A stretch of 64,000 nt of DNA from Phycisphaerae bacterium. Lineage in GTDB: Bacteria; Planctomycetota; Phycisphaerae; UBA1845; UTPLA1. Below are positions 1 to 64,000 of the stretch, piece after piece; the first letter of the stretch is position 1; each line of letters starts with the position of its first letter. Location of the stretch: contig DATEMU010000012.1 in the NCBI GenBank assembly GCA_035275405.1, positions 248,001 through 312,000 on the forward strand. The letters run 5' to 3'. The position numbers and the translations under genes were made by a program. The notes beneath the pieces are model-generated. The model ran no database searches. It was not told the DNA's origin and worked only from the letters and a program-made list of their open reading frames with translations.

Positions 1-401
1 TGGACTCCCCCAAGGGCTTGGTCGTACCCGTCCTGCGCGACGCGGATCGCAAGGGGCTGCTGACGATCTCGAAGGAGTTGAAGGAGATTGGAGACAAGGC
101 ACGCGATTTCAAGCTCGACATCGCGGAGATGCGCGGCGGGACCTTTACGGTCACGAACGTCGGGGCCATGGGGGGGACAATGGCTACACCGATCATCAAC
201 TGGCCCGAGGTCGCCATCCTGGGCATGGGCAAGCTGGACCTCAAACCGGTCGTCCGAGACGGCCAGATTGTGGCCCGCAAGATCCTGCCGTTATTCCTGT
301 CGTTCGATCATCGTGTGATCGACGGGGCCGATGGGGCCCGGTTTATCCGGGCGATCATGGGCTATCTGGAGAACCCCCTCAACCTGCTTCTGGTGTCATG
401 A
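1..401 (+). CDS. 2-oxoacid dehydrogenase E2 (dihydrolipoamide acyltransferase), 3' end
   Basis: The frame is open from the left edge (first full codon at base 3), so only the last ~132 residues are present. It is the C-terminal part of the catalytic acyltransferase domain of an E2 component. Visible hallmarks are the strand DSPKGLVVPVLRDAD, the TVTNVGAMGG loop and the active-site motif SFDHRVIDGADGARF, whose His and Asp catalyse acyl transfer from lipoyl to CoA in the family. The lipoyl and E1/E3-binding domains lie outside the window, so pyruvate, 2-oxoglutarate and branched-chain versions cannot be separated. The gene ends with TGA and no cotranscribed gene follows closely. Confidence 0.93.
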   Translation, partial: DSPKGLVVPVLRDADRKGLLTISKELKEIGDKARDFKLDIAEMRGGTFTVTNVGAMGGTMATPIINWPEVAILGMGKLDLKPVVRDGQIVARKILPLFLSFDHRVIDGADGARFIRAIMGYLENPLNLLLVS

Positions 402-439
402 GTCGTTCGAGAGATTACAGAAAATTGATATTTCGCATC

Positions 440-468
440 TTGACACTCGAAGATTATACTCTTATGCA
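440..468 (+). promoter_or_regulatory. candidate sigma70 promoter for the 30-codon ORF
   Basis: TTGACA at 440-445 is followed after 17 bp by TATGCA (463-468). A TATACT at 455-460 with a weak -35 (TTCGCA) is an alternative. Either would place the transcript start just before the hairpin at 479-502. This is pattern matching only. Confidence 0.3.
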
Positions 469-478
469 ATTGGAGTAA

Positions 479-502
479 CGGCCCGCAGTTGGTTGTGGGC
501 CG
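479..502 (+). other. leader hairpin upstream of small membrane ORF
   Basis: CGGCCC at 479-484 pairs with GGGCCG at 497-502, giving a GC-rich stem of at least six pairs around a roughly 12-nt loop. It sits between the candidate promoter and the Shine-Dalgarno of the ORF at 532, so it would be in the 5' leader. No U tract follows directly, which argues against a simple terminator. Confidence 0.35.
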
Positions 503-531
503 GTGGTTATGGTTTTGGAAGGAGTTTCGAA

Positions 532-624
532 ATGTCAGAGTGGCTTTTTATTCTTGGCACAATCCTCATGTTTCCGATCGCGGCGATTCTTTGGCTCGCA
601 GAGATCTTTGTCTTCGTCCTGTAA
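532..624 (+). CDS. putative 30-residue single-pass membrane peptide
   Basis: A 30-codon ORF starts with ATG seven bases after the strong Shine-Dalgarno GGAAGGAG (517-524). The product starts MSEWLFILGTILMFPIAAIL and is almost entirely hydrophobic, with one helix over residues 4-30 and acidic residues at positions 3 and 25. It stands alone between the E2 gene and a convergent methyltransferase gene. The frame is also open upstream, but only this start has a ribosome binding site. I do not recognise a family. By analogy it could be a small membrane regulator or a holin/toxin-like peptide, but nothing in the sequence decides between these. Confidence 0.45.
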   Translation: MSEWLFILGTILMFPIAAILWLAEIFVFVL

Positions 625-784
625 TCCGCGGTCACGTGCTGGATAGGCGGCAACTGCGCGGAATTTGCCAACTTCCGGTGCGTATTTCAAGCGTGACGCG
701 CGCTAACGTCCAGGCCCGCTGGGGTTGGCGTCTGCGCGCGTCTTTGCATGCGCTTTCAAGAATAGTGAACCGGCACTGGGCGGG

Positions 785-1621
785 TTAGCATCGACGAATA
801 TTGAACAGGTCGTAGGTCAGCCATCCCCGGCGGAGCATTCGTTCGACGGCACACAGGTAGAAGAATCTCCGGCGGTATCCGCGAGCCGCCGACCATCCGG
901 CCCGGCTGATTTCGGCCAGCCCGTCGCGAAGCGAATCCGCGGATTGTCGCGACACATCTTCCTGTCTTTCCAGGTGCAAACCGGCGGCGCGGAATGCATC
1001 CGCGTATTGTTCCGGCGACCAGAGTTTCGCGTGGGTGCTGAACTGCGTGGGCAGGTGATTGAGGAGGCCCAGGACGGCAAAAAGCGTCTTGCGGCGCGTG
1101 CAGATATCTCCCAGGCACAACGTCCCGCCGGGCTTGAGGATTCGACGGCACTCGCGAATGAAGGCCGGCTTGTCTTCATAATGCAGCGCGGACTCAAGAT
1201 TGAAGATCACGTCGACCGACGCGTCGTGAATGGGCAGGCGAACGGCGTCGCCCTGGAGAAAGATCGGTCGCCGGGACCTTTGTGACCATCGCGCCTCCGC
1301 CTCACGAACGCTTGCCACGCAATATTCAATACCGATCAGGCGCGCCGGCCGGTAGCGTTCAAAGATCCAACCACTGGGACCGCCGATTCCGCAGCCGACA
1401 TCGACGACGGTGCTTTCGGGGCCGATGGGGACCATGCCCAGGAGCCGCCAGACGAGATCCTTCTGGTGCTGGTCGAACGAGCCGCGACCGACGGCCTCGG
1501 CATAGCCAGCGTTATAACCCAGCAGGCCCGTCGCCTTGGACAGGCGCAGGTTTGGTTGGTAGAAAACCTCCAGGTTTCGCTGAGAAAGGAGCCGCGAATC
1601 ACCGTGCAAGTGCGCCGTCAT
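785..1621 (-). CDS. class I SAM-dependent methyltransferase
   Basis: The 278-residue protein has the Rossmann-type SAM-binding core. Motif I, VVDVGCGIGGPSG, lies at residues 72-84. An acidic residue ends strand beta2 (LIGIEY). The motif-IV-like stretch DVIFNLESALHYEDK is near residue 140, and a post-I segment CRRILKPGGTLCLGD follows, as in the Methyltransf_11 group. These match small-molecule methyltransferases such as the UbiE/sterol and natural-product types. The substrate cannot be read from the sequence. It is the last gene of a minus-strand run and lies 79 nt after the esterase gene, so cotranscription is possible but not certain. The ATG at 1621 is the natural start. Confidence 0.8.
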   Translation of the reverse strand: MTAHLHGDSRLLSQRNLEVFYQPNLRLSKATGLLGYNAGYAEAVGRGSFDQHQKDLVWRLLGMVPIGPESTVVDVGCGIGGPSGWIFERYRPARLIGIEYCVASVREAEARWSQRSRRPIFLQGDAVRLPIHDASVDVIFNLESALHYEDKPAFIRECRRILKPGGTLCLGDICTRRKTLFAVLGLLNHLPTQFSTHAKLWSPEQYADAFRAAGLHLERQEDVSRQSADSLRDGLAEISRAGWSAARGYRRRFFYLCAVERMLRRGWLTYDLFNIRRC

Positions 1622-1700
1622 GTCTTACCGCTCCGTCCAACCCGGGCCGGCCCGCGCTCACCATTAGCGCCGTCCTATTGTAGCAACCCCCTACGCCGGC

Positions 1701-3212
1701 TCAAGGAGTTTGTCGGCGGGCCGGTTGCGTCTCCGGTAACGCGACGCAATTGCTCATTTCCCGCAACATGGCCCGAAATGGCGGTGAAAAGAGGATCGTG
1801 CCGTGGTCCTTGCCCGGTTCCATAAACACACGCGCATCGCTGCCGAGTTTGGCCAACGCTTCCTTTAGACGCTGGGTGGCTCCTTCGAGGTAGAAATTAT
1901 CTTCCTCGCCCATGATCACAGTAATTTTTCCCGCCAGCCTGGGGCCGACCGTGGGCCATTCGCGCTGGAGCTTGTCCACGATGTCGAAACGTCGCCAGGC
2001 CCTGACGACATCGGCGTCGATCTTTCCCGTCTTTCGATCCCAGAGCCGAAGAGGCCTGCCGTCCTTGCCGCGCGGGCCGAAGACCGCCTCAAAGGAGTGC
2101 AGTTGACCGCCGGGTCCGATGACGTCCTCCATCCGCGCAAAGTCCTTGAGGAGCAGCCGGACCTTGCCGTCTTCGCGCATGATCGGGCGCGGCTGTCCCT
2201 TCGCGTCGTTGAAAAAATTGGAGGCCGGGTCATAGAGATCGATCCCCGAGAAATCGTGAAAGTTCACCGAATCCGGCGAGGTGGACCACACCCCGCCGAA
2301 ATAGTCCGGGTAAGTAATCTGCAGCCACAGGCTGCTCCAGCCGCCCGATGAATGTCCGGTCAAGAGCCGCGCCTTCGGTTCGGGGATGAGCCGGAATTCC
2401 TTCTCCAGATGCGGGATCAGTTCCTCGACCAGCGCGGCGCCCCACGGGCCGTTGTTGTCCGAGTCGGCATAGACGTGATGGCCCAGCGGGCACACCCCGT
2501 CGAGACCGATCCGTACGAAGGGCTCCTTCGATATCCCCAGCACTTGGGCATACATCGCCGCTCCGCGATGGTCGGCGCCGAAGCCGGGAATGACGTAGAT
2601 CGCATTGAACCGGCGTTGGGGCTCTTTTTCATACACCTCCGGCAAGACCACCACCGCCCGCAAAAAGATATCGCGCCCATGAAAACTCGAGAGAAGTTTG
2701 CTCTTAAGCCGGAGCTCCTTTGCCAGCGGAAGGTTCATCTCCGATTTGCGGGACGCCACAATTTGATTGATGCGGAGGGGCACGACGCCCGACGTCGCGG
2801 GATCGAGTTTGCGCTTGGCCGGCTTACTGTATAAATTGCCCTCGGCCGTGCCGGAATGGGGCACATCGGGGTTGGTGTGCAGAACCGCCTGGATCGCGTA
2901 ACGCCCTTTGGGGAGCTCGCGGAGGGGGAAGGGAAAACCGTCCGGGTTGGTAATATGAAGCACCTCGCCCGGTTTCCAGTCACGTACCTCCTGGCCAAAG
3001 ACGGGTTGCCGGCTGAGCCACGAGTGCGAAGCGCGCGGCTCGCCGCTGAGCTTGTCCGACAGGAAGAGGATGATCCGGCCGGTGAACGGCGTAGAGCGGA
3101 CGGCGGGATCAAATTGAACGGCGAATTCCAACGGCTTCGCCGGAGTGGGCTCCGCGCTCGCCGGGGCGCTCCAACAGAGCAGTAACAGCAGCAAAGCGAG
3201 CCGTCTGGTCAT
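1701..3212 (-). CDS. secreted esterase, enterochelin-esterase-like alpha/beta hydrolase
   Basis: The protein has 503 residues and a clear signal peptide (hydrophobic run LALLLLLLCWSAPASA, cleavage near residue 20). The C-terminal half is a putative-esterase alpha/beta hydrolase: the nucleophile elbow is GHSSGGWSS, and a late GKDHGTILF supplies the probable catalytic His. The N-terminal ~200 residues form a separate beta-rich region with the phrase RFNAIYVIPGFGADHRG at the domain junction. This layout resembles Fes/esterase-D-like proteins with an N-terminal sandwich domain. Its start overlaps the stop of the upstream ligase gene by four bases (ATGA), so translation is probably coupled. A role in removing acyl groups from surface glycans or glycoproteins is inferred from that coupling only. 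Confidence 0.75.
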   Translation of the reverse strand: MTRRLALLLLLLCWSAPASAEPTPAKPLEFAVQFDPAVRSTPFTGRIILFLSDKLSGEPRASHSWLSRQPVFGQEVRDWKPGEVLHITNPDGFPFPLRELPKGRYAIQAVLHTNPDVPHSGTAEGNLYSKPAKRKLDPATSGVVPLRINQIVASRKSEMNLPLAKELRLKSKLLSSFHGRDIFLRAVVVLPEVYEKEPQRRFNAIYVIPGFGADHRGAAMYAQVLGISKEPFVRIGLDGVCPLGHHVYADSDNNGPWGAALVEELIPHLEKEFRLIPEPKARLLTGHSSGGWSSLWLQITYPDYFGGVWSTSPDSVNFHDFSGIDLYDPASNFFNDAKGQPRPIMREDGKVRLLLKDFARMEDVIGPGGQLHSFEAVFGPRGKDGRPLRLWDRKTGKIDADVVRAWRRFDIVDKLQREWPTVGPRLAGKITVIMGEEDNFYLEGATQRLKEALAKLGSDARVFMEPGKDHGTILFSPPFRAMLREMSNCVALPETQPARRQTP

Positions 3213-5905
3213 TTGGACTCCTGCGGTTGGACGGCCAAAAAGCGTTGTGCGATCCGGGCGACCCGCAGAAACTCGGGCGGCCGCCGTTCCTCAGGCGTTT
3301 CCCGGTACGTTTGGATCAGCTCCACGGCGATCCGCCCCAGTACGGCGTCGACGGCTTCCTGCGTAGGTTGGGAGAGGCTCCAGCCGATTCGCACTTGGGC
3401 CGACCGGGCGTCACCCGTGGCGATCAGGTGCAATTTCGCCGAAAAAAGAAGCAACTGGGACAATTCCTCGGTTCGCGAAGCCACCACGGCCGCCCCCAGT
3501 TCAGATGGTTTGCCCTTGTCATCGATATCACCGGCGATGCCCACGCGTACCGATTCTTCCGCTTCGACGATTCTCTTGAAGGCCTCCGCATATTGCTGCG
3601 GATCGGCGTCGAAAAGGAGCCGCGCCGCGCCATACCAGGCGTCGGCCACGGCGGGCAGGGGTCGGGCAACCGGCGAATTCGAGTCATCCAATCGCTGATA
3701 GGCCTCGGCGGCCAGTCGCTGAAGCTCGGCGGCCTCGGCGAAGCGTTTCAATGAAGCGAAGCGGAGCGCCTCGACGCGCAAGACTTCCGGCGCGAGCGGA
3801 TCCTTCCAGTCTTTTTCGGATGGCTTGGTAACATCTTCCTTGGCCAGTTCGACGCGTGTGGGCCACTGACCGATTCCCTCCTGCGTTCCGAGCGAGCGGG
3901 TGGCCGGGCCGACCAGCCATCGGCTCATCGCCCCGCTGCGCAGACCTCGGCAGACGGCCTCGAGGTTTTCCACCGGTCCGCGGCCGGCGATATTAGTGAG
4001 CAGAACGTTAGCCTGGGTGTCGTACGGATTGACGTCGCGGAGGTAAACATCGAGCGTTGCGACGGCGGCCTGCGTGTCGCCAGTGCTATTCTGCGCCTCG
4101 GCGAGCCGAAAGCCGCTGTCAAGGTAACCGGGGCTGGCGCGAACCAGTTCGCGCCACGTCGCCACGGCCTTCTCGCCCCAGTACCGGGTCATTTCCGTCT
4201 CACCGGTGGTATCTTCCGGACGCCGCAGTGCCGGCGGCACTCGGGAGCTGCGCAACAGATTGGCCTGCACCGTTCCGAGATCGAAGCGCGTGGACAGCCA
4301 TCGACTCGTGCCAGAGCGGCGTGTCGCCCGTTCAAGCCTTTCGGCGGCCGTTGCCGCGTCCTGATTCATCAGTGCACGACCCCCTGCGTGCAGAACAGCA
4401 GTGCGGAAATCATTCGCCACGACGGCGAGAATTGCGACGGCGACGACCGCGGCCGCGATGCGGACAGCTTTTGACGCCGGAGCCGATCGCGGTGTGACGC
4501 GCGCATCCATGGCCCCGCGACTAACGGCCAGCGTCAATCCCAGCAGCGTCCAATACCAACCCTGAAGAATCGGATGCCGCAGATTGACGCTGCTCGCCTC
4601 CGAGACGCAGACCACCACCACGCCTGCGATCAAGGCGAGCACCACCGTTCGCTCCGCCCCTTTTGTCCGACTCCAGCGCCGGGCACCGGCGAAGATCACG
4701 CCAATCGGCAGGGCGAGGTAAAACAATCCCCCGGGCAGTCCCAGTTCAAACGCGGCCTGGAGCCATTCGTTGTGGCCTTCCGCATCGAGGTTGCCGTGCA
4801 GGACTTTCGGCTGTTCGGCGCGCTGTCGGGCCAGAGCCGTCATCGCCGTCGGCATGAATTGATCGGGTCCCACGCCCCAGAGTGGATTGCGCGAGAGGGA
4901 ATCCAGCATCAGCTTCCAATAAGTCGCGCGGATCTTCAGAGGCACGCTCACGGCGGCCTCGGGGCTCCGCGCCTGATCGCGGACGTACCACCCGGCAGCC
5001 GTCAGTCCGACGAGCACTGCGGCGCTCAATGCAACGCGATTCATCTTGCCGGAGTACTGCATCCATAGGACCAGACCGCCCGCCGCCCCCACGCCGACGA
5101 CCAGCCCCAGCCAGGCCCCCCGCCTCCCCGCGAAAAACAGCAAGGCGAGCGAACACACCAGGACCACGACGGCCAGGACGATGGCGAGTAGGGAAGGAGA
5201 ATTCGATCGACCGGCATGCCCGGCTTGTTCGACGATTTTTCTGTTTGCGCGGCGCTGGAGTATCGCGCCGAACAGCCAAACGATCGCGATACTGCTCCAC
5301 AAGGCGCCGAGGGACGCGGTCAGCGTGATCGGACCGACGGGCAGTTGAAAATACGCCTCGCCAAGTTCCTGGCGATGTATGATGGAAAGGACCGCCCCCG
5401 CCGCTGCTACGATCCCAGCGGCAAATATTGACCACCGAACGTGTGCCCACGTTTCGATTCGAGATAGAACAATCGCCCACCCCATCCCGCAGGTCGTCCA
5501 GAAGATCCAGCCGCGCGAGGATTCCCACGATCCGTTCTTCCATGCCGACGCACAGGCCAATACCAGCGTCGTCAGGGCGAGCGCTTCAAACCACCAGGCG
5601 GACAATCCGCTCATCGGCCCCCTGAACGTGTCGCCCCGAAGCAAGGTAATGAGCCCCAGGCACAACGCTAGCCCGACCGGCACGGCATATTCCCGAAGAT
5701 CTGTCAATTGTGTCAGCGCGATGGGGGCCGTTAGCAATCGATCCACGCCCAGCGGAAACGATGGCAAGCCGGGGACTTCGCATAGGAGAAGCGTGCAGGC
5801 AAAAAGGACTATGCCGACGACGATCGCGACGAAACCGGAGAATGGCGCGCGCGGCGCGGGCACTTCGGGTAGCGGTACCGGTCTAGCTGAGCGGTGTTTG
5901 CTCAT
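3209..5905 (-). CDS. O-antigen ligase/O-oligosaccharyltransferase-like membrane protein with TPR domain, copy 2
   Basis: The chosen ATG (5905) gives 898 residues, exactly the length of the upstream paralogue, and lies 16 nt after that gene's stop. The frame continues upstream to 6001, but that stretch overlaps the paralogue. The N-terminal half has about ten hydrophobic helices and the Wzy_C signature GHNEWLQAAFELGLPG near residue 375, preceded by LWGVGPDQF. The C-terminal ~380 residues are helical and TPR-like (RLAEAQNSTGDTQAAVATLD). Wzy_C proteins ligate or polymerise undecaprenyl-linked glycans; members beside pilus genes are often protein O-oligosaccharyltransferases. It shares near-identical stretches with its neighbour, such as QLPVGPITLTASLGALW. 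Substrate unknown. Confidence 0.8.
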   Translation of the reverse strand: MSKHRSARPVPLPEVPAPRAPFSGFVAIVVGIVLFACTLLLCEVPGLPSFPLGVDRLLTAPIALTQLTDLREYAVPVGLALCLGLITLLRGDTFRGPMSGLSAWWFEALALTTLVLACASAWKNGSWESSRGWIFWTTCGMGWAIVLSRIETWAHVRWSIFAAGIVAAAGAVLSIIHRQELGEAYFQLPVGPITLTASLGALWSSIAIVWLFGAILQRRANRKIVEQAGHAGRSNSPSLLAIVLAVVVLVCSLALLFFAGRRGAWLGLVVGVGAAGGLVLWMQYSGKMNRVALSAAVLVGLTAAGWYVRDQARSPEAAVSVPLKIRATYWKLMLDSLSRNPLWGVGPDQFMPTAMTALARQRAEQPKVLHGNLDAEGHNEWLQAAFELGLPGGLFYLALPIGVIFAGARRWSRTKGAERTVVLALIAGVVVVCVSEASSVNLRHPILQGWYWTLLGLTLAVSRGAMDARVTPRSAPASKAVRIAAAVVAVAILAVVANDFRTAVLHAGGRALMNQDAATAAERLERATRRSGTSRWLSTRFDLGTVQANLLRSSRVPPALRRPEDTTGETEMTRYWGEKAVATWRELVRASPGYLDSGFRLAEAQNSTGDTQAAVATLDVYLRDVNPYDTQANVLLTNIAGRGPVENLEAVCRGLRSGAMSRWLVGPATRSLGTQEGIGQWPTRVELAKEDVTKPSEKDWKDPLAPEVLRVEALRFASLKRFAEAAELQRLAAEAYQRLDDSNSPVARPLPAVADAWYGAARLLFDADPQQYAEAFKRIVEAEESVRVGIAGDIDDKGKPSELGAAVVASRTEELSQLLLFSAKLHLIATGDARSAQVRIGWSLSQPTQEAVDAVLGRIAVELIQTYRETPEERRPPEFLRVARIAQRFLAVQPQESK

Positions 5906-5921
5906 GGATGCACGCGACGGT

Positions 5922-8618
5922 CTAGGGAGTCCCCATCTTCCGGGCCAACCCGACCAATTCAGAATAACTCGGCGGCCGGGATGCCTCCGGCCGGGTCTCA
6001 TAGGTCTTCACAATTTCCACGGCGAGGCGCCCGACCTCGGTGTAGGTCCGCTCCGGTGTTCGGGCGTCGGCCGGCAGACTCCAATTAATGCGAAGGTTAA
6101 TCTGCCCCGGATCTTTTTTCATGATCAGGTGCATCATGGCCGAGAACCGCCAGAATCGCGCGAGCTTGTCGGGCATTTCCATCGGCATGATGCGGCCCCC
6201 CACGAGTTCGGCGGAAGGCGCTGCATTCGGGACGACCGACGAGGGAATGCTGTCGATGACGTAGAACTCGGCGCGTTGTACGCGCTCGAAGGCCTCCTGG
6301 TATCGCGAGGAATCGAGCAGGAACAGAAACTGGGCCGCCAGGTACCACGCATCGACCTCCGCGGGCCATTTTCGCCGGACCGCCGCGTATTTCCGCGCGA
6401 TCCGATCATAAGCCTCGGCGGCGGCGACCTGGACACGCTCGGCCCCGGCGAGATCGCCTTGGCCGATGCGCCGAAAGGCCTCAACGCGCAGCGTCTCGGG
6501 CGCCAGAGGATCGACCCAATCCGTTTCAACGGGTCGCCCGACATCGCGAAGGGCCTGCTCGACCCGCGCCGGCCACGCCGAAGCGACCATCGGCGACTTC
6601 AAGCTCTCCGTCGCCGTGGCAAGCAGAATCTCCTCCCACTGGTCCGCGCGGAGCGCGCGGCGCACGCATTCGAGCTTGCCCGCCGCATCCAGCTCGCCGA
6701 TTTGAATGAAGAGAATATTGCCTTGCTTGTCGTAGGGATGGATATCGCGGAGGAATATTTCGAGCGTCGCCCGCGCCGCCGCGAGATCGCCGATCATCAT
6801 CTGGGCCTCGGCCAGTCGAAAGCCCGTATCGAGATATCCGGGGCAGGCCTGCCACAACTCCCTCCAGGCCTCGATCGCGCGCCGGCCGAGTACGCTGATG
6901 TCGTTTCGATCCGACGCGGGCAGGCTCGCGGCGACCGGGGTTTCGTAATGCGCGCGGAGTTGATTCGATCGGGCCGCCGCGAGATAGTTTCGTGAGGAAA
7001 GCCATCGCCCCGCCCCGAACCGGCCGACGGCCAGTTCAAGTTCTTTCTCCGCCTGTGCATCGTCCTTGAGAAGCTGCGCCCGGCCCTGCGCGTGGTGGAT
7101 TGCCGCGCGGACGTCAACGGCCACGAGGGCCAGAATCGCCACGGCAGCAATAATTCCCATCGCTCGGCTGGCCGCTTGACTGCTGCCCCTCACCGTCGAC
7201 GCCGCTTCGAACGGGGCGTGACGGCCGAGCGCTACGGTCAGCCCCAGGATCGTCCAATACCAGCCCGGCAAGATCGGCGAACGCAGATTGATGCTGCTGG
7301 CCTCGGCGACGCAAATCTCGATCAGGCCCGCCAAAAGCGCCAGAATCATGACACGTGCGGAGGCCTCCAATTGCCGCCAGCGCCTCGAACCGACGACGAT
7401 CGCGCCGATCGGCAGGGCGACGTACATCAAGGCGCCGGGAATCCCCAACTCAAACGCCGCCTGAAGCCACTCGTTATGCCCGTCGAAGTCTACGGTCCCG
7501 TGCAGAATCTTCGGCTCCTCGGCCCGCTGCAGGGCCTGCGCGGTCGTCGCCTTGATCACGAACCGGTCGGGACCCGCCCCCCAGACCGGCGCGTCGGGGA
7601 TCATTTTGAGCATGGTTTGCCAGTAGATCGAGCGAACGCGCAGCGGCAGGCTCGCGGCCACCTCGCTGCTTCGCGCCTGGCCGCGGACATACCACGCGGC
7701 GCCAACGAGTGCGACGAGGGCCGCGACAATCAGAATTGCGCGTTGTGTTCGGGTTCGACAACGTTCCCACAGTACCATCCCGCTAACGGCCGCCCATGCC
7801 GCGAGCAAGCCCATCCATGCCCCGCGCCGGTTCGCGGCGAGGAGGAGGAATAACGCCGTGATTGACACCACGGTCCCCCACAGGATTGCGGGAAATGGCG
7901 TGGACTCGGTTCCACGAATTTCGTGGGGATCCTTGCTGCTTCTCCGGTGAGTCGGTGTCGGAGTTGAAATCTCCCGATACTTTGTCGTCACGGCGCCGAC
8001 CAACCACACGCTGCCCATCGCGGTCCACAGCGCCCCCAGCGACGCCGTGAGCGTGATCGGGCCGACGGGCAACTGAAAAAACCGCTCGCCGAGCGCCTGG
8101 CGATGCGCCAGCGACAGCCCGGCGGCGACGATCGCGACGATGGACGCTGCCGCGAGTGCACCCTTGACCTGGCTGACCGAGCCGACCCGACCGAGCGCAG
8201 CCGCCCAGCCCAGTCCGCAGGCCAGCCAGAACAGCCACCCGCGCGATTGCTCCCAGGAACCGTTGCTCCACGCCGAAGTGCACGCCCAGAGAAGCGTTGC
8301 GGCGGCGAGCATCTCAAACCAGTAATCCGAAACGCGGCCGTGCTGTGAAATGCGGATGGGCAACAACACCAACAAAAGCGCGAGGCCCACGGGCACGGCG
8401 TAATAACGCAGGTCAGACAGATCGGTGAGTTGCACCGGCACAGCCAGCAGGCGATCCACGAGCCACGGCCACTGGTCCCCCGGCTTGACGCCCGAGACAT
8501 CGCACAGAAGCAGCGTCGATGAAAACAGAACGAACCCGACGATGGCCGAGAAGATGAGAACGGTCCGATCCGCCTTGTGCCGACGCGGTGGGTCCTTGCT
8601 CGGCGAGGATCGACTCAT
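5922..8618 (-). CDS. O-antigen ligase/O-oligosaccharyltransferase-like membrane protein with TPR domain, copy 1
   Basis: This 898-residue integral membrane protein starts 11 nt after the pilT stop. Helices begin at about residue 20 (LIFSAIVGFVLFSSTLLLC), and a large periplasmic loop carries the Wzy_C motif HGTVDFDGHNEWLQAAFELG near residue 380. After the last membrane helix a soluble TPR-like half runs from about residue 500, containing GYLDTGFRLAEAQMMIGDLA. It is collinear with the next gene over the whole length, so the pair arose by tandem duplication. Family knowledge: Wzy_C enzymes transfer lipid-linked glycans to lipid A, to other glycans or to proteins. Position directly downstream of pilT makes pilin or surface-protein glycosylation an attractive guess. 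Confidence 0.82.
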   Translation of the reverse strand: MSRSSPSKDPPRRHKADRTVLIFSAIVGFVLFSSTLLLCDVSGVKPGDQWPWLVDRLLAVPVQLTDLSDLRYYAVPVGLALLLVLLPIRISQHGRVSDYWFEMLAAATLLWACTSAWSNGSWEQSRGWLFWLACGLGWAAALGRVGSVSQVKGALAAASIVAIVAAGLSLAHRQALGERFFQLPVGPITLTASLGALWTAMGSVWLVGAVTTKYREISTPTPTHRRSSKDPHEIRGTESTPFPAILWGTVVSITALFLLLAANRRGAWMGLLAAWAAVSGMVLWERCRTRTQRAILIVAALVALVGAAWYVRGQARSSEVAASLPLRVRSIYWQTMLKMIPDAPVWGAGPDRFVIKATTAQALQRAEEPKILHGTVDFDGHNEWLQAAFELGIPGALMYVALPIGAIVVGSRRWRQLEASARVMILALLAGLIEICVAEASSINLRSPILPGWYWTILGLTVALGRHAPFEAASTVRGSSQAASRAMGIIAAVAILALVAVDVRAAIHHAQGRAQLLKDDAQAEKELELAVGRFGAGRWLSSRNYLAAARSNQLRAHYETPVAASLPASDRNDISVLGRRAIEAWRELWQACPGYLDTGFRLAEAQMMIGDLAAARATLEIFLRDIHPYDKQGNILFIQIGELDAAGKLECVRRALRADQWEEILLATATESLKSPMVASAWPARVEQALRDVGRPVETDWVDPLAPETLRVEAFRRIGQGDLAGAERVQVAAAEAYDRIARKYAAVRRKWPAEVDAWYLAAQFLFLLDSSRYQEAFERVQRAEFYVIDSIPSSVVPNAAPSAELVGGRIMPMEMPDKLARFWRFSAMMHLIMKKDPGQINLRINWSLPADARTPERTYTEVGRLAVEIVKTYETRPEASRPPSYSELVGLARKMGTP

Positions 8619-8629
8619 GGAGAGGGATA

Positions 8630-9757
8630 TTACCGCGTCCGCTGGACCATGGTGCGGGATTGGGTCTTGATGCCGCGAAGCTGGCTGGCCAGGGCCTCGG
8701 CATTGGGGGCGAACTGCAGGGCCACGTCCATGAACACCAGGTCATCCTCGACGAGTTTTGCCAGCGATGTGGTGTAGCTGTGCATGCCTTCTTTTTCGCT
8801 GGAGTCAATGAGCGCGGGGATCCCTTTGTCTTGCTCCTTGCGGATCAGGTCCTTGCAGGTCGGGGAGTTGATCAATATCTCCGTCGCGGGGACCAGCGGG
8901 ACCCCTTCCTTCGCCCCCGGCATCAGACGTTGCGAGCAAATCGCCTTCAGGCAGTTAGACAGGGCACCGCGAACGAACTCATGCTCCGACCGCGGGAAGA
9001 ACTCGAGGATGCGCGCGAACGTCTGCATCGCATCGGCGCTGTGCAAACTCGCGAAAACCAGGTGACCGGTTTCGGCGGCCTGCAGCGCGGCGGTCATGGT
9101 GAACTTGTCGCGCATCTCACCGATGTAAACGGTGTCGGGGTCCTGGCGGACGACGTACTTGAGCGCCTCGCCAAAATCGGGGATGTCGATGCCGATCTCG
9201 CGCTGGGAGATGATCGACTTTTTCGGCTTAAAACAGAACTCGACGGGGTCCTCGATGGTGACGATGTTGTCGTGGCGCGTCAGGTTGATGTGCTCGATCA
9301 AGGCCGCGAGGGTGGTGCTCTTTCCCGATCCCGTCACGCCGGAAACGAGAATCATCCCTTCATTCGTCGTATCGGCGAGCTTTCGGTAGATCGGCGGCAG
9401 GTGTAGTTCTTCAAAACTCGGGATCGCTGAGTTCAGCCGCCGGATAGCGGCGTTCATCTGGCCGCCGGCCTTGAAGATATTGATGCGGAAGCGATCGCCG
9501 TCGGGCAGCTCCGCGGCGAAGTCGAGATCGCCGCGAGTTTCGTACTCCGGGCGGCGAATTTCCGGAATGATCGGCGTCATGCAGCGCTCGATCTCCTCGC
9601 CGGACATGGTGGGGAGATTGACGGTCCGGAGGATTCCGCCGACGCGATAGGTCGGCGCAACACCCGCCTTCAGGTGCAGGTCGGAGGCCCCGTGGGTCTT
9701 CATCGCCCCGAGAAGCTGTTCAATGGTCTTTCGTGAGGCCTTGGGAGCATCGCTCAT
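8630..9757 (-). CDS. pilT: type IV pilus retraction ATPase PilT/PilU family
   Basis: The 375-residue protein has the PilT layout. An N-terminal PAS-like segment is followed by the Walker A motif GVTGSGKSTT (about residue 138), the Asp box (NIVTIEDPVEF), the Walker B region VRQDPDTVYIGEMRD (near residue 210) and the His box FASLHSADAMQTFARI. These hexameric cytoplasmic ATPases depolymerise type IV pili and drive twitching. Instead of the usual PilT AIRNLIREGK helix it has KDLIRKEQDKGIPALIDSS, and its C-terminus is longer, so PilU is also possible. The start has an AAAAAGG ribosome binding site. The two Wzy_C genes follow at once. No pilin or pilB/pilC is seen nearby. Confidence 0.9.
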   Translation of the reverse strand: MSDAPKASRKTIEQLLGAMKTHGASDLHLKAGVAPTYRVGGILRTVNLPTMSGEEIERCMTPIIPEIRRPEYETRGDLDFAAELPDGDRFRINIFKAGGQMNAAIRRLNSAIPSFEELHLPPIYRKLADTTNEGMILVSGVTGSGKSTTLAALIEHINLTRHDNIVTIEDPVEFCFKPKKSIISQREIGIDIPDFGEALKYVVRQDPDTVYIGEMRDKFTMTAALQAAETGHLVFASLHSADAMQTFARILEFFPRSEHEFVRGALSNCLKAICSQRLMPGAKEGVPLVPATEILINSPTCKDLIRKEQDKGIPALIDSSEKEGMHSYTTSLAKLVEDDLVFMDVALQFAPNAEALASQLRGIKTQSRTMVQRTR

Positions 9758-9811
9758 AAGTCGTACCTTTTTGTGGCTCCGGGGGCTATCTTACCAGAAC
9801 GTCGGCGGGAA

Positions 9812-11347
9812 TCAGGTCGCACTCAGTACTGGAAGCGGCAATTCGCGGTTGCGCACTCGAGTCGGGGCAGTGGCAGCCGCAAACGGTTCCCCCTGGAGAG
9901 TATATGGCGTCGCCGCGACGATTCGCACTGGAATAATCCGGCCGATCCATTCCGCCGAGCCGTCGAATACCACGATCTGGTCGCCCGAAGTCCGGCCGAC
10001 GAGCTGACCGGCGGCTCGGCGGCGCGGGTCGATCTCTTCGCCCCGGGATTGCTCGGATTCCTGGGCCTTGAGGGCCCGCTTGCTGAAGCCCTCGACGAGC
10101 ACCTCGACGCATTGGTCCAGCATGGCGCGATGATGCGCCTGGCTGATCTCCGCCTGCACCGCGAGCAGGTCGTTGTTGCGCCGCCGCTTGATCTCGTCCG
10201 GGACGTCGTCCGCCAGCCGATCGTCCGCCGTCGTGCCCGGCCGGGGGGAGTACTTGAAGATGTAGCAGTTCTTATAGCGGGCGTAGCGCAGAAGTCCGAC
10301 GCTCGCCTGAAAGTCGTCTTCCGTCTCGCCGCAAAATCCGACGATCATGTCCCCGGCGATCGAGAGGTCCGGCATCAACGCGCGGGCGCGATCCAAGAGC
10401 GCACGATACTCCTCGACGCTGTACCCGCGGTTCATTTGCTTCAACACGCCGTTGCTGCCGCTCTGCGCGGGAATATGCAGATACCGGCAGATCCGCGGTG
10501 ACGCCGCCATCACTTCGAGCGCCTCATCCGTGAAGTCGCGCGGGAAACTTGTCACGAAGCGCAATCGTGGTAGTTGCGGAACCTCGTCATGAACCCGCCG
10601 CAGCAACTCCGCGAAGCTCGTCGCGCGACCGCCGCCTTCCGGCTGATAGTGGTAATGATTGACGGTCTGTCCGAGGAGTGTCACTTCCATGACCCCCGAA
10701 TCGGCCAGACGACGCACCTCGTCCACGATTTGATCCGGCGGTCGGTGGACCTCCGGCCCGCGCGTGTAGGGGACGACGCAAAACGTGCAGAACTTGTTGC
10801 AGCCGCGCGTGATCCGCACGTACGCCTGATGCTGCCCAAAGACGCGCGGCACCGCCGCGTGAGGAGTCAGTCCAAACGCCCGGCCGCTGTCTAGCGCCTC
10901 CAGATCGGTGTGTTCGCCCGCATGGACCACGGGCGTCGAGCGACTGCGCAGCCGCCCCGAAAGCGCCACGGCTCGCGAGCGATTCGATCGCACATCGTCC
11001 ACTAGCGCCGGAAGTCGGTGTAGTTCGCTCGGCCCGCAGAGGATGTCTACATGCGGCATTTTCGCGACCAGCCCCTCGCCGTCGCGCTCGGCCATGCAGC
11101 CGATGACCGCGACGATCTGATCCAGATTCTTGCGTCGGGTCCGCTTAAGTTGGCCCAGGCGGGAATAGACCTTGTCCTCGGCATGTTGCCGGACCGAGCA
11201 GGTATTGAGCACCACGAGCGACGCCCCGGCGGCGTCATCCGTCGGTCGAAATCCGCGCGCCAGCAACTCGCCCAGGACCAGTTCGCTGTCCAAGGCGTTC
11301 ATCTGGCAGCCCATCGTTTCCAGATAGAGGGTGGCGGTCGGCGTCAT
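9812..11347 (-). CDS. miaB: tRNA-2-methylthio-N6-isopentenyladenosine-37 synthase
   Basis: This radical-SAM methylthiotransferase (511 residues) thiomethylates i6A37 in tRNAs reading UNN codons. The N-terminal UPF0004 domain shows the three cluster-binding cysteines C14, C50 and C84 (METMGCQMN, LNTCSVR, VIGCMAERDG). The radical-SAM motif CNKFCTFCVVPYTRGPE lies near residue 183. A C-terminal TRAM domain begins around residue 435 (CVEVLVEGFSKR). PYTRG and LGQTVNHYH distinguish MiaB-type enzymes from the ribosomal RimO group. Its ATG overlaps the stop of the upstream gene by four bases. pilT follows after 54 nt. Confidence 0.95.
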   Translation of the reverse strand: MTPTATLYLETMGCQMNALDSELVLGELLARGFRPTDDAAGASLVVLNTCSVRQHAEDKVYSRLGQLKRTRRKNLDQIVAVIGCMAERDGEGLVAKMPHVDILCGPSELHRLPALVDDVRSNRSRAVALSGRLRSRSTPVVHAGEHTDLEALDSGRAFGLTPHAAVPRVFGQHQAYVRITRGCNKFCTFCVVPYTRGPEVHRPPDQIVDEVRRLADSGVMEVTLLGQTVNHYHYQPEGGGRATSFAELLRRVHDEVPQLPRLRFVTSFPRDFTDEALEVMAASPRICRYLHIPAQSGSNGVLKQMNRGYSVEEYRALLDRARALMPDLSIAGDMIVGFCGETEDDFQASVGLLRYARYKNCYIFKYSPRPGTTADDRLADDVPDEIKRRRNNDLLAVQAEISQAHHRAMLDQCVEVLVEGFSKRALKAQESEQSRGEEIDPRRRAAGQLVGRTSGDQIVVFDGSAEWIGRIIPVRIVAATPYTLQGEPFAAATAPTRVRNRELPLPVLSAT

Positions 11348-11904
11348 CGAGAATCAACCTTTTTTTCCAGCGCGGCGAGGCTCGCCTGGGCCCTCTTGCG
11401 AACCGACGCGGCAAGGCGCTTCTGCTCCAGACATTCACGATACAGTTCCGCCGCCTTTGGAGATCGTTGCAATTTCTCGTAGGCCCGGGCTGCCCAATAG
11501 AGACCCTCACCCGCCTGTTCTGTTCTCGGCCGCTGCACCACGACCCGCATCGCCGCCAGTCCGGCCTTCGCCGAGCGGCCCCTGGCCAGTTCCAATTCGG
11601 CCTCGCACAGATTCCATCGCCCTGCTTCTTCGTCGGACGCTTTCGCCCGAGTTTCCGCGAGTGACGTCCGCGCGGCGCTGAGCACTCCGGCCGCCTTAGC
11701 CAGATCGCCATCGGTCATCGCTGCCCGAAACTTTTTCAATAGCGCCGCCGTTCCTTTCGCGGCGGTCGGCGCGCTGGTCGCCGTTTTGGTCGGACGTTTT
11801 GAGGCCGGCGGGCGCTTCGCGGGAGTCGGCCCGGCCGCGTGGGCAAACGTCGTCGCCGCCATTACCAGCGTCGCTATCCCCATCCACAAAAAGCGGTTAT
11901 TCAC
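11344..11904 (-). CDS. secreted TPR-like helical protein of unknown function
   Basis: I chose the GTG at 11904 because it gives a complete signal peptide (VNNRFLWMGIATLVMAATTFAHA); the frame continues upstream to a TTG at 11940 without gaining one. After cleavage comes a Pro/Thr/Lys-rich linker (AKRPPASKRPTKTATSAP). Then ~120 residues of helical repeats resemble TPR units, for example GLYWAARAYEKLQRSPKAAEL. The product should be periplasmic, 186 residues before cleavage. Coupling to miaB through an ATGA overlap looks positional rather than functional. I do not recognise a named family. Confidence 0.6.
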   Translation of the reverse strand: MNNRFLWMGIATLVMAATTFAHAAGPTPAKRPPASKRPTKTATSAPTAAKGTAALLKKFRAAMTDGDLAKAAGVLSAARTSLAETRAKASDEEAGRWNLCEAELELARGRSAKAGLAAMRVVVQRPRTEQAGEGLYWAARAYEKLQRSPKAAELYRECLEQKRLAASVRKRAQASLAALEKKVDSR

Positions 11905-12011
11905 GTTGAAATCGTACCTCGCCAGGCCCCTCGGGGTCAAACGAAGCGCCGGCGTCGACCGTCAATCCTCCCTGCTTTCACCGTGTGCGTCCTGGGACCA
12001 TAATAGTCGCC

Positions 12012-12530
12012 ATGCCCCGCAAATGCCCCGGACTGGCAAAGCGTTCGATCGTCTTGTTGGCATTGGCGTGCGCGATGTTCTTGGTCGTTGGCTGCCACGA
12101 ATCCCTGCGCGATGCCCGCCCTATGCCCACCGACGGCGAGGACTTGCCGATCCTGCGCCGCGTCGCCGCCACGCACTCGCACGAAACCCGCGCAATGCAG
12201 GTCGTTGTCCGCGATCCGGCCATGCTCGCCCGCATCCCTCTGGCGGATGTCGATGTGAACTTCGCCGAGGAGATGCTCCTCATCGTCACGCTGGGGCGAG
12301 TAACCTCCGACCGATTCGCCGTGGATATCACCCGCGTCTGGCGGGAAGGCGGCCGACTCCGCGTCGAGGTGACGGTCACGGCCCCGCCCGCTGGCGCCCC
12401 GGTCGCCATGGCCAGCCCGTTCTGCATCGCCGTGGTCCCGCGCTGCGACCTGAACGTCGCCGATTTCGCCCCGGAGCCGCCCCAGCGAACCCGCTCCTGG
12501 GAACAAAGCACGCCGCCCGAGAACTTCTAA
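12012..12530 (+). CDS. lipoprotein with PrcB_C-like domain
   Basis: The ATG at 12012 starts a lipoprotein signal: KRSIVLLALACAMFLVVGC with the lipobox Cys at residue 26. A GTG nine codons upstream is possible but unnecessary. The mature part resembles the PrcB_C protease-complex subunit domain: VNFAEEMLLIVTLGRVTSD, then paired strands ITRVWREGGRLRVEVTVTA, then ASPFCIAVVPRCD. In that family this beta-sandwich is usually lipid-anchored, and its biochemical role is poorly known. The gene stands alone, divergent from the miaB run. No RBS is obvious. Confidence 0.55.
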   Translation: MPRKCPGLAKRSIVLLALACAMFLVVGCHESLRDARPMPTDGEDLPILRRVAATHSHETRAMQVVVRDPAMLARIPLADVDVNFAEEMLLIVTLGRVTSDRFAVDITRVWREGGRLRVEVTVTAPPAGAPVAMASPFCIAVVPRCDLNVADFAPEPPQRTRSWEQSTPPENF

Positions 12531-12625
12531 CCCCCGCGATTCCGAGAATTCGACTCCGAAGCGACTTCGTTAATTTACGACCCGCGAAGACATTACCCGT
12601 CGCGTCTCCAACAACTCACAGCAGG

Positions 12626-12662
12626 CTCTCTCTCCCTCTTTGGGCGAGGGTCGGGGTGAGGG
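12626..12662 (+). repeat. intergenic palindromic repeat, CCCTC-GAGGG type, copy 1
   Basis: CCCTC (12634-12638) pairs with GAGGG (12646-12650), followed by GGGGTGAGGG. It shares its pyrimidine-arm/purine-arm layout with the stronger hairpin at 54618-54640. It sits in the 307-base gap between the PrcB-like lipoprotein and bactofilin, a gap that otherwise holds only the promoter below. Confidence 0.4.
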
Positions 12663-12727
12663 TTCGAATAGCGAGGGCACCAATGCGTCTTTTTCCTTCA
12701 CGTCAGATCCAATGTCTCCTGGGCCTG

Positions 12728-12754
12728 TTGGACAACAATTACTTTTGCTATACT
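12728..12754 (+). promoter_or_regulatory. candidate promoter of bactofilin gene
   Basis: An extended -10 element, TGCTATACT (TATACT at 12749-12754), follows TTGGAC (12728-12733) with a 15-bp spacer. It lies 84 bases before the bactofilin ATG. Confidence 0.4.
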
Positions 12755-12837
12755 GATCGCTCCACGGAGGGTTTCTCTGGGCGATTGATCAATCACTTAT
12801 CGAAGCGGCGCAATGAACGGCGCTGGGAGGTTTTTTC

Positions 12838-13323
12838 ATGGCTGACAACGGCGATTTTCCCACCATTATCGGCGCCGACGCGCGCTTCAAGGGTGAACTT
12901 TCTTTCGAACGCGGCGTGCGCATCGACGGCGCCTTCGACGGTCACATCAAATCCAAGGGCTCGCTGCACGTGGCCGAGGGCGCGAAGGTCTCCGCCAACG
13001 TCGAGGCCTCCAACGTGAAGGTCGAGGGCGACTGCCGCGGCAATTTCATCGTCTCGGAGAAGCTGCACCTGATGGCCACGGCCAAGGTCGAAGGCGACCT
13101 CCGCACGACCCGCCTGGAAATCGCCGACGGCGCGATCTTCAGCGGCAACGTCGTCGTCGGTCAGACGGCTATGGAGGCCCCCGTCCGCCGAATGGCCCCG
13201 AGCGAAGTCAGCGCCAACTCATCCCCCGACGTCGCCCGAATGCCTTCGCACCCGCCGGCATCCGCCCCGGCCCCGCGCCCCACTCCGCGCCCGCAGGAAA
13301 TCCGCATCCCGGCAGCTTCGTAA
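12838..13323 (+). CDS. bactofilin family cytoskeletal protein
   Basis: The 161-residue protein is a bactofilin: a short disordered N-terminus, a core of right-handed beta-helix repeats (about residues 10-110) and a Pro-rich disordered tail. The core opens with TIIGADARFKGELSFERGVRIDG and steps through regular hydrophobic rungs such as GSLHVAEGAKVSANVEASNV and EGDLRTTRLEIADGAIFSGN. Bactofilins self-assemble without nucleotide into membrane-associated filaments that position cell-wall enzymes or other partners. A GGGAGG site precedes the ATG. It converges on the phosphatase gene, with nine bases between the two stop codons. Confidence 0.92.
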   Translation: MADNGDFPTIIGADARFKGELSFERGVRIDGAFDGHIKSKGSLHVAEGAKVSANVEASNVKVEGDCRGNFIVSEKLHLMATAKVEGDLRTTRLEIADGAIFSGNVVVGQTAMEAPVRRMAPSEVSANSSPDVARMPSHPPASAPAPRPTPRPQEIRIPAAS

Positions 13324-13332
13324 GCGCGTCCC

Positions 13333-14937
13333 CTATTTCCTGCGCGCCAACACGACCGAAAGGTCGTCAGGCACCGTTCCCCCGTGCAAGAACTCCGTCA
13401 GTTCCGCCTCTAGCTCCGTCAATGCCTGCCCGGGCGTCCGGCTCAGGCCTTCGCACAAGCTGTCCTCCAGCCCCGAAAGCTTGAACGTCTCCGCTTGGGC
13501 ATTGGCCGCCTTGTTTACCCCATCCGTCGCCATCACCAGCGTCTCGCCGTGTCCGAGTTCAAACGCGCCAAGTTCCGCGGGCACGCCCTTGGCCTTGCCG
13601 ATGGACTCACAGCAGGCCGTCTCGATCCATTCGAACTCCCCATCCGCGCCGACCCGCGCCAGATGCACGCCGCTGCCCGCAATGGTGTATTGCACTTTGC
13701 CCGTCGCCGGAGCGATCCATAAATGGGCGAGATCGACCGTCACCCGCCCCTCGCTCGCCGAAAGCAGCCAGTTCAGCGCCCGCGCAAAAAGGTGCGGCGC
13801 ATCGACGTGCAGGGCGGAGCTGCGAAACGCCGTGCGCACCTCCGCCAGCGTCCGCGGGACAGCCGCGCCCTCCGCCTCGATCCGCGCCATGATCAGCGAC
13901 GCCGTCTTGTCGGGAAGCTGCACGATGTCGTAATAATCGCAGCACCGCTCCGTCCCCATCAGGCGATACCCAGCGACATACAGTTCGTTCCATTGCGGCA
14001 GCGCCTTGGGCGTGACGGCGTCTTGCGTCGCGCGGGCGATCGTCAATTCCGTGCTCGCCGCAACCTGTCGCCGGGCCAGCGACTTGCGAATGACCGTCTC
14101 CACAGGCATGGCGACGCAGCAAGCCAGCGTGCAAAACGCGTCGTAGGCGGCCTCGTCAAAGGCCGGATCGCCGGCGTCGTTCTCGACGTAGAGCATCCCC
14201 AGCGTGCCCGACTGGCAGATCAACGGCACCGCCATCGCCGAGCGCAGCCCCGGCGCCGACGCCTCCGGGCAGTACAAGTACTGCGTGCCCGTCAAACAGC
14301 GCGGCTGCATCAGCTCCGCAAAGGCCGGCCGATCGCACGGCTGACCGTGTTCATTCACGCCCAGCGTCGACTCGAACGGCCCGCGATCGTCCGAGCGAAT
14401 GCCCACCCACCCGCGGCGGGCGCCGAAAGTCCGGATCATCGCCCGCAGGATCGGCGCGAGCAGGTCCTTGGCGCTTTCAAACTGCGCCAGGCGCAACGCC
14501 AGAAGCGTCATCTGCTCCAGGTGTTCCTTGCCCACGGTCACAGGCGAGTCGAATTTCTTGGCGACCGTGGAAAGCGGCAGCGTCTCGTCGTGCTTCCGAG
14601 CCAGCGCGACCATCCGCTCGCGCTGCAACTCCTCCGGGCTCTTGCCGGACTCCATGAACAGGCGGATGGCGAACGGTCCCATCTCGATCTCGTCCGCATG
14701 GCGCAAGCGGGCGCGGCCCTTCTGGATCGCCCGGTTGAGACAGGTCGGCACCGAGGCGTCCACGATCTCCAGCCACCAATCCCCGCCGGGGTCCTGCACG
14801 ATCGTCGCCTGATGGCCGCCGATTCGCGGATCGGGCAAATGCACGGCGCACTCCGGATTCGACCCGATGGAGACAATCCCCGCGCTCGCGCGGAGTGTCG
14901 AACGGAGCTTTTTGTCCTCGAGGATCATGAGCCGCAT
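13333..14937 (-). CDS. FHA-GAF-SpoIIE serine phosphatase
   Basis: Three regulatory modules are visible in 534 residues. Residues 1-95 form an FHA phosphothreonine-binding domain (IVSIGSNPECAVHLPDPRIGGHQA). Residues ~140-300 form a GAF sensor domain (GMLYVENDAGDPAFDEAAYDA). Residues ~330-532 are an RsbU/SpoIIE PP2C-like phosphatase: CCDYYDIVQLPDKTASLIMA and the metal-binding phrase LVMATDGVNKA, ending DDLSVVLARRK. Such proteins dephosphorylate anti-sigma-factor antagonists in partner-switching pathways. No cognate kinase or antagonist gene is nearby, so its target is unknown. GGGAGG lies just upstream of the ATG. Confidence 0.85.
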   Translation of the reverse strand: MRLMILEDKKLRSTLRASAGIVSIGSNPECAVHLPDPRIGGHQATIVQDPGGDWWLEIVDASVPTCLNRAIQKGRARLRHADEIEMGPFAIRLFMESGKSPEELQRERMVALARKHDETLPLSTVAKKFDSPVTVGKEHLEQMTLLALRLAQFESAKDLLAPILRAMIRTFGARRGWVGIRSDDRGPFESTLGVNEHGQPCDRPAFAELMQPRCLTGTQYLYCPEASAPGLRSAMAVPLICQSGTLGMLYVENDAGDPAFDEAAYDAFCTLACCVAMPVETVIRKSLARRQVAASTELTIARATQDAVTPKALPQWNELYVAGYRLMGTERCCDYYDIVQLPDKTASLIMARIEAEGAAVPRTLAEVRTAFRSSALHVDAPHLFARALNWLLSASEGRVTVDLAHLWIAPATGKVQYTIAGSGVHLARVGADGEFEWIETACCESIGKAKGVPAELGAFELGHGETLVMATDGVNKAANAQAETFKLSGLEDSLCEGLSRTPGQALTELEAELTEFLHGGTVPDDLSVVLARRK

Positions 14938-15025
14938 GACCGACCGCCTCCCGGAAGTGAGAAGGAGCGAATCCGGCTAATCGTCGATGTGTACCAGTGA
15001 ATTGTACGACGGCAAACGCATAACC

Positions 15026-15748
15026 TCAACGGCGGTGCGGGCCCAATTCGAAGCCGCTGGCAGGTATGGCGGCACTTCCAACCGGCGCCGTACGGGCCGC
15101 CGGGGCTTTGAGGCGAATCTCTTGCCCGCATTCCGGGCAGCGGCCCGAGACGTTGCCCGTGAGGTTGTATCCACACTTCGTACACAGGATTCCCCTGGGG
15201 TCGAACGGCATTCGGTAGGCCTTTTTCTCCCACACGACGCACGTGTTGGCCCATTTGTCACCGGAGCGCCGGCCCTTAATAAGCTGCATCGCGACGAGAA
15301 GCGGCACGACGGGAATGATGAGAACCAGGTTGCGCTTGAAGCTCTGCAAAAACGAAATCGGTTCGCGGGTATCCCAATCGACCGCGCGCACGCCGCACAG
15401 CCACTTGCCCGGCGAGTAACCGGAAAATCCGTCCTTCAATGCGAAGAACATAGGTACAAGTACCCAGGAAAAGGCGATCCAAAAAACGTCCTCCACGGTT
15501 GACGTCGTGCGAGCTGGCGAAAACGCCTGCGGGAAAACCATGCCCACCAGAAAACCAATAACGGCGGAAAGGGCAATGGTCGCGACGTGATCGATGATCC
15601 ACCCAAGCTGACGCCGATTCGCGAACCCGTTGCTGCACTTGCGACAGACCGGCACGTCGTACAGCTTGCGCATCCGCTTTTCGCGAACCACGCGATCACA
15701 GATGGGACAAACCGCCTGCTCGGCTTTCGGAATTGCAACGCCGCTCAT
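15026..15748 (-). CDS. RDD-family membrane protein flanked by two zinc ribbons
   Basis: The 240-residue protein starts with a four-Cys ribbon (CPICDRVVREKR then CRKCSNGF). It continues with an RDD membrane domain of three helices (residues ~48-175), whose RRQLGWIIDHV replaces the usual Arg-Asp-Asp start. It ends with a second ribbon, CTKCGYNLTGNVSGRCPECG, near residue 205. GYSPGKWLCGVRAVD is the RDD-type loop. The terminal ribbon belongs to the same CxKCGYNL type as the proteins at 44.7-47.2 kb. AGGAGG lies nine bases before the ATG. RDD proteins are thought to transport or bind small solutes, but the role here is unknown. Confidence 0.75.
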   Translation of the reverse strand: MSGVAIPKAEQAVCPICDRVVREKRMRKLYDVPVCRKCSNGFANRRQLGWIIDHVATIALSAVIGFLVGMVFPQAFSPARTTSTVEDVFWIAFSWVLVPMFFALKDGFSGYSPGKWLCGVRAVDWDTREPISFLQSFKRNLVLIIPVVPLLVAMQLIKGRRSGDKWANTCVVWEKKAYRMPFDPRGILCTKCGYNLTGNVSGRCPECGQEIRLKAPAARTAPVGSAAIPASGFELGPHRR

Positions 15749-15873
15749 CGATATGTTCCTCCTGGATCAAGCGACCCATCGGCCCGATCCGACCCGATCG
15801 CCACCGATTATCCCTCAAGCCATCGGCCGCGCCAAACCCGTCGAATCCATGAGTGCGTCTCCCGGTCATCGAA

Positions 15874-15902
15874 TTGACAGGCTCGCCAAGGCGGGTTACC
15901 CT
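15874..15902 (+). promoter_or_regulatory. candidate sigma70 promoter for lipoprotein gene
   Basis: A perfect TTGACA (15874-15879) is followed after exactly 17 bp by TACCCT (15897-15902). Transcription would start near 15909, leaving a leader of about 67 nt before the ATG at 15976. Confidence 0.55.
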
Positions 15903-15975
15903 CCCGGGTCTTGCCCTAAACACCGGCCCGCTCAATGGAAAGCCTTTTGGCGGCCGCAGTTTCGGTAAGGTGACG

Positions 15976-16410
15976 ATGCGATCAAAAATTGAACATGCTT
16001 CAATCGGACTCTTGATAACCGTTGCGCTGACCGGCTGCGCCAAGGAGCCGAAAACGGCGACGATCCTGCCGGCCAAGGCCCAGTCCTATGTCGCCGACGT
16101 GCCCGTTCCCACCAAATTCAATCTGGATGAAACGAAGTCCGACAGCGCGTCTCAGGCGGGCCGGCGAAACGTGAAGCACTTTTATCTCGGAAATGCCCCC
16201 ATCCTGGCCGTGCGAAACTTCTACGTGCAAAACATGCCCGACGCGGGCTGGCAGATCATCGACGAAACGCTTCAAAACGGCGTCTACACGCTCAACTATC
16301 GCAAGGCCGAGGAGCGCTGCGAGATTCGCGTAGAAAAGATCCCGGCGGGCTGGTTCAAACCCAGCACCCAAATCCGAGCGACCGTCCGCTCCCCGCACCT
16401 GGAACGATGA
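15976..16410 (+). CDS. hypothetical lipoprotein
   Basis: The frame is open from 15853, but the ATG at 15976 has a GTAAGG site six bases upstream and starts a lipoprotein signal (ASIGLLITVALTGC, lipobox LTGC). The 144-residue product should be lipid-anchored. The mature part has a mixed alpha/beta pattern: FYLGNAPILAVRNFYVQNMPD, then AGWQIIDETLQNGVYTLNYRK. The phrase VRNFYVQNMPDAGW resembles a small family of planctomycete lipoproteins in which a low-energy ligand-binding fold has been suggested; I cannot assign a function. The TPR gene follows after a heptamer repeat. Confidence 0.65.
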   Translation: MRSKIEHASIGLLITVALTGCAKEPKTATILPAKAQSYVADVPVPTKFNLDETKSDSASQAGRRNVKHFYLGNAPILAVRNFYVQNMPDAGWQIIDETLQNGVYTLNYRKAEERCEIRVEKIPAGWFKPSTQIRATVRSPHLER

Positions 16411-16427
16411 CCCACACGCTGGATGTC

Positions 16428-16462
16428 CCACTGACCACTAACCACTAGCCACTGACCACTAC
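16428..16462 (+). repeat. CCACTGA-type heptanucleotide tandem array
   Basis: Five exact-length heptamers occur in a row: CCACTGA, CCACTAA, CCACTAG, CCACTGA, CCACTAC. The array begins 17 nt after the lipoprotein stop and ends two bases before the ATG at 16465, so that gene has no normal Shine-Dalgarno. Related arrays are at 27321 and 50346. Confidence 0.85.
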
Positions 16463-16464
16463 TC

Positions 16465-17244
16465 ATGAAGACCGCACGACGACAGGAACTACGCACCAAC
16501 GAACTCTCGCAGCAGATCGACCAGATCGGCGACTACGTCAAGCAAAACGCGGCCATGCTGACGATCATCGTCGCCGCCGCGGCGATTCTGACGGCCGGCG
16601 GCTTCTGGTTCGTCAAGGGCCGCCAGAGCCGCGTCATGGACGGCTGGGCGATGCTCAATGACGCCGAAATCCTCAAGGACATGCGTGGGGCCGTGGAGCA
16701 ATACCGCACGCTCGCCGAGGAGAACCGCACCTCGGCGCTCACCCTGGCCGCCTGGCTCCGGATCGGCGAACTCGCCATGTCCAAGGTCGCCAACCCTGAC
16801 GTCGCCGCGGCCGCCGCCGATCCAAACTGGTCCGAGACGGCGGCCAATGCCTACACGCGAATCCTCGAGGATTTTCCCAACGACGTCAGCGCCGTCGGTC
16901 TGGCGCGGATCTCACTCGGCGTCCTGGCCGAAAATAAAAAGGATTTCGACAATGCCCGCAAATCCTATCAGGCGATCCTGGACGATTCGCGCCTCGCCGA
17001 TTCCCCCTATGCCGTGCAGGCCAAGTATCGCCTCGACGGCCTGGCCCGCTGGTCGCAGCCGGTCGTCTTCGCCCCCGCCCCGATCGTCACGACCGCGCCG
17101 GACCCGCTGATGACCCCGCCCAGCGTGATGACCTTGCCGCTGTTGCCCACCACCGCACCGACCTCGGGACCTGCCGTCGGGGGTGTACCCATCACGCCGC
17201 TGCCATCGAATCCCCCGGTCGCCACGACGCAGCCCGCGGGCTGA
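16465..17244 (+). CDS. YfgM-like inner-membrane TPR protein
   Basis: The 259-residue protein has a short cytoplasmic N-terminus, one membrane helix (residues ~30-49, MLTIIVAAAAILTAGGFWFV), a TPR-like helical domain to about residue 190 and a Pro/Thr-rich tail. Helical pairs include AWLRIGELAMSKVANPDVA and DNARKSYQAILDDSRLADSP. The topology matches the YfgM/TPR_21 group, which helps periplasmic protein folding and interacts with the Sec translocon in gammaproteobacteria. The ATG is preceded only by a heptamer array instead of a ribosome binding site, so initiation may be by reinitiation or from a leaderless transcript. Confidence 0.65.
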   Translation: MKTARRQELRTNELSQQIDQIGDYVKQNAAMLTIIVAAAAILTAGGFWFVKGRQSRVMDGWAMLNDAEILKDMRGAVEQYRTLAEENRTSALTLAAWLRIGELAMSKVANPDVAAAAADPNWSETAANAYTRILEDFPNDVSAVGLARISLGVLAENKKDFDNARKSYQAILDDSRLADSPYAVQAKYRLDGLARWSQPVVFAPAPIVTTAPDPLMTPPSVMTLPLLPTTAPTSGPAVGGVPITPLPSNPPVATTQPAG

Positions 17245-17308
17245 TGGAGTGTCTGCCATGTCCGGAGTCTTGACTTCTTGACGGTTTGACTTTTCGGTGT
17301 TTCGCGTA

Positions 17309-18001
17309 ATGTTGCCCGACACGATCAAAACCCGCGGCCTTCACACCGGCGTGCGCTTCGCCCCCCCGGCCGCGCTCGACAAGCATCACAAGCAGCAATT
17401 TCAAATGAAGGCCAGCGAGGGCTTTGACTGGCGGAGGCAGGAATACGCCGAGACCGTCTGGTCGCTCGCCACCCCCCAGGCCGAAGGCGACCCGCGCAGC
17501 CAGCTCAAGTTCTCGGTGCAGCCCGACGCGGTCAACTTCGAGGACTTCTTTCCCACCGGCTCCCTCGACCTTTTCGTCGACAATTTGAAGATGGCGCTCG
17601 AATGCGTCGCCTCAGTCTTCGGCCCTCGGCTCATCCTCGCCTCCGGAGCGATCATCCGGCTGACCGCGCAATCCGAGGGCAACGACGCCCGCCTCTTCCT
17701 CGGTCAGCGCTGCCTGGGACTGGACGACCGCCTCGGCGCCCTCCGCCGTCCCGTCCACGCCGTCGGTCTCAAGCTGCTCCTGCCGCCCATCCCCGGCCCG
17801 GAAAGCCCCAACTGGCAGGCCGAGGTCAAAGTCGAATCCCTCGTCGAGGACGTGCGCCAACTCTTTATCGAGGTCGACACCCGCTGGGCCCAGCCCGTCC
17901 CCTGGGACCCGCAGGTCGTCGTGGACCGCGTCCGAACCGCCCACCATTTCGCCACTACGCAGGTTGTGGAAATGTTGCAGGGCCTGGCCGGAAAAAGCTA
18001 A
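17309..18001 (+). CDS. conserved-looking hypothetical cytoplasmic protein
   Basis: About 230 residues from the ATG at 17309; a GTG at 17297 would add four. There is no signal peptide or membrane helix. The sequence is a compact alpha/beta mix with motifs such as QPDAVNFEDFFPTGSLDLFVD, CVASVFGPRLILASGAIIRL and DTRWAQPVPWDPQVVVDRV. I do not recognise a family. It lies 52 nt after the TPR gene on the same strand, so the two may be cotranscribed. Codon usage is like that of its neighbours. Confidence 0.6.
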   Translation: MLPDTIKTRGLHTGVRFAPPAALDKHHKQQFQMKASEGFDWRRQEYAETVWSLATPQAEGDPRSQLKFSVQPDAVNFEDFFPTGSLDLFVDNLKMALECVASVFGPRLILASGAIIRLTAQSEGNDARLFLGQRCLGLDDRLGALRRPVHAVGLKLLLPPIPGPESPNWQAEVKVESLVEDVRQLFIEVDTRWAQPVPWDPQVVVDRVRTAHHFATTQVVEMLQGLAGKS

Positions 18002-18117
18002 GGCGTTTTCTGTCCCTTGCGTCTTTTCGGTCCCTTCCGTCCCTTCGCTGCGAGAAGAATTTCAGATCCCCTTTTGATCTGCTGCGCTTTTTCACCCACG
18101 GGTCCGGTTAATAACGG

Positions 18118-18483
18118 CTACGTACCCGCTCGCTTAATATATTTGATTCTCCTTGCCTTTTCGGGCAAGACCTCGAATATGTTGTTCGACTCCTTGCGGA
18201 TGATCACGACATCCGCTTTGTGAACGGAGGGATCGCCGACAAGTGTGACGTCCGGCCTGCCCCGATGCCGTGTGTCCAACTCGACAATGCGGCCATCACG
18301 GGATTGAACGGCAACCTCCTCGGTCTTCCATCCCGCAAAAAAGCCGTGATCGCGATTCTTGACGATGATCTTCCCGTCCCAGTCAAAGTCCTTTAGTCGC
18401 GACAAATCGACCTCGTATCGGTGCCAAGTTGTGCACCCACCCATAACCGCCAGTATCGCAAGGGAAAAAGCTATTCGAATCAT
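18118..18483 (-). CDS. small hypothetical lipoprotein
   Basis: The frame is open to 18621, but the ATG at 18483 follows a GGAGG site by eight bases and starts a lipoprotein signal (IRIAFSLAILAVMGGC, lipobox MGGC). The 121-residue product then reads as a small beta-rich domain: DWDGKIIVKNRDHGFFAGWK, RDGRIVELDTRHRGRPDV, and a basic C-terminus (EKARRIKYIKRAGT). No family is recognised. It converges on the 17.3 kb gene. Confidence 0.6.
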   Translation of the reverse strand: MIRIAFSLAILAVMGGCTTWHRYEVDLSRLKDFDWDGKIIVKNRDHGFFAGWKTEEVAVQSRDGRIVELDTRHRGRPDVTLVGDPSVHKADVVIIRKESNNIFEVLPEKARRIKYIKRAGT

Positions 18484-18621
18484 CCGCCGGCCTCCATGAA
18501 AGAACTCCCGCGACTCTATCCCCATATTCGTATAGTCGGCCCATCCTTCACAGCGCAACGGCCTTCCTTCGGATTCTTTATTCGCGTACCACGTTGTCGT
18601 AATCTCTTGCCTCGTCAGCAC

Positions 18622-19045
18622 TAACGTTACAGTGCCCTTCCTGCTCCCTCAATCACGAGTTTTAGAGGGAGCGCTGAGCAAGGGTGGTGCGCAAGGAACA
18701 AGAAGAAAGGGAGGTCGCTTGCTTCGTTCGATGCCCGGCCGTCTGCGACCCCGATGACTCTGCGCTCGCAGTCAATGGACTGGCCGCGGTGGACGATTCT
18801 CACTCGTTTTCGTTCGTTTTCGGTTAAAAAGAATTCTGGGAAGCGGCGAAGATGTTGGACGGCCCTGGCGAACAAGGGATCATCCTTTACTCTCCCACGG
18901 TGCCTTCATGCCGGAGATTGCCCGCGCGCCCGGCCGAGTCGCGGTGGCGACTAAAGTCAGTAATCCGGCGTCCCAGCAAATCCCGGCCCGTCTCGCCCCC
19001 AAAAAACATCGTCGTTAATCCGCGCCATCTGCGGATGCCCTCCAC
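18622..19045. other. intergenic region without a supported gene
   Basis: About 420 bases. A minus-strand 82-codon frame (18627-18875) lacks a ribosome binding site and any recognisable motif, so I did not call it. Nothing else is seen except the heptamer array that begins at 19046. Confidence 0.5.
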
Positions 19046-19073
19046 CCAATCCGCATTCCGAAATCCGCAATCT
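19046..19073 (-). repeat. GCGGATT-type heptanucleotide tandem array
   Basis: Four heptamers, read on the minus strand: CGAGATT, GCGGATT, TCGGAAT, GCGGATT. The array begins 12 nt after the stop codon of the GT2 gene on that strand. Confidence 0.75.
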
Positions 19074-19085
19074 CGACTGCTCGCC

Positions 19086-20306
19086 CTATTTCGCCGAGAT
19101 CGCCTGCACCGTCGGCTCCACCCGATCGCCCCGATACGTCGTTCCCCGCCAAGTCGTCGTCGAGCGACCGCCCAGGCGGCGTATGGCCCCTACGAGCGCC
19201 CACAGACCGATCGCAACGCCAAGCGGGTAGGCCAGGGCATACACCGGATGAAGCCGATTGAGCCGATAGAACCGCAGCATGACCGTCATCTGCATCAAAC
19301 AGGTTGCGGCGGACGCGACGAGCAGCGCCCGCCACGTTCGATCCGGCGCGGCATCGGCCAAGACAGCGCCGAGCGACGCCGCCAGCGCCACCCACGGCAG
19401 CAGGCTCACCAGGACGACCATGACCGCCGTGACGATCAGCCGGCGCAGCGTGCCGAAGCAGCCATAAAAAATGCGGCTCCAACCCGCCCGTGTCTGGGCG
19501 AAGCCGTCGTACATCCGCACCGTATAGAGGTCCACGTTCGACACGACGCGCAGCCGCTGCCCGGCCTCCTTCGCCCGCCGCGCCATGTGCATATCCTCGT
19601 TGAGTTCCGTCTTGACCGCGTCGTGCCCACCGATGGCCTCGTAGCACGAGCGGCGCATAAGCATGAACGCCCCGTTGGCGTACGCTGTGCGCCGCGCCGG
19701 GTTGTTCACGTAGAGCGGATTGAACCAGATCATCAATATCCCGCTGCACGCGGGCTGAATGATGCTCTCCCAGAAACCCTTGGTCTCGTGCGCCGGGAGG
19801 ACGGAAAGGAAGTCCACGCCCTTCTCCAGCGCATAGCGCATCGCAATCGTCAGGGATCGTGGGCAGGTCTGCACGCAATCCGCATCGGTAAAACAAAGCC
19901 ACTCGCCGCCCGCGCGCTCGAGGCCCTCGCGCATCGCGTTGTTCTTCCCGAACCAGCCGGGCCGAAGCTCCCGCACGTGCAGGGCGGTCAGCCGATCACT
20001 CTGGGCCGCGAGGCGATCGAGGATTGCCCCCGTTTCGTCGCCGCTGCGATCGTTGACGGCGATGACGTCGAGGCGGGGATAGTCCTGTTCGACGAGCGAA
20101 CGTACGCAGGCCTCGATATTGGCCGCCTCATCTTTGGCGGCGACGAGGAGGCTGACGGTCGGCAGCGCCCCATCGTCGCTGGCGTACATCGTCGAATCCA
20201 GCGGCGGCATGACCCGCGCGGCGCGCGAAAGCTGGAAATGGCGACTGGTCCAGGCGACCAGCGCCAGCACCGTCATGCCCGACCATGCCCAGAGAACCGT
20301 GTCCAT
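19086..20306 (-). CDS. membrane-bound family 2 glycosyltransferase
   Basis: The 406-residue protein has one N-terminal helix, a GT-A catalytic domain (residues ~45-280) and about three C-terminal helices. GT2 marks are VSLLVAAKDEAANIEACVRSL, AVNDRSGDET, the metal/nucleotide motif FTDADC, the acidic acceptor loop KTELNEDMHMARRAKEAG and the QxxxW-like QTRAGW. Topology resembles HpnB-type and carotenoid/sterol glycosyltransferases that act on lipid acceptors at the membrane. The acceptor is not known. Its ATG directly abuts the stop codon of the upstream 86-codon gene, so the two are one transcription unit with the PLP-protein gene. Confidence 0.82.
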   Translation of the reverse strand: MDTVLWAWSGMTVLALVAWTSRHFQLSRAARVMPPLDSTMYASDDGALPTVSLLVAAKDEAANIEACVRSLVEQDYPRLDVIAVNDRSGDETGAILDRLAAQSDRLTALHVRELRPGWFGKNNAMREGLERAGGEWLCFTDADCVQTCPRSLTIAMRYALEKGVDFLSVLPAHETKGFWESIIQPACSGILMIWFNPLYVNNPARRTAYANGAFMLMRRSCYEAIGGHDAVKTELNEDMHMARRAKEAGQRLRVVSNVDLYTVRMYDGFAQTRAGWSRIFYGCFGTLRRLIVTAVMVVLVSLLPWVALAASLGAVLADAAPDRTWRALLVASAATCLMQMTVMLRFYRLNRLHPVYALAYPLGVAIGLWALVGAIRRLGGRSTTTWRGTTYRGDRVEPTVQAISAK

Positions 20307-20567
20307 TCAATGCCACCGAAGGAGTATGACGAGCACCACCAGCCAGAATCCGATCTGCACCAGTTCCCACGTGAACCGTCCCGGTTGAAGCCGCAGCAAC
20401 TGCACGACGACATAGCGGCGCATCAGGGCCGTCGACCGATCCGGCGCCGAAAAATACACGCACCAGCCCCACAACGAGCGAACCGTCACGACCGTCGCAT
20501 AGACGGTGCACAGGATGCCCAGAACGAGCCGCCAGAACTCGAAGAGATCGCGAGTAGCGAAGCTCAC
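20307..20567 (-). CDS. small two-helix membrane protein
   Basis: The 86-residue protein has two hydrophobic segments, residues ~10-38 (LVLGILCTVYATVVTVRSLWGW) and ~63-84 (FTWELVQIGFWLVVLVILL), joined by a basic loop (RSTALMRRYVVVQLLRL). The GTG start overlaps the stop of the upstream PLP-homeostasis gene by four bases (GTGA), and its stop abuts the GT2 start, so it is tightly coupled on both sides. YggS homologues are often followed by a small membrane gene (yggT), but the sequence does not show clear YggT motifs. Function unknown. Confidence 0.65.
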   Translation of the reverse strand: MSFATRDLFEFWRLVLGILCTVYATVVTVRSLWGWCVYFSAPDRSTALMRRYVVVQLLRLQPGRFTWELVQIGFWLVVLVILLRWH

Positions 20568-21367
20568 GCCTCGTCCTCATCGGGGGCGGCCGCCGGGCTG
20601 GAAAGCCCTTCGAACAGCAGGCTGCCGATCCGCACCATCGTCGCGCCGCACTCGATCGCCGTCTCGAAGTCGTTGCTCATGCCCATCGAGAGTTCCTTGA
20701 AATGCGATTCGAGGTGGTGTTCGCCGCGCATGTCCTCGAAGACGTCCCGCAAACGCTCGAACGCGAGGCGCAGCTCCTGCGGCTTGGAATCCAGCGGGGC
20801 CATTGTCATCAGTCCGCACAGGCGAACACTCGGCCATTCGGCCAGATGTTCCACCAGATGCGGCGCGGCCCCGACGGCGATGCCGAACTTCGACCGCTCC
20901 CCGCTGGTATTCACTTGCAACAGTATGTCGACGACGCGGCCGAGCTTGGCCGCCTGTTGGTGGAGATCTTCCGCGAGCCGCAGGCTGTCCACACTGTGGA
21001 CCAACTCCGCCCACGGGACGACGAGCTTGACCTTGTTGCGCTGCAGATGCCCGACCATGTGCCAGCGGGGTCGGGGCGCCGGTCCCTCGCGCCGCCCGCC
21101 GAGGACGCTCTTTCGCTCGAAATACTCGTGCATCATGCCGGCGCGCTGGTTGAGTTGCTGCGCCCGGCTTTCGCCGATGTCCAGCACGCCCAGTTCCAAA
21201 GCCTGGCGGATGACGTCCACTTCAACGTATTTGGTGACCGCGACGAGGCGGATGTCCTCCGGTCGGCGGCGACCGCGCTCGGCCGCCTGGTGGATGCGCT
21301 CACGGACCTTTTTGAGATTATCGCTGAGCCGGCGGCGAACAGAGGCGAGATTGCTGACCACGTTCAA
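20564..21367 (-). CDS. pyridoxal phosphate homeostasis protein (YggS/PLPBP)
   Basis: The 267-residue protein is the single-domain alanine-racemase-like barrel of the YggS family, which binds PLP without a known enzymatic reaction and controls vitamin B6 and amino-acid pools. The PLP lysine is in IRLVAVTKYVEV (about residue 46). Also present are IGESRAQQL, the HMVGHLQRNK loop (WHFIGxLQxNK in the family), VNTSGERSKFG, CGLMTMAPL and the phosphate-binding SMGMSNDFETAIECGATMVRIG. A TTG start at 21367 has an AAAGGA site; a GTG two codons later is possible. The tail is acidic (PDEDEA). Confidence 0.92.
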   Translation of the reverse strand: MNVVSNLASVRRRLSDNLKKVRERIHQAAERGRRRPEDIRLVAVTKYVEVDVIRQALELGVLDIGESRAQQLNQRAGMMHEYFERKSVLGGRREGPAPRPRWHMVGHLQRNKVKLVVPWAELVHSVDSLRLAEDLHQQAAKLGRVVDILLQVNTSGERSKFGIAVGAAPHLVEHLAEWPSVRLCGLMTMAPLDSKPQELRLAFERLRDVFEDMRGEHHLESHFKELSMGMSNDFETAIECGATMVRIGSLLFEGLSSPAAAPDEDEA

Positions 21368-21461
21368 TCGATTCCTTTCGTCCGTATCCCGCCGCGGCCG
21401 AACCGGCCGCTTCCCTCGCGACGAATTCTAAAGAATCGCCCTGAAAAAGGAAAGCTTGAGA

Positions 21462-21489
21462 GGAGCATGGGCCTCTGGCCCGTGCGCAC
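21462..21489 (+). repeat. GGAGCATGGGC-TCT-GCCC hairpin repeat, copy 1
   Basis: CATGGGCC (21466-21473) pairs with GGCCCGTG across a TCT loop. The same element recurs at 40082-40108 with a compensating change (GGGCG/CGCCC). It lies in the 133-base gap between the WecA-like gene and the YggS gene. Confidence 0.6.
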
Positions 21490-21500
21490 CGGCCGCAGGA

Positions 21501-22667
21501 CTATGCACCCCCCGCTCGTGACCGCGCCGCCGTGTCATCCACGCGAAGCATCCCAAAAGCGCGGAATAACATCGCCGCCACGAGCGGAATGGCCATCAAC
21601 AGCACAAACAACTGCCCGCGCGTCAGCCGCACGGCGAGCGGCCCCAACGCCGCGAATCCCGCCCCGATGGCGTAGCACGTCAGCACGGTCTGTCGGATCG
21701 TGAGCCCGCGATCGCGAAGCTGATCGTACAAATGGCTGCGGTCGCCGGTGAACAGCGGCCGGTGGTTGATCCACCGACGGCCGATCGCCAGCCCCGTATC
21801 AAGCACCGGAACGGCGAAAGCGATCAGCGCTCCGTCGAACCAGCGCCACGACGGTTGCGTGCGGCACGTCGGATGCTCCATGAGCAGGATCATGACTACG
21901 GCCGTGCTGTATCCCAGGAGAAGCGATCCGCTGTCGCCCATGAAGATGCTTGCCGGATGCGAATTAAAGAACAGGAAACCGAGGCAGGCTCCAAAAATCG
22001 CCGCACAAAGCGCCGCCCGCACCGGCGCGAGAACATCCCCGGCGGGCGGCACGGCGAGACTGACATAGAAAAACCCGACCGCCGCGATGCCGAGGATGCC
22101 CGCGCACAGCCCATCCATCCCGTCGATGAAGTTTGCCGCGTTCATCGCCCCCGCCAATGCGAAAATGCAGACTGCCGCGCTCAAGCCGAGCACGACTGGT
22201 TCGCTGACGGCCCAGCCTGGAAGATCATCCGCGAAGGAAGCGATGAGCGCCCGCCCGCACTCCCGCCCGATCCCGCCATACATCAATAGACCGGCCACGA
22301 TCGCCTGCACCAGCAATCGGAATTTCGGCGAAAGATGGCGGATATCGTCCGCCAGACCGGTAAGCATCAGGAGCGTGCCGCCAACGACGATCCATGCGAT
22401 CTCCAGTCGATCGGTCCGCGTCAAAAAGACCGCGCAAACCAGCGCCGCGAGCCAGCCCAGATACATCGCTACTCCGCCCAAGTAGGGAATCGGCCGCTCA
22501 TGAGGCTTGAGCCCCGAGTCCGGTCGATCATAAAGATCGAGTCGGATGGCGATTCGACGGACGAAGGGACACGTCAGCAGGGTAACGGCCAGCGCGGCGG
22601 CGAACGGCCAGACGTATGACGAATAGAAATCAATGGGTGCAACGGAGGCCAAAAGACGCGTCATCAC
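21501..22667 (-). CDS. WecA/TagO-type undecaprenyl-phosphate sugar-1-phosphate transferase
   Basis: This 388-residue protein of the MraY/WecA superfamily has about ten membrane helices. Diagnostic cytoplasmic loops are HERPIPYLGGVAMYLGW, TGLADDIRHLSPKFRLL (the DD Mg2+/catalytic pair), NAANFIDGMDGLCAG and FMGDSGSLLLGYS, with a late basic loop RRWINHRPLFTGDRSHLYDQL matching the HIHHHL-type region. Such enzymes attach a sugar-1-phosphate, commonly GlcNAc-1-P, to undecaprenyl phosphate, the first step of surface-polymer or glycoprotein glycan synthesis. It starts four bases after the DegT aminotransferase stop and is probably cotranscribed. It could supply lipid-linked sugars to the Wzy_C ligases. 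Confidence 0.9.
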   Translation of the reverse strand: MMTRLLASVAPIDFYSSYVWPFAAALAVTLLTCPFVRRIAIRLDLYDRPDSGLKPHERPIPYLGGVAMYLGWLAALVCAVFLTRTDRLEIAWIVVGGTLLMLTGLADDIRHLSPKFRLLVQAIVAGLLMYGGIGRECGRALIASFADDLPGWAVSEPVVLGLSAAVCIFALAGAMNAANFIDGMDGLCAGILGIAAVGFFYVSLAVPPAGDVLAPVRAALCAAIFGACLGFLFFNSHPASIFMGDSGSLLLGYSTAVVMILLMEHPTCRTQPSWRWFDGALIAFAVPVLDTGLAIGRRWINHRPLFTGDRSHLYDQLRDRGLTIRQTVLTCYAIGAGFAALGPLAVRLTRGQLFVLLMAIPLVAAMLFRAFGMLRVDDTAARSRAGGA

Positions 22668-22671
22668 GTCG

Positions 22672-23817
22672 TCAGGCTCCGGCTCCGTAAAACTCCAGGA
22701 TGGTGGCAGCGACCCGCTCCTGCTGCGCGGTCGTTAACTCGGGATAAATCGGCAGGGCCAGCACCTCGCGCGCCGCCTGTTCCGAGTGAGGCAGTTGGCC
22801 CGGCTTTCCACCGAGAGCGGCGAAACATTCCTGCAAGTGCAGCGGGACGGGATAGTAGACCTCCGTTCCGATGCCGCGCTCCTGCAGATGCTGCCGCAGC
22901 TCATCGCGTCGGGGGACACGGATACAGTATTGGTTGTAGATGGAAACGTTGCCTTCTGCGATGACCGGCGTCTTGATAAGGGTATGGGCGAACCGGTCGT
23001 TGTAACGGCGGGCGTTTTCGGCTCGCTTGCGCGACCAGCCGTCCAGGTGCCGCAGCTTGACGCGGACCACCGCCGCCTGCATCGCGTCCAGCCGGAAATT
23101 CCCGCCGATCCACTTGTGGTAGTACTTCGGCTGCGCCCCGTGGTCTCGGAAGATCCGCAGCCGCTCCGCGAGCTTCTCATCGTTCGTGCAGATCATGCCT
23201 CCGTCGCCGAAGGCCCCGAGGTTCTTGCTGGGAAAGAAAGACAACGTTCCCAGCCGGCCCATGCTGCACGCCTTTTTCCCGTGATGCGTCGCCCCAATCG
23301 ACTGCGCCGCGTCCTCCATGACCGGAATCGACCGGCGATTGGCTAATTCCATGATCTCGCCCATCGCCGCGCACTGTCCGAAGAGATGCACCGGAATGAT
23401 GAGCCTGGTTTTATTCGTGATCGCCGGCTCGATCAGCGCCGCCGTCGCGTTGAATGTCCCCGGATCGACATCGATAAAGACCGGCTTGGCCCCAAGGCGG
23501 CTGACGCAGCCCGCTGTCGCGAAAAAGGTGAACGTCGGCACGATCACCTCATCGCCCGGCCCGATCCCCAAGGCCATCATTCCGCACAAGAGCGCATCCG
23601 TCCCGCTGCTCATGCCGATGCCATAGTTGCATCCGCAATAGGCGGCGACCGCCTCCTCGCACGCGACCACTTCCGGCCCGCCGATAAACCGCTGCGATTC
23701 GCAGACGCCATCGATCGCCGTACGAATCTCCTCGCGGATCGTGTCGTACTGCGCGCGCAGGTCGAGTAACGGAATCGGCGTTTGTGTGCCGGGCGGTGAA
23801 GACGCCAGTCGAGTCAT
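22672..23817 (-). CDS. DegT/DnrJ/EryC1/StrS sugar aminotransferase
   Basis: The 381-residue PLP enzyme shows the family landmarks: PLLDLRAQYDTIREEI at the N-terminus, GMSSGTDALLCGMMALGIGPG, the cofactor Asp in PVMEDAAQSIGATHHGK and the Schiff-base Lys in LSFFPSKNLGAFGDGGMI. A C-terminal AVYYPVPLH-like phrase (TEVYYPVPLHLQECF) completes it. These enzymes transaminate nucleotide-linked keto-sugars to amino-sugars. It is the first gene of the sugar cluster, followed after four bases by the WecA-like transferase. The exact sugar cannot be read. Confidence 0.92.
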   Translation of the reverse strand: MTRLASSPPGTQTPIPLLDLRAQYDTIREEIRTAIDGVCESQRFIGGPEVVACEEAVAAYCGCNYGIGMSSGTDALLCGMMALGIGPGDEVIVPTFTFFATAGCVSRLGAKPVFIDVDPGTFNATAALIEPAITNKTRLIIPVHLFGQCAAMGEIMELANRRSIPVMEDAAQSIGATHHGKKACSMGRLGTLSFFPSKNLGAFGDGGMICTNDEKLAERLRIFRDHGAQPKYYHKWIGGNFRLDAMQAAVVRVKLRHLDGWSRKRAENARRYNDRFAHTLIKTPVIAEGNVSIYNQYCIRVPRRDELRQHLQERGIGTEVYYPVPLHLQECFAALGGKPGQLPHSEQAAREVLALPIYPELTTAQQERVAATILEFYGAGA

Positions 23818-23859
23818 GGTGGGTTGGATATAGAGGCCTTCTGGAAAAACCGCAAGCCC

Positions 23860-24384
23860 CTACGCGCTCGCGGCTAGATAGCGCTTGCCCAGATGTTGCA
23901 GGAGATCGCGGACCGACACCATCGCCAGCGGATGGCCTTCCTTGACGATGGGTATATGCCGGAACCCCCCGACGTCCATGCGGTTCAGCGCCCAGGCAAT
24001 CGTCGCCTCCGGCGGAAGCGTCTCGGGATCGGGCGTCATGTAATCGCGGACGGGCGACGACTTGAGTTCATTGAATTTATCGCCGATTTTCAGCAGCAGG
24101 TCCCGCTCGCTGAAGATCCCCACGAGCTTGTCATTGGATACGACCAGTACGCAGCCCACCCCGCCCGCCACCAGGCGATCGACCACCTCCTGCAGTGTCG
24201 TCGTCGGGCTGACGGCGATCGGGGGAACCGCCATCACCTGCGACAGGTCCTCGCAGACGACGGTGCTTTCCCAGCCGACATCGGCCTTCGCGGCGGGGAG
24301 TTCGACCGCAATGAGCGACTGACCGCATTTCTCGCAGTCATCCGCGCCGTCGATATTCCGGTGTTTGCAGGCGGGACAGATCAC
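23860..24384 (-). CDS. zinc-ribbon protein with two CBS domains
   Basis: The first ~24 residues form a ribbon (CPACKHRNIDGADDCEKCG). Two CBS motifs follow: residues ~50-105 (VSPTTTLQEVVDRLVAGG, GIFSERDLLLKI) and ~115-170 (LPPEATIAWALNRMDVGGFRHIPIV, SVRDLLQHLG). CBS pairs bind adenosine nucleotides and act as energy sensors on enzymes or channels. The gene starts three bases after the korB stop, so it is surely cotranscribed with the 2-oxoacid:ferredoxin oxidoreductase. Control of that enzyme by adenylate charge is inferred. Total length 174 residues. Confidence 0.85.
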   Translation of the reverse strand: MICPACKHRNIDGADDCEKCGQSLIAVELPAAKADVGWESTVVCEDLSQVMAVPPIAVSPTTTLQEVVDRLVAGGVGCVLVVSNDKLVGIFSERDLLLKIGDKFNELKSSPVRDYMTPDPETLPPEATIAWALNRMDVGGFRHIPIVKEGHPLAMVSVRDLLQHLGKRYLAASA

Positions 24385-24387
24385 GCG

Positions 24388-25407
24388 TTATTCCACGACC
24401 CAGGTATCCCCGGAATTCAGCAGTTTTTCCAGCGAGCCCTTGCCCTGCTTTTCGACGGCCGTCTTGATCTGAGCATGCACGCCTTCCTCAAAGAGCGGGG
24501 CATCCACGCAGCGGAGCACGCCCATCGGCTCGGGAAACTCGGGGTAGCGCATGCGGCTGAGCATGAAGGCCAGACTCGGCTCGGCCATCTTTTCGTCGTG
24601 GAACAGGAGGTCGTCTTCCTTGATGTCCCCGCCGAGCTGCACGACCTCCGGCTCCATGTTCTTCAGGCGGATGCCCTTGTCGCGGTTCTTGCCGAAGATC
24701 AGGGGCTTGCCATGCTCCAGGTAGAGCGTCGTGTCCTCCTTGGTCTCCTTGCCGCTGGCATATTCGAACGCCCCATCGTTGAAGACGTTGCAGTTTTGAT
24801 AAATCTCGACAAAGGACGTGCCCTTGTGCCCGGCGGCCCGCAGAAGCGTTTCGGACAGGTGCTTTACGTTGACATCCATCGTCCGGGCGACAAAAGTCGC
24901 CTCCGCGCCGATGGCGACGGAGAGGGGGTGCAACGGGTTATCGACTGACCCGAAGGGCGTGGACTTCGTCTTCTTTCCCAGTTCGGAGGTCGGTGAATAC
25001 TGCCCCTTGGTCAATCCGTAAATCCGGTTGTTAAAGAGCAGCACCTTGATATCCGGATTGCGCCGGATCAGGTGAACGAGGTGATTGCCGCCGATGGACA
25101 GACCGTCGCCGTCGCCTGTCGCCACCCACACGGACAGTTCGGGATTGGCGACCTTTACGCCCGTCGCGACGGCTGGCGCGCGGCCGTGAATGCTGTGAAA
25201 GCCGTAGGTGCTCAGGTAATACGGAAACCGGCTCGAACAGCCGATCCCCGATATGCACACGAGTTTCTCGCGCGGAATGCCCAGATCCGGCAGGATCTTC
25301 TTGACCTGCGCGAGGATCGAATAATCCCCGCACCCCGGGCACCAGCGGACATCCTGGTCGCTGGCAAAATCTTTCGCTGTCAGTTGCGGTAACGTTGATG
25401 TAGACAT
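24388..25407 (-). CDS. korB: 2-oxoacid:ferredoxin oxidoreductase, beta subunit
   Basis: The 339-residue thiamine-diphosphate subunit opens with the conserved WCPGCGDYSILAQV and carries CISGIGCSSRFPYY, HSIHGRAPAVATGVK and the TPP/Mg2+ motif ATGDGDGLSIGGNHL, with NNRIYGLTKGQYSPTS downstream. This is the pattern of 2-oxoglutarate:ferredoxin oxidoreductase (KorB/OorB) rather than pyruvate synthase. The complex oxidatively decarboxylates a 2-oxoacid with ferredoxin as acceptor, or runs in reverse in the reductive TCA cycle. It follows korA by four bases. The E2 fragment at the window start suggests that dehydrogenase-type 2-oxoacid oxidation also occurs in this organism. Confidence 0.92.
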   Translation of the reverse strand: MSTSTLPQLTAKDFASDQDVRWCPGCGDYSILAQVKKILPDLGIPREKLVCISGIGCSSRFPYYLSTYGFHSIHGRAPAVATGVKVANPELSVWVATGDGDGLSIGGNHLVHLIRRNPDIKVLLFNNRIYGLTKGQYSPTSELGKKTKSTPFGSVDNPLHPLSVAIGAEATFVARTMDVNVKHLSETLLRAAGHKGTSFVEIYQNCNVFNDGAFEYASGKETKEDTTLYLEHGKPLIFGKNRDKGIRLKNMEPEVVQLGGDIKEDDLLFHDEKMAEPSLAFMLSRMRYPEFPEPMGVLRCVDAPLFEEGVHAQIKTAVEKQGKGSLEKLLNSGDTWVVE

Positions 25408-25411
25408 TGCT

Positions 25412-27286
25412 CTATTTCTTCCCGTCTAGAACTTCCTGAATCTTCGCCTCAATCTCCGCGATCAGGAAGGGTTTTCCTTTGATCTTGTTCAAACCGATCG
25501 CATCCACGAGATAATTCGCGCGGATGAGCATCCGAAGTTGCCCCATGTTCAACTCGGGGATGAGCACTCTCTTGTAGTTCGCCATGATCTCGCCGAGGTT
25601 GCGCGGGAACGGGTTGAGATACCTCAGGTGCGCCGCCGCGACGCTGTATCCCTGCTTTTGCACGCGCTCCACGGCGCTCTTGATCGCCCCCGCCGTTCCG
25701 CCCCAACCCAAAACGAGCAGATCGCCCTTCTCCGGCCCCATGACCGTCTGCGGCGGCACATCCAGCGCAATCGCCGCCACTTTCTTGGCCCGCAACCGCA
25801 CCATCCGCTCATGGTTCTCGGGGTCGTAGCAAACGTTGCCGGTGATGTCCTGTTTCTCGAGGCCGCCGATGCGATGCTCCAGGCCCGGCGTGCCCGGCAG
25901 CGCCCACGGTCGCGCGAAATATTCGTTCCGCTCGTACGGATGGAACGGATGCCCGTTCGTCCCGGTCGGGTGCTTGACCTCGATCCTGGGCAGCTTGGCA
26001 ACGTCGGGGATCGCCCACGGCTCCTCGCCGTTCGCGACGTAGCCATCGGAAAGGAGGATGACCGGCGTCATGAATTGCAGCGCAATGCGAACGGCCTCTA
26101 CGGCCACGTCGAAACAGTCCGCCGGCGACGAGGCCGCGATCACGCAAACGGGACATTCTCCGTTTCGCCCGCAGATCGCCTGCAAAAGGTCAGCCTGCTC
26201 CGTCTTCGTCGGCAGTCCCGTGCTCGGTCCGCCGCGTTGCACGTCGATGATGATGAGCGGCAGTTCGGTCATGACCGCCAGGCCGATCGCCTCGGCCTTC
26301 AGCGCGAGTCCCGGCCCGCTCGTGCCCGTCACGCCGATGTCCCCGGTGAAGGAAGCGCCGATCGCGCTGGTCACCGCGGCGATTTCATCTTCCGCCTGAA
26401 ACGTTTTGACGCGATAGTTTTTATATCGCGCCAACGTATGCAGAATGTCGCTGGCCGGCGTGATCGGATAGCTGCCGTAGAACAAATCCTTGCCCGCCAG
26501 GTTCGCCGCCGCGATGCAGCCGATCGCCACGGCCTCGTTGCCGGAGATCCGCCGGTATTTTCCCGCGGGGAGCTTCGCCTTCGGGACGGTGAAGCTGCTT
26601 GCGAAAATCTCGCACGTCTCACCGTAAAAGTATCCGGCTTTGAGAACCGATTTATTTGCCTCGGCGACGACTGGGTTCTTGCCGAATTTATCCTCGATCC
26701 ACTTGATCGTCGGCTCCATCGGCCGCCCGTAGAGCCAGTAGATCACGCCCAGCGCAAAGAAGTTCTTGCAACGGTCGACATCCTTCGACCCCAGGCCCGA
26801 ATCCTTCAGCGCCGTCGCATTGAGCTTCCCGATCGGGATGCGGTGCACCTTGTATTTGGAGAGGCTTCCGTCATCGAGCGGATTCTGTTCGTAGCCCGCC
26901 TTCTTCAGGTCCGTCTGGCCAAAGTCGTCTTCATTGACGATGACCATCCCGCCCTCGCGGACATCGCCGACGTTGGTCTTCAACGCGGCTGGGTTGAACG
27001 CCACCAGCGCATCCACCATGTCGCCCGGCGTATGCACGTCGTGGCTGCTGAAATTGACCTGAAACCCGCTGACGCCCGCCAGCGAACCGGCCGGTGCGCG
27101 AATCTCCGCCGGATAATCCGGAAACGTGCTCACGTCGTTCCCAAAGATCACCGTGCTCCGCGTGAACTGCATCCCCGCGAGCTGCATCCCATCTCCGGAA
27201 TCGCCCGCGAAACGAACCGTCACTTCATCCACACTCTGCACCGGCTTCTTTGCCGCCGGCTTCGTCATTGTCTCTACTGTGCTCAT
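25412..27286 (-). CDS. korA: 2-oxoacid:ferredoxin oxidoreductase, fused gamma-alpha subunit
   Basis: In 624 residues the gamma domain (about 25-215, VRFAGDSGDGMQLAGMQF) is fused to the alpha/pyrimidine-binding domain (from ~250, FYGSYPITPASDILHTLARY). A C-terminal transketolase-like domain contains LLVLGWGGTAGAIKSAVERV. GPGLALKAEAIGLAVMTELPLIIIDVQRGGPSTG is split by short conserved loops typical of KorA. It pairs with KorB to form the active dimer. The start is ATG at 27286; a 65-nt gap with a CCACTGA-type heptamer array separates it from the upstream CBS gene, so all four genes can still be one operon. Confidence 0.93.
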   Translation of the reverse strand: MSTVETMTKPAAKKPVQSVDEVTVRFAGDSGDGMQLAGMQFTRSTVIFGNDVSTFPDYPAEIRAPAGSLAGVSGFQVNFSSHDVHTPGDMVDALVAFNPAALKTNVGDVREGGMVIVNEDDFGQTDLKKAGYEQNPLDDGSLSKYKVHRIPIGKLNATALKDSGLGSKDVDRCKNFFALGVIYWLYGRPMEPTIKWIEDKFGKNPVVAEANKSVLKAGYFYGETCEIFASSFTVPKAKLPAGKYRRISGNEAVAIGCIAAANLAGKDLFYGSYPITPASDILHTLARYKNYRVKTFQAEDEIAAVTSAIGASFTGDIGVTGTSGPGLALKAEAIGLAVMTELPLIIIDVQRGGPSTGLPTKTEQADLLQAICGRNGECPVCVIAASSPADCFDVAVEAVRIALQFMTPVILLSDGYVANGEEPWAIPDVAKLPRIEVKHPTGTNGHPFHPYERNEYFARPWALPGTPGLEHRIGGLEKQDITGNVCYDPENHERMVRLRAKKVAAIALDVPPQTVMGPEKGDLLVLGWGGTAGAIKSAVERVQKQGYSVAAAHLRYLNPFPRNLGEIMANYKRVLIPELNMGQLRMLIRANYLVDAIGLNKIKGKPFLIAEIEAKIQEVLDGKK

Positions 27287-27320
27287 CGTTTGTTGTATTC
27301 CTTACTCGGTCTTTCCCCTG

Positions 27321-27348
27321 GCCACTGGCCACGAACCACCGGCCACTC
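27321..27348 (-). repeat. CCACTGA-type heptanucleotide tandem array
   Basis: Four heptamers on the plus strand: GCCACTG, GCCACGA, ACCACCG, GCCACTC. On the coding (minus) strand the array begins three bases after the stop codon of the CBS gene and fills the gap before korA. Confidence 0.75.
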
Positions 27349-27351
27349 TCT

Positions 27352-27849
27352 TCAAGCCCCCTCTGCCTCCGCATCCAGCCGCTCCGGTCGCGGCGGCAGG
27401 TTGTATACAACGGTCGGAAAGTACTCCACCATGTAGTGAACTATTTCCCGGACCGATATTCGCCCCAGTACACGCCCCCGCTTGTCCACCACCGGCAGGT
27501 GCCGATAGCCGCGATCCCGCATTCCCTGGATCACCGTACCAATCGTCTCGTCCGTCGTGGTAGTGGCCGGGCTGGGTGACATGACCGTAGAGATCATAGC
27601 TCCGAAATCCACCCCCGTACCGATAACCCGCTTGAGCAGGTCCCGCTCCGTAAAGATCCCCACCAGCTTGTCATCGTCGACGACGCACAAGCAGCCGGTC
27701 CGTCCCTGCTGCATCGCCGTCACGGCCTCGCGAACGGTCGCGCGCGGGCCCACCGTCACAGCCGGCTTGACGTCCAGGCGGGCCACCGTGTCTTCCCAGA
27801 GATTTTGCTTGAGCGGCACGCGTGAGCCTCGCTGGCGGTAGTCTAACAT
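27352..27849 (-). CDS. two-CBS-domain protein
   Basis: The 165-residue protein is a CBS pair without another domain: VGPRATVREAVTAMQQGRTGCL with GIFTERDLLKRVIG (first motif) and TDETIGTVIQGMRDRGYRHLPV with GRISVREIVHYMVEYFP (second). A Pro/Glu-rich tail follows. It is upstream of korA and the second CBS protein of the operon; unlike the downstream one it has no zinc ribbon. The likely role is sensing AMP/ATP for the oxidoreductase, inferred from position. Confidence 0.85.
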   Translation of the reverse strand: MLDYRQRGSRVPLKQNLWEDTVARLDVKPAVTVGPRATVREAVTAMQQGRTGCLCVVDDDKLVGIFTERDLLKRVIGTGVDFGAMISTVMSPSPATTTTDETIGTVIQGMRDRGYRHLPVVDKRGRVLGRISVREIVHYMVEYFPTVVYNLPPRPERLDAEAEGA

Positions 27850-27928
27850 GCTTGGGATTCCAAGGCCAAATGGACAAACTTACCAATTGGCAAAGTCCCC
27901 AGCACGCGGCGTGCCAAAGATCAGAAAC

Positions 27929-27957
27929 TTGTCACAACCTCCCAAGCGAGCTAGACT
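27929..27957 (+). promoter_or_regulatory. candidate promoter of tRNA-Leu
   Basis: TTGTCA (27929-27934) and TAGACT (27952-27957) are separated by exactly 17 bp, about 45 bases before the mature tRNA 5' end. Confidence 0.5.
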
Positions 27958-28002
27958 TCGGCCTCGTTAAGAAGGGGTGGACGTCACTAATCCCCCTTAC
28001 CC

Positions 28003-28086
28003 GCGGCCATGGCGGAATTGGCAGACGCGCTAGGTTCAGGTCCTAGTGATCGCAAGATCGTGGAGGTTCGACTCCTCTTGGCCGCA
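28003..28086 (+). tRNA. tRNA-Leu (anticodon CAG)
   Basis: The sequence folds as a class II tRNA. The acceptor stem is GCGGCCA (28003-28009) with TGGCCGC (28079-28085) and discriminator A at 28086. The anticodon stem CTAGG/CCTAG encloses loop TTCAGGT with anticodon CAG, reading CUG. The long variable arm is GATC-GCAA-GATC, and the T arm has GAGG-TTCGACT-CCTC. The 3' CCA is not encoded. Confidence 0.97.
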
Positions 28087-28191
28087 GTACCTTTCAGGTA
28101 TGCACATTTCGTATCCGGCGTTTCCGACGCACCCGGCCTTTCGCGAGTTGAATTGGTTCGGGCCAGCGGGGGCGCACAGACACCGCTTGTC

Positions 28192-29649
28192 CTAGGGGCA
28201 TCCAAACTCGCCCATCAGCATGTCGACGAAGGCATCGGAGTCGGCGAGGTCAATGGCGTTGTAGGAGGCCGCGAGATCGGCACAGGGACTGGCGGAAACG
28301 TTTCCGAGCAGGATGTCGACCAGGGCGGCGATGTCCCGTCCGCTGACGGTGCCGTCGTTGTTGACATCGCCGGGACAGGTGCAGGAATTGGGGACGAGCG
28401 CGCTGAAGTTGAGCGACGTGGGTGTGCCGGGCTTGAACAGGCCGACCTTGACCAGGCCGGCAAAGGGTGGGCGATCGGCATCGAAGCGGAAGTTGTAGGT
28501 GGTTCCCCAGCGGAGGGCGTTGGCGTTGACGTTGGTCGTGTAGGAATCGGTGGCCCAGGTCAGGTTGCCGCCGCCCAAGACCGGCGTCCAATCGGCGGAG
28601 CTGTAGGGTTCGCCGCTGTGGTAGTCGACGTCGTGAAACCCGATGTTTGACAGGTTCGTTCCGACAGCAAAGGGAACATAAAAGAAGCCGGCCGAGCGGT
28701 CGGAATTCATGTTGTACAGGGCATATTCGTAGTGCCACGTCGTGTCGGGCACGATCTCGGTGACCTTGTATCCCAGAATGAATCGGCCTTCCGAGGGCAC
28801 GAACCCGTCAACCAGTGTGACTCCGCTCTCGACAGTCGGCCAAGCCTCGATCGCCGACTCTTGTTGGTGGGTGGTGCCGCCAAACGCGAGGTTCCAGCCG
28901 CCGCCGCTGAACGTGCCCACCGTGGTCGGCCGCCAGGAGGTGTTGTTGAACCTCTCATTATGGTTCTCGTCGGTCGGGATGTAATGGACGTCGCAGTAGT
29001 ACGACGCCCCGGGGTTCTGCGCCGGGTCGAGATCGGCGTTGTGGATCTGGAGGCGCTTATAGATGGCGTTGCCAGTCTGGCCCTCGGTCGGAAATGGATA
29101 GGAAAAAACGCCAGTATAAGCGTTCACGTCCGACTTGGGCCCGAGATCGGATTGATTACCGTTCAGACCTGAGCCATAGGTGTCCGTACAGCCGACGGTC
29201 AGCCAGTCGCAATTGCCGTCCGGGCTGCACGATCCACAATTCGGCCCGGACGCGTCCGCGGCGCAGAAGCCGTGCTTGAGCCAGCTCATCCCGATCTGCT
29301 CAAATCTGCCGGCGCCATCAACGACCTTGTATCGATACATGTTTTGACCGATTACCGGATGCTGATTGTTCGTATCCAACCAGATCGCTGAGGTCGTTCC
29401 GATGTTGCAGGAGACCGTAGTTACTGCGTAGCCAGTTATGTCGCCGACCGTGCCGTACTTCTGGAAGCCTGAGCCGATAGTCGAGACGATGACGTCGGGG
29501 CCGGTGCCGCGGGAAGGCGCGGTGAAAAGAAGTGTCGCTAAAAGCGAGAACGATATGGTTTTTGGAAGCCTTGATCCGGCCAATAAAGCCTTGAAACACG
29601 AATGACTTACAAGACACCCCGCGAATCCATCAGTTGAAAATCGCATCAT
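28192..29649 (-). CDS. secreted protein with C-terminal dockerin-like domain (paralogue of 29985 gene)
   Basis: The 485-residue protein has a long N-terminal signal region (hydrophobic ISFSLLATLLFTA). A ~370-residue body contains recurring phrases such as NQHPVIGQNMYRYKVVDG, QIGMSWLKHGFCA and LSNIGFHDVDYHSGEP. The tail is dockerin-like, with a Ca2+-loop DVNNDGTVSGRDIAALVD and a second half ending MLMGEFGCP. GGAAGGAG lies just upstream of the tandem ATGs at 29649/29646. Body and layout match the divergent gene at 29985. These look like extracellular surface or matrix proteins; dockerin-like ends imply assembly onto a partner. No enzyme motif is recognised. Confidence 0.75.
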   Translation of the reverse strand: MMRFSTDGFAGCLVSHSCFKALLAGSRLPKTISFSLLATLLFTAPSRGTGPDVIVSTIGSGFQKYGTVGDITGYAVTTVSCNIGTTSAIWLDTNNQHPVIGQNMYRYKVVDGAGRFEQIGMSWLKHGFCAADASGPNCGSCSPDGNCDWLTVGCTDTYGSGLNGNQSDLGPKSDVNAYTGVFSYPFPTEGQTGNAIYKRLQIHNADLDPAQNPGASYYCDVHYIPTDENHNERFNNTSWRPTTVGTFSGGGWNLAFGGTTHQQESAIEAWPTVESGVTLVDGFVPSEGRFILGYKVTEIVPDTTWHYEYALYNMNSDRSAGFFYVPFAVGTNLSNIGFHDVDYHSGEPYSSADWTPVLGGGNLTWATDSYTTNVNANALRWGTTYNFRFDADRPPFAGLVKVGLFKPGTPTSLNFSALVPNSCTCPGDVNNDGTVSGRDIAALVDILLGNVSASPCADLAASYNAIDLADSDAFVDMLMGEFGCP

Positions 29650-29675
29650 AAACTCCTTCCCCGAGCCCCGACTAA

Positions 29676-29704
29676 GGTTAATGGATTCCCCGCGCCGTTG
29701 TCAA
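29676..29704 (-). promoter_or_regulatory. candidate promoter of the 28192-29649 gene
   Basis: On the minus strand a perfect TTGACA (plus 29699-29704) is followed after 17 bp by TTAACC (plus 29676-29681), about 30 bases before the start codon. Confidence 0.45.
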
Positions 29705-29811
29705 TTCGCAGCGGGGAACTGGATATCGAGTTGAGACTCGGAACCTGCATCGATCGAGCCTCCGAACTTCTTGATAGCCAGTTGATTAGGGTGAAAACGG
29801 TCACCTGGGAC

Positions 29812-29840
29812 TTGTACGACGTTGATAGAACCGGTACAGT
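29812..29840 (+). promoter_or_regulatory. candidate promoter of the 29985-31463 gene
   Basis: TTGTAC (29812-29817) and TACAGT (29835-29840) are separated by 17 bp in the shared 335-base divergent region. The leader would be about 140 nt. Confidence 0.45.
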
Positions 29841-29984
29841 GAAACACCGTTGTTGCTCGGTGTTCGAGGCACTTTTTTGGCCAGCGGAAAACACCCGCCA
29901 TACATGTCGGCGATTTTCTCGTCGGTCGTGGTTTCTTGACAACGAGCGTAGGTCGGTTTTTCAGGGGTCCCAAAGGGAATTTCA

Positions 29985-31463
29985 ATGAAAGCTGTCACTG
30001 GTCGCGCAATCGCGTTTATTTTGGTATCGATGTTCGTAACCCTTGGTGGGATCCAACACGCTCATGCGCAGCCGTGTGGTGTGGTGACCGGTCCCGACGT
30101 AACCGTTGGGGATTTGGCGACTCATCCGACGGGAGAGCCATTTCTTTCGAATTTTCCCAGCTCTGGCGGTCTTGAGGCCTTCTCGGTCGCGACTTATTCC
30201 TGCAATGTTGGCACCGTTTGGCTTAACTGGCTTCAATCGCCGAATGCAAACCACCCCGTCATCGGACAGAACTTCTTTCGCCTCCAGAGAGACCCGGCCG
30301 GCTACAACCGCTACGAGCAGCTCGGGCAAAGTTGGCTCAAGCATGGGTTCTTTGCCCTAAGCAACATTCTCTGCTGCACGAGTTGCAGCCCCACCGACGG
30401 GACTCACCTGGGTGTGGGCTGTTCGGACCCTTACAACTCCTCGCGAAACGCAAGCCAGACACAACTGGGACCCAAGTGGCAGGTCAACGCCACAACGGGC
30501 GTGCATCTCCATCCAGTGGCCAATCCGGCGCCGGCGACCGGCGGCGTTGTCCGGCTCTTGCAAATCGATATCAACGATTTGGAGGTCTCCGATGGGACGC
30601 AGCCCATTACCGACCAGCCTCGTTACTACGTTGAAGGCCAATATATTGCCGCGGACGACGCCGCAGCGGGCAATAAGAACAATAATGCCAGCTATCGGCC
30701 GATTGCCGTTACCGGCAGTGGATCGGCATGGACGTTCGCGAGGATCCCCGCCCTCCCGACCGTGCGCGAAAAGCCCGGGATTCGGGCTTGGAGGGCGTTC
30801 GATCCGACCGTCTCCGAAACCGACATCATCACGCCGGAAGACGGCGGCCTCAGCGCACTCGTGATTGTCGCGGGGCAGGCCACGGACCTCGGTGATGGCG
30901 TTTATCATTACGAAATTGCGATTCAAAACCTGAACTCAGAACGGTCCATCGGCTCTGTCAGCGTTCCGGTGTCACCTTATGCGACAGTGACCAACATCGG
31001 GTTCCACGACGTGGACTACCATGACGGGGACGGCAGCGGCAACATCACGACGGACGGCACGGACTGGCCCGCCGTGGTGTCCGGCGGAGCGGTCGCATGG
31101 AGCTATGTGGATGTCTCGCCGGCAAACGATAACGCCTTGCGCTGGGGCACGTTATACAACTACCGCTTCGATTGCGATCTGCCGCCGACGACCGCAAACA
31201 TCACCCTCGGACAATACCGAGTCGCCAATAGCCTTACCGCCAAGACGCAAATCCCCACCGCCGTGACCTGCCTTCGGGGCGATCTCAACGACGACTTATC
31301 GGTCGACGGCCTCGATGTTCAGCGTTTCGCCGATCGGCTCGTGAATGGCGGGGCGTCGCCGAAAGAGAAGTGTGCTGGGGACCTCGAGTTAACAGCGGAT
31401 TTCGGCATCGACGCCGACGACATCGAACCGTTTGCAGAATGCGTTCTAAGCAACGGTTGTTAA
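29985..31463 (+). CDS. secreted protein with C-terminal dockerin-like domain (paralogue of 28192 gene)
   Basis: The 492-residue protein has a signal peptide (IAFILVSMFVTLGGIQHAHA). The body is collinear with the divergent gene: NANHPVIGQNFFRLQRDPAG, EQLGQSWLKHGFFALS, PITDQPRYYVEGQYIAADD, VTNIGFHDVDYHDGDG and NALRWGTLYNYRFD. The C-terminus is dockerin-like (RGDLNDDLSVDGLDVQRFAD and FGIDADDIEPFAECV). An AAGGGA site precedes the ATG. Function unknown; probably extracellular. Confidence 0.75.
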   Translation: MKAVTGRAIAFILVSMFVTLGGIQHAHAQPCGVVTGPDVTVGDLATHPTGEPFLSNFPSSGGLEAFSVATYSCNVGTVWLNWLQSPNANHPVIGQNFFRLQRDPAGYNRYEQLGQSWLKHGFFALSNILCCTSCSPTDGTHLGVGCSDPYNSSRNASQTQLGPKWQVNATTGVHLHPVANPAPATGGVVRLLQIDINDLEVSDGTQPITDQPRYYVEGQYIAADDAAAGNKNNNASYRPIAVTGSGSAWTFARIPALPTVREKPGIRAWRAFDPTVSETDIITPEDGGLSALVIVAGQATDLGDGVYHYEIAIQNLNSERSIGSVSVPVSPYATVTNIGFHDVDYHDGDGSGNITTDGTDWPAVVSGGAVAWSYVDVSPANDNALRWGTLYNYRFDCDLPPTTANITLGQYRVANSLTAKTQIPTAVTCLRGDLNDDLSVDGLDVQRFADRLVNGGASPKEKCAGDLELTADFGIDADDIEPFAECVLSNGC

Positions 31464-32012
31464 TCGGTCAGATTCAGCTTTCGACGCCAAATTCCTTGAT
31501 TTGATAACCTTGCCGGTCGGTTCGTGCCCCCGGGGGGTCAGTTTTTTGGCCAAACGAGAGGATTGGGCGCCCTGAAATGGAACAATCGGCTTCCGTTCTT
31601 ACGCCATGGGGTACGCCCCGCTGAGGCTACATCAGGAATCCTCATGAGTGCGAAGGCTCTCTGGGCCTGGGTTCATCGTTTCACCAAACTCGGACCAAAT
31701 TGTTTGCGATAACCCTTGACTTTTCTCGTGCAACTTGGCACACTCAGAGTCGAATCTAGTTGGCGAATAAACAAGCAGCGCGGTGATATGGCACACTGAG
31801 CACCTGGAACCGTCATAGAGAGTCCAGAGTTGTCTCGGGGCGTTTAGAATTCGGCCGCGGGATTCGTTGAGGAAGGGTGAGAGGAATGGGCGAGCGATCA
31901 AATCTGTTCCAATTTAGCAGATATACGACGCTTTTGAGCCGGTAATCACGGCGTCACGCACTCCTCTAAGCCTGGAACCAACTGAATCTCGCTCGAACAA
32001 AGGGAGAGGGTA
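31464..32012. other. 549-base intergenic region
   Basis: No supported gene. A 62-codon frame (31524-31712) and an 89-codon minus frame lack a ribosome binding site or motif. The region holds a G/C run before a T6 tract (31526-31553, a weak terminator candidate) and the promoter candidate at 31716. Confidence 0.5.
31716..31744 (+). promoter_or_regulatory. candidate promoter of the giant surface-protein gene
   Basis: TTGACT (31716-31721) and CACACT (31739-31744) are separated by 17 bp. The leader to the ATG at 32013 would be about 260 nt, which lowers confidence. Confidence 0.3.
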
Positions 32013-35000
32013 ATGGGCATTGGCACATCACGGATTGGATGGGGTTTCGCGGCATGTCTGTGTTGCCTGACGGCGGCGGCGTTGACGCTTTCGAGCGTGG
32101 CCAACGCGACTCCGCCGGTCGGAAAGACGGTTCAGATCAACGTCGTCGGCGCTGATACTGGAACCAGTCGAACTCAGATTGCGTACAGCACGAACTTGCA
32201 ACCGATTACCAAACTCACGCTGCAAGACGGTGCCACCGCGGTTTCCGCGACCGGCAGCAAGCTTGTGCTCTACGTCGATAACGGCGCCGCCGGATCGGCG
32301 GTCCTGCATGTCGAAATGCCGGACTCCCCGCAAGTCAACGTGACAGTACACGTCGACGGCAAGATCCGCGCCGATGTCGCGCCGATAAATTCCAGCAAGC
32401 CCAGTGAACTCGGCTCCCCGATCTTGGGAACAGCGACGACGCCGCAGCCGGCGGTGGTCAAGCACGCTCCCCAGGCTCCCCCAAGTATCGCGGCCGTTGA
32501 CCCGTCAAGTGTTACAGATGGCGGTCGCGGTGGTCTGTCAACCAGCCTTGCTGAATCCGCGGGATTCATGGTGGATCGGCCTTATCGAACCGCCAAGCTG
32601 CGGAACCCGGCTGCCCCGCGCGGTTGCCCAGTGGTATGCCCGCCCGGCGCGACCGCCGAAAACGAACCCGATTGCGGCCTGCCGACCGATACGGTCAATG
32701 GCGGCTGCAACTCCACCCCGAACGTATTTAGTGCGATTAGTTGCGGCGAAACCGTGTGTGGGACCGGCGCCTTCGATGGCTCCTTTCGTGATACGGACTG
32801 GTACAAACTGGTCCTGACTGAAGACACAACTGTCACTTTTACGGGCGAAGCCGATTTCGATCTTCTCATCGGAATCGTCGATAACTTTGGAATAGACAGT
32901 TGTGCCGGCGTTACTTCATTCCTGTCCTTCGGTTTGGGGGGGGCCTGCACGCCCGCCTCTGCCAGCGCATGCCTCTCAGCAGGGACGTGGTATCTTTTCG
33001 TGGCGCCCGACTTTACTGTCCCAGTAGCGTGCGGCGCCGGGTACACAGCGACAGTCACCTGTAAAGCTGGCGAATGCGGGGGCGGCGGGGGAGTTTGCGG
33101 TCCGCCCAATCCTAACGACTGCAATGCGGCGAATTCCACGCCGGGCTGCAGCGACCAGGCGTGTTGCGAGGCGGTTTGCGCGATCGATCCTTTCTGCTGC
33201 GACGTCGCGTGGGACAGCATCTGTGCCAGCGAAGCTGCGGACCTTTGCGGCGGCGGCGGCGGCGTTTGCGGTCCGGATAATCCGAATGACTGTAGCGTGC
33301 CCAACTCGACGCCCGGGTGCAATGATCAAGCATGTTGTGAAGCGGTTTGCGCGATCGATCCTTTCTGCTGCGACGTCGCGTGGGACAGCATCTGCGCCGA
33401 CGAGGCGGCCTCCATCTGTAATCAGCCGCCTTGCGACGTAATCTGCGATCCCGGAAAGACGCCGGAAAACGAGCCCGATTGCGGCATTCCCACGGACACG
33501 GTCAACGGCGGCTGTAACTCCACGCCGAATGTCTTTTCACCAATCGTCTGCGGCCAGTCCTACTGTGGGACCGGGGCCTTCGACGGCAGCCTCCGCGATA
33601 CGGATTGGTACGAGGTCGTTTTGACCCAGGCGACGCAAGTTACCTGGACGGCCGAGGCGGAGTTCGATGTTGTCGTCGGTATTGTGGAAAACGGCGGCGG
33701 AACCTTGGATTGCAGTCAGGTGACGGCGTTCCGTGTGTTCGCCGTGGGCGGTCCCTGCCAGCCAACGAGCGTGTCGTCTTGCCTCCCTGCCGGAACCTGG
33801 TGGCTGTTTGTGGCGCCGGATTTCACGGCGATTGAAGCGTGTGGTGCGGAATACAATGCCACGCTGACGTGCGCCGATTGCCCGCCCGCTCCGGATAACG
33901 ATTTGTGCGAGGATGCCGAGGCGATCCTGTGCAACAGTTCGACCAACCTTGACAACACCTTGGCAACGACGGACCCGACCGACCCGCTCTATAGTTGCGC
34001 GTTCTTCGGTCCGCAGCAGGGCTTCGGCACGCTGTGGTACACCTTTGTCGCGACCGACACCTCGGCCTACGTGCAGACCTGCAACAGCGGTTCCACGGAC
34101 ACCTTGCTCGCCGTCTATAGCGGCACCTGCGGAAGCCTCGTGGAAATCGCATGCAACGATGACGGGCCGTGCGGCGGCACCGGTCTCCTCTCCAAGCTGT
34201 GCGCTCAAGGGCTAACAGTGGGCGACACGTATTACATCCAAGTGTCGTCATTCTCGGCGGCCGATCAGGGACAGATCACCCTGGAATTGACGTGCCCATG
34301 CCCGCCCGGACCTCCGGGGGACAACTGCCAGGATGCGGTTCCTCTCGCTATTCCGGCGGATGTTTCAGGCTCCACGACGAGTTCGAATCCCGATGTACCT
34401 CCGGCGTTCACCTGTGGCGGCTTCTCCGTGTCCGCGCCCGGCAACTGGTACACCGTGGTTGGCAACGGCAATGAGCTGACTGCGTCGCTGTGCAACCCGG
34501 GAACGAATTATGACACGAAGCTCCACGTCTATTGCGGCACCTGCACACAATTGTTCTGCGTGGCTGGCGATGACGACTTCTGCGGCTTCCCGCCGGGTTA
34601 CTCGCAGGCCTCTTGGTGTTCCGCGCCTGGTACGACCTATTACATTCTGGTCAGCGGTTTCGGTTCGGCCACGGGCGACTATCAGTTGACCGTGACCAGC
34701 GGCGCCGCGTGCAGCGATCCGCCGTTGTGCGAGCCTTGCGCCGTTAGCTGCGACCCGGGCAAGACCGATGAGAACGAGCCCGATTGCGGTCTGCCGACCG
34801 ACACGGTCAATGGCGGCTGCAACTCCGTTCCTCCGGTCTTTTCGCCCATCACTTGCGGCGAGGCGTATTGCGGAACCGGCGCCTTCGATGGCAGCACCCG
34901 CGATACGGATTGGTATCAAGTCGTCCTGACTCAGAACACGCAAGTGACGTGGTCCGTCGAGGCCGAGTTCGATGTCCTGGTGGGCATCGTCGACAACCAG

Positions 35001-37847
35001 GGCGGAGCGCTGGACTGCAGCCAGGTTTCGGCATTCCTGGTCTTCGCCGTCGGCACTCCTTGCCAGACGACAAGCGTGTCGACTTGTCTCTCCGCCGGGA
35101 CTTGGTGGCTCTTTGTGGCGCCCGATTTCCTCGCGCCAGTGCCGTGCGGCGCGGAATACAACGCTGTATTAACCTGCGCCGACTGCCCGCCGGGTCCGGA
35201 CAACGATTTGTGTGTGGACGCCGAGGCGATCCTGTGCAACAGCACGACCAATATGGATAACACACTGGCAACGACCGACGCGACGGATCCGCTCTATAGC
35301 TGTGCGTTCTTCGGACCGCAACAAGGCTTCGGTACGTTGTGGTACACGTTCGTCGCGACGAACAGTTCCGCAAAGCTCAGCACCTGCGGCAGTGCTTCGA
35401 CCGACACGCTGCTGGCCGTCTATAGCGGCACCTGCCCGAGTCTGGTCGAGATCGCCTGCAACGACGACCTGCCTTGTGGCCCGACGACGTTCCTGTCGGA
35501 GCTTTGTGTGACCAATCTGACGGTCGGCGACACCTATTACATCCAGGTCTCGTCGTTCTCCAACGCGGACCGCGGCCCGATCGAACTCGTGCTGGAATGC
35601 CCTTGCCCCGGCTTTGAGCCGACGGGGGCCTGCTGCGTGGACGACGTCTGCTCCATCACCACGCAGTCGCAGTGCGCGGGTGAGTATCTGGGCGATGGCA
35701 CGACTTGCGATTCGCCCGGAGGTACGCCGACGGTATATCTATCCAACCCGAATGCGGCGATCCCGGATAACAATCCGGCGGGCATCAGCAACACGATTAA
35801 CGTGCCCGATTCAATGACAATCGCTGACCTTAACGTCGACCTCGTCATACCCCACACCTGGGTCGGCGACCTGTGCGTCACGCTGACGCACGGTGCGACG
35901 ACCGTGGACCTGATCCAGCGACCGGGTTCGGCGGCGCCCGCCGGCTGCTACTCGGGCAGCCCGTTCGGTTGCGACCAGGACAACTACAACATCATTCTGG
36001 ACGACCAGGGATCGGGCGGTCCGATTGAGAGCCTCTGCTCGCCCAGCATGGTCTCCCCGCCGAACTACGTACCGAACAATCCGCTCGCCGCGTTCAACGG
36101 CGCCGACGCTGCCGGCCCGTGGATCATCACGGTGGTGGATAATGCGGGCGGAGACTTGGGTACGCTGGTCCAGTGGTCGTTGCACTTCTCAGAGCCCGGC
36201 CCGTCGCCTTGCAACATCGAGCCATGCGACGAATGCCCTGCCGGTACGATCCCAATCGTTGACGAAAACGGGGACAACTCCGGATGGTGCGTCAGCGCGT
36301 CAGATCCGGCCAATGTTTCCATCGTGGTCGAAGATGTGGATCGCACCGCGGGTACCGCAACCCTCCACATCAATAAGAACTTTGCCAATCCGCCGGGCTT
36401 CGGCGGGCTCATCCCCTGCATCCTGCTCGATTTCGTGCAGGTCTGCCCCGATGTGCGAACCGTGGACACGTTCCTGATCAACGGTGAAACGATCACCAAC
36501 AATACGGGAGTCGAGTGGCTCGACTTCCATTGGATCCTCTTCGACGGACCGGAAGCCTGGTTCGATGTCGCGGCTTCCGATGATTTCGATGTCTCGCCCT
36601 TCCTGAGCAAGCTGTTCAGCCGGTTCATTGATTCTCCGGCGAACAACCAGGCCAAGAAGCTGGATGCTTACAACGGCTCGGTGCCGGCCGGCGGGACGTT
36701 CAGTCCGTCGGGCGGGACGGTTGGCGGCGGCAGTCCGATTGACGTCGTGTCCAATCCCAATGCGGCGATTCCCGACAACAATCCGGCAGGCGTCAGCGAT
36801 GTCATTAACGTAGGTGATTCGGTGACCATGGCCGATGTGAATGTCGATCTCGTCGTGAACCACACCTGGGTGGGTGACTTGGTCGTCACGCTGACGCATG
36901 GCGCCGACTCCGTGGTCCTCGTGGACCGACCGGGCGTCCCGGCGAGCACCTTCGGCTGCGACCAGAACAACTACAACATCATTCTGGATGACCAGGGCGC
37001 GGGCGGGGCCATTGAAACCCTCTGTGCCGTATCCATGGTCTCTCCGCCGAATTACGTGCCGAATAATCCGCTCGCCGCCTTCAACGGCGACGATTCAGCG
37101 GGGGCATGGACCATTACGGTCTCCGATAACGCGGGACAAGACACGGGCACGCTAGTCCAGTGGTCGCTGCACATTACGCCGCAGTCGACTTCCAGCGGCG
37201 AACCGCTCACCATCGGCGTCGATCTCAGCGGGCCGCAAGTCTCCTTCACCTTGAAGGAGTGCCCGACGACGACCGGCGAGGTTGAGGCGGGCGCCTGCTG
37301 CATCGGCCTGGATTGCTCAATCCTGACGCCGGCCGACTGTGCCGCGTCACTAGGCTTGTACAAGGGCGACGGTTCGGCCTGTACGCCGGGCATCTGCCTG
37401 CCGGCCAACGACGAGTGCGGTAATTGCATCTCGGTGGCGACGGGTACGACGTACAACGGAACAACGCTTGGGGCTACGGGGACGGATGTCTCGTCCTGTG
37501 CCTTCAATGACACCATCGACGTCTGGCACTGCTGGACGGCGACGTGTACCGGTCAGGCGACCTTCAGCCTGTGCGGTAGCGGATTCGATACGACGCTGGC
37601 GGTGTATGGCGCCTGCGGAGGCGCGGAGCTCGGTTGCAATGACGACGCTGCGGCATGCAGCCCGGGGTCCCAGCTTTCCTTGGCCGTCACCACTGGCCAG
37701 GTCTACTTCATTCGCGTCTCCGGATTCAATGGAGATGCCGGCAACTATTCACTTAACGTCACATGCAGCCCAGCGGGGCCAAACCGCCGTCCGAAGTTGG
37801 GCTCGGTTACCGACTCCGCGACGGGCTTAACTGGTCAGGGAAATTAA
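32013..37847 (+). CDS. giant Cys-rich modular surface protein with P-domains and PPC-like modules
   Basis: The 1944-residue secreted protein begins with a signal peptide (cleavage near residue 32); AGGGAGAGGG precedes the ATG. Approximate modules, in order: NEPDCG module 1 (210-350); two CCEAVCAIDPFCCDVAWDSIC modules (360-413, 418-470); NEPDCG 2 (476-624); PPC-like 1 (623-766); a further PPC-like unit (767-902); NEPDCG 3 (913-1056); PPC-like 2 (1058-1200); GACC 1 (1204-1236); proprotein-convertase P domain 1 (1240-1395); a beta domain (1400-1560) interrupted by P domain 2 (1575-1725) and resuming 1728-1752; GACC 2 (1758-1796); PPC-like 3 (1797-1919). No protease, PEP-CTERM or anchor motif is seen. 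Probably an extracellular adhesion or matrix protein. Confidence 0.85.
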   Translation: MGIGTSRIGWGFAACLCCLTAAALTLSSVANATPPVGKTVQINVVGADTGTSRTQIAYSTNLQPITKLTLQDGATAVSATGSKLVLYVDNGAAGSAVLHVEMPDSPQVNVTVHVDGKIRADVAPINSSKPSELGSPILGTATTPQPAVVKHAPQAPPSIAAVDPSSVTDGGRGGLSTSLAESAGFMVDRPYRTAKLRNPAAPRGCPVVCPPGATAENEPDCGLPTDTVNGGCNSTPNVFSAISCGETVCGTGAFDGSFRDTDWYKLVLTEDTTVTFTGEADFDLLIGIVDNFGIDSCAGVTSFLSFGLGGACTPASASACLSAGTWYLFVAPDFTVPVACGAGYTATVTCKAGECGGGGGVCGPPNPNDCNAANSTPGCSDQACCEAVCAIDPFCCDVAWDSICASEAADLCGGGGGVCGPDNPNDCSVPNSTPGCNDQACCEAVCAIDPFCCDVAWDSICADEAASICNQPPCDVICDPGKTPENEPDCGIPTDTVNGGCNSTPNVFSPIVCGQSYCGTGAFDGSLRDTDWYEVVLTQATQVTWTAEAEFDVVVGIVENGGGTLDCSQVTAFRVFAVGGPCQPTSVSSCLPAGTWWLFVAPDFTAIEACGAEYNATLTCADCPPAPDNDLCEDAEAILCNSSTNLDNTLATTDPTDPLYSCAFFGPQQGFGTLWYTFVATDTSAYVQTCNSGSTDTLLAVYSGTCGSLVEIACNDDGPCGGTGLLSKLCAQGLTVGDTYYIQVSSFSAADQGQITLELTCPCPPGPPGDNCQDAVPLAIPADVSGSTTSSNPDVPPAFTCGGFSVSAPGNWYTVVGNGNELTASLCNPGTNYDTKLHVYCGTCTQLFCVAGDDDFCGFPPGYSQASWCSAPGTTYYILVSGFGSATGDYQLTVTSGAACSDPPLCEPCAVSCDPGKTDENEPDCGLPTDTVNGGCNSVPPVFSPITCGEAYCGTGAFDGSTRDTDWYQVVLTQNTQVTWSVEAEFDVLVGIVDNQGGALDCSQVSAFLVFAVGTPCQTTSVSTCLSAGTWWLFVAPDFLAPVPCGAEYNAVLTCADCPPGPDNDLCVDAEAILCNSTTNMDNTLATTDATDPLYSCAFFGPQQGFGTLWYTFVATNSSAKLSTCGSASTDTLLAVYSGTCPSLVEIACNDDLPCGPTTFLSELCVTNLTVGDTYYIQVSSFSNADRGPIELVLECPCPGFEPTGACCVDDVCSITTQSQCAGEYLGDGTTCDSPGGTPTVYLSNPNAAIPDNNPAGISNTINVPDSMTIADLNVDLVIPHTWVGDLCVTLTHGATTVDLIQRPGSAAPAGCYSGSPFGCDQDNYNIILDDQGSGGPIESLCSPSMVSPPNYVPNNPLAAFNGADAAGPWIITVVDNAGGDLGTLVQWSLHFSEPGPSPCNIEPCDECPAGTIPIVDENGDNSGWCVSASDPANVSIVVEDVDRTAGTATLHINKNFANPPGFGGLIPCILLDFVQVCPDVRTVDTFLINGETITNNTGVEWLDFHWILFDGPEAWFDVAASDDFDVSPFLSKLFSRFIDSPANNQAKKLDAYNGSVPAGGTFSPSGGTVGGGSPIDVVSNPNAAIPDNNPAGVSDVINVGDSVTMADVNVDLVVNHTWVGDLVVTLTHGADSVVLVDRPGVPASTFGCDQNNYNIILDDQGAGGAIETLCAVSMVSPPNYVPNNPLAAFNGDDSAGAWTITVSDNAGQDTGTLVQWSLHITPQSTSSGEPLTIGVDLSGPQVSFTLKECPTTTGEVEAGACCIGLDCSILTPADCAASLGLYKGDGSACTPGICLPANDECGNCISVATGTTYNGTTLGATGTDVSSCAFNDTIDVWHCWTATCTGQATFSLCGSGFDTTLAVYGACGGAELGCNDDAAACSPGSQLSLAVTTGQVYFIRVSGFNGDAGNYSLNVTCSPAGPNRRPKLGSVTDSATGLTGQGN

Positions 37848-37900
37848 CAAAGTGCAATTCGAAAGCACGGAATTGATCGGAAATCAGGGGAGAGAACGAT

Positions 37901-38545
37901 ATGAAAAGCAGTAACTTATCGACGCCCATCCTGGCGCTTGGCCTCTTGGGCATTCTGGTGGGTGCGAGTTCCGCCTACGGTGACATCACCATCCCCCTGG
38001 GTGGAGGATGGGAAGCCCAGGTCCCGAATCTTTCGCAAGTCAGTATCAGCGTGGATTCGGTCACCTCCGAGTTCGTCGCGATCGAAATATCGAAGGACTT
38101 CACCGAACCCTACGACGGCATCGGCTTTCCCGGCCACAGCATCCTGTTCACACAGGTCGCTGCGGATGCGGTGACGTCGCCGCGTATCATCATCCTCGAT
38201 GAGTCGGTGACGAATCTGACGGGCTCGGACTGGACCGACTATCACATGGAGATCGGCTCCGGGGGCGAGGTCGTGTTTGACATCGCCGCTTCCCTGGGCT
38301 TCAGCATGGCTCCGTTTACCAATCAACTCCTCACCCTGACGACCTTGGACGCTGACGGAGGGGTGGTGTTCAACAACAGCTCGTTTTTCCCCGGCGCCGG
38401 TCCGGGCGAGTTGGTCATGTTTGCGGACTTGTCTGGCGAAGAGGCCGTCTCGTTCACGCTAACTGAGTTTCCGACGCCGGAGCCTGCGACAGTGGCGTTG
38501 CTGGTCCTCGGCCTCGGCTGCTTGAAGCGGCGTCGGTCGAGATAA
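37901..38545 (+). CDS. PEP-CTERM sorting domain protein
   Basis: The 214-residue protein has a signal peptide (ILALGLLGILVGASSAYG), a beta-sandwich-like body and the C-terminal sorting signal TPEPATVALLVLGLGCLKRRRS: a PEP motif, one helix and basic residues. PEP-CTERM proteins are recognised by exosortase and released to the surface or matrix; no exosortase gene is in the window. The body matches the split domain of the preceding giant protein (VSISVDSVTSEFVAIEISKDF against VSIVVEDVDRTAGTATLHINKNF; both have WxDxH or WLDFH). A GGGGAGAG site precedes the ATG, 53 bases after that gene. Confidence 0.88.
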   Translation: MKSSNLSTPILALGLLGILVGASSAYGDITIPLGGGWEAQVPNLSQVSISVDSVTSEFVAIEISKDFTEPYDGIGFPGHSILFTQVAADAVTSPRIIILDESVTNLTGSDWTDYHMEIGSGGEVVFDIAASLGFSMAPFTNQLLTLTTLDADGGVVFNNSSFFPGAGPGELVMFADLSGEEAVSFTLTEFPTPEPATVALLVLGLGCLKRRRSR

Positions 38546-38565
38546 CGCAGCACCTGATGCCCGTG

Positions 38566-38596
38566 CACGGCCCGCCCTCGGCGGTGCGTGGTTTTT
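38566..38596 (+). terminator. intrinsic terminator candidate after PEP-CTERM gene
   Basis: CACG/CGTG and CCGCC/GGCGG form a stem with a 2x2 internal loop and a three-base loop, followed by TTTTT (38592-38596), 21 bases after the stop codon. Confidence 0.5.
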
Positions 38597-38834
38597 CGTT
38601 GGGTAGAATAGATTCCGGCTCTTCAAGGCCCGCCAGGCGCGAGGCCTTGCCTTTCGTCGTTTCCTGCATTTCATCTGCGGCGTGAGGCCGACCGGCCGCA
38701 TGCTGGGTCCATTCACTCTTATGCTGCCGCGCCGATCGCGAAAGGTCTCGTTCCGCGCGGCGGCGTGGCCATAGCGGACACGCCGGGACGATGGGGCAGA
38801 GTTCTTCGATGATCCTTGCTGATGCAGTCGTTTT

Positions 38835-40088
38835 CTACGGCTGTGAAGTGCCGTCGGGAAGCACCGATTCAATTGCCTCGATCCAGCTCTGAGCAGCGCG
38901 GGTGGAGTTGAATTGTTGGTCGAATAGCGCGCGGGCGGCGCGGGACATGGTCTTGCGGCGCGGGGAGTCGTTTTTCAGTTCGCGGATAAGGGCGACGAGG
39001 GCCTCGGGCTGGCCCTGGTCGATTTGGATGCCGGCGCCGTATCGCGTGAGCCACTGGGCAATCTCGCTCCGGGCATCGCCGATGAAGATGGCGGGGCGAC
39101 CGGCCGCGAGAATGGCGTAGATCTTGTATGGGAGGGCCTTGTCGTACATGTGGGCGTGCTGGGAGATCAGGCAGAGGTCGGCGGTGGCGAGGATCTGGCT
39201 CAGCGACTCCGGCGGCTGGTAATCGAGGACCAGACCGTCGGCGGCGAGACCGGCGCGGATGACGGCGCGTTGCGGGCCCTCGCCGATGAACATCATAAGG
39301 ATGCCGGGGTCTTCAATGAGTAAGCGAGCGGCGGCGACGATGGATTCGAAGGGGTGCGAAAGGCCCATGTTGCCGGCGTACTGCACGACGAAGCGGCCGC
39401 CGGGGTTATAGGTTTCCTTGAATAGGTTGCGTTCGAACGGGGCGAGGCGCGTCGGGTCGAAGCCGTCGTGTATCGTGAGGAGACAGTCGCCGGGGATGCC
39501 GCGCGTCTGGGCGAGACGCCGCGTAATCGGGTCAGAGATGGTGACGACGCCGACGGCATCGAGCATCACCTTGCGATCGAAGCGGCGCCAGGCCCGTTCG
39601 ATAAGGCCGCCGGGCTTGATGCGGCGGAGGGCGGCGGCGCAATCGGGGTAGAGGTCGAGCACTTCGTAGATGTAGGGGCAGCGGCGCTGCTTCGCGATGC
39701 GACGGGCGATGGCGCCGCCCTGCGGGGGCGCGGTCGTGCCGATGACGAGATCGACTTGGGGCAGAGCGCGGGCGGCGCGGACGGCCTGGTAGCCGAACTC
39801 GATGAAACCCCAGCCGCGGCGGATGAGGCTCGTCCGGCTGACGGGGGACCGCCGGACGCGGAGGATCTTGATGCCCTCCCAATCTTCGAAGAGCGGGTAG
39901 AGCGTATTCGGGCTGTTCCAGGCGCGCTGCGACGTAAGAACGGTGATCCGCCAGTCGGGCCGGGCGGCGGCGATTTTGGTGAGGTGGTCGGCGGCGACGA
40001 CGGCGCTGGCGCAGAGGTCGGGGTGGAAGAACTCGGTGACGAAGAGGATGTGGCGGGGAGGAGTCAAAACGTCAAAACCGGGGAGCAT
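38835..40088 (-). CDS. family 4 glycosyltransferase (WbuB-like)
   Basis: From the ATG at 40088 the protein has 417 residues. The GT-B fold is shown by the N-terminal HILFVTEFFHPDLCASAVVAADHL, the middle QVDLVIGTTAPPQGGAIARRIAK and RCPYIYEVLDLYPD, and the C-terminal nucleotide-sugar half (FVVQYAGNMGLSHPFESIV, FIGEGPQRAVIR, DLCLISQHAHMYDKALPYKIYA). These match WbuB-type glycosyltransferases of surface polysaccharide clusters. The frame runs on to 40172, but that stretch, and even this ATG, comes from the hairpin repeat at 40082-40108. A TTG at 40067 may be the original start. The gene stands alone. Confidence 0.82.
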   Translation of the reverse strand: MLPGFDVLTPPRHILFVTEFFHPDLCASAVVAADHLTKIAAARPDWRITVLTSQRAWNSPNTLYPLFEDWEGIKILRVRRSPVSRTSLIRRGWGFIEFGYQAVRAARALPQVDLVIGTTAPPQGGAIARRIAKQRRCPYIYEVLDLYPDCAAALRRIKPGGLIERAWRRFDRKVMLDAVGVVTISDPITRRLAQTRGIPGDCLLTIHDGFDPTRLAPFERNLFKETYNPGGRFVVQYAGNMGLSHPFESIVAAARLLIEDPGILMMFIGEGPQRAVIRAGLAADGLVLDYQPPESLSQILATADLCLISQHAHMYDKALPYKIYAILAAGRPAIFIGDARSEIAQWLTRYGAGIQIDQGQPEALVALIRELKNDSPRRKTMSRAARALFDQQFNSTRAAQSWIEAIESVLPDGTSQP

Positions 40089-40108
40089 GGGCGTCTCGCC
40101 CGTACGAA
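40082..40108 (+). repeat. GGAGCATGGGC-TCT-GCCC hairpin repeat, copy 2
   Basis: GGGCG-TCT-CGCCC stem-loop inside a sequence matching 21462-21489 at nearly all positions. The fifth stem pair is swapped relative to copy 1 (C-G to G-C). It overlaps the 5' end of the GT4 gene. Confidence 0.6.
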
Positions 40109-40284
40109 TTCTTGGCATCTCCGGCAACGAGCCTGTGCCACAACGGAGCTTGGCGGCGCCCTGCACTGGCATTGTATCGGCGGCGGCAAAGTGGGTTTTT
40201 GAGGACGTGGCGGGGTTTCGGCGTGTGCCGGGGTGGAAGGGGTGGTCGGTGACGGGATAGTATACTTATCAGGAGAGGAACGTC

Positions 40285-41340
40285 GTGTACCGCCGACCAG
40301 TTATTCTTGGGATTGCGTGCGTGCTGGGTCTCTGCGCGGGCGGGGCGGAGCGCGCCGCGGGGCAGGGCCAAACTCGATCGCGATGGACGGGGCGACCCAT
40401 GCGGGCGATTACCTCTCCGCTGCTCGATCGGATGTTTACGAGGGATCATTGGCCGACGCCTCGCTGGCAGCAGGGGCCGACGATCGTCACCCGGTCCATC
40501 GGGAATACCTATTTCTCTGATGGCACGCCGTTTGATCCGTTCGCGGTCGGCTCGTTTCCCGATCGATTTCAGAATAGCGCGGCGTTGTACGGGAACACGG
40601 CCGTGAGCAGCGCGCTGCGCGGCGGATCATACGTGAGCAGCAATGCGGTGAACATGCAGTCGCCGGCGTCGTACGGTCTGACGCCGCCGTCGCTGGAGGC
40701 GTGGCCGAGCGCGCTGACGCCGCGGCAGATCGGCGGGTGGAGCGCGGGCGCGGAGCCTGTGATGGCATCTACGGCCTATGCATCCCCCGTGCAGACGATC
40801 CCGCCGCCGAACGGCGAATTTGCGCAAGCGATGTGGTCGGCGCGGCAGGCGAAGCTGGGGGAGCCGATCGAAGCGCCGCGACCGGGCGGGCCGGCGGATG
40901 TGGCGACGCGGATCGGGAACAAGTCTTTTCGGCGCGGCGAATACGCTTTGGCGCGGGATGACTACCGGCGGGCGCTGGCGCGGGACGAGGGCGATCCGCA
41001 GATTCGTTTGGCGGTGGGGCTGGCGGAGTTTGCCCGCGGTCGATGGCCGCAGGCGTCGCGGGCCATTGCGGAGGGGATGAAGAAGGGACCGGACCTCGAT
41101 CCGGCGTCATTCGACTTGCGAAATGCCTATGGGCGGCCGGGGGATTTTGAGAAGCATTTGGCGCGGTTGGAGGCGGCGGCGGAAAGGTCGCCGGACGATG
41201 CGGGGCTCTGGTTGCTGCTGGGGTACGTTCGGTACTTTTCCGGCGATGTCGCGGGTGGCCGGACGGCGTGGGAGAAGTATTCGGCGATGCCGGCGACCGA
41301 TCCGGCGGTTCATGCGTACGTCGATTCGTTATTGCGATAA
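40285..41340 (+). CDS. secreted TPR-repeat protein, hypothetical
   Basis: The GTG at 40285 follows an AGGAGAGG site; the product has 351 residues. A signal peptide (VILGIACVLGLCAGGAERAAG) is followed by a Ser/Pro/Gly-rich stretch without clear structure (to about residue 205). A C-terminal ~140 residues form TPR-like helices: ATRIGNKSFRRGEYALARDD, RLAVGLAEFARGRWPQASRA, LWLLLGYVRYFSGDVAGG. It should be periplasmic or surface-exposed. The end overlaps the convergent Rieske gene by twelve bases. Function unknown. Confidence 0.7.
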   Translation: MYRRPVILGIACVLGLCAGGAERAAGQGQTRSRWTGRPMRAITSPLLDRMFTRDHWPTPRWQQGPTIVTRSIGNTYFSDGTPFDPFAVGSFPDRFQNSAALYGNTAVSSALRGGSYVSSNAVNMQSPASYGLTPPSLEAWPSALTPRQIGGWSAGAEPVMASTAYASPVQTIPPPNGEFAQAMWSARQAKLGEPIEAPRPGGPADVATRIGNKSFRRGEYALARDDYRRALARDEGDPQIRLAVGLAEFARGRWPQASRAIAEGMKKGPDLDPASFDLRNAYGRPGDFEKHLARLEAAAERSPDDAGLWLLLGYVRYFSGDVAGGRTAWEKYSAMPATDPAVHAYVDSLLR

Positions 41341-41652
41341 TCTCGCGAAGACACTGCCGTTTTCAGTCTTGCAGTCGTAGCGCCGAAGCGTCACGGTCGG
41401 GCTCAGGGTGCAGGCCCCGGTGTCGAGATTGAATTGCCACTCGTGCCACGGACAGGTGACCGTCGCGTCGGCGATTTCCCCGGCGGCGAGGTTTCCGCCG
41501 GCATGTGGGCAGCTATTCTGGGTGACAATAAAACGATCGGGATCAGTCAGGTGGAAGACGGCGAGTTCGTGGCCCTCCACGGCGACGAATTTGGCGCGGC
41601 CGGGCGGGCAGTCGGCGGCGGCGCAGAGCTTGATCCAGTGGTCATGAGGCAC
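41329..41652 (-). CDS. Rieske [2Fe-2S] ferredoxin
   Basis: In 107 residues the two cluster-binding motifs are CPHAGG (CxHxG) and CPWHEWQF (CxxH), the spacing of Rieske-type ferredoxins and of the NirD small subunit of nitrite reductase. No signal peptide, so the protein is cytoplasmic. No nitrite reductase or dioxygenase gene is adjacent, so it could be an electron carrier for an oxygenase elsewhere. It is preceded by 62 bases from the start of the convergent overlap and transcribed in the same direction as the enolase run. Confidence 0.9.
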   Translation of the reverse strand: MPHDHWIKLCAAADCPPGRAKFVAVEGHELAVFHLTDPDRFIVTQNSCPHAGGNLAAGEIADATVTCPWHEWQFNLDTGACTLSPTVTLRRYDCKTENGSVFARLSQ

Positions 41653-41714
41653 GGTGCGTAAATCGTAGCGAACGCGGGAAGAAATGACGAATTACGAAAA
41701 CAGGAATGCTCGAA

Positions 41715-42368
41715 TCACGATTGCGCGCGAGCGGGCCCCAATGGTGTTCGGACGCCATTCGGCGCTCCCTTACGATCGCGGCTCTGATCGGCGCGGTTCG
41801 ACGCCTCGCGGACGCGGATACGCGGGGCGAAGAGGACAAACGCGGCGATGGTCAGGCCGCCGGACATGAGGAGGAAGACGGGGCGAAGCATGGAGTCGAG
41901 GAAGAGGTCGATGAGACCGTGGCGGGCGGACCAGGACTCGGCGGCGAGGGTCCATGCGGGCCAGTCGTCGGGGAGGTTGAGGGCGCTGCGCGCGGGAGCG
42001 GGCGGCGGCGTTCTGGGCGGTTCGGGTTTGGCGAGGTTGCCGGCGAGGACGGGAATGACGACTTCGTCGGGCCTGCGATAGCGGAGGTCCAGGACCGCGA
42101 GGCGCTCGTTGATGACGCTGTCGTGGGCAAAGGCGTAAGCGAGTTCCTCGTGATGGGCGACGTCGCCTTCCAGTTCGGCGACGCGTTTTTGGAGCCGAGA
42201 TTCCTCGGCGAGGAGTTCGCAGTGATCCCGGAGAATCGGCAGAAGGACGGTCGGCGCGAAGAGCGCGAAGGCCAGAAGAGTGAGCAGGACGAACATCAGG
42301 CGATGTCCAAGCGGAGAGGTGGGCACCGCGAGTTGCGTCGGTGTAAAGTTGTCAGAGGTATTCGACAA
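41715..42368 (-). CDS. FtsB/DivIC-like septum protein with extra C-terminal membrane helix
   Basis: The 217-residue protein has one membrane helix (residues ~24-46), a coiled coil (~48-85, LLAEESRLQKRVAELEGDVA), then HDSVINERLAVLDLRYRRPDEVVI, which matches the FtsB/DivIC pattern before the conserved glycine-rich GE(I/V)VI ending. It starts 15 bases after enolase; ftsB follows eno in many bacteria. Unlike FtsB it continues through a Pro-rich linker to a second helix near residue 170. The last ~25 residues (SRDRKGAPNGVRTPLGPARA) look like a repeat-derived tail. FtsB works with FtsL and FtsQ in divisome activation; here the role is inferred. Confidence 0.6.
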   Translation of the reverse strand: MSNTSDNFTPTQLAVPTSPLGHRLMFVLLTLLAFALFAPTVLLPILRDHCELLAEESRLQKRVAELEGDVAHHEELAYAFAHDSVINERLAVLDLRYRRPDEVVIPVLAGNLAKPEPPRTPPPAPARSALNLPDDWPAWTLAAESWSARHGLIDLFLDSMLRPVFLLMSGGLTIAAFVLFAPRIRVREASNRADQSRDRKGAPNGVRTPLGPARAQS

Positions 42369-42383
42369 AAAGATCGTCCTTGA

Positions 42384-43706
<1,323 letters not shown>

Positions 43707-43815
43707 TTACAAGAATATCGACGAACCAGCGGCGACGGGGCGCGGCGATGCCGGTCGGCGGGAGTCAATTTTAAGGCGGGGGGGCGGGAGGACAAGGCGG
43801 GCGCAAATCCTGCGG

Positions 43816-44709
43816 CTATTTTGAAGGGGGGGACTTATCCTCCAGCCACTTGGCTTTTCGCTCCCAACCCGGATCGACCTTCGCCCAGTTGCGGCGGTCT
43901 TCGTCGTCGGGTTGAAGGATGAATCGGAGTGCCCGAGTTAGTTCCTTGGTTTGAGTGCGGCCCTGACCGGGGAACGCGTGGCCGAGGTCCTGGTAGAGCG
44001 ACCACGAGGGGTCGCGCTTGTCGGTGAATGGGGCGAGGACGGCGGCGCCGATTTCCTTTAGTTGCGACGCGACCCGGCGGTTGTCGGCGACGATTTCGTT
44101 GGCATCCTTGACGCCGGCCATGATGTAGATGCGCCAGCGCTTCATGCCGTTCTTCTGGTCGGCGGTGAAGTCCTGTGCGGCAAGCTGCGTCTTCCAGTGC
44201 AACATGCCGGCGACGGGGATCAGCCGCCGGTAGCTCTTGGGGTACTTCTGCGCGAGTTCGTACGTCGCCCAGCCGCCCTGGCTCATCCCGGTGAGGACGC
44301 GCGGGGCGAAGCGATGCAGTTTGTACTTCTTGGTCAGCTCTTTCTTGGCCGCCTCGATCATCGCGCCGGCATCCTCGGCGCCGGCCCAGGCGAAGCGATT
44401 ATCGCCGAGCGACGTGAAACCCTGGCCAACGACGAGGATCGCGCCGACATCGGCGCAGGCCTCCTTCCACACGCTCTCCATCCACTCCGCGTTACCACCG
44501 TGGCCGTGGAGGGCGAAGACGACGGGGGTGAGGCGAAAGGTCTTGTCGAATTCGGGGGGCAGGATGATCTTGTAATTCTTCTGCGGCTTTGCAGGCGACC
44601 GCCGGTCGGACTTCTTCTCGGTTGGGGTCTGGGCGAGGGCCGTCGGGGTGAGATAAGGGCCAAGGATGAGGAAGCCGGCGATCCATCGACCGTAGCGCGC
44701 GTGTTTCAT
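43816..44709 (-). CDS. secreted alpha/beta-hydrolase esterase (PHB-depolymerase-like)
   Basis: From the ATG at 44709 (a TTG at 44736 would add nine residues) the protein has 297 residues. A short signal region (IAGFLILGPYLTPTALA) is followed by an alpha/beta-hydrolase fold: the oxyanion strand VVFALHGHGGNAEWM, the nucleophile elbow LTGMSQGGWATYEL (GxSxG), and a late DLGHAFPGQG with the catalytic His. This is the pattern of feruloyl-esterase/PHB-depolymerase-like proteins, but the natural substrate is unknown. It lies 36 bases after the 44746 gene on the same strand. Confidence 0.75.
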   Translation of the reverse strand: MKHARYGRWIAGFLILGPYLTPTALAQTPTEKKSDRRSPAKPQKNYKIILPPEFDKTFRLTPVVFALHGHGGNAEWMESVWKEACADVGAILVVGQGFTSLGDNRFAWAGAEDAGAMIEAAKKELTKKYKLHRFAPRVLTGMSQGGWATYELAQKYPKSYRRLIPVAGMLHWKTQLAAQDFTADQKNGMKRWRIYIMAGVKDANEIVADNRRVASQLKEIGAAVLAPFTDKRDPSWSLYQDLGHAFPGQGRTQTKELTRALRFILQPDDEDRRNWAKVDPGWERKAKWLEDKSPPSK

Positions 44710-44745
44710 GGGCTTTGGCCTCGTGTCGGCTTGCAATGGTCTATT

Positions 44746-45801
44746 CTAGGGCGCGCGGGGCCCAGCAATAGGCTGGATCGCCCAGGTGCGCTTGGCGATA
44801 TCGGCGGCGTCGCTCAGGGCGCGGCGGAATTTCAGGAGGATGCGCAGGGCCCAGATTCCGAAAACGAGTAAGACAATTCCGGCGACAACAGATGCTATGG
44901 TAAAAACTACCATGCCGAGGAGGCTTGGCGGTGCGGCCGGTGCCGTGGTCGCAGCGCCGGTAGAGATCGGAGATGTTACCGTCTTGGAGGGCGTCGGCAA
45001 CGTAGTGGCTATGACCGGCCCTGAGGTTGCTGCGGCTGTCGCAAAGGCGGCCGTCGCGAGAGGAGCTGCGATGGCAACGACAGCGCTGGCCAGGAGCCCG
45101 ATCGCCATTCCAAACATGACGATCCGGCAATGGCGGACGAGTTTGTCATCGGGAATCCGTCTAGCCAGTTGAGCACCATAGACGAATAACGCGAAGTTGC
45201 CCACGAGCCCCGCGAGGCCGTTTACCGCCGTTAATGGAATGACCATCAGGGGCGCGATGAATTGAACAAACGTCTGAATCGGAGATGCGACGTACGTCGC
45301 AGTCTGCACGATCCGAATGAGCTTGCGCGCGGTAATGGGTTTTTCGTCATCCAGCTTGGCGGGGTCCGGCGTGGTGACCTTCCAGTAGCCCACGAGGCCG
45401 ACGGCGCCCGTGACGTAGCCGAAAAGTGGCAAGTAAATGAAAAGTTTGGAGCCTCCGACCAATGCGCCGAGCGCTGCCGCGACACAACCCACGGTCAGGC
45501 CGCCGAGCAATCCAATGATGATCGCGGCGACGATCCAGTTCATCCCCGAGGCGAGTTTTTGCACCCACTCGGGGTCGGAGAAACGGAGCAGGTCGCCGTG
45601 CAGGGAGCGGCCGACGGCGGTGCCGCACTCGGGGCAGCGGCCGTCGGGCAGGAGGCCGCGGAGATTGTAGCCGCACTTGCGGCAGGCGACGTCGACGGCG
45701 ATGCGACCGGCGGGATCGAGGGCGATGGCCGGCAGCGCGGTGACGCCGGTGGGTTTGAGGATCGGCGGGATGATGGGTTGAATGGATTGAGGTGGGGTCA
45801 T
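44746..45801 (-). CDS. zinc-ribbon multi-pass membrane protein, CRKCGYNLRG family
   Basis: The 351-residue protein starts with a Pro-rich segment. A ribbon, CRKCGYNLRGLLPDGRCPECG, lies at residues ~40-60, followed by about seven membrane helices in three groups (residues ~87-145, ~185-260, ~295-325). A Thr/Ala/Pro-rich loop interrupts them. The soluble phrase LARRIPDDKLVRHCRIVMFG between helices is shared with the next gene (LAQRIPDFAMMRWLGIVKW). The ribbon probably binds zinc, and the whole is a planctomycete family without known function. A GCGGATT heptamer array separates it from the upstream paralogue. Confidence 0.7.
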   Translation of the reverse strand: MTPPQSIQPIIPPILKPTGVTALPAIALDPAGRIAVDVACRKCGYNLRGLLPDGRCPECGTAVGRSLHGDLLRFSDPEWVQKLASGMNWIVAAIIIGLLGGLTVGCVAAALGALVGGSKLFIYLPLFGYVTGAVGLVGYWKVTTPDPAKLDDEKPITARKLIRIVQTATYVASPIQTFVQFIAPLMVIPLTAVNGLAGLVGNFALFVYGAQLARRIPDDKLVRHCRIVMFGMAIGLLASAVVAIAAPLATAAFATAAATSGPVIATTLPTPSKTVTSPISTGAATTAPAAPPSLLGMVVFTIASVVAGIVLLVFGIWALRILLKFRRALSDAADIAKRTWAIQPIAGPRAP

Positions 45802-45813
45802 GGAGCCTCCTGA

Positions 45814-45848
45814 TGCGATTGCGGATTTTGGATTGAGGATTGCGGATT
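45814..45848 (+). repeat. GCGGATT-type heptanucleotide tandem array
   Basis: Five heptamers: TGCGATT, GCGGATT, TTGGATT, GAGGATT, GCGGATT. On the minus (coding) strand the array starts 11 nt after the stop codon of the 45860 gene and fills most of the gap to the next start. Confidence 0.8.
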
Positions 45849-45859
45849 GGCAAGCGGGT

Positions 45860-46726
45860 CTAGACTTGCCATTGGGCGGCGGCGAGACGGGCTTCGTCTC
45901 TGATCGCTATCCACAATCTCACAAACACGGAGACAAACCACAGCAAAACCGCTGGAAGCCCCCAAGCTAGCGCACAGCCAATGTATTGGGTCGCAGGCGA
46001 TGTTGGCGGATATGCCTTGCTTGCGGGGCTTACCAATTGAGCGGCATACCCCAGTAAGGCGAGTCCGAGTAGCACAACGCTCACCCATTTAACGATTCCC
46101 AGCCAACGCATCATTGCAAAGTCGGGGATCCGCTGAGCAAGCAGGCGGAAATGTCGAGTACCGGAAATTGCGAGGACGAGCCCTTCGCAAGCGAACAATG
46201 CAAAAAATGGTTCCAGCGATATTCCTTTCCATCGAGAAACGAAATACGACGCAATCACTGTGCTGGCCATTGCCAGAGGTACATACCGTGCGACGCTTCG
46301 GGCCGAGAGGAAACTCGGTTCGCCAGGGTTCCACGGCTCGGCTGTCGTAACGCGCCAAAACCCAATACTTGCCGACAGCATCCACCCGCCGAATAACGTC
46401 TTTCCTAACCACGTAGGTAATCTGTTGCCGAATCCCAAGGTCGATCTCGTCACATCGAGTGAAAGAATCGTCACACCCAGTGCGACGAAGCCCGCCCCAG
46501 TCGCCAACGTCCGTACCCAAATTGGATTGCACAGTGACAACCGATTCCCTTGCAAAGACCGCACGACTTGACCAGAACATTCCGGGCAGATTCCATCCGG
46601 CAACAAGCCGCGAAGGTTGTAGCCGCACTTGCGGCAGGAGACGTCGTCGGCGATGCGACCGGCTGGGTCGAGCCGGACCGGCGGTGTGGCAGTCACTTCG
46701 GCCAGGCGAGGATTGGGCTGAGTCAA
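45860..46726 (-). CDS. zinc-ribbon multi-pass membrane protein, CRKCGYNLRG family
   Basis: The 288-residue protein is a paralogue of the 44746 gene: VRLDPAGRIADDVSCRKCGYN with LRGLLPDGICPECSGQ at residues ~15-50, then about six helices. The second Cys pair here is CPEC, and SGQ replaces GTA. Shared phrases are GFWRVTTAEPW (YWKVTTPDP in the other), ARSVARYVPLAMAS and LAQRIPDFAMMRWLG. It follows the 46788 gene by 61 nt. Function unknown; by design it is a cytoplasmic ribbon tethered to an integral membrane domain. Confidence 0.7.
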   Translation of the reverse strand: MTQPNPRLAEVTATPPVRLDPAGRIADDVSCRKCGYNLRGLLPDGICPECSGQVVRSLQGNRLSLCNPIWVRTLATGAGFVALGVTILSLDVTRSTLGFGNRLPTWLGKTLFGGWMLSASIGFWRVTTAEPWNPGEPSFLSARSVARYVPLAMASTVIASYFVSRWKGISLEPFFALFACEGLVLAISGTRHFRLLAQRIPDFAMMRWLGIVKWVSVVLLGLALLGYAAQLVSPASKAYPPTSPATQYIGCALAWGLPAVLLWFVSVFVRLWIAIRDEARLAAAQWQV

Positions 46727-46787
46727 CTACTGCTCCTTTGGAATTCTTATTGTGGGCAGGGGGATTGCTGGTGAGACCCAACTTGGC

Positions 46788-47237
46788 TTACCCGATGTAC
46801 CAAAAAGCGAAGCAGAAGACAAACCACAATGCGCCGATGATCAACAAGGCCATGCCGCGTGGCTCACCCACTTCGCGATACTCGCTGAGAATCGCCCAAG
46901 TCACCACCAACGCCAAGCCGCCCGCGCGAAAGAAAGAGAAACCTCTGAAATCACTGCGATGCCGCAGTTCGAGAATCCAAAAAACCACACCGACGGTCAA
47001 CAGTACCCAACCGATGACCCCTGCAATCCGCTCGGCAAGCACCGCACTTCGATCCATCCGGCTGGCGTCGCTCGCCCAATGTGCTTCATCGAAAGACGCG
47101 CGATGGCCGCACTCCGGACATCGCAGGTCAGCGATGCCGTGCAGGTAGTATCCGCACTCAGGGCAACGGGGCGCAAGGTCGGGATCCCGCGCCTTTACGA
47201 CTTGATTGATTGCGCGGTACCGCCTGGAAGATTTCAT
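46788..47237 (-). CDS. zinc-ribbon membrane protein, two to three helices
   Basis: The 149-residue protein carries a four-Cys ribbon CPECGYYLHGIADLRCPECGH (residues ~25-45) and about three membrane helices (residues ~70-90, ~100-115, ~128-148). It is a shorter member of the local ribbon family. Its ATG overlaps the rarA stop by four bases, so it is translationally coupled to rarA and probably heads the transcription of the two downstream ribbon genes. Function unknown. Confidence 0.7.
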   Translation of the reverse strand: MKSSRRYRAINQVVKARDPDLAPRCPECGYYLHGIADLRCPECGHRASFDEAHWASDASRMDRSAVLAERIAGVIGWVLLTVGVVFWILELRHRSDFRGFSFFRAGGLALVVTWAILSEYREVGEPRGMALLIIGALWFVFCFAFWYIG

Positions 47238-48571
47238 GATGCATCCGCCCGAAGCTGTTTGAATTTCTCCAAATACTCTCCCATCTGCTTCTCATGCCCG
47301 CGGTCAGTGGGAACGTAGTAGGTTTTTTCCACCCCGAGGTAATCCTGCGCGGCGATGCCGCCGGGGGCGTCGTGGGCGTATTGGTAGCCCTCGCCGTGTC
47401 CGAGTTTCTTGGCGCCTTTGTAGTGGGCGTCGCGGAGGTGGCGCGGGACGGGGATGGTACGACCTTCCTTCACGTCCTTGGATGCGTTCCAGATGGCCAT
47501 CGCGCTGGCGTTGCTCTTGGGGGCGCAGGCGATGTAGATCGCGGCCTGGGCGAGCGGCAGTTGGCACTCGGGGAGACCGACAAAGATGGTCGTCTGCACG
47601 GCGGCGTTGGCGAGAACGAGGGCCATGGGATCGGCGTTGCCGACATCCTCGGCGGCACAGATGGCGATCCGCCGGGCGATGAAGCGCGGGTCCTCCCCGG
47701 CCTCGAGCATCCGGGCGAGCCAATAGACCGTCGCATCGGGGTCGCTGCCGCGCATGGATTTGATGAGGGCGCTGGCGGCGTCGTAGTGTTCGTCGCCGGT
47801 GCCGTCGTAGACGATGGCTTTGCGCTGGATGGAGTCCCGGGCGGTTTCGAGAGTGATCGCGATGGCGGATTTCGGATTTCGGATTGCGGATTGATCGAGT
47901 TGGGAAAGGATCGCGACTTCGATGGCGGTGAGCGCGCGGCGGGCGTCGCCGTCGCTCGTGGTCGCGAGGAAGGCGAGGGCCTCGTCGGTGATCGTCGCCT
48001 TGAATTGCCCCATGCCGCGCTCTTCATCGGCAAGGGCGCGGCGCATCAGGGCCTTGAGATCATCCTCCAACAGTGGCTCGAACTGGAAGATCTGGCTCCG
48101 CGAGACGAGCGGGGAGTTGACGCTGAAAAACGGGTTCTCCGTCGTCGCGCCGACGAGAATGACAATGCCATCCTCGACGTCGCCGAGCAGCACGTCCTGC
48201 TGGGCGCGGTTGAAGCGGTGGATCTCGTCGAGGAAGAGGACGGTCCGCTGGTTGTCCTGCAACCGGTCGCGGGCACGGGCGAGGATGTCGCGGACCTCCT
48301 TGACGCCGATGGCGGCGGCGTTGACGGCCTCGAAGGCGGCCTTGGTTTGCAGGGCGATGATCTGGGCGAGCGTGGTCTTGCCGGTGCCGGGCGGGCCGTA
48401 GAAGATCGCGCTGGCGAGGCGATCGGCGTCGAGAAGACGGCGGAGGAGCTTGCCGGGGCCGAGGAAGTGCTGTTGACCGACGAACTCGTCGAGGGTGCGG
48501 GGCCGCATCCGCACAGCGAGGGGCTGGACGCGGGCGAGGGCGGCCTGGCGCTGGGATGCGAACAAGTCCAT
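47234..48571 (-). CDS. rarA: replication-associated recombination protein A (AAA ATPase)
   Basis: The ATG at 48571 gives 445 residues (the frame extends further upstream but without homology). The clamp-loader-type AAA domain has SAIFYGPPGTGKTTLA (Walker A), VLFLDEIHRFNRAQQD (Walker B), GATTENPFFSVNSPLVSR (sensor 1) and DGDARRALTAIEVA (sensor 2). The C-terminal part has MRGSDPDATVYWLARMLEAG and AEDVGNADP. RarA/MgsA acts at stalled replication forks and ssDNA gaps. A heptamer array encodes SAIRNPKSAIA between sensor 2 and ITLETARD, a place where homologues usually have a short loop. The next gene overlaps by four bases. Confidence 0.93.
   Translation of the reverse strand: MDLFASQRQAALARVQPLAVRMRPRTLDEFVGQQHFLGPGKLLRRLLDADRLASAIFYGPPGTGKTTLAQIIALQTKAAFEAVNAAAIGVKEVRDILARARDRLQDNQRTVLFLDEIHRFNRAQQDVLLGDVEDGIVILVGATTENPFFSVNSPLVSRSQIFQFEPLLEDDLKALMRRALADEERGMGQFKATITDEALAFLATTSDGDARRALTAIEVAILSQLDQSAIRNPKSAIAITLETARDSIQRKAIVYDGTGDEHYDAASALIKSMRGSDPDATVYWLARMLEAGEDPRFIARRIAICAAEDVGNADPMALVLANAAVQTTIFVGLPECQLPLAQAAIYIACAPKSNASAMAIWNASKDVKEGRTIPVPRHLRDAHYKGAKKLGHGEGYQYAHDAPGGIAAQDYLGVEKTYYVPTDRGHEKQMGEYLEKFKQLRADAS
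47865..47892 (+). repeat. GCGGATT-type heptamer array inside rarA
   Basis: Four heptamers: GCGGATT, TCGGATT, TCGGATT, GCGGATT. The array is transcribed and translated as part of rarA on the minus strand and keeps the reading frame. Confidence 0.8.
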
Positions 48572-48614
48572 ATCCCTGATGATAAGGATGCGGGGGTTAC
48601 AAATCTTGTGGGAA

Positions 48615-48644
48615 TGTGTAATGGCTGCGCGGCAATATGGACAA
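48615..48644 (-). promoter_or_regulatory. candidate promoter of rarA operon
   Basis: On the minus strand TTGTCC (plus 48639-48644) and TACACA (plus 48615-48620) are separated by 18 bp, about 45 bases before the rarA start. Confidence 0.3.
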
Positions 48645-48666
48645 TATGCTGTGGGCGAGTGGAATG

Positions 48667-48701
48667 TCGAATAGCGAATAGCGAATGGCGAATACCGAAA
48701 G
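48667..48701 (+). repeat. GCGAATA-type heptanucleotide tandem array
   Basis: Five heptamers: TCGAATA, GCGAATA, GCGAATG, GCGAATA, CCGAAAG, then AAGAAG. The same order, ending CGAAAG-AAGARR, recurs at 49451 and 54565. This copy lies in the divergent gap before the NTase-like gene. Confidence 0.8.
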
Positions 48702-48716
48702 AAGAAGCGTGCGGTT

Positions 48717-49454
48717 ATGGCGGATGTGACGATTGACGAGGGGGCGGTGGGGTTGGTGGCGTCGCCCGCGCTGCGCGGGTCGATCCGGGAGTACACGGGC
48801 GAGATCGGGGCGCGCTTTGGGGCGAACCTGCTGGGGATGGTGCTGTACGGCCCCGTGCTGGAGTCCGGCTTCGATGAACGCCGAAGCGCCGCCACGAGCG
48901 CGGTCGTCCTGAAGCACGTTGAGCTCGAGTCACTGCGGCGGCTGGGGGAACAGGGGGCGCGATGGGGGCGACGGGGGATCGCCGCGCCGTTGGTCATGAC
49001 GCCGGAGTTTATCGAGAGTTCCTGTGACAGCTTCCCGTTGGAATTGCTGGAGATCAAACAGAACCACGTGACGCTTACCGGCGAGGACCATTTCACGCCT
49101 CTGGAGCTGAAGGCCGAGCATGTGCGGTTGCAGTGCGAACGGGAGCTGAAGCGGATCAAGATGCGGATGCGCCAGGGGCTGTTGGCCGCAGCGGGTCGCG
49201 AAGCGGCGCTTGCCGAGCTGGAGGCGGACATCGGGCTGCACCTGGTGCGGACGCTGCGGGGAGTGCTGTGGCTCAAGGGGATGACGACGTATCTGCCCGC
49301 GCCAGAGGTGATCGGGAAATGCGCGGACTTGGCGGGACGGCCGCTGACGGGACTACAGACAGCGCTGGCGAGCGATGGACGACGAGGTTGGCAGGAGTTT
49401 GGCGCGTTGTATGAGGATGTGGAGGCGCTGGCGGGGATGGCGAACAAGGAGTGA
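48717..49454 (+). CDS. nucleotidyltransferase-like protein, hypothetical
   Basis: The 245-residue soluble protein has an N-terminal segment FGANLLGMVLYGPVLESGF that resembles the GS(x)xYGS motif of minimal nucleotidyltransferases, but the expected Asp triad is replaced (FDERRSAATSAVVL), so activity is doubtful. The middle is helical, with a charged coiled-coil-like stretch (LKAEHVRLQCERELKRIKMRM). The C-terminus is also helical. In planctomycetes such genes often precede TPM-domain and LemA genes, as here. The end overlaps the next frame's GTG, and the stop codon itself lies in a heptamer unit. Confidence 0.55.
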   Translation: MADVTIDEGAVGLVASPALRGSIREYTGEIGARFGANLLGMVLYGPVLESGFDERRSAATSAVVLKHVELESLRRLGEQGARWGRRGIAAPLVMTPEFIESSCDSFPLELLEIKQNHVTLTGEDHFTPLELKAEHVRLQCERELKRIKMRMRQGLLAAAGREAALAELEADIGLHLVRTLRGVLWLKGMTTYLPAPEVIGKCADLAGRPLTGLQTALASDGRRGWQEFGALYEDVEALAGMANKE

Positions 49455-49545
49455 ATAGCGAATTGCGAAAAGGAAATAGCGAAAGAAGAGGCATGGGCGA
49501 GAATTCCCGTTCCGGGTTTTCGCTATTCGCTATTCGCTATTCGAC
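49451..49545 (+). repeat. GCGAATA-type array with inverted partner (hairpin)
   Basis: A direct array (GTGAATA, GCGAATT, GCGAAAA, GGAAATA, GCGAAAG; 49451-49485) faces an inverted array (TTTTCGC, TATTCGC, TATTCGC, TATTCGA; 49518-49545). The arms can pair over about 28 bases, with the TPM gene start (49493) in the loop. Confidence 0.8.
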
Positions 49546-50344
49546 ATTTTGTCTGGCAGCGGCTTTGCTTCTCGGATCGGGTGTTGGCGTATTGGCCGAC
49601 GAGACGCCCCGCACCGGCATCATCGATCGCGCGGGCGTGGTGGATGAATCGACTGAGGTCCGGATCAATTCGTGGCTGCTCGAATTGGAGAAGAAGACCG
49701 GGGCGCAGCTCAAGGTGCTGACGATCGATTCCCTGGAGGGCCGGGACATCCAGGATTATGCGATAGAAACGGCGAAGCGCTGGCAGCTTGGACAAAAGGA
49801 GGAAGACAACGGGACGCTGGTCGTCGTCGCTGTAAAAGACCGCAAATGGCGGATCGAGACCGGTGAGGGGATTGAAGACACGTTGCCGGACGCCTATTGC
49901 GACCACGTCGCGACGGATTATTTCCTGCCGAATTTTCGGCGCGGGGATTTTGGCAAGGGGATTCTGGATGGGACGGCGGTGCTGGCGCAAAAGATTGCGA
50001 CGGATGCGAAGGTTCAATTAACAGGGGTGCCGGCTATTGGTTCACCAACGGGGCGGAAAAGCGATGGCACCATCGCGTCGTTCGTAGCCCTCGCCATCAT
50101 TTTTGTTTTCATGATCATGGGTATGCTCAGCCGGAATGCGCGTGGGCGAGGGAATCGGGCGTGGGGCGGCGACTGGCTGACTTGGATGGTAATTGGAAAC
50201 ATGTTGGGCGGCGGGCGCCGGCGCGGCGGATCAAGCTGGGGCGGGTTTGGCGGATTCGGGGGAGGTGGATTCGGCGGTGGTGGAGGCTTCGGCGGGGGCG
50301 GCGGTGGTTCGTTTGGCGGCGGCGGCGCGGGGGGAAGTTGGTAA
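49493..50344 (+). CDS. TPM domain protein with Gly-rich tail (YgcG-like)
   Basis: The ATG at 49493 has GAGG upstream; a GTG at 49451 lies inside the repeat and is less likely. The signal peptide contains the repeat-derived phrase FSLFAIRYSTF before FCLAAALLLGSGVGVLA. The TPM domain (residues ~35-160) shows GIIDRAGVVDESTEVRINSW, KKTGAQLKVLTIDSLEG and NGTLVVVAVKDRKWRIETGEG. A membrane helix (~195-215) and a Gly/Ser-rich end (GGFGGGGFGGGGGFGGGG) follow. TPM proteins are thought to act in envelope or photosystem repair; they frequently neighbour lemA, as here. 283 residues. Confidence 0.85.
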   Translation: MGENSRSGFSLFAIRYSTFCLAAALLLGSGVGVLADETPRTGIIDRAGVVDESTEVRINSWLLELEKKTGAQLKVLTIDSLEGRDIQDYAIETAKRWQLGQKEEDNGTLVVVAVKDRKWRIETGEGIEDTLPDAYCDHVATDYFLPNFRRGDFGKGILDGTAVLAQKIATDAKVQLTGVPAIGSPTGRKSDGTIASFVALAIIFVFMIMGMLSRNARGRGNRAWGGDWLTWMVIGNMLGGGRRRGGSSWGGFGGFGGGGFGGGGGFGGGGGGSFGGGGAGGSW

Positions 50345-50345
50345 A

Positions 50346-50373
50346 TCAGTGGTCGGTGGCTAGTGGTCAGTGC
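50346..50373 (+). repeat. CCACTGA-type heptanucleotide tandem array
   Basis: Four heptamers in complement orientation: TCAGTGG, TCGGTGG, CTAGTGG, TCAGTGC. One base separates the array from the TPM gene stop codon. Confidence 0.8.
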
Positions 50374-50388
50374 CACGGAGGAAACGAT

Positions 50389-51054
50389 ATGGGCGTTTGT
50401 GCGAAATGCGGCGACAACAATCCGGCGGGCGCGAAATATTGCGGCGCCTGCGGGGCAACACTTGTTAGCGGAGGTACCGGTATGAGTGCGTCTAAGGCGA
50501 TTCTGGTTTTCCTGGTGGTCATCGTCGGCGCGGCGGTCATCGGCGGCGGCTGCGCGTACAGCGGCTATCGCAGCACGTACACGATGGATGAGTCGGTCAA
50601 GAAGGCGTGGGCGGACGTCGACGTCGTCCTCAAGCGGCGGTTCGACCTGATCCCCAATGTCGTGAACACGGTCAAAGGTTATGCGACGCATGAAAAGGAT
50701 CTGCTGCAGGGCATCGCCGACTCGCGGAAGGCCTATACCGGCGCGGCGACCCGCGACGGCAAGATGAAGGCCAACAACGCGCTGGACAGCTTCGTCTCGC
50801 GGCTCCTGGTGATCCAGGAACGCTACCCGGACCTGAAGGCGAACGAAAACTTCCGCGCGCTGCAGGTCGAACTGGAAGGGACCGAGAACCGTATCGCCGA
50901 GATGCGCAAGCGCTATAACGACGCGGTGCGGGCACTCAATGGATATATCCGCGCGTTCCCGGGCTCGCTCTATGCGAGTTGGTCCGGCGTGAAGCCGGCG
51001 GAGTACTTCGAGGCGGGCGAAAGCGCGACGGCGGTGCCGGAGGTGAAGTTTTAG
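50389..51054 (+). CDS. LemA family protein with N-terminal zinc ribbon
   Basis: The ATG at 50389 follows a GGAGGAAAC site; the product has 221 residues. The N-terminus is a ribbon, CAKCGDNNPAGAKYCGACG, then a membrane helix (~33-55), then the LemA domain: VKKAWADVDVVLKRRFDLIPN with VVNTVKGYATHEKDLL, ERYPDLKANENFRAL and RYNDAVRALNGYIRAFPG. LemA proteins are usually anchored helical-bundle proteins of unclear role. The ribbon in front of the membrane helix is unusual. A strong terminator follows at 51111. Confidence 0.9.
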   Translation: MGVCAKCGDNNPAGAKYCGACGATLVSGGTGMSASKAILVFLVVIVGAAVIGGGCAYSGYRSTYTMDESVKKAWADVDVVLKRRFDLIPNVVNTVKGYATHEKDLLQGIADSRKAYTGAATRDGKMKANNALDSFVSRLLVIQERYPDLKANENFRALQVELEGTENRIAEMRKRYNDAVRALNGYIRAFPGSLYASWSGVKPAEYFEAGESATAVPEVKF

Positions 51055-51110
51055 CGGGTGATGGAATGAAATGGTGCGACGTAGGGTTCTCGCACCTTCT
51101 ATTATTGGAA

Positions 51111-51138
51111 ACCCCGGAATCGCATTCCGGGGTTTTTT
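51111..51138 (+). terminator. Rho-independent terminator after lemA gene
   Basis: ACCCCGGAAT (51111-51120) and ATTCCGGGGT (51124-51133) form a perfect ten-pair stem with a CGC loop, followed by a T6 tract (51133-51138). Confidence 0.93.
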
Positions 51139-51198
51139 ATTGTTGCGGGGTGCGTCGGTCGATAAGAGGGCGGCTGCATTTTTTCCGGAGGGCCGGTA

Positions 51199-52098
51199 AT
51201 GACCGACACCGTCATCGAGACGATCGCTCTTAAATGCATTTGCGGGACGAACATGCGCGTGCGGGCCGCCGCGGCGGGCAAAAGGGCCAAGTGCCCCACG
51301 TGCGGCGCGATCCAGACGATTCCCGGTTCGGCCGCGGCGCCGATGCCGAATCCCGCGATGAGCGTGCAGTCGCCCCGTGACCTCAGTGATCTGGTTCCGC
51401 TTGAACCACCGCCGGGCGCGGCGATCGGCGAGGCGCGCTGCGCGGACGCGCCAGAGACGATGGCGACCGTGGTGACGTCGCTGGGGACGTTCGCGCTGGG
51501 GACCGTGCTCAGCGGTGTCGGCGCGGCGATCGGCGGGGTCGTCTGGTTCCTCGTTGTCTATTACGCGAACTTCGAGGTCGGCTATATCGCATGGGGCATC
51601 GGCGTCCTGGCCGGGCTCGGAATGGTGTTTGGACACAAGGCGCATACGACCAGGGCCGGCGTGACCGCGGCGGGGATGGCGGCGCTAGGCATCATCGGTG
51701 CGAAAGTGGCGATCTTCTTTTGCCTCTATACCGCCTTTCTGAATTCGATCACGCCGGCCGACGACAGCGGAATCAACGAGCAAAGAGAATTCGTGACGGG
51801 CATGACGGCGGAAAAGATCCTGGACGCACGCGGAATCACGGCCGACGAAAAGCGCGAAGCGCAGTGGGACTCGGTCTATGAGGAGGCGACGGAGCGTGTC
51901 CAGAAAATGGACGACGACGAAGTTCGGGAGAAGTGCAGGACGTACGGAGACGACCTCCGGGCGAGCATGGGAGGGAAGGAGTCCATGACCGCAGCGTTTG
52001 TCGAAAGCCAGTTCACCGCGTTCGACCTGCTCTGGTTCTTCCTCGCGATCGGATCGGCCTTCAAGATCGGCCGCGGGGCGACGGTCAAAGAGACTTGA
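51199..52098 (+). CDS. zinc-ribbon membrane protein, amplified family copy 1
   Basis: The 299-residue protein has a ribbon with CxC and CPxC halves (LKCICGTNMRVRAAAAGKRAK then CPTCG), a Pro/Ala linker and a membrane domain of about four helices (residues ~90-190: TFALGTVLSGVGAAIGGVVW, YIAWGIGVLAGLGMVFGH). A charged region (EEATERVQKMDDDEVREKC) and a C-terminal helix ending IGSAFKIGRGATVKET follow. It is collinear with the gene at 52706 except for the second ribbon. The leader GGAGGGCCGG before the ATG is also shared. Function unknown. Confidence 0.75.
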   Translation: MTDTVIETIALKCICGTNMRVRAAAAGKRAKCPTCGAIQTIPGSAAAPMPNPAMSVQSPRDLSDLVPLEPPPGAAIGEARCADAPETMATVVTSLGTFALGTVLSGVGAAIGGVVWFLVVYYANFEVGYIAWGIGVLAGLGMVFGHKAHTTRAGVTAAGMAALGIIGAKVAIFFCLYTAFLNSITPADDSGINEQREFVTGMTAEKILDARGITADEKREAQWDSVYEEATERVQKMDDDEVREKCRTYGDDLRASMGGKESMTAAFVESQFTAFDLLWFFLAIGSAFKIGRGATVKET

Positions 52099-52121
52099 GG
52101 CTTGAGGCCCGAGGCCTGAGT
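52094..52121 (+). repeat. CTTGAGG-type heptanucleotide tandem array
   Basis: Four heptamers: CTTGAGG, CTTGAGG, CCCGAGG, CCTGAGT. The first unit contains the TGA stop codon of the preceding gene (52096-52098). Confidence 0.85.
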
Positions 52122-52129
52122 TTTCAGAG

Positions 52130-52160
52130 ACCCCCGGATGGCGATCCGGGGGTTTCTTAT
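52130..52160 (+). terminator. Rho-independent terminator after 51199 gene
   Basis: ACCCCCGGAT (52130-52139) and ATCCGGGGGT (52144-52153) form a perfect ten-pair stem with a GGCG loop, followed by TTCTTATT. Confidence 0.9.
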
Positions 52161-52189
52161 TGGCGCGCACCGCGAGGATTCGCTAAAAT
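52160..52189 (+). promoter_or_regulatory. duplicated promoter, copy 1
   Basis: TTGGCG (52160-52165), an 18-bp spacer and TAAAAT (52184-52189), upstream of the truncated ribbon ORF. The same arrangement is at 52646. Confidence 0.5.
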
Positions 52190-52220
52190 GGCCTCCGCCA
52201 ATCGAGCGGGAGGGCCGGTG

Positions 52221-52427
52221 ATGTCCGACACAGCCAGTGAGACGATTGTTATCAAGTGCGGTTGCGGCACGAATATGCGTGTCCGCGCGAGCGCGGCGGG
52301 CAAGAAGGCCAAGTGCCTAAATGCGACGGGCCATGATTCACGATCTTTTTTCAATTGCGCAGTTTCTCGACTGAATTCCTTGTGGGTGATGAATCATCGC
52401 TTTCTTAGTCTTCGAGGACCGTCATGA
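52221..52427 (+). pseudogene. truncated copy of the 52706 zinc-ribbon gene
   Basis: The first ~32 codons (to about 52315) match the start of the 52706 gene almost base for base, including the ribosome binding leader GGAGGGCCGG and the promoter upstream. After KKAKC the match stops, and the CPKC half of the ribbon and the membrane domain are missing. The frame runs on through unrelated sequence to 68 codons and ends TGA overlapping the next ATG (ATGA), so it may still be translated and coupled to the small membrane gene. It is best seen as a remnant of gene amplification. Confidence 0.7.
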
Positions 52428-52630
52428 GCAGGAAAGGCCAACGCGTGCTGGTGAGCCTCTTTGCGCTGGGAGCCGGCGCCGTATTTGTTTTATTCTTCAA
52501 GAACTGGACCTACGGTGACTTGCCCGTCCCCTGGATCGGCTACTTGATTATGGCGATCGGGGCATTGGGGCTGATAGGGGTCAACGTTTTCATCTGGGGA
52601 CCGTTGGACAAGCGAAACGATGAGAACTAG
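52424..52630 (+). CDS. small two-helix membrane protein
   Basis: The 68-residue protein has two hydrophobic helices (residues ~8-26, VLVSLFALGAGAVFVLFF, and ~38-58, IGYLIMAIGALGLIGVNVFI) joined by a short aromatic loop (KNWTYGDLPVPW), with charged ends (MSRKGQR, DKRNDEN). A GAGGA site precedes the ATG, which overlaps the truncated ribbon ORF's stop. No family is recognised. It separates the truncated copy from the full copy of the ribbon family. Confidence 0.6.
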   Translation: MSRKGQRVLVSLFALGAGAVFVLFFKNWTYGDLPVPWIGYLIMAIGALGLIGVNVFIWGPLDKRNDEN

Positions 52631-52645
52631 GCCCTTGCCGGCAAC

Positions 52646-52675
52646 TTGGCGGGGGCCGCTCTGATTCGCTAAAAT
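52646..52675 (+). promoter_or_regulatory. duplicated promoter, copy 2
   Basis: TTGGCG (52646-52651), an 18-bp spacer and TAAAAT (52670-52675), 31 bases before the ATG of the 52706 gene. Same boxes and spacing as at 52160. Confidence 0.5.
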
Positions 52676-52705
52676 GGGCTTCGCAACTCAGCGGGAGGGC
52701 CGGAG

Positions 52706-53803
52706 ATGTCCGACACAGCCAGTGAGACGATCGTCATCAAATGCGGTTGCGGCACGAATATGCGAGTCCGCGCGAGCGCGGCGGGGAAGAAGGCCAAGTG
52801 CCCCAAGTGCGGCGGCGTAATGACGATTCCCGCAATGGCGGCCGCGCCGCGCATCGTGCGCAGCACACCTGCGCCGAGCCCCGAAGCCGCGCCCAGCGAT
52901 CTCAGCGACCTGCTCCCCATCGAGCCCGCGCCTTCCGCCGAACCGACCGGCGGGATGCGCTGTCCGCAGTGCAAGGTCTTGATGGCCGCAGGGGCGAAGA
53001 TCTGCATCTCCTGCGGCTACAACGTCGCGACGGGCAAGACGCTGAAGACGTCGGATGGTTCGCCGGGCAAGGTGGCCGTCGCTGCGAAATCGCTGGGGAC
53101 GTTCGCGCTGGGGACCGTGCTCAGTGGCGCCGGGGCCGCGATCGGGGGACTCGTCTGGTTCCTCGTCGCGTGGTACGCGAACCTCTCCGTCGGTTATGTT
53201 GCATGGGGCATCGGCGTTCTGGCCGGGTTGGGGATGATATGGGGCCATCGCACGCCCAGCACCAAGGCGGGCGTCGTCGCGGCGGGCATGTCCGCGCTGG
53301 GGATCGTCGGAGCGAAGCTGGCGATCTTCATCGTCGTCGTTTACAGCATGGTGACCGGGGACACCGACAACATCGAATTCCAGCGCGAATACGTCAAAGC
53401 GAATATGACCGAAGAGCTTCTCGACGAGCGCGGAGTGGTCGCCGAAAAGGAGCGCGAAGCGAAATGGGACGCGGTGTACGAAGAGGCGGCGGTCATGGTC
53501 GCGGCCATGAGCGATGATGACGTTCGCGCCAAAGTGAAGGTGTATCAGGAACAAGACGCGGCCGAGGAGGAAGAGGGCGAAGATGAGGAGGAACACCTGG
53601 CCTCCGGTCCCGATGAGACGACGACCGACGAGTCGTCGAAGGCCGCCTCAGAGGACGAGTCGATGGAAGCCGGTGAGGCCATCGGCAGCTTACTGTCGCT
53701 CTTCGTCATGAGCATGTTCGGGCTCTTTGACTGTCTCTGGTTCTTCCTGGCGATCAGTTCGGCCTACAAGATCGGTCGAGGGGCGACAGTGGGGGAGACG
53801 TAA
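52706..53803 (+). CDS. zinc-ribbon membrane protein, amplified family copy 2, acidic tail
   Basis: The 365-residue protein begins with a ribbon (IKCGCGTNMRVRASAAGKKAK then CPKCGG), has a second four-Cys ribbon (CPQCKVLMAAGAKICISCGYN, residues ~92-112) and the same membrane domain as the 51199 gene (SLGTFALGTVLSGAGAAIGG, YVAWGIGVLAGLGMIWGH). A strongly acidic insert (AEEEEGEDEEEH) precedes the last helix and the shared end SAYKIGRGATVGET. The shared leader and promoter suggest common regulation with the other copies. Function unknown. Confidence 0.78.
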   Translation: MSDTASETIVIKCGCGTNMRVRASAAGKKAKCPKCGGVMTIPAMAAAPRIVRSTPAPSPEAAPSDLSDLLPIEPAPSAEPTGGMRCPQCKVLMAAGAKICISCGYNVATGKTLKTSDGSPGKVAVAAKSLGTFALGTVLSGAGAAIGGLVWFLVAWYANLSVGYVAWGIGVLAGLGMIWGHRTPSTKAGVVAAGMSALGIVGAKLAIFIVVVYSMVTGDTDNIEFQREYVKANMTEELLDERGVVAEKEREAKWDAVYEEAAVMVAAMSDDDVRAKVKVYQEQDAAEEEEGEDEEEHLASGPDETTTDESSKAASEDESMEAGEAIGSLLSLFVMSMFGLFDCLWFFLAISSAYKIGRGATVGET

Positions 53804-53818
53804 TAAAAAGGCGTCAGA

Positions 53819-53839
53819 CTTGAGACCTGAGGCTTGAGG
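53819..53839 (+). repeat. CTTGAGG-type heptanucleotide tandem array
   Basis: Three heptamers: CTTGAGA, CCTGAGG, CTTGAGG. The array begins 15 bases after the TAA of the 52706 gene. Confidence 0.7.
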
Positions 53840-53899
53840 AGAAGCAGCCCGCAGGTCTCTCGCGGCGCGCGGGCAGCGAGCGGTCATAGGTCGGCTCGG

Positions 53900-53918
53900 C
53901 GGGAGCCTCGCCCTCCCG
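53900..53918 (+). repeat. CGGGAG-CTCCCG hairpin in a G/C-rich intergenic element
   Basis: CGGGAG (53900-53905) pairs with CTCCCG (53913-53918). The flanking GGTCGGCTCGGCGGGAGCC gives it the look of a dispersed intergenic element, but only one copy is seen here. No T tract follows. The gap 53804-54056 holds nothing else. Confidence 0.35.
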
Positions 53919-54056
53919 ACGCAATCGGCACCTCGCTTTTTGGGACCGACGGGCATTCAATTCTTCGCGGGAACCTAATTCCCTCTTTTTCCGTCTAAGA
54001 AACGCAGCCGCTCGTGCGTCTTAAGGGATGAACGCGGGCGGCGATGAGGGTCGCAT

Positions 54057-54572
54057 GTGACCGAGGGCGGCGGACAATCGCGGCGGGAGTGGATTCGGGA
54101 GGCGCTGGCGCGCTACGAGGGCCCGCTGGTGCGTTATGCCGCCCGGATCACGGGCGATCCGGAATCGGCCCGCGATGTCGTGCAGGAGGCGTTTGGGAGG
54201 CTCTGCGGCGAGGACGCATCGGACTTGAACGGCCGCGTGGGACCGTGGCTGTTTGCGGTCTGCCGGAATCGGGCGTTGGACGTGCGACGCAAGGAGCGAC
54301 GGATGACGACGGCGACGACAAGCGTGCTGGAGGGCGTGGCGGATGCGGCGACCGACCCGGCGATTGCGGCGAGTGACCGCGAGGAGGCGGGCGGAGTCTT
54401 GCGATTGCTGAATCGACTGCCGGAAAGCCAGCAGGAGGCGATCCGGCTGAAGTTTCAGGAAGGGATGAGCTACCGGCAGATCAGCGAGGTGACGGGGCAT
54501 AGCGTGAGCCATGTGGGCGTGTTGATTCATGAGGGGATGAAGGCGCTGCGGGCGAGGCTTTGTCGCGAATAG
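54057..54572 (+). CDS. ECF-type RNA polymerase sigma factor
   Basis: The 171-residue protein starts at GTG 54057. Region 2 (residues ~20-85) includes LVRYAARITGDPESARDVVQ, the core-binding EAFGRLC and PWLFAVCRNRALDVRRKERR. Region 4 (~110-168) has LLNRLPESQQEAIRLKFQEG and the helix-turn-helix SYRQISEVTGHSVSHVGVLI. The protein lacks extra domains. The stop codon TAG lies in the first unit of a heptamer array. The following VWA gene carries an anti-sigma-like N-terminus (DPRLTAYALGELD), suggesting a sigma/anti-sigma pair. Confidence 0.9.
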   Translation: MTEGGGQSRREWIREALARYEGPLVRYAARITGDPESARDVVQEAFGRLCGEDASDLNGRVGPWLFAVCRNRALDVRRKERRMTTATTSVLEGVADAATDPAIAASDREEAGGVLRLLNRLPESQQEAIRLKFQEGMSYRQISEVTGHSVSHVGVLIHEGMKALRARLCRE

Positions 54573-54606
54573 CGAATGGCGAATGGCGAATAGCGAAAGA
54601 AGAAAA
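54565..54606 (+). repeat. GCGAATA-type heptanucleotide tandem array
   Basis: Five heptamers: GCGAATA, GCGAATG, GCGAATG, GCGAATA, GCGAAAG, then AAGAAAA. The first unit supplies the sigma-factor TAG stop codon (54570-54572). Same unit order as 48667 and 49451. Confidence 0.85.
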
Positions 54607-54617
54607 CCCCACCCTGG

Positions 54618-54640
54618 CCCTCCCCTTCGCAAGGGGAGGG
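54618..54640 (+). repeat. intergenic palindrome CCCTCCCCTT-AAGGGGAGGG
   Basis: A perfect ten-pair stem with a CGC loop (54618-54627 and 54631-54640) between the sigma-factor and VWA genes. Purine-rich GGGGGGCGGG follows rather than T residues, so it is not a standard terminator but could attenuate or stabilise the transcript. Related to 12626. Confidence 0.6.
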
Positions 54641-54667
54641 AGGGGGGCGGGCGAAAGTGAGACGGTC

Positions 54668-56986
54668 ATGAAGACGCAAATGGATGATCCGAGATTGACG
54701 GCGTATGCGTTGGGGGAGCTGGACGGCGCGGAGCGCGTCGAGGTGGAGGCGCTGGTGGCGTCGTCGGCGGAGGCGCGGGGAGCCGTCGAAGACGTGCGGC
54801 GGACGGCGGCGCTGTTAGAAGAAGAGTTGGCGAAGGAGCCGGTGGGGTCGCTGGGCGACGAAGCGCGTCAACGGATTGAATCGCGAATTCTGGCGGGGCG
54901 GATACGGCGCTGGGGTGGATACGCGGCGGCAGCATGCGTGGTGTTACTGGTCGGCGGATTTGCGGCGTCGGTCATGATGCCTTCGCTGAGTCGCTCGCGA
55001 TCGCTAAACAACGACGAAACGCAACTGGCGCTCGGGCCGGATCGACGAATCGATGATTCCGTAAATTACAAGAAGGAACCATCTAATGAGAATCCCGCAG
55101 GCGATCCGCCCACGGTTGTTGTTGTCGACCCTGAAACGGGCAAGCTAATCATCGAAGGGGCCGAGGCCATTGCTTTGGTCCCACCTTTTCCGGGACGAAA
55201 GATTGAACTGAATCAAACAGGGGGGCTTGTCAGAGATGCGAATAAATTTAGTGCCGGCGGTCGAGGGGGCGGTGGGGTCTTTGGCGGCGGCGGTGGCCGG
55301 AAGAGAACTAATCAGATGGACAATGCCCCGTCACTCACATCGAGTACGGAGAATATCGCAGGACTCAGAGCACTTGGCTACCTGGGAGACTCTACTAAGG
55401 TTACTTCGGGCTACACGGATGTCAACGACGACGGAATAGCCGTAGATTCAGAAAGTACGGTCTTGCTGGAGGGGAGCGATGAGCAGATTCGCCGGACTGA
55501 AGAATTGCTCAGGCGAATCCAGGGCGACCCAGAGGAAAGACGTCGGTACATTCAGGAATCGAGCGGCGAGACCTACGACGGCGTTGTCGATAATCCTTTC
55601 CTCGCCGTGCTGCAAAGTCCGCTCTCGACGTTTTCGATCGACGTCGACACCGCGTCGTACGCCAATGTCCGCCGGATGCTCAATTGCAATCAGTTGCCGC
55701 CGGCTGCCGCCGTGCGGATCGAGGAGATGGTCAACTATTTCTCCTACGACTATCCGCAGCCGGAGGGGGATCAGCCGTTTAGCGTGACCATCGAGACCGT
55801 CTCGTGCCCGTGGAGCGCGGAGCATCGGCTGATCCGCGTCGGTCTCAAGGGCCGCGAGATACCGCAGGAAAAGCGGCTGCCGTGCAATCTCGTCTTCCTC
55901 ATCGACGTGTCGGGCTCGATGAACTCCGAAAACAAACTCCCGCTGGTCAAGCAGGGGCTGGCGATGCTGGTGCAGCAGCTATCGCCCGAAGACCGCGTGG
56001 CGATGGTGGTGTATGCCGGGGCCTCGGGCCTCGCGCTGCCCAGCACGCCGGTCAGCCAGAAGGACGCCATCCTCAGCACGATCGACCACTTGGAGGCGGG
56101 CGGTTCGACGAACGGCGGCGAGGGGATTCAGCTTGCGTACAAAATCGCCGGCGAGCATCTCAACAAGGAGGGCGTCAACCGCGTGATCCTGGCGACGGAC
56201 GGGGACTTTAATGTCGGCGTGACCGACCAGAAGGATCTCGTGAAGCTCGTCGAGGAGAAGGCAAAGGGCGGCGTGTTCCTGTCGGTGCTGGGCTTCGGGA
56301 TGGGCAACTACAAAGACGCGACGCTGGAGAAGCTGGCCGACAAGGGCAACGGGAACTACGCGTACATCGATACCTTCGCCGAGGCCAAGAAGGTGCTCGT
56401 CGATCAGATGGCCGGCACGCTCGTGACGATCGCCAAGGACGTGAAGATCCAGATCGAGTTCAACCCGGGGCAGGTCGCAGCGTATCGGCTGATCGGCTAC
56501 GAGAATCGGATTTTGGCAGCGGCCGACTTCAACAACGATATGAAGGACGCCGGGGAGATCGGCGCGGGGCACACCGTGACGGCGCTGTATGAGATCGTGC
56601 CGACATCGGCGAGCACGGTCGGCGTCGATCCGCTGAAGTATCAGCCGGTGGTGGAGGGTGCAAAGGATACGCCTCGCACCGCGAGCGACGAACTGCTCAC
56701 GCTCAAACTGCGCTATAAGCGACCGGACGGGGATACGAGCAAACTGATCGAGTCGCCGGTGAAGGATTCGCAGCGATCGTTCGACGATGCGTCGGACGAC
56801 CTCAAGTTCGCAGCGAGCGTGGCCGCGTTCGGGATGCTGCTGCGGAACAGCCCGCACAAGGGCGACCTCACCTACGACGCGGTCCTGACCACCGCGACAC
56901 GCTCGATGGGCAAGGACGCGAGCGGCTACCGGGCGGAGTTTGTCGATCTGGTGCGGAAGGCGAAGGGGCTGAGCGGGAGGCCCTAA
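54668..56986 (+). CDS. VWA-domain protein with anti-sigma-like N-terminus
   Basis: From the ATG at 54668 the protein has 772 residues (the frame to 54560 is repeat-derived). Residues 1-60 resemble a zinc-free anti-sigma domain (DDPRLTAYALGELDGAERVE), then a membrane helix (~82-103). A low-complexity Gly-rich stretch follows (~200-215). The YfbK-type N-terminal VWA partner (STFSIDVDTASYANVRRML), the VWA domain with MIDAS LVFLIDVSGSMNSENKL (~415) and a DUF3520-like C-terminus complete it. It probably holds the neighbouring ECF sigma factor inactive at the membrane and senses via the extracytoplasmic VWA part; this is inferred from domain order and position. Confidence 0.85.
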   Translation: MKTQMDDPRLTAYALGELDGAERVEVEALVASSAEARGAVEDVRRTAALLEEELAKEPVGSLGDEARQRIESRILAGRIRRWGGYAAAACVVLLVGGFAASVMMPSLSRSRSLNNDETQLALGPDRRIDDSVNYKKEPSNENPAGDPPTVVVVDPETGKLIIEGAEAIALVPPFPGRKIELNQTGGLVRDANKFSAGGRGGGGVFGGGGGRKRTNQMDNAPSLTSSTENIAGLRALGYLGDSTKVTSGYTDVNDDGIAVDSESTVLLEGSDEQIRRTEELLRRIQGDPEERRRYIQESSGETYDGVVDNPFLAVLQSPLSTFSIDVDTASYANVRRMLNCNQLPPAAAVRIEEMVNYFSYDYPQPEGDQPFSVTIETVSCPWSAEHRLIRVGLKGREIPQEKRLPCNLVFLIDVSGSMNSENKLPLVKQGLAMLVQQLSPEDRVAMVVYAGASGLALPSTPVSQKDAILSTIDHLEAGGSTNGGEGIQLAYKIAGEHLNKEGVNRVILATDGDFNVGVTDQKDLVKLVEEKAKGGVFLSVLGFGMGNYKDATLEKLADKGNGNYAYIDTFAEAKKVLVDQMAGTLVTIAKDVKIQIEFNPGQVAAYRLIGYENRILAAADFNNDMKDAGEIGAGHTVTALYEIVPTSASTVGVDPLKYQPVVEGAKDTPRTASDELLTLKLRYKRPDGDTSKLIESPVKDSQRSFDDASDDLKFAASVAAFGMLLRNSPHKGDLTYDAVLTTATRSMGKDASGYRAEFVDLVRKAKGLSGRP

Positions 56987-56987
56987 T

Positions 56988-57071
56988 GCGGAAGTGGGAA
57001 TGCGGAATGCGGAATTGAAGCGCGGCGGAGGCCGAGACCTCCCATTCCGCATTCCGAATTCCGCATTCCGA
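56988..57071 (+). repeat. GCGGAAT heptamer array with inverted partner (hairpin)
   Basis: Direct heptamers GCGGAAG, TGGGAAT, GCGGAAT, GCGGAAT (56988-57015) face inverted ATTCCGC, ATTCCGA, ATTCCGC, ATTCCGA (57044-57071). The arms pair at about 23 of 28 positions around a loop that itself contains GGAGG/CCTCC. One base separates it from the VWA gene stop codon. Confidence 0.85.
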
Positions 57072-57114
57072 ATTGCCTGTATAGAATGGTTCGCGGGGAG
57101 GCCGCGGACCGATC

Positions 57115-57741
57115 ATGCCAGTGACCGCCAGACAGAATGCACTTCAGGCGGGCGTTTCGGCGCTCATCATGCTGATCATCGGGTGGGCGTTTGCCGCGAA
57201 GGGCGTCAGCGCGAGCACTTTCTACAACACGACGGTCGATGTGTTTTTCTGGTCGCTGCGGATCGGGGGGATCGCGATGGCGATTTCGGCGGCGTTGTGC
57301 GCGGCGGACTTTCGCATCGGGCTCCTGGTTGAGGCGATGACGTCGGCCCTTTGCGGCCTGCTGATGACGCTGATCGCGGTCTATTGGCTCGTCGATGCGG
57401 GTGGGCTGGACCTGCAATACCTTCTATATGTGATCTTTGGCGTTGGGTTCATCACCACGACGGCGAGCGCGCTGCGCTCATATCGCGCGATTGGTTCGAA
57501 CGGCGGGCAGAGCCCGCGCTACCAGACAGCGGACGAGGCGCGAGCGGGAGGCGTGTTTGGGGTGCCCAGTGGCGGTGGGCAAAGCCCGCACTACATGGCG
57601 ACGCCGGTCGCGGAAGCGGTGCATCCGGCGAGCGTGCGACCGGCATCGCTGCCGAAGGAAGGCGAGCCGCCACCGCCGGAGGGGTATCTGGCGGCGCTGG
57701 CCAAGGAAAAAGACGAGCCGCCGACGGCATCATTTGAATAA
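57115..57741 (+). CDS. membrane protein, four helices, hypothetical
   Basis: The 208-residue protein has about four hydrophobic helices in its first 125 residues (for example ALIMLIIGWAFAAKGVSA, IGGIAMAISAALCAADF, LLMTLIAVYWLVDAGGL, YVIFGVGFITTTASAL). A disordered, Pro/Gly-rich cytoplasmic tail includes twice GGGQSP-like GGQSPRYQT/GGQSPHYMA. No family is recognised. It follows the VWA gene after the GCGGAAT hairpin. Confidence 0.65.
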   Translation: MPVTARQNALQAGVSALIMLIIGWAFAAKGVSASTFYNTTVDVFFWSLRIGGIAMAISAALCAADFRIGLLVEAMTSALCGLLMTLIAVYWLVDAGGLDLQYLLYVIFGVGFITTTASALRSYRAIGSNGGQSPRYQTADEARAGGVFGVPSGGGQSPHYMATPVAEAVHPASVRPASLPKEGEPPPPEGYLAALAKEKDEPPTASFE

Positions 57742-57752
57742 GACGAAAAGGA

Positions 57753-57824
57753 TATCCACAGATGACGCAGATAAGCACAGATGAAGAAGAAAAAATCTGC
57801 GTACATCTGCGTCATCTGTGGATA
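57753..57824 (+). repeat. 30-bp-arm inverted repeat before thiF-like gene
   Basis: Arms 57753-57782 and 57795-57824 match perfectly over the outer 20 bases (left arm TATCCACAGATGACGCAGAT) and at about 26 of 30 in all, around a purine-rich 12-base loop (57783-57794). CAGAT recurs every 9-10 bases inside the arms. It starts 11 nt after the preceding stop codon and ends 15 nt before the ATG at 57840. Confidence 0.9.
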
Positions 57825-57839
57825 AATCCGTGATTCACG

Positions 57840-58904
57840 ATGGCTACGAACCAATCCAGTCAAGTCGACGCGACGTGGGCGCGGTATTCGCGGCAGATGC
57901 TTTTCGCCGAGTTTGGGCGCGAGGGGCAGGAGAAGCTTGCGGGCAGCCGCGTATTGCTCGTCGGATGCGGGGCATTGGGGACTGTGCTCGCCGATACGCT
58001 CGTCCGCGCGGGCGTAGGTTTCCTGCGAATCGTCGATCGCGACTATGTCGAGCTGAACAACCTCCAACGCCAGATTCTGTTTACCGAACAGGACGTGACC
58101 GAGGGTTCGCCAAAGGCGGTCGCGGCGGCGGAACGGCTATCCAAAATCAATTCGACCGTGAAGATCGAGCCCGTCGTCGCCGATGCGCACAGCGGCAACG
58201 TCGAAAACTATGCCGACGAGATTCACCTCCTCCTCGACGGCACCGACAACTTTGAAACCCGCTTCCTCATCAATGATGTAGCGGTCAAGCACGCGATCCC
58301 GTGGGTCTATGGTGCGTGCGTCGGCTCGATCGGGATGGTGATGCCGATCCTGCCGGGCGTGACGCCGTGTCTGCGCTGCGTCTGGGGCGAGCCGCCGCCT
58401 CCGGGCATCAGCCCAACGTGCGACACAGCGGGCGTGCTCGCACCGATCGTGCACATCGTCGCGAGCCTGCAATCCGTCGAGGCGATGAAAATACTGACCG
58501 GCAAGAACGATCTGGTCAGCCGCAAGCTCGTTCAGGTCGACGTGTGGTCGGGCAAATTCGACGCGTTCGACATGAGCGGGGCGCGTGATGGCGGGGATTG
58601 CCGGTGCTGCAAGGGCGGCCGGTATGATTTTCTTGCCAGCAGCGTGGCCGGTCGGACGGCGAGCCTTTGCGGGCGCGATGCCGTGCAGATCGCGGCGACC
58701 GGCAGCGCGGTGGTCGATTTTGAGCAGATCGCCCGGCGGCTGGCGGCGGTCGCAAAGTCGCCCCCGAATTTCAACCGATACCTACTCAGGTTCAAGGTGG
58801 ATGCTTATGAGATTACGCTCTTCCGCGACGGGCGGGCGATCATCAAAGGAACGAGCGACATCGAAGAAGGGCGGACGGTCTATGCGCGGTACATTGGAAG
58901 TTAA
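57840..58904 (+). CDS. ThiF/MoeB-type E1-like adenylyltransferase
   Basis: The 354-residue protein binds ATP with a Rossmann fold (VLLVGCGALGTVLADTLVRAG) and shows the E1 hallmarks DRDYVELNNLQRQILFTEQD, LLDGTDNFETRFLINDVA and GACVGSIGMVMPILPG. Zinc-binding cysteines are CLRC and CRCC, and CDTAGVLAPIVHIVAS contains the conserved Cys region. A C-terminal ~90 residues (KVDAYEITLFRDGRAIIKG) form the extension typical of ThiF/MoeB. These enzymes adenylate the C-terminal Gly of a ubiquitin-like sulfur carrier (ThiS/MoaD). No carrier, JAB peptidase or sulfurtransferase gene is adjacent, so the partner is unknown. Confidence 0.9.
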   Translation: MATNQSSQVDATWARYSRQMLFAEFGREGQEKLAGSRVLLVGCGALGTVLADTLVRAGVGFLRIVDRDYVELNNLQRQILFTEQDVTEGSPKAVAAAERLSKINSTVKIEPVVADAHSGNVENYADEIHLLLDGTDNFETRFLINDVAVKHAIPWVYGACVGSIGMVMPILPGVTPCLRCVWGEPPPPGISPTCDTAGVLAPIVHIVASLQSVEAMKILTGKNDLVSRKLVQVDVWSGKFDAFDMSGARDGGDCRCCKGGRYDFLASSVAGRTASLCGRDAVQIAATGSAVVDFEQIARRLAAVAKSPPNFNRYLLRFKVDAYEITLFRDGRAIIKGTSDIEEGRTVYARYIGS

Positions 58905-58908
58905 GCGA

Positions 58909-59325
58909 ATGGTCGCCCGGGCAACCAAACTCCATGAGGAGCGTGGATCGCGCTTCCGCTTGGCGTTTGCCATCGTGGCGGGCCTGGGCGCGGCGGCGTG
59001 GCTGTCGGGCTGCTCGGAGTTTTCGCATTTCGGTCAGATCAGCGACCGGGAGAGCGCGTTTTCGATCAACGATGTGAAGATCGAGCAGCAGAAGCCGGGC
59101 GGGGCGTGGAAGACGATCGGCTACACCGACGGCAAGGGGAAGTGGAACATCTTTAAGATGAACATCGGGGGCGGCGGCAAGGTCCGCTTCAGCAAGCCGG
59201 GCTACCAGACGCTGGTCATGTACGAGAGCGAGTTTCTTCAGCAGAGCAATATTCTGATGACCCCGACGGGGGAATCGCGGTTCGGGGACGAGTACCTCCG
59301 CGATCAATTCCGGGAGCCGGAATAG
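58909..59325 (+). CDS. small lipoprotein, hypothetical
   Basis: The ATG at 58909, four bases after the ThiF stop, gives 138 residues; an in-frame ATG at 58882 would overlap thiF. The lipobox is AAWLSGC. The mature part may be a small beta-sandwich (carboxypeptidase-regulatory-like): INDVKIEQQKPGGAWKTIGY, DGKGKWNIFKMNIGGGGKV, RFSKPGYQTLVMYESEF. Coupled by position to the ThiF-like gene. Function unknown. Confidence 0.65.
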   Translation: MVARATKLHEERGSRFRLAFAIVAGLGAAAWLSGCSEFSHFGQISDRESAFSINDVKIEQQKPGGAWKTIGYTDGKGKWNIFKMNIGGGGKVRFSKPGYQTLVMYESEFLQQSNILMTPTGESRFGDEYLRDQFREPE

Positions 59326-59378
59326 GCCCCCACCCGCTCGTAAGCTATTTTTTTGGCACATGTTATGGGCCGTCCCGA

Positions 59379-59407
59379 TTGACAGACACGTGGCGATCCC
59401 CTAAAGT
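59379..59407 (+). promoter_or_regulatory. candidate sigma70 promoter
   Basis: A perfect TTGACA (59379-59384), a 17-bp spacer and TAAAGT (59402-59407), 72 bases before the start of the 59479 gene. Confidence 0.6.
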
Positions 59408-59478
59408 GTTTAGAGCAAATCGTTGCTAACTCGCGGTCCGACCGCCGCAAGGCCGAGCCTACGGAAACGAGAGTCGGG

Positions 59479-60522
59479 ATGTCCGAACTGCCTCAGAGAT
59501 TCGATCACGTACGCCGCTCCGCGGGGTGGGGCGGGATGTTCGCATTGGCGGGCGTGGCAGGCATCTGCGTGGTCGGCGGCTATCTGCTGGCCGCCGAGGG
59601 CGACACGAAATGGCGGGACACGCTGCTGGCCATCGGCGTCATCTCCTTTGGTTTGGTCCTCGCTGCCGGGTACATGTTCCTCAAGGGGCTGATCGATCTG
59701 GCGCTAAAAATCGAGGGGACGACCTTCCGGATGTACGACGCCCTGCGCGAGCTGCAGTCAATCCAGCACACCAATCAGAAAAACCTGGAGACCATCTCGG
59801 AGAACTCGCAGCTTTCCGACGCGGCGCGGGCGATCGCCCATCGGTATCGCGACCGTGAGGCCCTGCGGCTGGCGATCAATGAAGAGATCATCCGCGGCGA
59901 CATGGAGGCGGCTTACGCGCTCGTGGAGCAACTTGAAGCGCAGCACGGCTACCGCAACGAGGCGGCGCGGCTGAGGCGGGAGGTCGATCTGTCGCGGCAA
60001 CAGGAACATGCCTACAAGGTGCATGAGGCCGTGGAGCAGGTGCGGGCGAAGATTGAGGCGATGGACTGGGACCGGGCGAGGCGGGAGATGGATCGATTGC
60101 TCGCGGCCCATCCGGAGAACTCGGAGGTCAAGGATTTGCCCAAGCTCTTCGCGGCCAAGCGCGGGGAACACAAGCGGCGGCTGCTGAAGGATTGGGATGA
60201 GTCCGTGCAGCGGAATGAGGTGGACCGCGGGATCGCGATCCTCAAGGAACTCGACCAGTATCTGACGCGGAACGAGGCGGCGGCGCTGGAGGAGTCCGCC
60301 CGCGGCGTGTTCCGGACGAAGCTTCACAACCTGGGACTGCAATTCTCGTTCGCCGTTTCTGAGCACAACTGGCGCGACGCCCTCTCCGTGGGGCGGCAGA
60401 TCATGGACGAGTTCCCCAATACGCGGATGGCCCAGGAGGTCCGCGAGCGGATTCACGTCCTGTCGCAGCGGGCCGAGGACATGTCAACCGAACCAGTCGG
60501 GGCCGGTGCGTCACAAGATTGA
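59479..60522 (+). CDS. membrane-anchored helical-repeat (coiled-coil/TPR-like) protein
   Basis: The 347-residue protein has two membrane helices (residues ~15-35, GMFALAGVAGICVVGGYLLA; ~48-70) and then ~250 residues of continuous charged helix with TPR-like repeats (EEIIRGDMEAAYALVEQLEA, AMDWDRARREMDRLLAAHPE, NEVDRGIAILKELDQYLTR). GAGAG precedes the ATG. No enzyme motif. It resembles planctomycete membrane-tethered helical proteins that could scaffold or sense; the role is unknown. Confidence 0.7.
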   Translation: MSELPQRFDHVRRSAGWGGMFALAGVAGICVVGGYLLAAEGDTKWRDTLLAIGVISFGLVLAAGYMFLKGLIDLALKIEGTTFRMYDALRELQSIQHTNQKNLETISENSQLSDAARAIAHRYRDREALRLAINEEIIRGDMEAAYALVEQLEAQHGYRNEAARLRREVDLSRQQEHAYKVHEAVEQVRAKIEAMDWDRARREMDRLLAAHPENSEVKDLPKLFAAKRGEHKRRLLKDWDESVQRNEVDRGIAILKELDQYLTRNEAAALEESARGVFRTKLHNLGLQFSFAVSEHNWRDALSVGRQIMDEFPNTRMAQEVRERIHVLSQRAEDMSTEPVGAGASQD

Positions 60523-60546
60523 CCCGAAAAACGTCCGATATATGAT
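60519..60546 (+). promoter_or_regulatory. candidate sigma70 promoter
   Basis: TTGACC (60519-60524), a 16-bp spacer and TATGAT (60541-60546). The -35 box overlaps the stop codon of the preceding gene; the leader to 60643 would be about 90 nt. Confidence 0.5.
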
Positions 60547-60642
60547 TAGGCGAAGTGGCTCTTTGGGGTGGAGTTCGCGCCCTCGCCACGCTTAAGGATC
60601 CGTCGGCCCTCTCACACGGGCCGTTACGACGGGAGGTCAAGG

Positions 60643-61770
60643 ATGATCATGCGAGCAAAAAATTATTCGCGCACGTCTCGTAGTGTCTCCGTTCGCTGCA
60701 TCGGTTGCGTATGGCTCGGGCTGCTGGCCCTGGCGCTGGCCGCCGGCTGCACGACGGAGGGCTATCCCTACGACAACACCTTTCATGTACAGGGCAAAGC
60801 GCCATCGCACGCGCCGGCGGAGTCATCGTATGCCTACCGCTATCCCGACACGGCGCCGGTCCTGGATGCGGCGGGATTGCAGGACTTCGTATCCAAGTTC
60901 AAGCATCGCGTCGTGCTACTGGATTTTTGGGCCTCGTGGTCGCGGCAGAACCGCGCGGAACTGGCCATGCTCGCGCGGATGCAGGAGGACATGCAGAGCG
61001 ACGGGTTCCAGGTGATTGCGTGCAGCCTAGATTCGCCGGATCAATGGTCGACCGAGATCGTGCCGATGCTGCACGGCTCCAAAGCGAATTATCCGTGCGT
61101 GGTGATCCCGCAGTCGGCGCGGGCCGCGATCCGATCGTGGCTGTCGCCGGATTGGAGCTACGATCTTCCCGCGCGATTCGTGATCAGCCGGACGGGGCAG
61201 GTGACGGCGCAGGCCCTGGGCGGCGAATCGCTGGGGGCGGTCGAGCAACAGGTGCGGCGACTGGTGATGGGCGGTACCGGCGGCGGCACGCGGACGGTCT
61301 CCACGAATGAGGTCGGCATTCGACTGACGCTAGTCAACGTGGCGGGGGGAATTGGCGAATCGCTGGGCGAGGCAACGGCCCGCGATGGCGACATGATCGC
61401 TGCGACACGGGAGGCGGCGCGGTTGATCGCGGCAAAGATTGATCGCGCATCGAACCCGCGGATCGCGGTCCTGCCGTTCTCGGAGTTGCCGGCGCGGGCC
61501 AAGGCCGGGCCATCGGGCATCGCAGCGGCGCAGCAGACGATGGCGGGCCTGAAAGACCAGGGGTTTTACGATCTGATCGAGCCGGCGCGGGCGCAGCGGA
61601 TGATCGACGGCATCGGTCAGACGGCCGTGGCGATCGAGTACGACCCCACGGCGATCCAGGGCAAGATCGCCGCGGATTTTCTGGTGATCGGCTGGCTGCG
61701 CGGGGAGGAGCAGAATGTTCCGCCACGGACCACGCTGGCCGGCGGTGGCAACGACCAACAACATCGCTAA
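60643..61770 (+). CDS. lipoprotein with cysteine-less thioredoxin-like domain
   Basis: The ATG at 60643 has GGGAGG upstream (the frame is open from 60568); 375 residues. Lipobox ALAAGC near residue 36. Residues ~70-210 follow the TlpA/thioredoxin-fold pattern: KHRVVLLDFWASWSRQNRAE corresponds to the active-site helix, but the CxxC is replaced by SRQN, so the domain cannot do thiol chemistry. DLPARFVISRTGQVTA is the cis-Pro region. The C-terminal ~150 residues (PRIAVLPFSELPAR, FLVIGWLRGEEQN) resemble a CsgG/FlgO-like lipoprotein domain. Probably a periplasmic scaffold. Confidence 0.75.
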   Translation: MIMRAKNYSRTSRSVSVRCIGCVWLGLLALALAAGCTTEGYPYDNTFHVQGKAPSHAPAESSYAYRYPDTAPVLDAAGLQDFVSKFKHRVVLLDFWASWSRQNRAELAMLARMQEDMQSDGFQVIACSLDSPDQWSTEIVPMLHGSKANYPCVVIPQSARAAIRSWLSPDWSYDLPARFVISRTGQVTAQALGGESLGAVEQQVRRLVMGGTGGGTRTVSTNEVGIRLTLVNVAGGIGESLGEATARDGDMIAATREAARLIAAKIDRASNPRIAVLPFSELPARAKAGPSGIAAAQQTMAGLKDQGFYDLIEPARAQRMIDGIGQTAVAIEYDPTAIQGKIAADFLVIGWLRGEEQNVPPRTTLAGGGNDQQHR

Positions 61771-64000
61771 TCTGGGTCAACGTATTGATGCGTGTCCATC
61801 CGCGCACCGACGCCATCGGCGGGGTCGAAGATGTAGGCTGATTCGTCAGGCCCGTAGCCTACCACTCCAACGAGGATTGTGCGCTTAGTTCCCGCCAGTG
61901 AATACCCCCCGAGACCGCTGGGCGAACTCTCAGATGGTACGAATTTCATAGTTTCTTGCCAGTGATCGCCGCTGAAGCGAAACAAATAGGCGGTTACGTA
62001 CCCTCCGCTGCTCCAGCCGATTTGGGCACCGACCAGTATGTCCTGACCCGCGAAAGCCACGGCGTATCCAAAGTGATTGCTCGCGGATTCGTCTGATGCT
62101 TGTAATCTAGCCTGCGGGAACCACCGAACGCCGTCGTAGTGGTAAACGGCAACATAGTTCCCTCTCCAGGTTCCAATCAGGAGATCGTTCCCCGAGAGTG
62201 CCAGCGAAGTTCCGAACCTATCACTTGAGCGGCCAACGGGCGGGATGAGCCGGGCTTCGTGAATGAAGTCCGCATCACCCCGGCGGAACACATGAGTTGC
62301 ACCAGAGGCTGATCCAAAATCACTTTCCATGGGCGATCCGACGACGACCCATGAACTGTCAATGGCGACTGACGTACCAAAGCCCGGGGCAATAGAGGTC
62401 TCGTAACCCCTAAGGACAGCATTCTGAATCCACTCCAAACCATCGAATCGATAGACATACGCACACTGACGTAATGGCGCACCAATCACTATCGTGTTTT
62501 TGTGTATCGCGACGCTCGTTCCGAAGCGGTCCCAGGGACCAGCGTCTATTGGTTGGAGCTTGGTGTATTGAATCCAATCGGAGGGACTTCGACGAAAGAT
62601 ATAGACAGCTCCGGATGAGGCGCCGACACCATCCGCGTCTGGGGCGCCGACGACTAATGTATTGGCAGAAAGCGCAATAGACGCGCCGAACCGATCATCC
62701 GCCGCGCCATCGCTCGGCACAAGCAGGGTGCTCTGCTGCCACCCCTGACCGTTGCGTCGGAATGTATAGACGCCGCCGGACTCGATGCCGTCGGCGACGT
62801 GGGCAGGAGCGCCGACGGCCGCAGTATTCTCCGAAATCGCCACGGTTGTGCCGAAGAACTGACCCGGCTGGTTGTCGTGCGCTCTCAGGACTTGCCGCTC
62901 GATTATCGTAGGCGTGGGTGACTCGCATTCGTCGGGAATTCCGTCCACGTTCAGGTCGGCTGAAACGCCGGCGGCAATGTCGCAGGCATCGGAGGCAGCG
63001 TTTGCGTTGCAGTCGCGGAAGTATGGCGACTCGTACGGTCCTAGATCAACACGACATTGCTGAATCCTCGGCAGGCCATCAAGGTCCAGGATCGGAAGAA
63101 GGGGTGCCTCGTTGTCTCCCGCGTCGACAAAGGGGGAGTCAGCGCGAAGGTGTAAATTATCGTCCGACGTACCGTATTCGTGGTCATGGCCATCGGCGTC
63201 GACGAAGCGGGGATCGAGGCCAAAACACGAGGTGCTCTCGAAAAAACCGGACCAGCCTTGGATACAAGAGTAGGCTAGTCTGACGACTCGGGTGTCTTCA
63301 AAGTAGATTTGGGCGGTTTCGGACTTACCATAAGCGTCAAAGTTGTCCCACAGAATGGAGTTTGTGAGGCTCATGACATGGTATGTTCCATAGCCACCTC
63401 TATAGATTCCGGCACCGACCGTGGCGTGGTTAGCAATGAAAGTGCAGTTTACGACTGAAGGCTCGCATAACCAGATTTCGAAATGAGCGCCACCCCCCGT
63501 TTCGGCGCCGTTTGCGATAAGGGCGCAGTTCTTCAACGTAAGATCGTGGTATTCAGGCGCGAAGACGCCTCCCCCGTTGATAGCATCGTTGGAAACAAAT
63601 CGACAACCCGAGATGTCGATCACGGCTCCGACGAAGAGGCCGCCGCCCTGAAGCGCTGAATTGTATTCGAAAAGACAGCCTTCGATGGACGTGGGCCACA
63701 TGCTAACGAATCCCCCGCCGGAAAAGGCGAAGTTTTTTCGAAAAACACAGTTAACCACTTTGGCATCGCCGCTCTCGAGATACATCCCACCGCCGTAGCT
63801 GTGGGGCCAAGAGCTAGAGCTATTGGCGTTTCCCGCCGTGACCGCAAAGCCATCCATCCTGGCAGATCCGGCGGCGCACGCCGCAGTGACTACGTGAAAA
63901 CAGTTCTCCCCGTTGTTTTCGCCCGCGAGGCCGTCGTCGCCCATCAGGTCGCCACTTAGGATGGTCTCATTGGCGGTTGGATCACGTTGATCAAGCCGGT
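61767..64000 (-). CDS. surface protein with beta-helix and FG-GAP-like repeats, 5' truncated by window
   Basis: The frame (744 codons in the window) is open past the right edge; upstream codons read DQRDPTANETILSGDL, so the true start lies outside. The N-terminal half is a right-handed beta-helix with Cys-rich polymorphic-outer-membrane-type repeats (GGGMYLESGDAKVVNCVFRKN, GGGLFVGAVIDISGCRFVSN, GGAHFEIWLCEPSVVNCTFIAN). After a linker (CDIAAGVSADLNVDGIPDEC), about seven FG-GAP-like blades follow, each with a phrase such as FGTSVAIHKNTIVIGAP or FGASIALSANTLVVGAP. Such proteins are secreted and adhesive. The stop overlaps the convergent lipoprotein gene by four bases. Confidence 0.85.
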   Translation of the reverse strand, partial: RLDQRDPTANETILSGDLMGDDGLAGENNGENCFHVVTAACAAGSARMDGFAVTAGNANSSSSWPHSYGGGMYLESGDAKVVNCVFRKNFAFSGGGFVSMWPTSIEGCLFEYNSALQGGGLFVGAVIDISGCRFVSNDAINGGGVFAPEYHDLTLKNCALIANGAETGGGAHFEIWLCEPSVVNCTFIANHATVGAGIYRGGYGTYHVMSLTNSILWDNFDAYGKSETAQIYFEDTRVVRLAYSCIQGWSGFFESTSCFGLDPRFVDADGHDHEYGTSDDNLHLRADSPFVDAGDNEAPLLPILDLDGLPRIQQCRVDLGPYESPYFRDCNANAASDACDIAAGVSADLNVDGIPDECESPTPTIIERQVLRAHDNQPGQFFGTTVAISENTAAVGAPAHVADGIESGGVYTFRRNGQGWQQSTLLVPSDGAADDRFGASIALSANTLVVGAPDADGVGASSGAVYIFRRSPSDWIQYTKLQPIDAGPWDRFGTSVAIHKNTIVIGAPLRQCAYVYRFDGLEWIQNAVLRGYETSIAPGFGTSVAIDSSWVVVGSPMESDFGSASGATHVFRRGDADFIHEARLIPPVGRSSDRFGTSLALSGNDLLIGTWRGNYVAVYHYDGVRWFPQARLQASDESASNHFGYAVAFAGQDILVGAQIGWSSGGYVTAYLFRFSGDHWQETMKFVPSESSPSGLGGYSLAGTKRTILVGVVGYGPDESAYIFDPADGVGARMDTHQYVDPD

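Follow-up and report, generated by a model that had tools for sequence, protein, structure and literature searches.

The window analyzed here is the whole 64,000-nucleotide stretch of Phycisphaerae DNA, and within it four minus-strand genes are packed into a compact cluster (Table 1). Based on the list of open reading frames, transcription proceeds from the gene for a CBS-pair protein with a conserved C-terminal tail (hereafter the tailed CBS protein), through korA and korB, to the gene for a second CBS-pair protein that carries a zinc-ribbon-like motif, with gaps of 65, 4 and 3 bp between successive genes. A sequence-only reading of the window had described this CBS/kor/kor/CBS arrangement, and the four open reading frames are present where it placed them; Pfam and NCBIfam assign the outer two to CBS pairs and the inner two to subunits of a 2-oxoacid oxidoreductase. 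The name that it gave to the operon, CBS-korB-korA-CBS, lists the correct genes, but in order of coordinate; korA is transcribed before korB. A gene for a DegT-type aminotransferase (22672-23817) starts on the same strand 42 bp past the zinc-ribbon CBS gene, and therefore the operon may extend further downstream. No promoter or terminator pattern at the locus rose above the shuffled background. Two divergent open reading frames, located at 28192-29649 (minus strand) and 29985-31463 (plus strand), are of similar length and are alike by eye, sharing for example IGFHDVDYH and RWGTxYNxRFD. The first shows a weak dockerin match below the Pfam cut-off, and the two frames suggest a duplicated pair of secreted proteins.

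Table 1. Genes and features of the kor locus, in order of transcription
Feature	Coordinates	Strand	Details	Basis
Tailed CBS-pair protein	27352..27849	-	165 aa; transcribed first; C-terminus ...YFPTVVYNLPPRPERLDAEAEGA	ORF list, Pfam, alignment, predicted structure
Conserved C-terminal tail end of tailed CBS protein	27352..27381	-	...EGA + stop	
korA, fused gamma-alpha subunit of 2-oxoacid:ferredoxin oxidoreductase (TIGR03710)	25412..27286	-	624 aa	Pfam, NCBIfam
korB, TPP-binding beta subunit	24388..25407	-	339 aa	Pfam, NCBIfam
Zinc-ribbon CBS-pair protein (C-x2-C-x10-C-x2-C, zinc-ribbon-like, N-terminal)	23860..24384	-	174 aa; GTG start	

The two central genes encode an enzyme of a known kind. 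KorA contains the Pfam domains POR, POR_N and PFOR_II and scores 668.4 bits against the NCBIfam model TIGR03710, over its cut-off of 482.75. KorB matches TPP_enzyme_C clearly over the Pfam cut-off and falls just under the NCBIfam cut-off for TIGR02177 (258.2 versus 261.9 bits). The nearest solved relatives are chain A of 6n2n for KorA and chain B for KorB, the Magnetococcus 2-oxoglutarate enzyme, and the catalytic subunits are placed with the KorAB/OAFO 2-oxoacid:ferredoxin oxidoreductases represented by TIGR03710 and 6n2n, KorA by its model score and KorB as a probable member. Compared to 6n2n, the window KorB extends further at its C-terminus (339 aa versus the 292 aa chain), a feature common to relatives that lack the CBS genes. 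Sequence searches of solved structures with all four window proteins returned no entry naming a CBS protein together with the KorAB family. Enzymes of this type occupy a reversible branch point at which oxidative and reductive TCA flux part. OGDH E1 is encoded in the window genome as well, so that KorAB would not be its sole route for 2-oxoglutarate, and given the presence of OGDH E1, a role for the locus as a switch between the NAD-linked and the ferredoxin-linked route would be natural.

Both outer proteins match the CBS domain at 93 bits each (Pfam cut-off 24), with two domains apiece. In an alignment of 34 rows, the tailed CBS proteins end in the form FPxxVxNLPP...(R)EG[GA]-COOH, an ending that is missing from the other standalone CBS proteins of the window genome. 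Matching the three C-terminal residues to a simple pattern identified 107 distinct frames with a tail-type ending over the fetched loci, including 53 with EGG, 29 with EGA and 13 with DGG; the tailed CBS protein of locus L207 ends in DSG and lies outside this pattern. It is important to point out that the GARGGRGGN codons specifying EGG or EGA resemble a ribosome-binding site, and at locus L021 they are located directly upstream of the korA ATG. A tail that is a mere by-product of a Shine-Dalgarno sequence was considered and rejected as a general explanation: the ending is retained where no gene follows, often with codons that do not make a ribosome site (such as TAC GGC GGA), and the tail is therefore conserved at the protein level.

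The AlphaFold prediction for the tailed protein is a Bateman fold with a mean pLDDT of 85.7 and a disordered tail. Its Foldseek matches are solved CBS pairs, several of them with AMP, ADP, ATP, SAM or ppGpp bound. The motif of the first nucleotide site, G-[IV]-[FIV]-[ST]-E-R-D, is found in 94 of the 107 tailed frames and in all 29 zinc-ribbon CBS frames. Conservation at the tailed protein's second site is poor in the 34-row alignment. The sequence-only reading had assigned an extra zinc ribbon to one of the CBS proteins. The four-cysteine motif can indeed be read in the sequence, and C-x2-C-x10-C-x2-C precedes the CBS pair in 10 of 14 aligned members of this type, but the Pfam DZR match of 19.7 bits is under the cut-off of 27.3, so the term zinc-ribbon-like is used with that reservation. 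Neither window CBS protein reaches the cut-off of any NCBIfam model, and the models matched by the 34 tailed members are generic CBS-bearing ones (cut-offs were compared for the first member only).

CBS domains are not rare in the window genome, where 26 matches are found in ~14 open frames. With an estimated total of ~4,700 genes, CBS genes would be expected to flank a given gene pair on both sides by chance about once in 1e5, and the CBS-kor-CBS arrangement is not due to chance. A first survey, in which genome contigs were scanned with KorA, yielded 80 loci, six of which have CBS genes beside kor. All four genes are present in the order of the window at L006, L008, L010 and L038; the remaining two are L021 and L025, and at L025 the contig ends inside korB. 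The nearest relatives, L005 and L007 (KorA 81 and 79% identical), have korAB, and no CBS match reaching the tail was found anywhere in their genomes. We then turned to a sample of 392 Planctomycetota genomes, 151 of which contain KorA at E 1e-100. Linkage was inspected at 130 loci (L001 and L085-L213), leaving out ~20 low-scoring korA genomes of the 151; for 29 of the 130 only 1.5 kb flanks were available, and several loci are truncated at contig ends.

Same-strand CBS genes adjoin korA at 30 of the 130 Planctomycetota loci, 18 of which have both CBS types and 12 a single tailed CBS gene, which either follows korB or precedes korA. Among the 18, the two CBS genes are separate and in window order at 14, one is fused to KorB at two (L199 and L205), and both are upstream at two (L188 and L200). 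Loci fetched later add further variants, with L288 and L289 arranged as CBS, korA and a KorB-CBS fusion, and L286 as korB followed by a tailed CBS gene. The other 100 loci show no adjoining CBS gene, although some are cut by contig ends. Given that L005, L007 and most Planctomycetota korAB loci are without adjoining CBS genes, the CBS pair is dispensable. Conservation of CBS genes beside kor in relatives was the test that the sequence-only reading had set for itself; in Planctomycetota the arrangement passes it in a recurrent, if patchy, manner, and in the two further phylum samples described below it does so strongly. Locus L284 (region about 1048-4666) has a single tailed CBS gene in divergent orientation to a neighboring split pair of KorA/PorA-like and KorB-like genes, a second pair of this kind, and next to a radical SAM gene, a hint that the tailed family may serve other 2-oxoacid oxidoreductases as well.

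The association can also be approached from the CBS side. In order to do this, genomes were searched with a profile of the tailed CBS protein (profile A1), which was built from kor-linked proteins and includes one row each from L038 and L021. In 237 genomes of Omnitrophota, the phylum of the L038 genome, profile A1 alone found 26 full-tail CBS genes, and every one of them adjoins korA; a second CBS match is present on the same contig at roughly korAB spacing in 22 cases. A third sample comprised 297 genomes from the phylum of the L021 genome, which is taken to be other than Planctomycetota because its genomes were new to the survey. Here 27 tailed CBS genes were found, 22 beside kor genes and five not. 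CBS-kor adjacency thus extends beyond Planctomycetota. Of 18 regions taken from these two samples, 15 contain all four genes in order, counting korA as present at L359 and L368, where it reads in two frames. In the other three, the second CBS is fused to KorB (L372), the region is cut by a contig end (L374), or the CBS pair occurs without kor (L365). The four-gene set therefore recurs in three groups of bacteria, namely Planctomycetota, Omnitrophota and the third phylum sample.

Back in Planctomycetota, full-tail CBS matches occur in at least 46 of the 392 genomes, at least 44 of which also have KorA (Fisher P = 3e-18, among the matches listed). These genome counts are lower bounds, as illustrated by L290/G307, which was found only through its partner CBS, and the korA-negative label hangs on the 1e-100 threshold. 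The 44 of 46 count is also partly circular, because profile A1 came from kor-linked proteins. With linked cases excluded, unlinked tailed CBS genes are found in 12 genomes with KorA and two without (Fisher P = 5e-5, again among the matches listed). This unlinked-only test, like the results from Omnitrophota and the third phylum, is much less circular.

Some of the unlinked copies form small operons of their own, in which a tailed CBS gene is directly followed by a second CBS gene (L271-L277, L290 and L365). Those of Planctomycetota (L271-L277 and L290) have korAB elsewhere in the genome; L365 belongs to the third phylum. An alternative enzyme partner shared by the orphan pairs was sought and none emerged, as the scanned neighbors vary by locus and include MutY-like, GDSL lipase, trypsin/3-keto-disaccharide hydrolase, ClpP and guanido phosphotransferase genes. 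Elsewhere, at L306 (2072-3470), the region upstream of the tailed CBS gene and korA contains another frame resembling korB (204 bits) and a fragment resembling korA, perhaps a tandem of two kor operons.

Fusion of a CBS pair to KorB was confirmed by Pfam at five loci (L021, which is truncated by a contig end, L199, L205, L288 and L289) and by reading frame at a sixth, L372. The fusions sit at the KorB C-terminus, at L021 it is the zinc-ribbon CBS that is joined to KorB, and in all six loci the tailed CBS remains a separate gene. Long frames that seemed to indicate KorB-CBS or KorA-CBS fusions at L140, L159, L164, L186, L358 and L359 were rejected, as they read the kor region out of frame. In a FastTree phylogeny of KorA with 176 rows, L021, L199, L288 and L289 fall in one six-row clade, whereas L205 is located elsewhere, indicating at least two separate fusion events (L372 is not in the tree). 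On the same tree the CBS-linked state changes at least 22 times and CBS-bearing rows are scattered across deep branches, a distribution that fits either an ancient association that was lost many times or one that was gained repeatedly, between which the tree does not choose. The correlation of CBS distances with KorA distances is modest to weak (Spearman 0.29), with none of 2000 permutations as high. Residue E169 of KorB is found in 35 of 37 CBS-linked and 38 of 121 unlinked sequences by raw count, and the region 281-285 also stood out, but both were dropped as neither was significant after pairing by phylogeny. In this test, which left out 13 rows with unlinked or truncated context, no residue of KorA or KorB convincingly tracks the presence of CBS.

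Taken together, a functional link between the CBS pair and KorAB is well supported. The adjacency survives rearrangement, CBS is fused to KorB, and the linkage is recovered when searching from the CBS side; therefore, a dedicated partner of KorAB is the best reading of the pair. Direct action on the enzyme is likely given the natural fusions, and on this genomic evidence the CBS pair is probably a dedicated, direct regulator of KorAB. CBS regulation of the kor enzyme, as the sequence-only reading had envisaged, is thus plausible from recurrent linkage and fusion. That reading had further suggested that the signal may be energy charge. The pair is probably a gate that answers to an adenine nucleotide, with AMP, ADP or ATP as the leading candidates; binding of these by the pair, to judge from the fold matches and the site motif, is a real prospect, if somewhat short of probable.

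A regulator of KorAB that responds to something else, such as c-di-AMP, SAM, NAD(H), CoA or succinyl-CoA, is possible but carries less weight with us. Some of the CBS pairs among the fold matches were solved with different ligands, SAM/methylthioadenosine in MJ0100 and ppGpp in IMPDH, and enzymes of the KorAB family use CoA as a substrate. Furthermore, 9 of 34 tailed CBS proteins weakly match the model for the c-di-AMP protein CbpB, and the window genome encodes a DAC-type c-di-AMP cyclase, so that c-di-AMP stays a candidate ligand. However, none of this is specific to any single alternative, and the window CBS proteins are far under the curated cut-offs of CbpB (NF041630; 29.2 versus 125 bits) and CcpN (NF053704; 41.3 versus 260 bits, aligned to profile positions 68-204 of 208 only).

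The zinc-ribbon CBS protein could conceivably be an electron-transfer or assembly subunit with a rubredoxin-like iron site and not a regulator at all, since its four cysteines could bind iron, its gene adjoins that of the Fe-S/TPP subunit KorB in the four-gene loci, and the related Ta0289, which joins a CBS pair to a zinc ribbon, can bind iron. We consider this improbable: 4 of 14 aligned members (L122, L137, L188 and L200) lack the cysteines, as do the CBS portions fused to KorB at L199 and L205, and relatives without CBS genes keep korAB without any such protein. Less probable again is that the CBS proteins control how the kor operon is expressed, by binding RNA or DNA; CBS pairs are known in transcription factors, CcpN among them, but Pfam and NCBIfam reveal no DNA-binding domain in either protein, and a CBS pair fused to KorB at six loci points to the enzyme. 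Finally, hitch-hiking neighbors in a conserved gene order with no functional tie would account for the absence of CBS genes from most Planctomycetota korA loci, but is very unlikely in view of adjacency kept while order is rearranged, repeated KorB-CBS fusions, 26 of 26 linkage in Omnitrophota, and unlinked tailed CBS genes that mostly occur in korA genomes.

Returning to the CBS pair as a direct regulator of KorAB, one can envisage how it might work. Based on fusions at the KorB C-terminus, the zinc-ribbon CBS protein would dock on KorB, and the tailed protein would form a Bateman-type dimer with this docked partner, so placed that the free and flexible tail at its C-terminus reaches the active-site channel or the ferredoxin site of the enzyme. 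An adenine nucleotide in the G-[IV]-[FIV]-[ST]-E-R-D site could then shift the pose of the CBS pair and so open or close KorAB, and gating of this kind would tie ferredoxin-linked 2-oxoacid oxidation or reductive carboxylation to the energy state. That the tailed CBS is never the one fused is as a plug with a free C-terminus would require. The complete model, a two-protein energy-charge switch in which the free -EG[GA]-COOH end inserts into KorAB and plugs it under nucleotide control, is nonetheless speculative and we consider it rather unlikely in this full form.

CBS-gated enzymes are already known as a kind, whereas we know of no small-molecule regulator subunit of a 2-oxoacid:ferredoxin oxidoreductase. 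The sequence-only reading likewise knew of no described regulator of this type, in agreement with our search of open-licence PMC text (titles and abstract starts), where no description of CBS proteins with these enzymes was found; nor do passages of PMC12016516, PMC2614490, PMC12628685 and PMC3111988 describe a CBS-KorAB regulator. The CBS pair, with its conserved free tail and its occasional fusion to the 2-oxoacid:ferredoxin oxidoreductase, is therefore probably an undescribed control device of that enzyme. If so, it would provide an allosteric handle on ferredoxin-linked carbon flow in Planctomycetota, Omnitrophota and the third phylum sample, and would give a function to two 'CBS domain-containing protein' families that lie outside the reach of every NCBIfam model at its cut-off.

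Several known systems resemble parts of this locus. Proteins of the Ta0289 type (1pvm, 2qh1 and 3ghd) are likewise small and unite a CBS pair with a zinc-ribbon-like motif, and in sequence searches of solved structures Ta0289 was matched by the tailed CBS protein and 3ghd by both CBS proteins. However, the ribbon of Ta0289 is C-terminal, whereas the kor-linked cysteines are N-terminal of the CBS pair, which sets the window protein apart from this type, and no connection between Ta0289 and kor genes was found. AcuB, with structures bound to ADP, AMP or Ap4A, is likewise a stand-alone CBS regulator and a fold match to the tailed protein, but it is a CBS pair plus an ACT domain; the window CBS proteins have no Pfam match to ACT at E 1 and are not members of AcuB. 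With the Bateman-regulated proteins IMPDH, AMPK gamma and MgtE, the kor-linked pair shares the Bateman fold, the canonical nucleotide-site motif and the expected gating by nucleotides. In contrast to these, the kor locus has two separate, dedicated CBS proteins for a TPP/Fe-S oxidoreductase, one of which ends in a conserved free EG[GA] tail.

Follow-up and report, generated by a model that had tools for sequence, protein, structure and literature searches.

How does a P domain come to lie inside another domain which, in the very next gene, stands alone and whole? The question is raised by a 64,000-nucleotide stretch of a Phycisphaerae genome (the whole stretch is referred to here as the window), whose relatives, where named, are assemblies of Phycisphaerae and of other Planctomycetota. 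The gene concerned (positions 32013-37847, forward strand) is one open reading frame that encodes 1944 residues without a break and specifies a giant, putatively secreted protein, in which position 36210 corresponds to residue 1400. Its relevant part, all on the forward strand, comprises a first P domain (P1; residues 1238-1394, positions 35724-36194) and, directly downstream, the first part of a beta domain, hereafter the carrier (residues 1400-1573, 36210-36731, with the homology core starting at about 1411). These are followed by a second P domain (P2; residues 1574-1722, 36732-37178), the linker PQSTSSGE (residues 1723-1730, 37179-37202), which is missing from the orthologues, and the remaining part of the carrier (residues 1731-1752, 37203-37268), which contributes its last two strands. 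The arrangement is very probably a nested insertion, in which a discontinuous carrier holds a P-domain insert derived from P1 and kept under selection.

The P domain is known from proprotein convertases (PF01483; furin, Kex2 and the Aeromonas sobria serine protease), which the domains in the giant protein resemble in their above-cut-off Pfam score and matching fold. Two P_proprotein domains are recognized in the protein (60.9 bits against a cut-off of 21, best stretch 1607-1721), and the sequence P0003, which contains P2 only, scores 39.9 bits against the same cut-off of 21. Unlike the convertases, the giant protein lacks an S8 domain (Peptidase_S8 gave no match in the Pfam search with a threshold of E ≤ 1), and its P domains are free-standing modules. 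Galactose-binding-like modules are present besides the P domains, the best of them C-terminal (Pfam). The putative signal peptide, recognized by eye at the N-terminus, suggests that the protein is exported, either onto the cell surface or into the extracellular matrix. Repetition is also seen elsewhere in the protein: residues 473-764 and 908-1199 form an internal duplication of about 290 residues with roughly 80% identity, residues 205-350 are a further partial copy of this unit, and two cysteine-rich repeats (CCEAVCAIDPFCCDVAWDSIC; residues 364-400 and 421-457) are 86% identical.

The next gene (37901-38545, forward strand) encodes a PEP-CTERM protein of 214 residues, consisting of a stand-alone, uninterrupted copy of the carrier (about residues 29-193) and a PEP-CTERM tail (residues 191-214). 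The protein is matched by TIGR02595 (22.7 bits, cut-off 16) and falls just under the cut-off of Pfam PF07589 (20.0 vs 20.7), while none of the curated PEP-CTERM families of NCBIfam recognizes its body above cut-off (NF038129, 20.8 bits vs 65). Its AlphaFold2 (AF2) model has a mean pLDDT of 83, with the last two strands at residues 171-175 and 184-192 and a predicted helix at residues 195-213. The likeness of this locus to known PEP-CTERM/exosortase proteins (TIGR02595; Haft et al. 2006, PMC1569441) lies in the tail of this neighbor and in an exosortase encoded in the same genome (PF09721, 188 bits; G000:C13). The giant protein differs from them in having the body domain and no tail: Pfam and TIGR02595 searches found no PEP-CTERM tail in it, and its C-terminus reads ...NRRPKLGSVTDSATGLTGQGN. 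It has been proposed that PEP-CTERM proteins reach the biofilm matrix by being exported together with exopolysaccharide (PMC1569441), a proposal that, like the presence of the exosortase, fits the suggested extracellular role without testing it.

A sequence-only reading of the window had placed in the giant protein a beta domain at residues ~1400-1560 and 1728-1752 that matches the PEP-CTERM protein over its whole body, and this match is borne out with refined limits, the homologous stretches being about 1411-1573 and about 1725-1752. Carrier part 1 aligns to the PEP-CTERM protein with a score of 167, against a best of 62 in 2000 shuffles, and part 2 (LTIGVDLSGPQ-VSFTLKECPT against LVMFADLSGEEAVSFTLTEFPT) with a score of 49, against a best of 40; the two parts match consecutive stretches of the neighbor. 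A domain HMM built from 19 rows, one of them being the window's copy with P2 removed, gives two matches on the window protein, at model positions 5-177 (E 1e-74) and 175-213 (E 3e-6), with the Pfam P domain at 1574-1722 falling between them, as the same reading had it. When the window's own genome is searched in translation with the PEP-CTERM body, the giant gene is the best other match (E 8e-13). In addition, a giant-gene carrier profile that left out the window's copy aligns to the PEP-CTERM protein profile along 170 columns, the C-terminal strands among them (hhalign, E 1.7e-49). These comparisons show that the giant protein contains a discontinuous beta domain, with a P domain nested in the loop before the last two strands.

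To follow this arrangement in three dimensions, residues 1400-1752 were modeled with AF2 from a 14-row alignment (mean pLDDT 68, pTM 0.53); at this pTM, the relative placement of the carrier and P2 lobes in the model carries no weight. The first part of the carrier has a pLDDT mostly of 78-93 up to model residue 120 (residue 1519) and of 45-70 over model residues 121-180, and the strands of the second part, at model residues 333-337 and 345-352, reach 83-90. The junctions, at model residues 168-176 and 325-330 (the latter corresponding to residues 1724-1729), have a pLDDT below 50; the P2 core lies at 60-77, with a low-confidence stretch at model residues 241-289 that drops under 50 in a loop region. 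The strand order of the carrier parts is that of the PEP-CTERM model, the strands after the insert matching its last two. The prediction yields no independent fold for either half, the C-terminal strands being modeled as confidently as the N-terminal part, and the carrier in the giant protein probably folds as in its uninterrupted relatives. The P domains of Kex2 and furin match P2, over model residues 169-327 only, with a VIA-align Z of 11.9 and an rmsd of 2.6 Å for 121 residues, and Foldseek relates P2 to Kex2 with a probability of 1.00, the P2 part of the model itself being of moderate confidence.

The register of the C-terminal strands deserves separate comment. By default, alignments that mixed carriers with P domains put these strands in the wrong place, and alignment A6, which combines both, was picked by known anchor motifs from 1200 trial row sets. 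A6 is therefore not independent evidence of register, and the AF2 model derived from it leans on that register; the independent evidence comes from the carrier-only alignment A2 and the split HMM matches. The carrier was also compared with solved structures, and the resemblances (best sequence E 0.14, best VIA Z 5.7) lie in the chance range of beta sandwiches, as does the best Foldseek match, to an auxin-binding protein and cupins (E 2e-3), and no structure in the PDB is a clear match for the carrier.

Related genomes contain the uninterrupted state. In G001, G012, G015, G007, G023 and G043 (same family and order), giant genes encode a P domain directly followed by the carrier, with a PEP-CTERM gene just downstream, and in G001, G012, G015, G023 and G043 this P domain occupies the position of P1. 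The two parts of the carrier are contiguous in these proteins, for example at residues 1316-1483 and then 1486-1511 in G001, and at 1474-1641 and then 1644-1669 in G015. The whole insertion falls in one loop, between the motif F-x-P-G-G-x and the strand L-x-I-x-V-D-L. In the loop alignment, in which the window protein stands beside seven carriers and whose rows come from six giant proteins and two truncated G007 ORFs, no aligned carrier other than that of the window is broken at this loop. Likewise, the HMM over all fetched loci gives one continuous match for each copy that reaches the loop, except for the two on the window protein. When 397 genomes of the class were searched with a profile, the carrier turned up in 38, and the window's giant copy alone ends at the loop, at profile position 173, its remaining part displaced by an insert; most others reach 193-199, and a few weaker or truncated matches, inspected in part, also end early. 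In the G007 giant gene (L057:5723-14188, forward strand), tandem P domains (residues 1170-1316 and 1384-1526) precede an uninterrupted carrier, a separate duplication.

Because orthologous giant genes have no insert and carry a P domain upstream only, the insert represents a derived gain. Carriers of giant genes from both families group into a single clade (support 100/99) in a tree of 54 domains, apart from the adjacent PEP-CTERM proteins; since this clade spans two families, the duplication behind the adjacent pair predates the family split. On these phylogenetic and alignment grounds, the pairing of carrier and PEP-CTERM gene is much older than the insertion, which is seen only in the window's gene. 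The initial description, of a domain duplication and nested insertion between adjacent genes, thus holds for both events, each of which is backed by sequence, orthologues and structure prediction, but not as one process: the sharing of the beta domain is an old paralogy, the insertion was found only in the window's gene, and the two are separate events.

P2 is closely related to P1. At the protein level the two agree in 112 of 149 aligned residues (75% identity), and the DNA is 79.5% identical over 420 aligned bases; an earlier estimate by eye of about 75% similarity had recognized the close likeness and understated it, since 75% is the identity. A tree of 39 P domains places P1 beside P2 as its sister (support 98/87) and gives P2 a longer branch than P1 (0.37 vs 0.19). 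Between the two copies, dS is 1.06 and dN 0.178, whereas dN between P1 and the P domains of G001, G015 and G012 is 0.25-0.32. The resulting dN/dS of about 0.17 indicates that P2 is under purifying selection. Among P domains whose alignment covers both sites, the two cysteines of a pair (GDLC...CYSG in P1) are either both present or both absent, and P2 has neither, which is what the loss of one putative disulfide in a still-constrained fold would give. The high dS (about 1) means that the insertion event is not recent in absolute terms, and for the same reason microhomology at the insertion junctions is not interpretable.

The proposed course of events starts with the copying of P1 into the loop of the adjacent carrier, where the copy would have been placed on new Gly/Ser/Thr-rich linkers and then retained by purifying selection. 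P2 would form an additional folded lobe, seated on a surface loop of the carrier, and may add a second P-domain binding or stabilizing module, leaving the chain of main domains no longer than before. Selection on P2 bears on the strongest competing account, namely that the insertion makes no functional difference: a repeat-rich surface protein would tolerate the duplication in a surface loop that is permissive. We give this account somewhat less than an even chance: Schaeffer et al. (2026, PMC13114784) report domain insertions in 20% of multidomain proteins, the giant protein has duplicated about 290 residues internally, and its G007 relative has tandem P domains before the carrier, but P2 has been kept under purifying selection with its fold signature intact. 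That a single step, the copying of P1 next door and its nesting there, brought a functional gain in the form of a second ligand-binding or calcium-stabilized lobe is a tentative and rather doubtful suggestion. If true, comparing the gene pairs between the window's genus and genus g2 would amount to a natural before-and-after experiment on the birth of a nested domain.

The source of the insert can be considered separately. P2 might have a parent other than P1, either a P domain located elsewhere in the genome or one acquired by transfer; the event is old (dS about 1), and the AU test does not force P1 and P2 together, as it does not reject a tree that joins P1 to the genus-g2 P domains without P2 (p 0.205). 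By this result, a duplication before the split from genus g2, followed by loss there, is formally allowed. Against a foreign source, the identity of P2 to P1 exceeds that of the next closest P domains among the matches listed (55-62%) and that of the best other P domain of the same genome outside the giant gene, again among the matches listed (30-45%), in agreement with the 98/87 grouping, and we regard such a source as improbable. The derivation of P2 from the upstream P1 is well supported by these comparisons; the insertion is most probably a derived, lineage-specific copy of P1, its lineage-specific timing being well supported but not proven.

A different objection concerns the integrity of the carrier itself, which could be truncated, with an ordinary tandem P domain and then an unrelated pair of strands behind it, so that the C-terminal stretch would not be carrier at all. 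Part 2 indeed has only about 22 residues, and the score of 49 for its pairwise alignment is modest beside the shuffle maximum of 40, yet its HMM match covers exactly the stretch of the model that is missing, from where the first match ends. The corresponding stretch in G001 and G012, 65-69% identical, directly follows part 1, and AF2 models part 2 as strands with the high pLDDT given above. A truncation of this kind is accordingly very unlikely. Least credible of all is an assembly chimera, in which repeated P-domain sequence was misjoined in a draft genome of 19 contigs and a repeat-rich gene, as P1 and P2 are too different in DNA for easy collapse or misjoining, both junctions are in frame with new linkers, dN/dS between the copies is low and the cysteine pair was lost as a pair.

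The nested insertion from P1 can thus be set beside known cases. Nested (A1-B-A2) insertions, as described by Schaeffer et al. (PMC13114784), usually have inserts smaller than their hosts (median 115 vs 199 residues), and P2, with about 149 residues in a host of about 165-185, is similar in this respect. In the carrier, both flanks belong to one domain that is continuous in relatives, the defining feature of the A1-B-A2 pattern, and the case differs from others in that the likely parent of the insert lies in the same polypeptide, directly upstream of the host. Nesting as such is ordinary, and the giant protein is a clean new example of it; a limited text search turned up no account of a PEP-CTERM-type beta domain with a P domain inserted in it. 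It is rare to see the uninterrupted ancestor, the likely donor and the nested outcome at one time, and here a donor candidate in the same protein, uninterrupted host orthologues and a stand-alone host paralogue in the next gene are all in view. With these states side by side, it is possible to test directly whether a beta domain tolerates an inserted neighbor and what the insert adds.

Further variation in carrier genes was observed among the relatives. A PEP-CTERM ORF of 529 residues (L100; G093:C78, about 90944-92194) contains the carrier domain twice in tandem, and a PEP-CTERM carrier copy with one in-frame TGA (L044; G044:C12:730606-731241) lies beside an intact copy, possibly reflecting gene decay. 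Upstream of the giant gene in the window, the protein encoded at 28192-29649 (reverse strand) weakly matches dockerin type I (20.2 bits vs a cut-off of 22.9). It forms a divergent, secreted-looking pair with that encoded at 29985-31463 (forward strand), the two being alike by eye (NIGFHDVDYH, ALRWGT-YN-RFD).
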